Source: Deltaproteobacteria bacterium
GTDB lineage: Bacteria; Myxococcota_A; UBA9160; SMWR01
Direction of reading: 5' to 3'
Length of the DNA: 35,406 nucleotides
Assembly (NCBI GenBank): GCA_024638705.1
Contig: JAHEJV010000002.1
Coordinates: forward strand, 17,290 to 52,695
Shown here one piece after another: positions 1-35,406 of this stretch. The position numbers were made by a program, and so were the translations under genes. Below the pieces are notes generated by a model, which searched no databases, had not been told where the DNA came from, and saw only the letters and a list, made by a program, of their open reading frames with translations. Numbering within the stretch: the first letter of the stretch is position 1; every line of letters begins with the position of its first letter.

Positions 1-21
1 GCGCTTGCGGGGCCTCTCGCC

Positions 22-1194
22 GTGACGCTCGCCGAGGTCGCCGCGGAAGAGCTCGACGCGATCCGCGCGCGCGGGACGCACCGTCGGATGCGCGTACTCG
101 AGGGCGCGCAGGCGCCGCGCATGCGCGTCGACGGACGCGACGTGCTGCTCTTCGCCGGCAGCAACTATCTCGATCTCGCGCGCCATCCCGAGGTGGTGGA
201 GGCGTCGGCGCGGGCGGCGCGCGACGTCGGCTGCGCGGCGGGCGGGTCGCGCCTGATCAGCGGCAACCTCGATCTGCACGAGGCGCTCGAGGAATCGCTG
301 GCGAAGTTCTTCGACGCCGAGGCCGCGCTCGCCTGGACGAGCGGTTATGCGGCGAACGTCGGCGTGATCCCGGCGCTCGTCGGGAAGGGCGACGCCGTCG
401 TGTCGGACGCGCTCTCGCACGCGTCGATCGTCGACGGCTGCCGGCTGTCGCGGGCCGCCGTGCGCGTCTTCCCGCACGGCGACGTCGACGCCCTCGACAC
501 CGCGCTGGCCGAGACGACCCGCGACCACCGCCGCGTGCTGCTCGCGATCGACGGCGTCTACAGCATGGACGGCGACATCGCACCGGTCGCCGAGATGGTG
601 GCGCTCGCGAGGCGCCACGGCGCGATGGTGCTGCTCGATGACGCCCACGGCACCGGCACGCTCGGCGCGTCGGGGCGCGGGAGCGCCGAGCTGTGCGGCG
701 TCACAGAGGGCATCGACGTGCTGCTCGGCACGCTCGGCAAGGGGCTCGGCTCGTTCGGCGCCTTCGTCGTCGGCACCCGCGACCTGCGCGAGCTGCTCGT
801 GAACACGGCACGCTCGTTCATCTTCAGCTGCGCGCTCGCGCCGCCCCAGGTGGCGGCCGCGCAGGCGGCCCTCGAGCTGGTCCGGCGCGAACCGTGGCGT
901 CGCGAACGCCTCCAGGCCAACGCCGCGCGGCTGCGCGCGAACCTCGCGGCACACGACATCGCCACCGACCCGAGCACGACCCACATCGTCCCGGTCGTGA
1001 TCGGCGCGAACGACGCCACGATGGCCGCCTGCGAACGACTGCTCGAACGCGGCTTCTACGCCCAGGGGATCCGGCATCCCTCGGTGCCCGAGGGCACGGC
1101 CCGGCTGCGCCTCACTCCGATGGCCACCCACACCGCTGCCGAGATCGACGCGCTCTCGGCAGCGGTGGCGAACGAGTTGGCGCGGGTCCGGTGA
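22..1194 (+). CDS. bioF: 8-amino-7-oxononanoate synthase (BioF)
   Basis: A 390-residue PLP enzyme of the alpha-oxoamine synthase family, predicted to condense pimeloyl-ACP (or -CoA) with L-alanine to give KAPA in biotin synthesis. The PLP lysine is K240 in GTLGKGLGSFG, and the cofactor-binding DDAHG sits at 206-210. GSNYLDLARHP near residue 46 and SGYAANVG near 107 are typical of the family. Length matches usual BioF (about 385). The start is GTG at 22, and the 21 bases before it hold no complete gene. The stop overlaps the bioD start (GTGA), so the two are translationally coupled. Glycine C-acetyltransferase (Kbl) is a close paralogue, but the bioD neighbour settles the call in favour of BioF. 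Confidence 0.93.
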   Translation: MTLAEVAAEELDAIRARGTHRRMRVLEGAQAPRMRVDGRDVLLFAGSNYLDLARHPEVVEASARAARDVGCAAGGSRLISGNLDLHEALEESLAKFFDAEAALAWTSGYAANVGVIPALVGKGDAVVSDALSHASIVDGCRLSRAAVRVFPHGDVDALDTALAETTRDHRRVLLAIDGVYSMDGDIAPVAEMVALARRHGAMVLLDDAHGTGTLGASGRGSAELCGVTEGIDVLLGTLGKGLGSFGAFVVGTRDLRELLVNTARSFIFSCALAPPQVAAAQAALELVRREPWRRERLQANAARLRANLAAHDIATDPSTTHIVPVVIGANDATMAACERLLERGFYAQGIRHPSVPEGTARLRLTPMATHTAAEIDALSAAVANELARVR

Positions 1195-1883
1195 GCGCTC
1201 CGACACGCGGGGTCTTCGTGACCGGCACCGACACCGGCGTCGGGAAGACGGTCGTGACGTGCGCGCTGATCGCCGGGCTGCGCGCCCGCGGCGTCGGCGC
1301 GGCCGGGATGAAGCCGATCGAGACCGGCGTCGGCGCCGATGGACCCCTCGACGCGCTCGCCCTGCGCGCCGCCGCCGGCGATGCGGACCCTCTCGACGAG
1401 GTCTGTCCCCAGCAGTTCGCCCTGCCCGCCGCGCCGACCGTCGCCGCAAAGGCCGAGGGACGCCGTGTCGACCTCGCCGCGATCGACGCCGCCCACGCGC
1501 GGCTTCTGGCGCGTCACGACTGGCTGGCGGTCGAAGGAGCGGGCGGGATGCTCGTGCCGGCCGCCGAAGGGCTCACCATGGTCGACCTGGCCGATCGCCT
1601 CGGTCTGCCGCTCCTCCTCGTCGCGCGGGCCCGGCTCGGCACGATCAACCACACGCGGCTGAGCCTCGAGGTCGCGCGGACGCGCGGCAAGCGCGTCATC
1701 GGCGTGGTGATCTCCCACGCGGACGGGGTGGTCTCGCCCGCCGACGCTGCGAACCTCGAAGCGCTCCGCGATGACGCAGGTTTCCGCGTCATGGGCGAGA
1801 TCCCGCCGCTCGATCGCATCGGCCCGTCGATCTCGGATCATCTGGACATCGATGGGATTTTCGCCGCGTCATCTGCGTCATGA
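1191..1883 (+). CDS. bioD: Dethiobiotin synthetase (BioD)
   Basis: A 230-residue ATP-dependent enzyme that closes the ureido ring of 7,8-diaminopelargonate to make dethiobiotin. The P-loop GTDTGVGKT is at residues 12-20, KPIETGV follows near 38, and EGAGGMLVP lies in the middle, all expected for BioD. The GTG start at 1191 overlaps the bioF stop by four bases (GTGA); a longer reading frame runs upstream through bioF but is only a shadow. Neither bioA nor bioB is seen in the window, so the rest of the pathway must lie upstream or elsewhere. The last codons and the following gap carry repeated GCGTCAT words. Confidence 0.93.
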   Translation: MSAPTRGVFVTGTDTGVGKTVVTCALIAGLRARGVGAAGMKPIETGVGADGPLDALALRAAAGDADPLDEVCPQQFALPAAPTVAAKAEGRRVDLAAIDAAHARLLARHDWLAVEGAGGMLVPAAEGLTMVDLADRLGLPLLLVARARLGTINHTRLSLEVARTRGKRVIGVVISHADGVVSPADAANLEALRDDAGFRVMGEIPPLDRIGPSISDHLDIDGIFAASSAS

Positions 1884-1978
1884 CGTCAAAAACGTCCTGT
1901 CCCGGACGTGTAAATCCCCGATTTTGCGTTTGACGCACTCGCAGGCGGTCGCGTCATGCGCGTCGTGGAGAATGACGC
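1771..1978. repeat. Cluster of ATGACGC / GCGTCAT heptamers
   Basis: The heptamer ATGACGC or its complement GCGTCAT occurs at 1771-1777, 1786-1792, 1866-1872, 1875-1881, 1951-1957 and 1972-1978, with a partial TGACGC at 1931-1936. The copies span the 3' end of bioD and the following intergenic DNA. They are seen directly. Whether they bind a regulator or simply reflect local composition is unknown. Confidence 0.4.
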
Positions 1979-2018
1979 GCCCCGGCCTCGAGAACCGGCT
2001 CAAGGACGACCGGGAAGG

Positions 2019-2038
2019 TCCCGATGCGAGCATCGGGA
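2019..2038. repeat. Perfect inverted repeat upstream of the MXAN_5187-like gene
   Basis: Two perfect 9-base arms (TCCCGATGC and GCATCGGGA) are separated by GA. The right arm runs into the GGGAGG that serves as ribosome-binding site for the GTG at 2046. In RNA this would form a very tight hairpin that could mask the ribosome-binding site. In DNA it is an operator-like palindrome. Confidence 0.6.
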
Positions 2039-2045
2039 GGCCCTC

Positions 2046-2603
2046 GTGGAGTCGGAATCCATCGAAGAAGAGCTGCGTATCCTCGACTTCAAGCTGTCCC
2101 AGCTGAAGCGCGACTACGACCAGTACTTCCTGGGCACCCGCCCTCGCGAGCCCGTGCTCGCCCGCGGCGAGGTGAACAAGGTGATCGTCAAGCTGACGAA
2201 CACGGCGATCAAGAACACCGCGGCGCGCTTCAAGTTCAGCAGCATCTGCTCGCGCTTCCAGGCGTTCCGCCGTCAGTGGGACGAGACGCTCCGCAGGATC
2301 GAAGCGGGCACCTACGAGCGGCACCAATTCAAGGCGAAGCTCAACAGCCGGCCCGCGCGGGAAACGCCGGCCCGCGGCGGCCAGGCTGCCCCCGAGGGCG
2401 ACGACCTCTACCAGAGCTACGTCGACGCGCGTCTCGCGTGCGGGGAGAGCGTGAAGGGCCTGTCCCGGGAGAAGCTCGAGCGGGTGATCGCGAAGCAGCG
2501 CTCGGAGCTCGCGGCGAGGTTCGGCGGCAAGGGCGACTTCAGCTTCCGGGTCGCGGTGGAGGGCGGGAAGGTCCGCCTGAAAGCCGCCCGAAAGAAGGCC
2601 TGA
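2046..2603 (+). CDS. MXAN_5187 C-terminal-domain-like protein
   Basis: A 185-residue soluble, strongly charged protein with no signal peptide or membrane segment. An N-terminal helical, probably coiled-coil part (SIEEELRILDFKLSQLKRDY) is followed by a conserved-looking block (TAIKNTAARFKFSSICSRFQ, then FRRQWDE and RRIEAGTYERH) that resembles the uncharacterised MXAN_5187 C-terminal family of myxobacteria. Residues about 145-185 (VIAKQRSELAARFGGKGDFSFRV) form a second basic segment. I favour the GTG at 2046, which has GGGAGG about six bases upstream, over the ATG at 1956. The stretch 1956-2045 contains a perfect hairpin and has no protein-like character. The family recognition is from memory of the motif; the function is unknown. 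Confidence 0.7.
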   Translation: MESESIEEELRILDFKLSQLKRDYDQYFLGTRPREPVLARGEVNKVIVKLTNTAIKNTAARFKFSSICSRFQAFRRQWDETLRRIEAGTYERHQFKAKLNSRPARETPARGGQAAPEGDDLYQSYVDARLACGESVKGLSREKLERVIAKQRSELAARFGGKGDFSFRVAVEGGKVRLKAARKKA

Positions 2604-2726
2604 GCCTCCTTCCTCGCCCGACCGCGCGCGATTCGACCCGATTCCGAGGCTCGGGCCGGGGTCCTCTCGACACGGTCCCGTGGCTCGGAGGCTCGGCATC
2701 CGGAGCCCGGGTCCGGGCGTAACCAG

Positions 2727-2760
2727 TTGACGCGCCAGCTTTTTCCAGATTAGGCTGGCG
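2727..2760 (+). promoter_or_regulatory. Candidate sigma-70-type promoter with overlapping dyad
   Basis: TTGACG (2727-2732) is followed after 18 bases by TAGGCT (2751-2756), placing the start of transcription about 45 bases before the secreted-protein gene at 2808. An inverted repeat, CGCCAGC (2733-2739) with GCTGGCG (2754-2760), spans the spacer and the -10 box. It could be an operator. Confidence 0.4.
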
Positions 2761-2807
2761 GCCGTCCACCGTGAATTCCCCCTGCACCCCGGATGAGGTC
2801 AATCGGA

Positions 2808-3458
2808 ATGCGAACGCTCCGCGCAATCACCACGCTGCTCGTCCTGTTGCTCGCGGCCGGCAACGCCCAGGCGGCGTTCCACCTCTGGGACATCACCGAG
2901 GTCTACTCGAACGCCGACGGCTCGGTGCAGTTCGTCGAGTTCTTCACCACCACGAACAACCAGGACGAGCTGTTCAACCACGACGTCACGTCGACGGCCA
3001 ATACCTATACGATCCCGCACGACCTCGACACCGCCGACCCGGTGGGCAATCCCAACGGCGGCGGCAACAACGCCACGGCGAACCAGCACTTCCTGATCGC
3101 GACCCCCGGCTTCGCCGCCCTGCCGGGCGCGCCGACCCCCGACTACGTCTTCGACGCCACCAACTTCTTCGACACCGTGGCCGACACGATCATCCTGGTG
3201 AGCGCCGACAGCATGGCCTTCACCTCGGGCGAGCTGCCCACCGACGGCATCAACTCGCTGAACGAGGACTTCGGTGGGACGAACCGCACCACCGCGGTGA
3301 ACTCGCCGACCAACTTCGCGGGCGACACCGGCTCGATCAATCTCGCGCCGATCGCCGATACGCCCGCGCTGAGCCCGGCGGGCACGCTCGTCGCGATGGG
3401 CGCCCTGGCGCTCGCGGCGATCGGCGTGTTCGCGCTGCGCTCGCGCCGCACGGCCTAG
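2808..3458 (+). CDS. Secreted protein with IPTL-CTERM-like C-terminal sorting tail
   Basis: A 216-residue exported protein. The N-terminus (MRTLRAITTLLVLLLAAGNA) is a Sec signal peptide with likely cleavage after AQA. The mature part begins with FHLWDITEVYSNADGSVQFV and is rich in Asn, Thr, Asp and Gly, as in beta-rich surface proteins; it may be lamin-tail-like, but I cannot confirm that. The C-terminus is tripartite: a short motif (TPALSPAGT), a hydrophobic helix (LVAMGALALAAIGVFAL) and a basic end (RSRRTA). This architecture resembles the IPTL-CTERM/PEP-CTERM signals processed by exosortases. I chose the ATG at 2808 because GAGG lies seven to nine bases upstream; an in-frame ATG at 2793 has no ribosome-binding site. 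No exosortase gene lies in the window. Confidence 0.75.
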   Translation: MRTLRAITTLLVLLLAAGNAQAAFHLWDITEVYSNADGSVQFVEFFTTTNNQDELFNHDVTSTANTYTIPHDLDTADPVGNPNGGGNNATANQHFLIATPGFAALPGAPTPDYVFDATNFFDTVADTIILVSADSMAFTSGELPTDGINSLNEDFGGTNRTTAVNSPTNFAGDTGSINLAPIADTPALSPAGTLVAMGALALAAIGVFALRSRRTA

Positions 3459-3467
3459 GACCCCGAC

Positions 3468-4988
3468 TCAGGACGCCTCGAGCCCGCGCCGTCGCACCCA
3501 CGCGGCGGCGCGGCTCGCCGTCCAGACGATCAGCACCCACGAGATCGGCTCGAGCATCGCCCGGAAGCGGTTGTTCTCGCCGATCTCGAGGGAGTTGCCG
3601 GCAACCGCGACGAACGAGATCGTCCCGGCGATGAAGAGCAGCGCGACTTCGTGGCCTTCCGCCTCCCCCTTCGCGAGGCGTCGCGCCGCGAGCCCGGCGG
3701 CGTAGAAGAGCGCTGCCAGCAGCGCGGCGTTCCACGTCCAGGTGAAGCGCTCCCACAGATAGGCGCGGCGTTCGAGGGGCGCGGTGCCGTCGGCGCTGCG
3801 CGCCGCGATGCAGGCCCCGTAGACGACACAGCTCCACGTCGCGTCCCAGCCGGCGATGCGCGCGCGGTTCTCCTTCATGAAGGTGTAGTCCGACGGCGGC
3901 ATCGCGTAGATCAGCCATGCATTGCCGACGCTCCAGAGATAGCCGCCAGGCGCTCGCGCGATCATCGCGAGCGAGTCCGCCCGGTACTGCTCGGAGATCG
4001 CGACGAAGGCGAGGTGGTTGAAATTGGGGTGCCCGGTCGACTTCGTGGCTTCGCGCAGCACCGGATGGTCGGGGCCTTCCGTCCGGCGCCAGCGCGGGGG
4101 GTAGGCGTCGAGGGGCGAAAAGGGGCGAACGATCGCGATGTCGCTGAGGACGCCGTTGTCGATCAGCGCGCGCCGCTCGCGCGGCGGTGTCTGCACCAGT
4201 GCCAACCGCGCGAGGCTCTTCCCCATCCAGCTGCTCGTCGCGGGGCTCCCGAAGAGCACCCCGTTCTTCACGACGACCGCGGCGACGAGCGCGATCGGGA
4301 GCGCGGCGCCGACCAGCACGGCGCGCCGGTCGATCCCGCGCACGGCGAGCACGAGCGCGAGGCACGCGAGGATCCAGATCGGATGGAAGAGGCTGCGCGT
4401 GAGCGCCGCGGCGGCGAGCAGGCCGAAGAAGAGCAGGGCGTCCCCGCGGCATCCGCCGCGGCGGACGAGTCGCGAGACCGCCCACGACGCGAACACGAGC
4501 AGCGCGGCGAGCGGCCAGGTGTAGAAGAGCCAGCTCTCGTAGAGGATCGAGACGGGGCTCGCGGCGAAGGCGATCGCGGCGACGACGGCGGTGCGAACGC
4601 CCACGCCGAGCTCGCGCAGCAGCGCGAAGATCCCCACGTGCAAGGCGGCGCCGATCGCGACGAACCCCGTCCAGAGCAGGAGACGCGGTTCGCCGCCCGA
4701 GATCTTCGAGGCGCCGGCAAGCCAGAGGTTGAACAGCGGGGGCTGGGCGTGGTGATACCAGACGCTACGCAGGGCATCGCGCTCGAGCAGCGCCGGGTCG
4801 ATGTACTGCCAGAACCAGTCGATCGACGTGGCGTCGAAGCCGATGCCGGCCCCCCACCAGAAGATCGCTCGCGTCGCGAAGTAGCCGACGAGGACGCACG
4901 CGATCGCGCCGAGACCGTTCTCGCCGAAAGCGGCGAAGGCGGAAGCGAAGTGCGGGGAGAAACGCGACTGCCGGGACGGGGCGTTCAT
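3468..4988 (-). CDS. Multi-spanning GT-C (family 39-like) glycosyltransferase
   Basis: A 506-residue integral membrane protein with roughly ten hydrophobic helices. After the first helix comes a long periplasmic loop (GFDATSIDWFWQYIDPALL) and then YHHAQPPLFNLW, a pattern typical of ArnT/PMT-like GT-C enzymes that use polyprenyl-phosphate sugars. The acidic residues in that loop would hold the catalytic base. Sugar and acceptor cannot be told from sequence. The ATG at 4988 has a GAGGGGAG ribosome-binding site. It converges with the secreted-protein gene (10-base gap) and diverges from a second membrane glycosyltransferase, suggesting joint work on a surface glycan, which is inference. Confidence 0.7.
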   Translation of the reverse strand: MNAPSRQSRFSPHFASAFAAFGENGLGAIACVLVGYFATRAIFWWGAGIGFDATSIDWFWQYIDPALLERDALRSVWYHHAQPPLFNLWLAGASKISGGEPRLLLWTGFVAIGAALHVGIFALLRELGVGVRTAVVAAIAFAASPVSILYESWLFYTWPLAALLVFASWAVSRLVRRGGCRGDALLFFGLLAAAALTRSLFHPIWILACLALVLAVRGIDRRAVLVGAALPIALVAAVVVKNGVLFGSPATSSWMGKSLARLALVQTPPRERRALIDNGVLSDIAIVRPFSPLDAYPPRWRRTEGPDHPVLREATKSTGHPNFNHLAFVAISEQYRADSLAMIARAPGGYLWSVGNAWLIYAMPPSDYTFMKENRARIAGWDATWSCVVYGACIAARSADGTAPLERRAYLWERFTWTWNAALLAALFYAAGLAARRLAKGEAEGHEVALLFIAGTISFVAVAGNSLEIGENNRFRAMLEPISWVLIVWTASRAAAWVRRRGLEAS

Positions 4989-5014
4989 CGCTCCCCTCGA
5001 ACTCTGCGCCGAGC

Positions 5015-5044
5015 AGTCTACGTTACCCCCAGGTCCCTTTCCAA
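5015..5044 (-). promoter_or_regulatory. Candidate promoter for the minus-strand glycosyltransferase
   Basis: Read on the minus strand, TTGGAA (5044-5039) is separated by 18 bases from TAGACT (5020-5015). The spacing and -10 style resemble the candidate at 2727-2756. The 71-bp divergent gap must also hold the promoter of the plus-strand gene at 5060, which I cannot place. Confidence 0.42.
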
Positions 5045-5059
5045 AGAAGTCCGTCCACC

Positions 5060-6562
5060 GTGAAGTCGCGCTCGCTCCATCTCCCGCTCCTCGTCGTGAC
5101 CGTACTCGCGGCGCTCGTGGCGATGTTGCCGAGCGAGGTGTTCACCAACGGCGACGCGATGGCGATGCGCGCCGGCGCCATCCGTCTGATCGAACAGGGG
5201 CGGATCGACGTACGGCCCGCCTACGCCGAGCGCTTCGGCGACCGCGGGCAGTACTTCTACCAGCGCGAATCGGACGGGCGCTGGCACTCGAAGTACGGCG
5301 TGGCGAACACCCTGCTCTTCCTGCCGCCGCTCGCCTTCGAGCGCGCGTGGACGGGGACGCTCCGGCCACTCGAGGGCTACCGCCGGCCCGAGCGCACCCG
5401 GCGCGCGGTGATCCTCGCGCTCTACAACATCCCGTTCGCGGTGGCGCTCGCCGTCTATCTCTATCTGCTCGCGGGCCTCTACACCGAAAGTCGCGGCGTC
5501 GGCGTCGCGTTCGCACTGGTCGGTCTCTTCTCCGGCTTCCCGCTCTACTACCTGCGCGCGCAGACGCCGGAGATCTTCCAGATCCTGTTCTTCACGGCGA
5601 TCGCCTATCACGTCGCGCGTTGTCGGCGCGAAGGCCCGGCGCGATCCGTCGCGGGTCCCGAACCGAGCGTCCACGCCTGGGCCGCGATCGGCTTCGCGTG
5701 TCTGCTCGTGTTGCAGAAGATGCCCTACGCGTGGCTCCTGCCGCTGGTCGCTGCGTTCCTCGTGTGCGCCGATCGAAGCGAGGGCGCCGGGATCGTGGCG
5801 CACGTGAAGGAACGCCTCGCGACGGGGTGGACGCGCCTCCTCCTGCGCTTCGGCATCCCCTTCGCCGCGACCTTCGCGTGGGTGGCCTGGTCGAACCACG
5901 TGAGCTTCGGCTCGGTCTTCGCCACCGGCTACGAACAGTGGGGCGATTTCAACGATCCCTTCGGCGGAAACCTGTGGGAGGGCCTTCGGGGCTATGCAGT
6001 CGATCCCCAGAAGAGCCTCTTCCTCCACTTCCCGATGCTCGTGCTCGCGATCTTCTTCTGGCGGCGCTTCCTGCGCGAGCATCCGTTCGACGGCGCGTTC
6101 CTCCTGCTCGCATTCGCGCCGATCCTCGTCGTCTATGCCTCGACCGTGTCGTGGCGCGGAAACTGGAGCTTCGGCCCGCGCTATCTCGTCTTCGCCGCGC
6201 CCGCCTTGTCTCTGCCGCTCGTGATGATGTTTCGCGCCGCGCCGACGGTGCGACGGGTCTCGCTCGGCGCCGCCGCTGCGCTGCTCGCCTTCTGCCTCTT
6301 CCTGCAACCGATGGTCGTCCTGCCGCACTTCCTGCTGCCGGTGCAGGTGATGGCGCGCTTCCGCCAGGTCGACGCGAAGGAGAACGCCTACTTCCAGCGC
6401 TCGTGGTTCGCGATCAATCGCGAGCTCTTCGCCTATCGCGCGGGGCAGCCGTTTCCGCCGCTCGAACGCGCCCGCGAGCGTCTCCCGGTCGCCAGGACGA
6501 CGTGGTTGGCCAAGGAAATGCGGCAGCTCGTCGTGCCGAATCTCTATTGGGCGAAGCGCTAG
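5060..6562 (+). CDS. Polytopic membrane protein, probable GT-C glycosyltransferase
   Basis: A 500-residue protein with an N-terminal membrane anchor (LPLLVVTVLAALVAMLP) and about nine to eleven further helices. The first external loop contains TNGDAMAMR, GQYFYQRESDGRWHSKYG and NTLLFLPPL, which fits the dolichyl-phosphate-mannose-type GT-C superfamily seen in many environmental genomes; the Asp of NGD is the likely catalytic-type acidic residue. No substrate can be assigned. Translation starts at GTG 5060 with AAAGAAG about ten bases upstream. It is divergent from the neighbouring membrane glycosyltransferase and convergent with atpC (15-base gap). Confidence 0.62.
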   Translation: MKSRSLHLPLLVVTVLAALVAMLPSEVFTNGDAMAMRAGAIRLIEQGRIDVRPAYAERFGDRGQYFYQRESDGRWHSKYGVANTLLFLPPLAFERAWTGTLRPLEGYRRPERTRRAVILALYNIPFAVALAVYLYLLAGLYTESRGVGVAFALVGLFSGFPLYYLRAQTPEIFQILFFTAIAYHVARCRREGPARSVAGPEPSVHAWAAIGFACLLVLQKMPYAWLLPLVAAFLVCADRSEGAGIVAHVKERLATGWTRLLLRFGIPFAATFAWVAWSNHVSFGSVFATGYEQWGDFNDPFGGNLWEGLRGYAVDPQKSLFLHFPMLVLAIFFWRRFLREHPFDGAFLLLAFAPILVVYASTVSWRGNWSFGPRYLVFAAPALSLPLVMMFRAAPTVRRVSLGAAAALLAFCLFLQPMVVLPHFLLPVQVMARFRQVDAKENAYFQRSWFAINRELFAYRAGQPFPPLERARERLPVARTTWLAKEMRQLVVPNLYWAKR

Positions 6563-6591
6563 TCGGCCGACGCCGCGTCAGCCGCGCTGAC
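6562..6591. terminator. Possible bidirectional terminator between convergent genes
   Basis: The palindrome GTCGGCCGAC (6562-6571) is followed by GTCAGC-CGC-GCTGAC (6577-6591), which straddles the atpC stop codon. Neither has a T tract, so this is only a plausible transcription barrier between the convergent genes. Confidence 0.3.
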
Positions 6592-6987
6592 TCACCTCGA
6601 GTCGGTTCTTCGCCCGCTCGACGGCGCCCTCGAACTCCTCGACCCGGAGCGCCTCGGCGCCGGACGCGTCGAGCGACTTGAGCGCCTGCGTCGCGCGCTC
6701 GAGCGCCGCCTGCGCGCGCGCCGTGTCGATGCCGCTCGACAGCTCGCACGACTCGACCAGGACGGCGACCTGGTCGGCCGACACGTCGGCGAAGCCGTCG
6801 GCGATCGCGGCGTACACCGTCTGTCCGGCGGTCTGGATCTGCACTTCGCCGATCCGCAGCGGGCAGAGGAAGCGCTCGTGATCGGGCAGGACGCCGAAGT
6901 CGCCCTCGGAGCCCGGGAGCACGATGCCCTCGACTTCGCCCTCGAAGGCGGCGCCGGAGGGAGTGACGATGGAAAGCGCGATCGCCA

Positions 6988-6988
<1 letters not shown>
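6578..6988 (-). CDS. atpC: ATP synthase F1 epsilon subunit
   Basis: A 136-residue subunit of the rotary ATP synthase central stalk. It couples gamma rotation to the c-ring and can inhibit ATP hydrolysis through its C-terminal helices. The N-terminal beta-sandwich carries the usual signatures (ALSIVTPSG, IVLPGSEGDFGVLPDHE), and residues about 90-135 are the helical hairpin (RAQAALERATQALKSL). The ATG at 6988 overlaps the atpD stop by one base (TAATG). It is the last gene of the seven-gene F1/peripheral-stalk operon. Confidence 0.95.
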
Positions 6989-8508
<1,520 letters not shown>

Positions 8509-9369
8509 TTAGAGGGCTTCGGCGCCAGAGACGATTTCCACGAGTTCCTTCGTGATCGCGGCCTGGCGGGCGCGGTTGTACTGGAGCGTGAGCGATTCGA
8601 TCAGCTCTTCGGTGTTGCGGGTGGCGGATTCCATCGCGGCCATGCGCGCGGCGTGCTCGCCGGCCTGGTTCTCGAGGAGCGCGCGGAAGATCTCCACCTC
8701 GACCGCCTTCGGCACGAGCACCGAGAGCAGCTTCGCGGGATCGGGCTCGATCTCGTAGGGCAGCGCTTCGGCGTCGGTGTCGTCGCCGCCTTCGGCGGTG
8801 AACGGGAGCAACCGCACCTCGCGCGGCGTCTGGGTCATCGCCGAGACGAACTCGCTGTATACGAGCACGACCTCGTCGACTTCGCCCTCCGCATAACGCT
8901 TCGACACGTATGCGGCGGCATCGGCGGCCTGGGCATAGGTGACCCAGCCGTCCTGGGGGTAGTGTTCGCCGAGATCCTTCCCGAAGCGCCGACCGAGCAG
9001 GTCGCGCGCTTTCGAGCCTGCGGTGCTGATCGTGCGTCCGAGATTCTTGCGCTTCGCGATCGCCGCGTCCGCCACCTTGATGATGTTCGCGTTGAACGCG
9101 CCGCACAGGCCGCGGTCGGAGGTGACGACGAGGAACTCGACGTTCTCCGTCCGCTCGTGCGACACGAGCAGCGGGTGCTCGCTGTCGGACTGGGCCTTCG
9201 CCACTTCGGCGAGCGTCGCGCGCATGCGCTCCGCGTAGGGCCGCGCCGACTCGATCGCCTCCTGCGCGCGACGCAGCTTCGCTCCCGCCACCATGCGCAT
9301 GGCGCGGGTGATCTGCTGCGTCTTCTCGACGCTGGTGATGCGCCGCTTGATGTCCTTGAGATTCGGCAC
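8509..9369 (-). CDS. atpG: ATP synthase F1 gamma subunit
   Basis: A 286-residue central rotor shaft. The N-terminus LKDIKRRITSVEKTQQITRA and the C-terminus RNTEELIESLTLQYNRARQA are the two conserved coiled-coil ends of gamma, and SDRGLCGAFN near residue 88 is diagnostic. The GTG start at 9369 lies three bases after the atpA stop. Length matches E. coli (287). Confidence 0.97.
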   Translation of the reverse strand: MPNLKDIKRRITSVEKTQQITRAMRMVAGAKLRRAQEAIESARPYAERMRATLAEVAKAQSDSEHPLLVSHERTENVEFLVVTSDRGLCGAFNANIIKVADAAIAKRKNLGRTISTAGSKARDLLGRRFGKDLGEHYPQDGWVTYAQAADAAAYVSKRYAEGEVDEVVLVYSEFVSAMTQTPREVRLLPFTAEGGDDTDAEALPYEIEPDPAKLLSVLVPKAVEVEIFRALLENQAGEHAARMAAMESATRNTEELIESLTLQYNRARQAAITKELVEIVSGAEAL

Positions 9370-9372
9370 GGA

Positions 9373-10919
<1,547 letters not shown>

Positions 10920-10920
<1 letters not shown>

Positions 10921-11465
10921 CAGTGACCTCTCGAAAGGTTGTCACGCAGCTGCTGCAGCTGGGTGCGGAGACTTCCGTCGAATACGACGTTGTCGACGAC
11001 GGCGACGGCGCCGCCGATCAGATCGGGATCGACGGTGATGTCGAGCTCGACGTTGCGGCCGGTGCGCGCGGTGAGTGCGCGCTGCAGGCGATCGCGCTGG
11101 GCGTCGTCGAGCGGCGCGGCCGCCGTGACGTGCGCCTTCGTGAGACCCGCCGCTTCGTCAGCGAGCCGCGCGAACTCCTGCTGGATGCCGTCGAAATCGA
11201 TCAGCCGACGCTGGTCGACCAGGAAGGCGAGGAAGTTGCGCACGGTGTCGGAGACGCCCATGTGTTCGCAGATCGCCTCGAGCGCCGAACGGCGCTGGGC
11301 GACGGGATGGAGCGGGCGGAAGAGGGCGCTGCGAACGGCGGGGTCGGACTCGAAGAGTGCGCCGACCCGGTCGATCTCGTCGCGAAAAGTCGCGACGGAG
11401 TTCGTCTCCTCGGCCAGCGAGAAGAGGGCGCGCGCATAACGTCGGGCGGCTGCCGATGCCTTCAT
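10920..11465 (-). CDS. atpH: ATP synthase delta subunit (OSCP)
   Basis: A 181-residue peripheral-stalk subunit joining the top of F1 to the b/b' dimer. The N-terminal six-helix domain ([15 protein letters not shown]) and the C-terminal part ([20 protein letters not shown]) carry the usual OSCP/delta motifs. It starts at ATG 11465, three bases after atpF, and its TGA overlaps the atpA start by one base. Confidence 0.96.
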
Positions 11466-11468
11466 CGT

Positions 11469-12017
11469 CTAGTTCCCCGCACTCGGTGCGCTCTCGATGC
11501 GTCCGATGAACTCGTCGAGGAGGCGGTCGCGATCCTGACCCGTCACCTGCTCTCGCAGGATGCCGGCCGCGAGCTCGACCGCGAGCTTCGACGCCTCGTC
11601 GTGGAGTGTCGCGCGGGCGCGGCGCACTTCCTGGTCGACGGCCGCGGCGGCGTCCTGGCGGATGCGATCGGCGGCGCGGCGGGCGTCGGCGAGCAGGTTC
11701 TCGCGCTCGGTTTCGGCGCGTTCACGCGCGGTGGTGCGGATGCCCTCGAGATCCTCCTGGAGCGAGTCGAGCTTGCGCTGCCATCGGGCGAACTGGGCTT
11801 CGGCGTCGCTCTTGAGCTTCGCGGCTTCCTCGAGATCGTTGCGGATCGCCGCGCGGCGCGTCTCGAAGTAGGTGCCGACCGGCTTGCGGAGCAGGATGAA
11901 GAGCGTGACGAAGAGCAGCACGAAGTTGATCGTGGGAAAGAGCAGACCGTCACCGGCGGCGTGAGCGGGCGCTGCGCCGAGCAGGACGAGCAGCGCCGCC
12001 TGGAAGAGCGTTCGCAT
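11469..12017 (-). CDS. atpF: ATP synthase Fo subunit b
   Basis: A 182-residue peripheral-stalk subunit. An N-terminal signal-like hydrophobic segment (LFQAALLVLLGAAPAHAA) precedes a membrane helix (FVLLFVTLFILL) and a long charged coiled coil (about residues 45-160). The possible cleavable signal before the usual membrane helix is unusual for b in model bacteria. The ATG overlaps the end of the upstream b' gene, and atpH follows after three bases. With b' it would form an asymmetric stator dimer. Confidence 0.9.
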   Translation of the reverse strand: MRTLFQAALLVLLGAAPAHAAGDGLLFPTINFVLLFVTLFILLRKPVGTYFETRRAAIRNDLEEAAKLKSDAEAQFARWQRKLDSLQEDLEGIRTTARERAETERENLLADARRAADRIRQDAAAAVDQEVRRARATLHDEASKLAVELAAGILREQVTGQDRDRLLDEFIGRIESAPSAGN

Positions 12018-12580
12018 CAGACCGTCCTCCCGAGCACCTGCGCTGCGGCTTCGCGCGCGAGGTCCTGTGACTGCGAGCGCAGCGTGTCGCGCGCGCCGTC
12101 GAGGGATGCGGCGACGTCGCGGCGGGCCTGCTCGATGCGGGTCTCCGCCTCGCTGCGGGCCGCGGCGGTCTCGCGCTGCGCCTCGGCGCGCACCTCTTCG
12201 AGCAGGCTGCGGCGCGCGCGCTCGGACTCTTCCTTCGTCTCCTCCACCTGGCTCTCGTAGCGCGCGAGCAGCTCGGCGGCGTTGCCCTCGAGCTTCGCGG
12301 CCTTCGCGCGGGTGCCGGTGATGCGTTCGTCGCGCTCGTCGAGCACGCGCAGCAGCGGTCTGAAGACGAGCGCGTTGACCGGGAAGATCAACACGACGAA
12401 GAAGGCGATCAGCGTCAGCAGCAGCGTCGGTTCGGGGACCAACACGAGACCGCCTTCGGCAGCGGACGCAGCGAACGGCGTGGCGAACGCCGCGGCGCCC
12501 ATCGAGAGGGCGCGTGCGCGGAGAGAAATCGGCGCAAGCACCGGGCGGAGGTCGCGTCTCGAGGGCTGCACTCGGCTCAT
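12017..12580 (-). CDS. atpF': ATP synthase Fo subunit b'
   Basis: A second b-type stator subunit, 187 residues from the ATG at 12580. The leader has an N-terminal basic region and a hydrophobic stretch ending in FAASAAEGG, followed by the membrane helix LLLTLIAFFVVLIFPVNALV and a long coiled coil (RVLDERDERITGTRAKAAKL onwards). The frame stays open to 12631; other possible starts are 12631 and the ATG at 12502, and none has a strong ribosome-binding site, so the start is uncertain. First gene of the F1/stator operon. Confidence 0.88.
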   Translation of the reverse strand: MSRVQPSRRDLRPVLAPISLRARALSMGAAAFATPFAASAAEGGLVLVPEPTLLLTLIAFFVVLIFPVNALVFRPLLRVLDERDERITGTRAKAAKLEGNAAELLARYESQVEETKEESERARRSLLEEVRAEAQRETAAARSEAETRIEQARRDVAASLDGARDTLRSQSQDLAREAAAQVLGRTV

Positions 12581-12892
12581 GGGCGGGGAGATCCCGAGGC
12601 GATCCCGAACGAGTTCGCGGTGGCGCCGCAATCGACGCGAACCGCGAGGACGCTCGCGGAGGGATCTCGTTTCCTCGTCGTGGGTTACCGGAAGCGGGAC
12701 GCCGGGTGTCGCGGGGATGTCCGCGGAGACGTCGGCGTGGCCTGCTGCCGGGTGGGTGGTGGTTCGAGCCCTGCCATCGGAGGGCCAGACAAGTCGGGCT
12801 GGAGAGAGGCCCAGGAAACCGGTGACGAGCGGAATGGGACTACGTCGCGCGGGGGCCGGGGCGCGCCAATTCTTACATAGCTGCGGCGAAGT
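12581..12892 (-). other. Leader region of the atp operon
   Basis: About 310 bases lie between the bactofilin stop and the b' start, with no convincing gene on either strand. A possible minus-strand promoter is TTGAAC (12896-12891) with TAAGAA (12875-12870), spacer only 15 bases, in the AT-richest part of the gap. If used, the operon would have a leader of nearly 300 bases. Confidence 0.3.
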
Positions 12893-13321
12893 TCAAGACG
12901 CCGGAGGGCCCGGATCGCCACTCTCGGTGGGGTTCGCGGCGTGGGAATCCGGAGGCTCCCCGGTCGGCGCGGGGGGCGGCGTGCCGCAACGGACGCGACC
13001 GTCGATACGCGCTCCCTCGGCCATCCGCAGCTTCGCCGCCACGACGTCGCCCAGGACCCGCGATTCGCGTCCCAGGACGATCGCGCCGCGCGCGACGACG
13101 TCACCCTTCACCTTCCCGTCGATCGAGATCTCGGAGGCATCGAGATCGGCCTCGACGATGCCCTTCGCGCCGATCTCCACCGCGTCGTCGGCGCAGACCT
13201 CGCCGCGGAGGTGGCCGTCGATGCGCGCGGAGCGCGTCAGGACGAGGAGACCCTGGAAGCGGGTGCCCTCCGCCAGCGCGACGTCGGGCCGGACGCGCGA
13301 TGCGGCGTCGCGGTCACTCAC
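12893..13321 (-). CDS. Bactofilin
   Basis: A 142-residue polymer-forming cytoskeletal protein (DUF583 family). The central right-handed beta-helix is visible as repeated hydrophobic/Gly patterns: ARIDGHLRGEV, AVEIGAKGIVEADLDASEI, ISIDGKVKGDVVARGAI, VLGRESRVLGDVVAAKLRM and ARIDGRVRC. It is flanked by a charged N-terminal tail and a disordered Pro-rich C-terminus. The GTG start at 13321 overlaps the parB stop by eight bases, so it is translationally coupled to ParB. In Myxococcus xanthus, bactofilins BacNOP are encoded near parAB and position the ParABS machinery; the same job is inferred here. No PadC-like protein is adjacent. Confidence 0.9.
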   Translation of the reverse strand: MSDRDAASRVRPDVALAEGTRFQGLLVLTRSARIDGHLRGEVCADDAVEIGAKGIVEADLDASEISIDGKVKGDVVARGAIVLGRESRVLGDVVAAKLRMAEGARIDGRVRCGTPPPAPTGEPPDSHAANPTESGDPGPPAS

Positions 13322-14213
13322 GGCCGAGCAGCGAATCGGCGAGCCGATCGAACTCCTCGGAGCTGAAATACTCGATTTCGATCCGGCCGCGGTCGGGCGA
13401 GCCCTTCACCCGCACCCGGGTCTGGAACTGCTGACGCAGGGAGTCGGCCACGCTCTGCAGATGCGGGTCCTGGGCGGTGCGCGCCTTCGCGGAGCCGGCG
13501 CCGGTCGGCGCGGGCGGGCGGGCGAGCTCTTCGGCGGCGCGAACGGAGAGGTGCTCGGTGACGATGCGGTCGCGCAGCTTCTGGCGGCGGTCGGCGCTCG
13601 AGAGGGACAGCAAAGCCTTCGCGTGGCCGAGCGAGAGACGGCCCTCCTCGACGTCGGTCTGGATCGAGCGGCTGAGCTCGAGCAGGCGGAGGTGGTTGGC
13701 GATCGTCGAGCGGTCCATACCGACGCGCTCACCGATCTCCTCCTGGGTCGCGCCCGTGTCGGCCAGGGTGCGGAAGGCGACCGCGAGCTCGATCGGGTTG
13801 AGATCGTGGCGCTGGATGTTCTCGACGAGCGCCACTTCGAGACGGTCGCGCGGGTCGATCTCGAGCACGACGGCCGGGATCGTCTGCAGCCCGGCGCGCG
13901 ACGAGGCGCGCCAGCGTCGCTCGCCGACGACCAGCTCGTAGCGTTCGCCGGCGCGCCGCACGACGACGGGCTGCAGCACGCCGTGCACGCGGATCGAATC
14001 GGTGAGCGCATCGAGCTGCGCGGGTTCGAAGACGCGGCGCGGCTGATCCGGGTTGGGATCGATCTCCGAGACGGGGATCTCGTTCACGCCGGACGCCGGC
14101 GCCTTCGCGGATTGCGGCGTCTCGTCCGACGGTGCGGCGGCGCGCGGCGGCGGGTTGTTCGGGATCAGTGCGCCGATGCCACGACCGAGCGCGGGGCGCG
14201 TGTTAGTTGCCAA
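13314..14213 (-). CDS. parB: Chromosome partitioning protein ParB (CTPase clamp)
   Basis: A 299-residue ParB/Spo0J protein that loads at parS and slides on DNA using CTP. The N-terminus GRGIGALIPN is the ParA-contacting motif. The CTP-binding boxes are GERRWRASSRAG and ENIQRHDLNPIE; a helix-turn-helix follows (TQEEIGERVGMDRSTIANHL), and a C-terminal dimer domain ends the protein. I prefer the TTG at 14213, which has GGAG six bases upstream and puts the ParA-interaction motif at the extreme N-terminus; the ATG at 14261 has no ribosome-binding site. It overlaps the parA stop by 11 bases. Three parS sites lie about 2 kb away. Confidence 0.95.
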   Translation of the reverse strand: MATNTRPALGRGIGALIPNNPPPRAAAPSDETPQSAKAPASGVNEIPVSEIDPNPDQPRRVFEPAQLDALTDSIRVHGVLQPVVVRRAGERYELVVGERRWRASSRAGLQTIPAVVLEIDPRDRLEVALVENIQRHDLNPIELAVAFRTLADTGATQEEIGERVGMDRSTIANHLRLLELSRSIQTDVEEGRLSLGHAKALLSLSSADRRQKLRDRIVTEHLSVRAAEELARPPAPTGAGSAKARTAQDPHLQSVADSLRQQFQTRVRVKGSPDRGRIEIEYFSSEEFDRLADSLLGRE

Positions 14214-15105
14214 AGGGATCTCCTTCGTCGGAGGACGGGTGATGGGTTTCGCGCGCGTCATCGGCTTCGACGGGGGTGGCCGCAGCGGCGACTTCGCACG
14301 GGAAGGCGGGCGCCGGCGGCGACACGGGCGAATCCGCAGCCGGCAGGCGGTTCAGGATCTCGGTGGCGAGCTCGAGGTAGGCGGTCGCGCCCGCCGAACG
14401 CGCGTCGTAGAGCAGGATCGGTTTGCCGTGGCTCGGCGCTTCGGAGAGGCGCACGTTGCGCGGAATGACGGTCTGATAGGCCTGGGGTCCGAAGTGGCGA
14501 CGCACTTCCTCTTCGACCTGACGCGAGAGGTTGTTGCGCGCGTCCGCCATCGTGAGCAGCACGCCTTCGAGTGCCAGGCCCGGGTTCAACTCGCGACGCA
14601 CCAGCTCGACGGTCTCGAGGAGACCGGCGAGTCCTTCGAGGGCGTAGTACTCGCACTGGAGTGGGATGATGATGCCGTCGGCCGCCGTGAGTGCGTTGAG
14701 CGTCAGCAGGCCCAACGACGGCGGGCAGTCGATCAGCACGATCTCGTAGTCGTCGCGGATCTCCGAGAGCGCGCGCTCGAGGCGTCGTTCGCGGTTGATC
14801 GCGGAGACGAGCTCGATCTCGGCGCCGTAGAGATCGCGGCCCGACGGGACGAGGTGCAGGTGGGGCAGCTCGGTCCCGCGCGTCATCTCTTTGATGGCGC
14901 GCTCCCCGATCAGGGCGTCGTACACGTGCGGGCGCGACCCGGACAAGCCGTAGGCGCTCGTGGCGTTGGCCTGGGGATCGAAGTCGACGAGGAGGGTCGA
15001 CCGCTCGGACGCAGCGAGGCTGGCGGCGAGGTTCACCGCCGTCGTGGTCTTGCCCACGCCGCCCTTCTGGTTCACGACCGCGAAAACGCGGCCCGGATGC
15101 GTCAT
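14203..15105 (-). CDS. parA: Chromosome partitioning ATPase ParA (Soj)
   Basis: A 300-residue deviant-Walker ATPase that binds DNA as an ATP dimer and is pulled along by ParB. KGGVGKTTT is at residues 14-22, LLVDFDPQANAT near 38-49, and LIDCPPSLGLLT near 121. The C-terminal about 40 residues are Ala/Pro-rich and beyond the usual Soj length (about 255). This tail overlaps the parB start. A 167-bp gap separates parA from rsmG and may hold its own promoter. Confidence 0.96.
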   Translation of the reverse strand: MTHPGRVFAVVNQKGGVGKTTTAVNLAASLAASERSTLLVDFDPQANATSAYGLSGSRPHVYDALIGERAIKEMTRGTELPHLHLVPSGRDLYGAEIELVSAINRERRLERALSEIRDDYEIVLIDCPPSLGLLTLNALTAADGIIIPLQCEYYALEGLAGLLETVELVRRELNPGLALEGVLLTMADARNNLSRQVEEEVRRHFGPQAYQTVIPRNVRLSEAPSHGKPILLYDARSAGATAYLELATEILNRLPAADSPVSPPAPAFPCEVAAAATPVEADDARETHHPSSDEGDPFGN

Positions 15106-15272
15106 CCGCTCTCACCCCTGCGGGGAAGGGTCGCGGCGGCCCTTCCCGATCCCTTCGCTGTCCTGTTCCCCAGGGGAACAGGGTCATCTTCTCCTAGATA
15201 CCACACGCGCGGTTCGGATTCCATCGAATCGCGTCGCGCTAGAAAATCGAAGTCAAATCAGAAGGTTGCGAA

Positions 15273-15908
15273 TCAGTTTCGTCGCAGGGGCCGGGCCCGG
15301 GCGAGCCAGACGGCGCGATCGGGGCCGGACGGCGCTGCGTAGGCGCGGAGTTCGCCCTCGCTCAGCTCCGGGTGGGACAGCCCTGGAAAATCGGGGTTCG
15401 TGGCCAGGGCGATCCAGCCGGTTGGCGCCATCCAGGGCAGCATCCAGGCCACCGCCTGCTCGGGTTTTGCGAACGCCTGGGAGATGACGCCGTCGCTGGA
15501 GCGCGGCTCGAGCTCCTCGGCGCGGCCGCGGAGCGCCTCGGCGTTCTCCAGGCCGAGCTCCCGGATCGCGGCACGCTGGAAGTGATGTCGGCGCTCGCGG
15601 GAGTCGATCAGCCAGACCTGGGTCTGGGGGCGCAGCAGCGCGATCGGCAGGCCTGGGATGCCCGCGCCGGAGCCGAGGTCGGCGATGTGCGCGGCGGGTG
15701 GGAGAGCGCGCTCCAGGGCGGCTGCCTCGAGCAAGAGGCGTTCTGCAATCGATTCGGCGTCGGGATGACCCGTCAGATTGAGCCGCTTGCTCCAGCGGTC
15801 GATGAACCGGGCTAGACGCACCCAGGAATCGACGGAGACCGATTCGGCGCCCAGCCGCGCCAGGCCCTGCTCGATCACGCTCTCGAGGCGCTTGGAATCC
15901 GCATGCAA
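15273..15908 (-). CDS. rsmG: 16S rRNA (guanine-527-N7)-methyltransferase RsmG (GidB)
   Basis: A 211-residue class I methyltransferase acting on G527 of 16S rRNA. The SAM-binding motif is ADLGSGAGIPGLPIALL, followed by LIDSRERRHHF and the N-terminal RWSKRLNLTG, all diagnostic of RsmG. The frame stays open to a GTG at 15965, but that longer start lies inside parS site 1. The TTG at 15908 has GGGGGAG eight bases upstream and gives the usual length (E. coli 207). The classic partner gidA/mnmG is not here. Confidence 0.92.
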   Translation of the reverse strand: MHADSKRLESVIEQGLARLGAESVSVDSWVRLARFIDRWSKRLNLTGHPDAESIAERLLLEAAALERALPPAAHIADLGSGAGIPGLPIALLRPQTQVWLIDSRERRHHFQRAAIRELGLENAEALRGRAEELEPRSSDGVISQAFAKPEQAVAWMLPWMAPTGWIALATNPDFPGLSHPELSEGELRAYAAPSGPDRAVWLARARPLRRN

Positions 15909-15957
15909 CGGTGGATCTCCCCCGAATCCGTCGGAACCGGGGCCTCCCGGATTCCGG

Positions 15958-15973
15958 TGTTCCACGTGGAACA
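15958..15973. other. parS site 1
   Basis: A perfect 16-base palindrome, TGTTCCACGTGGAACA, matching the universal ParB-binding parS consensus. It lies just upstream of rsmG. Confidence 0.95.
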
Positions 15974-15983
15974 GGTGACCGAG

Positions 15984-15999
15984 TGTTCCACGTGGAACA
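15984..15999. other. parS site 2
   Basis: An identical 16-base parS palindrome, starting 26 bases after the start of site 1. Confidence 0.95.
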
Positions 16000-16070
16000 G
16001 GGCAGGGACCAGCCCACCGCGCCAGCTCAGGGCGATTGCCTCCCTGGCGCCCTCACGGATCCAGCCGACG

Positions 16071-16086
16071 TGTTCCACGTGGAACA
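16071..16086. other. parS site 3
   Basis: A third identical parS palindrome, starting 87 bases after site 2. All three lie in the 262-bp gap between rsmG and jag, and I found no perfect copy elsewhere in the window. Confidence 0.95.
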
Positions 16087-16170
16087 CGTACGGCGGAATC
16101 TTCCGCTCTCAACGGAAACGGAATCCCGGGCGAAGACGGCAAGCTCTGCCGCGGCCCAGGCGCGGATCGA

Positions 16171-17067
16171 TCAGCTCTCGGAAGAGCCCTCGCTCTGGCG
16201 CACCGCTTCGTCGTACTCCGGGGCGCCCTTCGGCACCACCACCACCTGACGGAACCGACCCTCGCCAACGCTCATCGTGGCGACGTCATCGTGCTCGCGA
16301 ACCGCGATGTGGATGATCCGGCGGTCGTGCCCGTTCATCGGGTCGAGCATCACCGCGCGCCCACCGTCGATCGCGCGCTTCACGACGCGCTCGGCCAGCT
16401 TCTCGAGGTGATCCTCGCGCGACTCGGAGGCGCCCTCGACGTCGAGCACGACACGGCCCTTGCCGTCCTCGTCGGTGCGAGCCAGCACCTGGTTCGCGAT
16501 CAGCTGGAGCGCGTCGATCGCGCGCCCTTCGCCGGCCGACAGCACTTCCGCCGCCGCGCCCTCGATCTCGATGACGATGTTGGCGCCGTCCGCCTCTTCC
16601 TCGATCTCGAAGGGACCGATGTCGAGGCGCTCGACCAAGCCGAGCACGAACTTGCCGATCTCGCCGATCTCTCCATCCACCTCTCCGACCGAGGGCTCGT
16701 CGGACAGCTTCACCGCCGGCGCCAGCGACTCGGCGCGCGGTCCACGGCCGCCGCGCTCGCGGCCGCCGCGATCGCGCTCACCGCGCTCGCGCCCACCACG
16801 CTCGCGGCCTCCGCGCTCGCGGCCACCGCGGGCTTCGCGACCACCGCGATCGCCCCGGTCTCCCCGGTCGTCACGCGACGGCGGCTTGCGGTCCTTCGGC
16901 GCCGCCACCACGGCGGTCCGACCGCCGAGGCCATACACCTCGCCACTGCTGAACTCGTTCGCGTCCAGCTTGTCGGCATCGAGGCCAAAGAATGCACACG
17001 CCTTATCGATGGCGGCTTCGCGGCTTTCCGCGACGAACTCATGCGGCTCTTGCTTGGGGTCGTACAA
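16171..17067 (-). CDS. khpB: Jag/KhpB-like RNA-binding protein (Jag-N, KH, R3H)
   Basis: A 298-residue protein of the SpoIIIJ-associated family. The Jag-N domain covers residues about 8-55 (EFVAESREAAIDKACAFFG). Residues 62-110 are a disordered linker of repeated GGRER units. A KH domain follows (about 138-212) and then an R3H domain with the R249-x3-H253 signature (RRIIH) and flanking MNGHD. The KH loop reads AGEG where GKRG or GRRG is usual, so its RNA contact may be weakened. The TTG start at 17067 has AAGGAG seven bases upstream. It sits downstream of yidC, as in most bacteria. Confidence 0.9.
   Translation of the reverse strand: MYDPKQEPHEFVAESREAAIDKACAFFGLDADKLDANEFSSGEVYGLGGRTAVVAAPKDRKPPSRDDRGDRGDRGGREARGGRERGGRERGGRERGERDRGGRERGGRGPRAESLAPAVKLSDEPSVGEVDGEIGEIGKFVLGLVERLDIGPFEIEEEADGANIVIEIEGAAAEVLSAGEGRAIDALQLIANQVLARTDEDGKGRVVLDVEGASESREDHLEKLAERVVKRAIDGGRAVMLDPMNGHDRRIIHIAVREHDDVATMSVGEGRFRQVVVVPKGAPEYDEAVRQSEGSSES
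16738..16856. repeat. 15-bp tandem repeat tract inside jag
   Basis: Imperfect 15-bp units encode the five-residue repeat GGRER (with variants GERDR and GDRGD) in the Jag linker. The tract is nearly pure G+C and would be prone to slippage. A length change by whole units keeps the frame. Confidence 0.75.
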
Positions 17068-17084
17068 CGTTCTTCTCCTTCATC

Positions 17085-17127
17085 AGCCCGTGGAGGATCA
17101 CGACGGGCTCGGGCCGTTCTCTCGGCC
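17085..17127 (-). other. Intercistronic hairpins between yidC and jag
   Basis: AGCCCGT (17085-17091) pairs with ACGGGCT (17103-17109), and GGCCG (17112-17116) can pair with CGGCC (17123-17127). No T tract follows in the minus direction, so partial attenuation or RNA processing is more likely than full termination. Confidence 0.35.
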
Positions 17128-17129
17128 GT

Positions 17130-18860
17130 TCAATTCTTCTTCGACTCCGCCGGCTCGATGTTCCGGCCTATCCACAGCTGATGAGCGATCGCGAGGACGT
17201 TGCTCATCATCCAGTAGAGGACCAGGCCTGACGGGAAGGTGTAAGAGATCAACAACATCATGCCCGGCATCATGATCAGCATCATGCGGGCCTGCGCCGG
17301 ATCCATCTGCATCGGCGTGAGCTTCTGCTGGAAGTACATCGACGCGCCCATCAGGATCGGCAGCACGCGCACGGGGAAGTCGGCGCCGGGCAGCGTGAAG
17401 AGCAGGTCGGGAGCGGAGAGGTCGTCGATCCAGCCGATCCACGGCGCCTGACGCAGCTGGATCGAGCTGCGCAGCGCGTAGAAGAGACCGATGAAGACGG
17501 GAAGCTGCAAGAGCATCGGGAAGCAGCCGCCCAGAGGGTTCACGCCCTCCTGCCGGTAGAGCGCCATCATCGCCTCGGACTGCTTCTGCCGATCGTCCTT
17601 GAACTTCTCCTGGAGCTCCTTGATACGCGGCTGGATCTTCCGCATCCGCTCCATCGACTTCATCTGCTTCATCGTCAGCGGCGCCGTGACGAGGCGGACG
17701 AGGATGGTGAGGACGATGATCGCCCAACCGTAGTTGGGGATGAACGAGTAGAGCACCGCGAGCGCCCAGCTGAACGCGCGCGTCATCGGAGCGATGACCG
17801 AGAAGCCGAGGTCGATCGAGTTCACCGCCGACGGGGCGAACTCCTCGAGGATCCCCGGCACCTTCGGACCGAAGTACGCCCGGTAGACCCGGCTCGCCTC
17901 CTTGCCCGGCGGCACCGAGATCGGATCGAAGAAGACCTGCACCGTGCCGAGCTTTCCCGGCTCGATGCTCACGAAGCGGCTGCTCGCCGCCTTCGGCTGG
18001 TCGGGGAACATCGCGCTGAGGAAGTAAGGCGTCTGCACGCCGGACCAGTCGATCTCGCCGGGAAAGTCGACCGGCTGGCCGTCCTGCGCCCCGGTCAGGC
18101 CGCCGAAGAAGCCCGCCGACCCGAGTCCGGGCAAGGGCTCGTACTCGAGCTCGCCGTCGACGAAGGCCGCCGCGGACTGCTCGCGGAAGTCGTTGCCGTC
18201 GCGTTCGCGGATCGGCATCTCGACGAGGAACGCGGGACCGATCGCGTCTCCACTCCCGTTCGACACATCAATGAGTAACGTGAAATCGTATCCGTCGTCG
18301 GAGAACGCGTACGTCTTGCGCACGGTGACACCGCCGCGTTCGATCGAGAAACGCACTTCTGTGTCACTCTTCGATTCGACGCGCCAGACCCGCTCCGACA
18401 GATCTCCGAGGCCGAGCTCGGGGAAGGGCGTCGCAGCCGTCGCGAACGGGTCATCGCTTCGGATCAGCTGCACCGGATCGCCGAACTCGTCCTGATAGTC
18501 GAGCAGCTCCCACTCGCGGATCGTTGCGCCCAAGCTGCTCAACGCCACGTGGTAGCGACCCCGGTTCAGATCGATCGTCTCGGCGGCGACGTCCGGCGTG
18601 TCCTCGCCGTCGCCGGCCCGAGCCGTCCGGGCCGGCGTCGTCGATGGGGCGGGGGCCGGTTCGGCGAGCGTCGGATAGCGCGACTCCGCGGCCGCGGTTT
18701 CGCGAGCCACATCGATGGGAGTTTCTCCCCTAGGGGAAGGAGCAGGCGTCGGCTCTTCCTGGGCGACCGGGACGGGCTCCGGCGGGGGCTCCTGCACCAT
18801 CGACCAGAGCGACAGCACCAGGAACGAAAGTGCAAATGCAATCAGTAGGTTGCGGTCCAT
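17130..18860 (-). CDS. yidC: Membrane protein insertase YidC
   Basis: A 576-residue insertase of the Gram-negative type, with an N-terminal anchor (LLIAFALSFLVLSLWSMV), a Pro/Ala-rich linker, a large periplasmic beta-domain (about residues 95-350) and the five-helix Oxa1 core. The core begins at YGWAIIVLTILVRLVTAPLT, whose Arg is the conserved groove residue, followed by the cytoplasmic hairpin KQMKSMERMRKIQPRIKELQ. LGGCFPMLLQLPVFIGLFYA and FPSGLVLYWMMSN are diagnostic. It starts nine bases after yidD. Its clients would include the a, b and c subunits of the ATP synthase encoded on either side. Confidence 0.97.
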   Translation of the reverse strand: MDRNLLIAFALSFLVLSLWSMVQEPPPEPVPVAQEEPTPAPSPRGETPIDVARETAAAESRYPTLAEPAPAPSTTPARTARAGDGEDTPDVAAETIDLNRGRYHVALSSLGATIREWELLDYQDEFGDPVQLIRSDDPFATAATPFPELGLGDLSERVWRVESKSDTEVRFSIERGGVTVRKTYAFSDDGYDFTLLIDVSNGSGDAIGPAFLVEMPIRERDGNDFREQSAAAFVDGELEYEPLPGLGSAGFFGGLTGAQDGQPVDFPGEIDWSGVQTPYFLSAMFPDQPKAASSRFVSIEPGKLGTVQVFFDPISVPPGKEASRVYRAYFGPKVPGILEEFAPSAVNSIDLGFSVIAPMTRAFSWALAVLYSFIPNYGWAIIVLTILVRLVTAPLTMKQMKSMERMRKIQPRIKELQEKFKDDRQKQSEAMMALYRQEGVNPLGGCFPMLLQLPVFIGLFYALRSSIQLRQAPWIGWIDDLSAPDLLFTLPGADFPVRVLPILMGASMYFQQKLTPMQMDPAQARMMLIMMPGMMLLISYTFPSGLVLYWMMSNVLAIAHQLWIGRNIEPAESKKN

Positions 18861-18869
18861 CTTGCCGCC

Positions 18870-19133
18870 TCAGGGAACCGGGTCGTAGCCGAAGCCGCCC
18901 AGCGGGTGGCAGCGCCCGATCCGTCGCACCGCGAGCCATCCACCTCGCACGACGCCGTGGCGCTCGATCGCCTCGATCGCGTACGCGGAACAGCTCGGGT
19001 CGTAGCGACAGGCCGGGCCCAGCCAGGGCGAAAGGATCATCTGGTAGAGCCGCACCAGCGTGACCACGGCGGCGCGTGACACGCGCGCCCACACCGGAAC
19101 GACCGAGCCTGTCTCTTGCGCCGCGATCTCCAT
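18870..19133 (-). CDS. yidD: Membrane protein insertion efficiency factor YidD
   Basis: An 87-residue amphipathic membrane-associated protein with the family signature [33 protein letters not shown] and [17 protein letters not shown], including three conserved cysteines. The ATG at 19133 overlaps the rnpA stop by one base (TGATG); an upstream extension to 19271 is just open frame within rnpA. Order rpmH-rnpA-yidD-yidC is the classical one. Confidence 0.95.
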
Positions 19134-19492
19134 CAGTGCGTACCTCGCCCGCCGGCCAGCTCGCTCAGTTCTGCGAAGGACCTCGCCGTGTCGAGCCCCG
19201 CGGCCCCAGGCCGCGCGATCACCACGATATCCCGACCGACCACCTGCTGGCGACCAACCTGTCGGTACCACTCGCGAATCCGCCGCTTCACTCGGTTGCG
19301 GACGACCGCGTTCCCGACCCGACGACTGACCGTCACGCCGAGGCGGGCGTAGATGCCCTCGGAGCCGACTTCGGCGCTCAACACGACGAAGTTCCGTCCG
19401 GCACGGCGCTCGCCACGCCGCGAGAGCTCCTGAAACTCTCTCGAGCGCCGGATCCGCTCCGAACGCGGAAACGGACCTGTCGCGGGGATCAC
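19133..19492 (-). CDS. rnpA: Ribonuclease P protein component
   Basis: A 119-residue basic protein cofactor of RNase P. The signature [18 protein letters not shown] (residues 60-77) is the RNR box; [16 protein letters not shown] is the usual N-terminus. The GTG at 19492 overlaps the rpmH stop (GTGA), giving the normal length. The same frame stays open for 82 more codons, back through the whole of rpmH to a TTG at 19738. That recalls Thermus, where rpmH is nested inside a long rnpA, but the extra residues here look like composition-driven open frame. Confidence 0.93.
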
Positions 19493-19644
19493 CCTCGTTT
19501 CGACGGAGTCGACGGGGCGAGCCGCTTCCGCCCCTTTGCGCGACGACGCTTCAGGATCGCCTGGCCCCCGCGCGTCTTCATCCGTGCTCGAAACCCGTGG
19601 ACCCGTCGCCGCCGGACCCGGCTGGGCTGATACGTGCGCTTCAT
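19489..19644 (-). CDS. rpmH: 50S ribosomal protein L34
   Basis: A 51-residue L34 read in a different frame from rnpA: it begins [20 protein letters not shown] and continues with [20 protein letters not shown], which is unmistakable. The ATG is at 19644, and the TGA (19491-19489) overlaps the rnpA GTG. Codons 46-51 (STPSKRG tail) extend slightly beyond the usual 44-46 residues. It is the first gene of the rpmH-rnpA-yidD-yidC-jag block. Confidence 0.97.
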
Positions 19645-20118
19645 GGGAAGGAAACCTTGGAGGGAGGGGGAGGACTGCGGCGAAGCCGTCTGCTCCGCCG
19701 GAGGAATTCAGGAACGGCGCAAGTTGCCGCGGCTGCAAAGGGGTGTCAAGCGCTAGACCGCGTCTTCTCTACGGAATCAGGCGCGAGGAGCCTCGGCGGA
19801 GCGCCCTGCGAACGTCGGTTCGCCGCTTCAAGGGCCCACATCGCGTGGTAGCATGCCGAGCAACGGACACCGACGGGTCGGTGCACCGGCATCGGGGGGT
19901 GCTGCGAGCTCATCGAGAGGGTTTTCCGGCGTACGGAACCCCTTCGCCAGTTCGCCGACTTGGACACTTTTTGTCTGCCGACGCGGCCTTCTTCTTACTA
20001 ACACTGTCTTGAGACAATCAAAGAACCAGAGAGAAGACTCCCGCACACGGACGCTTCGAAACCCTCGAACCTCAACAGCCCGAACCCACCAGAACGAACC
20101 CAGAACGGAAGCCACGTC
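19645..20118. other. rpmH-dnaN divergent intergenic region, candidate replication origin
   Basis: A 474-bp gap with no credible gene. All genes to its left, back to 6.6 kb, run leftward, and all to its right, up to 30.7 kb, run rightward. It holds inverted repeats CACCGAC-GG-GTCGGTG (19868-19883) and TTCCG-n5-CGGAA (19924-19938), a relatively AT-rich stretch at about 19960-20030, a TAGCAT -10-like box at 19849-19854 and another -10-like TACTAA at 19996-20001, and four CGAACC-type repeats in the dnaN leader (20057-20102). I found no TTATCCACA box on either strand. Confidence 0.5.
19721..19749 (-). promoter_or_regulatory. Candidate rpmH promoter
   Basis: On the minus strand, a consensus -35 TTGACA (19749-19744) is followed after 17 bases by CAACTT (19726-19721). 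The -35 is perfect; the -10 is poor. Transcription would start about 70 bases before the L34 start codon. Confidence 0.42.
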
Positions 20119-21240
20119 ATGAAGTTCTCCATCGACAAGAGCGAGTTCCAACGCGGCCTCGGACGTATCCAGTCGATCGTCGAGAAACGCAACACCATGC
20201 CGATCCTCGCCAACGCCCTGCTCGAGGTGACCGGCAAGGGGAAGAACGGTTCCCTCGAGCTCGCGGCCACCGACCTCGAAGTGGGGATCCGGAGCTCGCA
20301 TCCGTGCGAGGTGGCAAAGACCGGGAGCCTCACCGTTTCTGCCCGCAAGCTCCACGAGATCGTGCGCGAACTCCCCGAGGAGAGGGTCCACCTCGAAGCG
20401 TCGCCGAACGCCTATCTGACGCTGCGCTGCGCACGCGCCGAATTCACGCTCGCTGGCACCACGGCGGACGAATACCCGAGCCTCTCGAATGTGACGATCG
20501 AGAAGCTGACGACGATTCCGGCGGCGATCCTCGCCGACATGATCGAACGCACGATGTACGCCGCCTCTTCCGATGAGACGCGTTACAACCTGAACGGCGT
20601 CTTCGTGGAGCGCATCGCCGACACCGGAAAGCTTCGCATGGTCGCCACCGACGGACACCGTCTGGCCTACGTCGACCGCGAGCTGGGCGACTTCGAGTCG
20701 CTGGGCGACGGTGTGATCATCCCGCGCAAGGGTCTCGCCGAGTTGAAGCGGCTCGTCGACGAGGAGGACTCGGACGAAGTCGAGCTCGGTTTCGAGGGGA
20801 ACAACGGTCTCGCGCGCAAGGGGGGCGTCACGCTCACCATGCGCCTGATCGAAGGCGAGTTCCCGAACTATCGCCAGGTGATTCCCGAAGAGCGAGGACA
20901 ACAGCTCGTGCTTCCGACCGATACCCTGGTCCACGCGCTGCGCCGCGTCGCACTCCTCTCCGCCGAACGCAGCCGCGCGGTGAAGCTCGAGCTGAGCGCG
21001 GGCCAGCTGAGCCTCTCTTCGGACAACCCCGATCTCGGCGCTGCGCGCGAAGAGACCGACGTGGATTACGACGGAGAGACGACGAGCATCGCCTTCAACG
21101 CTCGCTACCTGATCGACGCGGTGTCGGCGACCGGCAGCAAGGAAGTGCGATTCGGCTTTCGCGACGGCCTCTCCCCGGCCGAATTGTCCCCGGCCGACGA
21201 CAGCGATTCGCTCGCGATCGTCATGCCGATGCGCCTCTGA
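20119..21240 (+). CDS. dnaN: DNA polymerase III beta sliding clamp
   Basis: A 373-residue clamp with the three-fold repeated domain structure of DnaN. It starts MKFSIDKSEFQRGLGRIQSI and includes NTMPILANALLE, SSDETRYNLNGVF, ATDGHRLAYVDRE and the C-terminal IVMPMRL. The ATG at 20119 is preceded by GGAAG eight bases upstream. Its usual upstream partner dnaA and downstream partner recF are both missing here. Gene direction and neighbours place it next to the putative origin. The 211 bp after it, up to gyrB, hold no gene. Confidence 0.97.
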   Translation: MKFSIDKSEFQRGLGRIQSIVEKRNTMPILANALLEVTGKGKNGSLELAATDLEVGIRSSHPCEVAKTGSLTVSARKLHEIVRELPEERVHLEASPNAYLTLRCARAEFTLAGTTADEYPSLSNVTIEKLTTIPAAILADMIERTMYAASSDETRYNLNGVFVERIADTGKLRMVATDGHRLAYVDRELGDFESLGDGVIIPRKGLAELKRLVDEEDSDEVELGFEGNNGLARKGGVTLTMRLIEGEFPNYRQVIPEERGQQLVLPTDTLVHALRRVALLSAERSRAVKLELSAGQLSLSSDNPDLGAAREETDVDYDGETTSIAFNARYLIDAVSATGSKEVRFGFRDGLSPAELSPADDSDSLAIVMPMRL

Positions 21241-21433
21241 ACGAGGCCGTTTCGAGCCGGTATCGGGAAGGTGGGGGCCGCCCGCGCGCGCGGTCTTCAA
21301 AACACCTTTCCAATCGAATAGTTGGAGGCTTTACGCGGGGTTAGGCTTCCTGTACCTTCCGCGCCAGCCGACGGTCCTTCTCGGCAGCTGCCCTGCTCGA
21401 CGCCCCCGCCAACGAGCAGCCGCCAGCCGCTAG

Positions 21434-23893
<2,460 letters not shown>

Positions 23894-23905
23894 GAATTTT
23901 CGGGA

Positions 23906-26458
<2,553 letters not shown>

Positions 26459-26468
26459 GGGGCCCGGC

Positions 26469-27764
26469 GTGAAGACCGGGCGATCGCGACGGCTCTTCGA
26501 GCGCGCGCGACGCGTCATCCCCGGCGGTGTCGACAGCCCCGTGCGGGCGTTCGGCGCGGTCGGCGGGACGCCGCGCTTCATCGCCCGCGCGCGCGGCGCG
26601 AAGGTCTGGGACGTCGACGGCAACGCCTACATCGACTACGTCGGCTCGTGGGGTCCGATGATCCTCGGCCACGCGCACCCGGCGGTGCTCAAGGCCGTGC
26701 GCGCTGCGCTCAAGAACGGCACCAGCTTCGGCGCACCGACCGAGCTCGAGACCGAGCTCGCGAAGCGCGTGGTGAAGGCGGTGCCGTCGATCGAGCGCGT
26801 GCGCTTCGTCAGCTCGGGCACCGAGGCGACGATGAGTGCGCTGCGCCTCGCCCGCGGCGTCACCGACCGCCCGCGCATCCTCAAGTTCGACGGCTGCTAC
26901 CACGGCCACGCCGACTCGCTGCTCGTCGGCGCGGGCAGCGGCGTCGCGACGCTCGGCATCCCCGGCTCGCCCGGCGTGCCCGCGGCGTTCACCGAGCTGA
27001 CCGTCCAGGCCCCGTACAACGATCTCGACGCGGTCACCGACGCGATGAAGCGCTGGGGCGACGAGATCGCGTGCATCATCGTCGAGCCCGTCGCCGGCAA
27101 CATGGGCCTGGTGCCGCCGGTGCCGGGCTTCCTCGCCGGCCTGCGCGAGCTCTGCGACCGCTACGGCGCCCTGCTGATCTTCGACGAGGTGATGACCGGC
27201 TTCCGCGTCGCCCGCGGCGGGGGCCAGGCGCGCTTCGGCGTCACGCCCGACCTCACCTGCCTCGGCAAGGTGGTGGGCGGCGGCCTGCCGGCCGCGGCGT
27301 ACGGGGGTCGCGCCGATCTGCTCGACCAGCTCGCCCCGGACGGTCCCATCTACCAGGCCGGCACGCTCTCCGGGAATCCGCTGGCCATGGCGGCCGGCTG
27401 CGAAACCCTGGATCACCTCGCAAAACCGGCGGCTTACAAGCAGCTCGAAGCGTGCAGCGAGGCGCTGGTCGCGGGCCTCCGCGAGGCGGCCTCCGAGGCG
27501 GGCGTGCCGTTCACCGCGACGTCGGTGGGCGCGATGTTCGGGTTCTTCTTCCACGAGGGCCCGGTCCGCTCGTTCGCCGACGCGAAGCAGGCCGACGAGA
27601 GGGCCTTCCGGGCCTTCTTCGCGGCGATGCTCGAGGAGGGCATCTATCTCGCGCCCTCTCCCTTCGAGGCCGGCTTCGTCTCGCTGGCCCACCGTCCCAG
27701 CCACGTCCGCGCCACCGTCGCCGCTGCCCGCAAAGCCCTGCGGAAGCTGGCAAAGGCGCGTTGA
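26469..27764 (+). CDS. hemL: Glutamate-1-semialdehyde 2,1-aminomutase
   Basis: A 431-residue PLP enzyme that makes 5-aminolevulinate in the C5 tetrapyrrole pathway. The PLP lysine is K267 in [28 protein letters not shown] (about 113-129), [16 protein letters not shown] and the N-terminal [16 protein letters not shown] are diagnostic and separate it from other class III aminotransferases. The GTG at 26469 has GAGGGG nearby upstream. It appears to be co-transcribed from gyrBA. A short GC hairpin and a new promoter follow its stop. Confidence 0.96.
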
Positions 27765-27789
27765 GCCCCGCTGGGGCCTTGGCTAGCAT
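27761..27789 (+). promoter_or_regulatory. Candidate promoter of atpZ-atpI-atpB-atpE
   Basis: TTGAGC (27761-27766), overlapping the hemL stop codon, is followed after 17 bases by TAGCAT (27784-27789). Transcription would start about 12 bases before atpZ. The short hairpin lies in the spacer. Confidence 0.45.
27765..27777 (+). terminator. Weak hairpin after hemL
   Basis: GCCCC-GCT-GGGGC forms immediately after the hemL stop and is followed by CCTT. The stem is short and the T tract minimal, so termination would be partial at best. Confidence 0.3.
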
Positions 27790-27807
27790 GCGCCGCGTTC
27801 CGACCCA

Positions 27808-28086
27808 ATGAGCCAGACCGATCACGGCGATCGACCGGACGGCCCCACGCCCGACTCCCCGGAGAAGACCGAGGAGAAACGGCGGCAGGGCCTCGCCTAT
27901 CAGGGTGCAGCCGAAGCCGTGGCTGCGATCCCGATCGCAACCGGGATCGGGTACTGGCTGGACGGTCGGTTCGACACCTCTCCCTACTTGCTGATCGGCG
28001 GCGCCGTGCTCGGCTTCGCCGCCTTCGTCACGCGACTCCTCCGCCTCGGCCGACAGCTCGAGGCGTTCGATGACCCGGGCGAATGA
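27808..28086 (+). CDS. atpZ: AtpZ/AtpI-family small membrane protein
   Basis: A 92-residue protein with a charged N-terminal tail and two membrane helices (AAEAVAAIPIATGIGYWL and YLLIGGAVLGFAAFVTRLL) with the GYWLDGRFDTSP hairpin between them. This is the ATPase_gene1/AtpZ family, thought to help c-ring assembly and Mg2+ or Ca2+ handling near ATP synthase. It starts at ATG 27808 and overlaps the next gene by 17 bases. Confidence 0.85.
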   Translation: MSQTDHGDRPDGPTPDSPEKTEEKRRQGLAYQGAAEAVAAIPIATGIGYWLDGRFDTSPYLLIGGAVLGFAAFVTRLLRLGRQLEAFDDPGE

Positions 28087-28615
28087 TCCTCCCTTCACAC
28101 CCCCAGGCCCCCACCCCGCGCCCGCGCACGAGACCCGCCCCTTGTCGACCGACGCCGTCATCATCCAGCCCGTCGAACGCATCAACCTGACCCTCTCGGT
28201 CGGGGCGGTCGCGGCGTCGTGGTGGTTCGTGTCGCCGCTGTTCGCCGCGAGTCTCGGCTTCGGCGCGTTCCTCGAAGCGATCAACTTCCGCGGTCTGTCC
28301 CAGCAGTCGCAGCTGCTCTTCTTCGGACAGATCAAGACCGGCGGCGGCTGGACGGGCCTCTACGGTCTGCGCTTCGGGCTGCTCGTGATCGGCATCGGCG
28401 GCGGGCTCGCGCTGGGCGCCGACCCGATCGGCCTCCTCTTGGGCCTGTCGCTGATCATCCCGACGACGCTCTACGTGGCGTGGCGCCATCGCCCGCCGAT
28501 CGACCCGAACGCCCCCGCGCTCGATGCGGAAGACCCGGAATGGGACCGCTGGAACGCATGGCTCGCGCGTGAGACCGACGAAGACGCGGACGCCACTCTC
28601 GAGGACGAAGCATGA
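28070..28615 (+). CDS. atpI: ATP synthase subunit I (AtpI-like)
   Basis: A 181-residue membrane protein with four predicted helices (ERINLTLSVGAVAASWWF, FAASLGFGAFLEAINF, GLRFGLLVIGIGGGLAL and GLLLGLSLIIPTTLYVAW). The position just before atpB and the four-helix layout fit AtpI, the c-ring assembly factor. The Pro-rich N-terminus and the acidic C-terminal 50 residues are extra. It overlaps atpZ at its start and the atpB ATG at its end (ATGA). Confidence 0.78.
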   Translation: MTRANDPPFTPPGPHPAPAHETRPLSTDAVIIQPVERINLTLSVGAVAASWWFVSPLFAASLGFGAFLEAINFRGLSQQSQLLFFGQIKTGGGWTGLYGLRFGLLVIGIGGGLALGADPIGLLLGLSLIIPTTLYVAWRHRPPIDPNAPALDAEDPEWDRWNAWLARETDEDADATLEDEA

Positions 28616-29328
28616 TCTTCAAATGGTTCGAAGGCATCTCATCGGTGTCGTGGGTGATCCAGGCGGCGCTGATCGCCGCGCTGCTCCTGCTCGCGAGCGG
28701 ACTGCTCGTGCGTCGCAGCCTCGCGACCACCGACGGCGGCGTGCTCCCCGACGAGGGCTTCAGCGTCCGCAACCTGCTCGAGGTGCTCGTCGAATGGCTC
28801 GCCGGCATGGCGCAGGACCGCATGGGGTCCGAGTGGCGGAAGTACTTCCCGCTCGTCGGCACGATGTTCTTCTTCATCCTGATCTCGAACCTGATGGGCC
28901 TGATCCCGGGCCTCGACGGCTCGACGAGCGACGCCAACACCACCTGGGCGTGGGCGATCATGGCGTGGGTCTTCTACACGGGGATCGGGATCGCGAAGCA
29001 CAAGCAGAAGTATCTGGTGAAGTTCATGGGTCCCTCCTTCTTCGAGAAGGAGATGTTCGGACGCACGGTGCACTTCCGTCTGCTGATCCCCATCTTCATG
29101 CCGCTCGAGCTGGTGCTCGACGCGGCGCGCATGCTCACCCTGGCCGTTCGTCTGCTTGCGAACATGTTCGCGGACCACACGGTGATCGCGGTGTGGCTGT
29201 CGCTGGTGCCCGTCGTGGTGCCGGCGGTGTTCATGGGCCTCGGCCTCGTGATCTCGTTCCTCCAGGCCTTCGTGTTCGCGCTTCTGACGATGATCTACAT
29301 CGGCCTGGCGCTCGAGGAGCCGCACTAG
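28612..29328 (+). CDS. atpB: ATP synthase Fo subunit a
   Basis: A 238-residue proton (or sodium) half-channel subunit. The essential arginine is R180 in LAVRLLANMFADH, and the preceding LIPIFMPLELVLDAARMLTL and NLMGLIPG are characteristic. Five to six membrane helices are visible. The ATG overlaps the atpI stop, and atpE follows after 89 bases. It is separated from the F1 genes by about 16 kb. Confidence 0.97.
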   Translation: MIFKWFEGISSVSWVIQAALIAALLLLASGLLVRRSLATTDGGVLPDEGFSVRNLLEVLVEWLAGMAQDRMGSEWRKYFPLVGTMFFFILISNLMGLIPGLDGSTSDANTTWAWAIMAWVFYTGIGIAKHKQKYLVKFMGPSFFEKEMFGRTVHFRLLIPIFMPLELVLDAARMLTLAVRLLANMFADHTVIAVWLSLVPVVVPAVFMGLGLVISFLQAFVFALLTMIYIGLALEEPH

Positions 29329-29417
29329 GCGCGGCGTCGTCTTCCCTTTTCCACCAACCCGTTTTCCCCATACCGACTCGGAACCCGAGTTCGAATCAGA
29401 ACGAAAGAGGAGTGCAA

Positions 29418-29729
29418 ATGCGTAAGTTCGGAAAGACCCTACTTTGGACCATCGTCTTCATCGTGGCCCCGCTCGCGGCGATGGCCGCGGACGGCAGCAG
29501 CGACTCGGGCTGGGGCTACGCCCTCGGCGCCGGCCTGGCCGTCGGTCTCGCCGGTCTCGGCTGCGGCATCGGCCAGGGCCTCACGGCCGGCAACACCACC
29601 GCCGGCATCGCGCGCAACCCGGGCGCCGCCGGCGCGATGTTCACGAACTTCATCCTCGGGATGGTTCTCATCGAGTCGATCGCCATTTACGGCCTCGTCA
29701 TCGCGTTCCTGCTCCAGGGCAAGATCTAG
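29418..29729 (+). CDS. atpE: ATP synthase Fo subunit c
   Basis: A 103-residue rotor-ring proteolipid. An N-terminal signal-like segment (LLWTIVFIVAPLAAMAA) precedes the two-helix hairpin. The ion-binding carboxylate is E86 in LIESIAIYGLVIAF, and the first helix contains CGIGQGLTAGN with Q53; the loop ARNPGA is standard. Aligned with the Na+-binding ring of Ilyobacter tartaricus, Q53, E86, S87 and Y91 are kept, while the threonine after the serine is isoleucine. The ATG at 29418 has a strong AAAGAGGAG ribosome-binding site, fitting high expression. A strong hairpin terminator follows 23 bases after the stop. Confidence 0.97.
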   Translation: MRKFGKTLLWTIVFIVAPLAAMAADGSSDSGWGYALGAGLAVGLAGLGCGIGQGLTAGNTTAGIARNPGAAGAMFTNFILGMVLIESIAIYGLVIAFLLQGKI

Positions 29730-29752
29730 CGATCACCCCGGATTCGAATTCC

Positions 29753-29789
29753 CCGACAGGCCGGAGCGTTGCTCGCTCCGGCCTGTCGG
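29753..29789 (+). terminator. Strong hairpin after atpE
   Basis: A perfect 16-bp stem (CCGACAGGCCGGAGCG with its complement) closes a five-base loop, TTGCT. It ends the atpZIBE operon. There is no run of T after it, so termination may be Rho-assisted, or the stem may mainly protect the mRNA 3' end. Confidence 0.85.
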
Positions 29790-30087
29790 AAGAATTCAGA
29801 GAGACGCCGGGCGGGAGCCAGCCACGGGCCTCACCCCGTATGAAAACCCCGTGGCATACCCATGCCCCCACCCGGCATCCTGAAACCCGCCCGACCCCCG
29901 GTCCCGTTAGAGGGGTGCTGGCGGGCATGCCCGAAGGCATGGCTTTCCGTAGAGCAAGCGGCGTGCCACGCTCCGCGACGTCTCGCGTTCCGAACGGACG
30001 CGAGTGTTTCCGGGGGTTTGCATGAACCGCGCTGCGAAAGACGGCGGAGGCGTTCGCCGTGCGTGAACCGTGCGTCACGAGGTGTGC
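29790..30087 (+). other. Structured non-coding stretch between atpE and tmk
   Basis: About 300 bases without a credible gene but with several hairpins: GCCACGGG with CCCGTGGC (29821-29855), GGCAT-ACCC-ATGCC (29852-29865) and CATGCC-CGAA-GGCATG (around 29926-29941). The word GCRTGAACCGYG occurs three times before and at the tmk start (30020-30031, 30061-30072, 30086-30097). I do not recognise a known riboswitch, tRNA, SRP RNA or tmRNA. It may be a tmk leader or a small RNA. Confidence 0.4.
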
Positions 30088-30690
30088 GTGAACCGCGGGA
30101 AGCTGATCGCGCTCGAGGGCATCGACGGCTGCGGGAAGAGCACGCAGGCCGTGCTTCTCGCCGACGCGCTGCGCGCCGACGGCCACGACGTCCTGCTGAC
30201 GCGCGAACCCACCGACGGCCCCACCGGACGCCGCATCCGCGCGATGGCGCGCTCGGGGAAACGCGTGCCCGCGTTCGAGGAGCTCGGCTGGTTCTTCGAG
30301 GATCGCCGCGAGCACGTGGTGGAAGTGATCGCACCCGCGCTCGCCGCCGGACGCACCGTCCTCACCGACCGCTACTTCCTCTCGACCGTCGCCTATCAGG
30401 GCGCGCGCGGACTCGACTGGCGCGAGATCCTCGCGCGCAGCGAAGGCGAGTTCCCGCTGCCCGACGCCGCCCTGCTCTTCGTCCTGCCCGCAGCCGACGG
30501 GCTCGCGCGCGTGGAGACCCGCGGCGGTCCGGCGGAGCCCGCCTTCGAGCAGGCCGACTTCCTCGAGAAGGTCGCGTCGATCTTCGCCGCGCTCGACCTG
30601 CCCTACCTCGTCCGCATCGACGCGGCGGGCGACGTGGACGAGGTGGCGGAGCGCACGCGCAGCGCCCTCGCGGAGAAGCTCAGGGCTTAG
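30088..30690 (+). CDS. tmk: Thymidylate kinase
   Basis: A 200-residue kinase converting dTMP to dTDP. The P-loop EGIDGCGKST is at residues 10-19, the DRY-type motif appears in TDRYFLSTVAYQG, and TREPTDGPTGRRIR is the usual dTMP-site segment. I favour the GTG at 30088 (GAGG five bases upstream) over the GTG at 30070, since the family begins a few residues before the P-loop. Its 3' end overlaps the convergent esterase gene by 11 bases. Confidence 0.9.
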   Translation: MNRGKLIALEGIDGCGKSTQAVLLADALRADGHDVLLTREPTDGPTGRRIRAMARSGKRVPAFEELGWFFEDRREHVVEVIAPALAAGRTVLTDRYFLSTVAYQGARGLDWREILARSEGEFPLPDAALLFVLPAADGLARVETRGGPAEPAFEQADFLEKVASIFAALDLPYLVRIDAAGDVDEVAERTRSALAEKLRA

Positions 30691-31543
30691 GTGCGGGGGG
30701 CGGCACCAGCGGCGCCGTCCGTCGTTGCGCGCGCAGGAACTCGACGATCCGCTCGCTCGTGCCGAGGGGCCAGCCATGGCCGAACAGGTGGAGGCAGAAG
30801 CGGGTGGGCGCGGCGCAGGCGACGGCCTCCGAGCAGCCGCGGTCGAGGTCGTCTGGCGGAGCCTCGCAGGAATTGTTCTGGGCCCAGCGCGCGAAGCTCG
30901 TGAGGCCCGCTGCGAGCGGAACGACCTTGTCGTCGCGGCCGTGTTGGATCATCACCGGCACGGCTCCGGTGCACGCCTGGTCGAGCGGCGGACCGGCGCT
31001 CGCGATGGCGGCGACGCCCGCGACCTTGTCCGCGCGCAGACAACCGAGCAGATGCGCGAAGGACCCGCCGTTCGAGTAGCCGGCGAGGGTGACGCGCTCC
31101 GGGTCGATACAGAAGCGCTCCTCGATGTCCTCGAGCAATGCGTCGAAGAAGGTGACGTCGCGGTCGCCGTACTCGCCCTGCACGAACTGCCAGCCCGGGC
31201 GTCGGCGCGGGCCCGCCTCCGGGAGCATGCGCGGCAACCCCTCCGGCGCGATCAGGATCGCTTCGGGCCAGTAGCGCTCGGGGTCGAGGCGGACCTCGAG
31301 GGACGCCTCGCGACCGCCCCAGGCGTGGAACACGACGAGCACCGGCGCGCCGGGTTGCGCCTTCGGACCGACGCGGGCGTAATAGCGGCGGACCTCACCG
31401 AGCATCACCTCGATCTGCTGCGTGGAGCGTCCCGGTTCGAGATGGCAGTCGCGCGCCGGCTCCTCGCCGTACGCACTCACCGCACCGACGGCGATCCACA
31501 ACCCGAACGAGATTCCGGCCAGACGTCGCATGGCGCGAACCAT
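30680..31543 (-). CDS. Secreted alpha/beta-hydrolase, PHB depolymerase/LpqC-like esterase
   Basis: A 287-residue exported hydrolase. Residues 1-26 form a signal peptide (RRLAGISFGLWIAVGAVSAY). VLVVFHAWGG is the oxyanion-side strand. The nucleophile is S157 in GYSNGG, with the acid at D204/D205 (QHGRDDKVVP) and the base at H256 (LFGHGWP). Several cysteines in the lid region (about 226-250) suggest disulphides outside the cytoplasm. It resembles the family of polyhydroxybutyrate depolymerases, feruloyl esterases and LpqC; the substrate is unknown. I chose the ATG at 31543; an in-frame ATG at 31531 is possible, and the longer frame to 31669 is a shadow. It is divergent from the methyltransferase. 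Confidence 0.75.
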   Translation of the reverse strand: MVRAMRRLAGISFGLWIAVGAVSAYGEEPARDCHLEPGRSTQQIEVMLGEVRRYYARVGPKAQPGAPVLVVFHAWGGREASLEVRLDPERYWPEAILIAPEGLPRMLPEAGPRRRPGWQFVQGEYGDRDVTFFDALLEDIEERFCIDPERVTLAGYSNGGSFAHLLGCLRADKVAGVAAIASAGPPLDQACTGAVPVMIQHGRDDKVVPLAAGLTSFARWAQNNSCEAPPDDLDRGCSEAVACAAPTRFCLHLFGHGWPLGTSERIVEFLRAQRRTAPLVPPPAPKP

Positions 31544-31568
31544 GGGACACCCGCCGAGAGCGCGCCAA

Positions 31569-31589
31569 CGCGACACCGTCGGTGTCGCG
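31569..31589. promoter_or_regulatory. Operator-like dyad between divergent esterase and methyltransferase genes
   Basis: Perfect 10-base arms (CGCGACACCG and CGGTGTCGCG) flank one central T. Downstream on the plus strand, TATCCT (31601-31606) is a reasonable -10 box for the methyltransferase, which puts the dyad over the -35 position. The layout fits a TetR- or MarR-type repressor site, but no regulator gene is adjacent. Confidence 0.55.
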
Positions 31590-31628
31590 CGCTCCCGGGT
31601 TATCCTGCCCGCCCACCCGGAGGACCCC

Positions 31629-32711
31629 TTGCCCGACGCAGCCCGCTCCCTCGACCCCGACAAGCTCAAGGATTTCTCGAAGCAGGTGTTCGGCGCGCTC
31701 CAGGGCGCGATGACCTCGGCGATGATCTGCCTCGGCGATCGCCTCGGTCTCTACCGCACGCTCGCCAACGAGGGCGCGATGACCAGCGATGCACTCGCCG
31801 CGAGCACGGGCCTCTCCGAGCGTTGGCTGCGCGAGTGGCTGAATCAGCAGGGCGCGGCCGGCGTGCTCGAATATCGCGGCGACGGTCGCTTCGCGCTCAC
31901 GCCCGAAGGTGCGGCCGTCCTCGCCGACGAAAACCACCCGGCGTTCGGCTGCGGGATGTTCGCGTCGCTGCCCGACACGATCGCCGTCGTCGAGCAGCTG
32001 CCCGACGCGTTCCAGACGGGTGTCGGTCTCGACTACGACGCGCTCGGTCCGGGCGGCGCGGCGGGCATCGAGCGCGGCTTCGCGCCGTGGTTCCGCGCAC
32101 TGCTCGTGCCGATGGCGCTGCCGCGGCTCGACGGCGTCGTGCCCGCGCTCGAAGCGGGAGCGCTCGTCGCCGACGTCGGCTGCGGCGCGGGCGTCGCGCT
32201 GCTCGAGATGGCGAAGGCGTTTCCCGCGTCGCGCTTCCACGGCTTCGAGATCTCCCACCACGCCCTCGCCCGCGCCGAGGTGAACCGGCGCGTCGCCGAC
32301 GTCGACAACGCCGTCTTCCACGACGCGAAGAAGGACCCGCTCCCCGGCGACGCGAGCTTCGACTTCATCACCACCTTCGACTGTCTGCACGACATGACCG
32401 ACCCGGCCGCCGCGATCGAGGCGATCCGCGCGGCGATCACCGACGACGGCACCTGGCTCGTCGCCGACATCAAGGCGCGCGAAACCTACGAGGAGAACAC
32501 GGAGAAGAACCCGATGGCCGCGCTCATGTACGGCACGTCGGTGCTCACGTGCATGTCGTCCGCGCTCTCCGAGCCCGGCGGTGCCGGCCTCGGTACGCTC
32601 GGCCTGCACGAGGAGCTGCTGCGTCAGATGGTCGCGGAAGCGGGCTTCACCCGTTTCGAGACGCTCGACCTCGACCATCCGATCAACGCGTTCTACGTCG
32701 TGCGTCCCTAG
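31629..32711 (+). CDS. Class I SAM-dependent methyltransferase with N-terminal winged helix
   Basis: A 360-residue protein. Residues about 10-105 form a winged-helix dimerisation domain (LGLYRTLANEGAMTSDALAA, then GLSERWLREWLNQQ and GDGRFALTPEGAAVL), and the catalytic domain starts at about 175 with VADVGCGAGVALLEMAKAFP (SAM motif I). FDFITTFDCLHDMTDP is a motif-IV-like segment. It resembles the Rv2258c-like methyltransferases; the substrate is unknown, probably a small molecule. The TTG at 31629 has GGAGG five bases upstream, and the frame upstream of it is a shadow over the esterase. Confidence 0.8.
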   Translation: MPDAARSLDPDKLKDFSKQVFGALQGAMTSAMICLGDRLGLYRTLANEGAMTSDALAASTGLSERWLREWLNQQGAAGVLEYRGDGRFALTPEGAAVLADENHPAFGCGMFASLPDTIAVVEQLPDAFQTGVGLDYDALGPGGAAGIERGFAPWFRALLVPMALPRLDGVVPALEAGALVADVGCGAGVALLEMAKAFPASRFHGFEISHHALARAEVNRRVADVDNAVFHDAKKDPLPGDASFDFITTFDCLHDMTDPAAAIEAIRAAITDDGTWLVADIKARETYEENTEKNPMAALMYGTSVLTCMSSALSEPGGAGLGTLGLHEELLRQMVAEAGFTRFETLDLDHPINAFYVVRP

Positions 32712-32729
32712 TCGATTCGCGAGCCCGGG

Positions 32730-33290
32730 TTGTCCCTCGTCACGCTCCGGTCGTACCGCGACCCGATCGCCGCCGAGCTGGCGAAGAACCGGCTCGAGAG
32801 CGAGGGCATCCGCGCGGCGATCTTCGACGACCACCTCGTCGCGATCCAATGGCTCTACTCGCGCGCCGTCGGCGGCGTGAAGGTGAAGGTGGACGAGGCC
32901 GATCTCGCGCGTGCCAGCGAGGTGTTGGGCGAGGACCGCAGCGGCGATCTGCAGCAGGTGCCCGAAGGCGCCGCGCCGCCCGGTGAGAGCGAAGTCTGTC
33001 CCGCGTGCGCCTCGGTCGAGCTGCACCGCTCGTCCGCGCAACGTCGCTTCGCTGCCTGGTCGCTGCTGACCGGCCTCCCGCTCGCCTTCTGGTCGGGGAA
33101 GTTCGTCTGCGAAGCGTGCGGCCACAGCTGGAAGCCCGAAGCGCGCCGCGACGAAGCGGCGCCGGAAACCCTCGCCGCGGAGGCGCGCGTGCAGCAGACG
33201 CGTCGCTATCCGATCTGGCGCTGGATCTTCGCCGCCTTCCTCGGCCTCGCCATCCTGCGTTATGTCGAGATGCAGATCCGCGGGTACTAG
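32730..33290 (+). CDS. DUF2007-like protein with zinc ribbon and C-terminal membrane helix
   Basis: A 186-residue protein. Residues 3-68 resemble the DUF2007 putative signal-transducing fold (LRSYRDPIAAELAKNRLESE, then GIRAAIFDDHLV). A four-cysteine zinc ribbon follows: C90/C93 in CPAC and C127/C130 in CEACGHSW. A membrane helix near residues 164-180 (WRWIFAAFLGLAILRYV) anchors the C-terminus. Start is TTG at 32730, 18 bases after the methyltransferase stop; the ribosome-binding site is weak. Likely co-transcribed with it. Function unknown. Confidence 0.7.
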   Translation: MSLVTLRSYRDPIAAELAKNRLESEGIRAAIFDDHLVAIQWLYSRAVGGVKVKVDEADLARASEVLGEDRSGDLQQVPEGAAPPGESEVCPACASVELHRSSAQRRFAAWSLLTGLPLAFWSGKFVCEACGHSWKPEARRDEAAPETLAAEARVQQTRRYPIWRWIFAAFLGLAILRYVEMQIRGY

Positions 33291-33294
33291 GCGC

Positions 33295-33309
33295 CCCGGG
33301 AGTCCCGGG
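33295..33309. terminator. Possible bidirectional terminator hairpin
   Basis: CCCGGG-AGT-CCCGGG lies in the 27-bp gap between the convergent DUF2007-like gene and uvrA. There is no T tract on either side. Confidence 0.4.
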
Positions 33310-33317
33310 TCGGGCTC

Positions 33318-35406
33318 CTAGGCCAGTACGGATCGCAGCGCGCGGCCGGTGTGGCTCGTCGGGTGCGCGGCGACGACCTCGGGCGTTCCTTCGACGACGA
33401 TCTCGCCGCCGGCCTCGCCGCCTTCCGGGCCGAGGTCGATCACGTGGTCGGCGGTCTTGATGACGTCGGGATGGTGCTCGATCACGACGACTGTGTTGCC
33501 GAAGGCGACGAGCTTCGACAACACGCCCAGAAGCCTCTCCACGTCGGCGAAGTGCAGCCCGGTCGTCGGCTCGTCGAGGACGTAGAGGGTGCGTCCCGTC
33601 TGACGGCGCGCGAGCTCGCGCGAGAGCTTGATGCGCTGGGCTTCTCCGCCGGAGAGCGTCGTGGCGGGCTGTCCGAGGTGGAGATAGTCGAGGCCGACGT
33701 CGGACAACGTCTGGAGTGGCCTCGCGACGGGACCGACGTTCTCGAAGAAGGCGAGCCCCTCCTCGACGCTCATCGCGAGCACGTCGGCGATCGTGCGTCC
33801 CTTCCAGGTGATCTCGAGCGTCTCGCGCGTGTAGCGCCGACCGCCGCACACCTCGCACGGGACGTACAGGTCGGGCAGGAAGTGCATCTCGATGCGCAGC
33901 TGGCCGTCGCCCTTGCACGCTTCGCAGCGCCCGCCCTTCACGTTGAAGGAGAAGCGTCCGGCGTCGTAGCCGCGCACGCGCGCGTCGGGCACCTGTGCGA
34001 ACAGGCGGCGAATCGGGTCGAAGGCGCCGGTGTAGGTGGCGGGGTTGGAGCGCGGGCTGCGTCCGATCGGCGCCTGGTCGACGGCGATCACCTTGTCGAA
34101 GCGGCCCAGGCCCTGGAGCTTCCGAAATGCGCCCGGCTCGGCTTCGGCGCCGTGCAGCTCGGCCGCCATCGCCCGGTGCAGGGTGTCGTTCACGAGCGTC
34201 GACTTCCCCGAACCGGACACGCCGCTCACGACGGTGAACAGCCCGACCGGGACGCGCAGCGTGACGTCCTTCAAGTTGTTCGCGCGGCAGCCGCTGAGCA
34301 CGAGCGCGCGCTCGTCGGGCGCGCGGCGCGCTTCCGGCAGCGGCACGCGGCGCCGCCCGGCGAGGTAGTCGCCGGTGAGCGACGCGTCGCACGCCACGAT
34401 CTCGCCCGGTGTGCCCTCCGCCACGACGAGCCCGCCGTGCACGCCCGCCGCCGGCCCCATGTCGATCACGTGGTCGGCGCGGCGGATCGTCTCCTCGTCG
34501 TGTTCGACGACGATGACGGTGTTGCCCTGGTCGCGCAGGCGCTCGAGGCTCTCGAGCAGACGCTGGTTGTCGCGCGGGTGCAGGCCGATCGACGGCTCGT
34601 CGAGCACGTACAGGACGCCCAACAGGCTGGCTCCGACCTGTGTCGCGAGGCGGATGCGCTGGCTCTCGCCGCCCGAGAGCGTGTTGCTCGGCCGGTCGAG
34701 GGTGAGGTAGCCGAGGCCGACGTCGTCGAGGAATCGCAGACGCTCGCGCACTTCGCGCAGCACGCGCTCGGCGATCTCGGAGCGCAGCGCGTCGAGCTTC
34801 ACGTCGTCGAGCCAGCGCGCGAGGGCAGAGGCGGGCATCTTCGCGAGCGCATCGATGCTGGCATCGCCGAAGCGCACACTGCGCGCCTCGCGCCGCAGCC
34901 GCGATCCGTCGCAATCCTCGCACCCGAGCCCGTCGCACTCGGGGCACGCGCCGTGCGGGCTGTTGAAGGAGAAGCTGCGTGGCGCGATCTCCGGGAACGA
35001 ATAACCACAGCGCGGGCAAGCGTTGCGCTGGGAGAAGAGCGACTCCTCGCCGCCCTCGACGGACACCAGCACCAGCCCGTCGCCGAGCTTCGCCGCCGTC
35101 TCCAGCGATTCGAACAGACGCGACCGCACCGACTCCTTCACCACCAGCCGATCGACCACGACTTCGATGTCGTGGCGCGAGCGACGCGACAGCGAGATGT
35201 CCTCGGCGAGGTCGCGCATCTCGCCGTCCACCCTCGCGCGCACGAAGCCCTGCCGCAGGTACGTGGCCAGCTTCTGCTTGTGATCACCCTTGCGATCGCG
35301 CACCACCGGCGCGAGCACGTTCACCTTCGCGCCGGAGCCGAACGCGAGCACGCGCTCGGTCATCGCGGCGATCGTCTGGCTCGCGATCGGCTCGTCGCAG
35401 TCGGGG
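33318..35406 (-). CDS. uvrA: Excinuclease ABC subunit A, 5' end beyond window, insertion domain absent
   Basis: The C-terminal 696 residues of the UvrA damage-recognition ATPase; the frame continues off the window (first codons PDCDEPIASQTIAA), so the ATG at 35363 is internal. Visible parts are the UvrB-binding region, the first zinc module (CPRCGYSF to ACPEC), ABC signature LSGGESQRIRLATQ, the second P-loop SGVSGSGKSTLVND, the second zinc module (CEACKGDG to CEVCGG), and LSGGEAQRIKLSREL. Immediately after CDGLG the protein reads CEDCDGSRLRR. In canonical UvrA about 120 residues of insertion domain lie between these motifs. With about 115 residues off-window the full protein would be near 810, not 940. 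Confidence 0.96.
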   Translation of the reverse strand, partial: PDCDEPIASQTIAAMTERVLAFGSGAKVNVLAPVVRDRKGDHKQKLATYLRQGFVRARVDGEMRDLAEDISLSRRSRHDIEVVVDRLVVKESVRSRLFESLETAAKLGDGLVLVSVEGGEESLFSQRNACPRCGYSFPEIAPRSFSFNSPHGACPECDGLGCEDCDGSRLRREARSVRFGDASIDALAKMPASALARWLDDVKLDALRSEIAERVLREVRERLRFLDDVGLGYLTLDRPSNTLSGGESQRIRLATQVGASLLGVLYVLDEPSIGLHPRDNQRLLESLERLRDQGNTVIVVEHDEETIRRADHVIDMGPAAGVHGGLVVAEGTPGEIVACDASLTGDYLAGRRRVPLPEARRAPDERALVLSGCRANNLKDVTLRVPVGLFTVVSGVSGSGKSTLVNDTLHRAMAAELHGAEAEPGAFRKLQGLGRFDKVIAVDQAPIGRSPRSNPATYTGAFDPIRRLFAQVPDARVRGYDAGRFSFNVKGGRCEACKGDGQLRIEMHFLPDLYVPCEVCGGRRYTRETLEITWKGRTIADVLAMSVEEGLAFFENVGPVARPLQTLSDVGLDYLHLGQPATTLSGGEAQRIKLSRELARRQTGRTLYVLDEPTTGLHFADVERLLGVLSKLVAFGNTVVVIEHHPDVIKTADHVIDLGPEGGEAGGEIVVEGTPEVVAAHPTSHTGRALRSVLA

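Follow-up and report, generated by a model that had tools for sequence, protein, structure and literature searches.

Gene content and polarity of the locus

The window, meaning the whole stretch of 35,406 nucleotides that was analyzed, is part of contig C484 (52,695 bases), and its source genome is in 505 contigs and 90% complete. Near its middle, rpmH and dnaN are separated by a gap whose length of 474 bp had been given exactly in the first-pass annotation (rpmH starts at 19644 and dnaN at 20119). The named genes to the left of the gap are all on the minus strand (atpC, atpD, atpG, atpA, atpH, two atpF-type genes, a bactofilin gene, parB, parA, rsmG, jag with an R3H domain, yidC, yidD, rnpA, and rpmH) and those to the right are all on the plus strand (dnaN, gyrB, gyrA, hemL, atpB, atpE, and tmk), in agreement with the sharp polarity switch described earlier. 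That description extended to every gene between 6.6 and 19.6 kb on the left and between 20.1 and 30.7 kb on the right. Since some of the open reading frames scanned from 6.6 to 31 kb had no family match (8435-9577, 15256-16017, 28070-28612, 29444-30022, and 29862-31076), it was confirmed for the nameable genes only. The stretches of 8435-9577 and 15256-16017 gave named genes in other reading frames or with other starts. The three parS sites reported near the gap were also found, as exact 16-mers 3.6-3.7 kb away. The main features are listed in Table 1.

The proposed origin divides the ATP synthase genes, with the F1 and b-type subunits running leftward (6578-12631) and atpB/atpE (a, c) running rightward (28612-29726). 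The spacing of 211 bp between dnaN and gyrB (21241-21451) is too small for recF, which occupies that place in Bdellovibrio.

Table 1. Features of the rpmH-dnaN region, in positions of the window
Feature	Position	Strand	Basis
Intergenic gap, proposed oriC	19645..20118		Conserved divergent rpmH/dnaN arrangement and GC-skew minima of relatives
Proposed recoded DnaA box TTTTTGTCTG	19968..19977 (scored 9-mer 19969-19977)	+	EM motif TTTTGTCgg
GC-rich spacer from box to trio tract, 10 bp	19978..19987		Read from the sequence
DnaA-trio-like tract CTTCTTCTTACTAACACTG	19988..20006	+	Best 15-mer 19992-20006, 9/15 matches to CTA repeats
AT-richest stretch of the gap, proposed unwinding region	19985..20034		40-bp windows
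AGACAA, inverted partner of box core TTGTCT (19971-19976)	20012..20017	-	Inverted repeat, window only
GTGGTAGCAT, including conserved word GTGGTA; probable -10 region of dnaN	19845..19854	+	Promoter role inferred
Probable rpmH promoter, TTGACA (19744-19749) and CAACTT (19721-19726), 17 bp apart	19721..19749	-	Read directly
rpmH (ribosomal protein L34, 51 aa)	19489..19644	-	Named by resemblance of translation
dnaN (DNA polymerase III beta clamp)	20119..21240	+	TIGR00663, 317.1 bits vs cut-off 137.65
parB	13314..14261	-	TIGR00180, 160.7 bits vs cut-off 58.45
parA	14203..15105	-	ParA-family matches, under their curated cut-offs
gyrB, next named gene after dnaN	21452..23893	+	1133.2 bits
gyrA	23906..26458	+	1216.7 bits
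Three exact parS 16-mers	15958-15973, 15984-15999, 16071-16086		Chance expectation none

The GC content of the gap is 62%, compared to about 66% in the flanks. Its AT-richer stretch, already remarked on in the first-pass annotation, was seen again as a peak of 0.60-0.62 AT in 40-bp windows, and the inverted repeats mentioned there exist but are short (15 pairs, none long and perfect). The gap also lacks TTATCCACA, as had been stated, even when one mismatch is allowed; two sites with 1 mismatch occur elsewhere in the window, which is not above chance. A single box in the gap scores above 6. The core of this box and AGACAA form an inverted pair on either side of the trio tract, and AGACAA could possibly serve as a weak opposite box. 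Two short words are shared with other gaps: GTGGTA is present in 18/29 compared to 0.8 expected, and TGTCAA, which is TTGACA of the probable rpmH promoter on the other strand, is present in 12/29 compared to 1.5 expected. A sigma-70 consensus scan of 19500-20200 did not find a promoter.

Conservation of the arrangement and GC skew

The closest named DnaN relatives of the window, from the best 80 of 556, are "Deltaproteobacteria"- or "Myxococcota"-type MAGs that include isolate UBA9160, and the order is called UBA9160-type here. A divergent rpmH/dnaN gap was seen in 28 of the 30 best-scoring dnaN loci (the window's own included), and the other two end at contig ends. Likewise, rpmH is adjacent to dnaN in 32 of the 33 named loci of the order found among the best 80 of 556, a set that overlaps with the 30 loci, and the exception ends at a contig end. 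The gap therefore sits in the conserved rpmH-(dnaA)-dnaN-gyrB neighborhood, as expected of a bacterial DnaA-dependent oriC. In this order, dnaA does not occupy the position between rpmH and dnaN where it usually lies.

The cumulative GC-skew check proposed by the first-pass annotation gave a minimum near the gap in four of eight same-order sequence sets, and the other four were uninformative. In the four informative relatives, the minimum was 0.4-5.2 kb from the gap. For G048 it was at 182,596, inside dnaN (181,891-183,012) and 0.4 kb from the gap, and all 18 10-kb bins before dnaN were negative in GC skew while the four after it were positive. The minimum of G020 was at 29,221, just ahead of the gap (0.9 kb) and dnaN at 30,530. 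For G052, where the 200-340 kb part was examined in full, it was at 282,670, 2.5 kb from the gap, with dnaN at 284,037-285,158; 20-kb samples across this 508-kb contig were negative in skew before and positive after. The minimum of G025, in a stretch that partly reads N, was at 237,486, 5.2 kb from the gap, with dnaN at 241,518. The contigs of G048, G020, and G052 carry both genes, and no skew flip was seen at dnaA, which is 57, 59, and 87 kb away. Skew was uninformative for the window's own contig, its genus-mate G001, G055, and the single-contig genome G017 (42 sampled stretches). In the window, no flip of the origin type is seen (left +0.004, right -0.036), and its skew seems to follow the coding strand.

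The 474-bp gap is very probably the chromosomal origin of this uncultured bacterium. The earlier suggestion of an origin that uses divergent DnaA boxes was supported by these skew minima and by the divergent box and DnaA-trios conserved in the gap, which are described below.

A proposed recoded DnaA box

We compared 47 nonredundant gaps of the order with 47 outgroup dnaA-dnaN gaps taken from the best 80 of 556 named loci. Loci L127-L159 were assigned to the order by a DnaN identity of 57% or more. In all 47 outgroup loci, from the same best 80 of 556, dnaA is upstream of dnaN; in one of them, L205, it is 3.3 kb away and, thus, the "gap" of this locus is long in the box counts.

The cluster of canonical TTATCCACA-like boxes that usually marks oriC was absent from the gaps of the order, and TTTTGTCSG was found instead. 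No exact TTATCCACA occurred in the 47 gaps of the order, and allowing up to one mismatch gave two sites in 2/47 gaps compared to 3.4 expected. The outgroup gaps, drawn from the best 80 of 556 loci, contained 123 sites in 42/47 gaps at this threshold compared to 4.9 expected. An EM motif search of the last 260 bp of the gaps, with 60 random starts, ranked TTTTGTCgg first, and the other distinct motif among its top eight was AGAAGaaGtaGg, the complement of a CTA/CTT run. With up to one mismatch, TTTTGTCSG gave 57 sites in 36/47 gaps of the order, compared to 6.2 in base shuffles and 10.3 in dinucleotide shuffles; it was exact in only 7/47, and 11/47 had no site within one mismatch. The corresponding outgroup count, again from the best 80 of 556 loci, was 11 sites in 9/47 gaps vs. 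5.4 expected.

A MAFFT alignment placed the window's box in register with those of 19 chosen relatives, and the box of G001, which belongs to the window's genus, was poor (score 9.1). Box-like sites were found in both orientations and at varied distances. The putative box of the order is TTTTGTC(G/C)(G/C), in which the 5' part of the classical box is retained and the CACA end is dropped. In these relatives, the DNA word read by DnaA seems to have changed, and DnaA would be expected to bind TTTTGTC boxes.

DnaA-trios and spacing

A box scoring above 9 was present in 41/47 gaps of the order, at a median of 77 bp before dnaN. Among the 64 triplets, the three frames of CTA were the most over-represented downstream of the box (46 of 47 gaps); CTA is the complement of the DnaA-trio 3'-GAT-5'. 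The trio score was 10.37 of 15 matches compared to 7.45 in shuffles (n = 46 of 47). When the best trio was searched from the box to dnaN, it began 0-16 bp after the box in 39/41 gaps, compared to 48% in shuffles. The middle half of the box-to-trio distances was 10-13 bp, with a median of 11 bp in relatives, and the published spacer of the basal unwinding system (BUS) peaks at 10-13 bp (PMC8287927).

The published BUS criteria are three or more DnaA-trios (.A. on the 3'-5' strand) and a box with up to two mismatches from the standard motif at 0-16 bp from the trios (PMC8287927). The window has at least three trios, which can be read as CTT-CTT-CTT at 19988-19996 or, in the better-scoring frame, as TTC-TTA-CTA at 19992-20000, and the tract matches 9/15 positions. 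Its box-to-trio distance of 10-14 bp lies within 0-16 bp, and its box matches the motif of the lineage instead of the standard one.

Specificity of the site in the gap

To score other sites, we retrained the box without the genus in question and scanned both strands with hand-set trio weights. Training and testing used gaps of the same kind, and only those of the same genus were left out. Under these conditions, the gap site of the window ranked first of 334 candidates in the 52.7-kb contig (25.6 vs. 15.0 for the next). It was first in 6/8 sets, namely the window, G048, G052, G017 (sampled), G025, and G001, of which the last was a near tie (16.6 vs. 16.6), and it was only eighth in G055 and 22nd in G020. 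A scan with nothing left out and another score placed it first in 4/7 contig sets and among the top five in 7/7. The first-pass annotation had proposed a relaxed DnaA-box search in the gap and around dnaA. This search was productive in the gap, where the divergent box was found, but not around dnaA, where a strong box was seen in only 1/32 loci.

Location and altered residues of DnaA

A match to the DnaA family TIGR00362 was found in 55/60 genomes and exceeded the curated cut-off in 29/60. The window's own genome is one of the five misses among the 60 and yielded no full-length dnaA. An N-terminal dnaA fragment (G000:C16:85-345, locus L243) stops at a contig end of that genome and, therefore, absence of DnaA from the organism was rejected. 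The gene upstream of the fragment resembles a LON-domain protein, as judged from its sequence. In none of the 33 named loci of the order, which cover 5.5-21 kb each and come from the best 80 of 556, was dnaA near dnaN. On the single contig of G017 (3.67 Mb), dnaA is about 1.8 Mb from dnaN, nearly opposite, and the skew is flat.

DnaA of the order was examined in 32 proteins, from L001-L030 (the best-scoring loci), L062, and L113; L066 was dropped as a second copy of L004. The base-contacting residues, given in PMC7561715 as R399, P423, D433, H434, T435, and H439, were mapped onto these proteins by spacing. One residue is deleted just before the recognition helix in 32/32 proteins of the order and in 0/47 of the outgroup (from the best 80 of 556 loci). 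R399 (31/32) and H434 (32/32) are kept in the order, and the others are changed in part or mostly: P423 is present in 1/32, D433 in 18/32, T435 in 4/32 (S in 4, P in 24), and H439 in 2/32 (N in 30). The outgroup proteins, from the best 80 of 556 loci, have R399 in 43/47, H434 in 47/47, P423 in 38/47, D433 in 47/47, T in 8 and S in 39 at position 435, and H439 in 36/47. We infer that the change in the helix and the change in the box belong together.

The ATPase motifs differ as well. Walker B has E in place of D in 31/32 proteins of the order, and 24/32 have a residue other than R at the presumed arginine finger, the position that aligns with the arginine of RSRF, suggesting that the ATP control of DnaA may be altered. 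A model of DnaA from G005 (mean pLDDT 82.8, pTM 0.50) had as its best PDB match 8btg, which is titled as the BUS cryo-EM structure. The modeled protein is predicted to retain the DnaA fold, and DnaA of the order has the AAA+ domain III and DnaA-type HTH domain IV of the family.

Genomes with two dnaA genes

Two dnaA genes were searched for among 112 genomes, and sister orders contributed two genomes only. In G131 and G142, from another order of the same class, one dnaA occupies the rpmH-dnaN interval and another lies elsewhere, and the same holds for G060 of the same phylum. Two more of the 112 genomes gave two matches: in G063 the pieces adjoin and look like one gene, and in G109 the second match is weak. 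The skew minimum of G142, at 273,034, lies at dnaN (273,942-275,042), with only 6 kb of sequence to the right.

A quick tree of 66 DnaA proteins was built with 21 of the 47 outgroup rows and SH-aLRT support only; the phylum rows L267 and L269 were left out due to bad reading frames. In this tree, DnaA of the order is joined first by the second copies of G131 and G142 (SH-aLRT 100) and next by that of G060 (99), suggesting takeover by a paralog. The copy of G060 beside dnaN sits with canonical DnaA, and the copies beside dnaN in G131 and G142 form a long branch (2.36) of unsure placement. The one-residue deletion is already present in the second copies of G131, G142, and G060, and it is absent from the six readable DnaA proteins of the phylum outside the group.

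The dnaA copies beside dnaN in G131 (locus L287) and G142 (L289) are strongly altered, for example with ALLLDDVEDL at Walker B and FSRHHTTAL before the helix, and they may be decaying. The dnaA-dnaN gaps of these two loci have trio-like runs, CTCCTACTCCTACTC and CTGCTTCTACTCCTG. Neither gap has a canonical box within one mismatch or a TTTTGTC-type site that scores above 9. Ahead of the trio-like runs are T-rich words, for example TTTTCCA, which are perhaps another type of box.

The simplest reading would be a duplication, after which the order lost its original dnaA and the second copy took over. Lateral gain of the second copy is possible. We consider it somewhat probable that the initiator was replaced as follows: from an ancestor within this class that had two dnaA genes, the original was lost in this order between rpmH and dnaN, and the altered second DnaA became the sole initiator. 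The origin would have stayed in place, with its boxes changing from TTATCCACA to TTTTGTCGG, and the relatives that carry both genes, of which two have a rapidly evolving copy next to dnaN, would represent living intermediates.

Proposed origin and alternative explanations

The sequence-level case for an origin in the gap is strong. It comprises the conserved locus, the skew minima in some relatives, the box, the trios, their spacing, the lack of canonical boxes, dnaA encoded elsewhere, and the changed recognition helix; binding, opening, and firing are predictions. We consider it highly likely that the gap is an oriC of the BUS type with a recoded box, opened by a DnaA that is encoded elsewhere. 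Close upstream of dnaN, the BUS-type parts would be a double-stranded DnaA box, a GC-rich spacer, DnaA-trios, and an AT-rich unwinding stretch. DnaA would bind the recoded box through its modified domain IV and polymerize along the trio strand, and the AT-rich stretch would then open, probably around 19985-20034. Two forks would depart in the directions shown by the gene polarity, and the window's own chromosome would presumably initiate at the gap.

Another explanation is that the conserved element is a regulatory site of dnaN or a leader RNA (such as a repressor site combined with a structured leader) and that the origin is merely close by. The box and trios are downstream of the conserved -10-like word and, thus, probably within the dnaN leader. 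However, the leader of the window is no more stable than shuffles (z 0.47), its sole Rfam match is far under the gathering score, and 20 sequences in a gappy alignment gave no consensus structure, so a riboregulator is unlikely. Also against it are the box-like sites in both orientations and at varied distances, the 3'-GAT-5' triplet run 10-13 bp past the box, which is the published BUS signature (PMC8287927), and the skew minima located at this locus. We regard this explanation as improbable.

The separation of dnaA from dnaN throughout the loci examined, with about 1.8 Mb between them and a flat skew in G017, would fit initiation at dnaA elsewhere, leaving the rpmH-dnaN gap as a relic. This is very improbable, since the skew does not flip at dnaA in the three contigs with both genes, a strong box was seen in only 1/32 dnaA flanks, and parS and the polarity switch are located at dnaN. 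Replication could also be independent of DnaA, as in some cyanobacteria, and the residues at the arginine-finger position (not R in 24/32) and Walker B (changed in 31/32) would agree with this, as would the missing full dnaA in the window's own genome. We give this an equally slight chance, because DnaA occurs in 55/60 genomes, an N-terminal piece of it is encoded at a contig end in the window's genome, a relative's DnaA was modeled with the DnaA fold, and the box and trios are conserved.

Comparison with known origins and significance

The proposed BUS-type oriC with a recoded box resembles several known systems in part. Thermotoga maritima has a divergent 12-mer as its DnaA box, and its DnaA aligns gap-free to that of the order at the shortened turn. 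In the oriC of this unrelated lineage, TAG repeats are essential for unwinding (PMC10316083). Like the BUS of Bacillus subtilis and most surveyed bacteria, the proposed origin would have a DnaA box, a spacer of about 10-13 bp, and DnaA-trios (PMC8287927; PDB 8btg), but its box departs from TTATCCACA beyond the published search rule, barring a species-specific box (PMC8287927).

The oriC of Bdellovibrio bacteriovorus, with the layout rnpA-rpmH-dnaA-[oriC]-dnaN-recF-gyrB-gyrA, is in the same gene neighborhood, directly before dnaN, and is compact with a DUE. It retains dnaA in place and uses the box NN(A/T)TCCACA (PMC5124646), whereas here dnaA is gone and positions 7-9 of the box are lost. Positions 4 and 6-9 of the DnaA box are reported to be conserved in distant bacteria and positions 1-3 to be relaxed (PMC5124646); the box of the order departs from this pattern in that its first positions are kept and its last are lost. 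Epsilonproteobacterial origins (H. pylori, TCATTCACN) also have a lineage-wide divergent DnaA box, which was linked by the authors to domain IV. In those, variation falls on the first three positions and the last one around a retained TTCAC core (PMC5043019), whereas the box of the order retains the 5' end and has lost the CAC part. In Synechococcus elongatus, the origin is likewise near dnaN with dnaA encoded separately, but the lineage is unrelated and a recoded box is not mentioned in the available part of PMC7198777.

In the open-licence PMC literature, no report was found of the origin of this lineage, of takeover by a dnaA paralog, or of such a box. Origin searches rely on TTATCCACA unless a species-specific box is known (PMC8287927), and an order without the 3' half of the DnaA box would be mispredicted by TTATCCACA-based searches. 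If the takeover is true, the lineage would offer genomes with one gene, with two, and with the other gene as a natural series in which to study the joint change of an essential initiator and its origin, and it could show which DnaA residues set the box.
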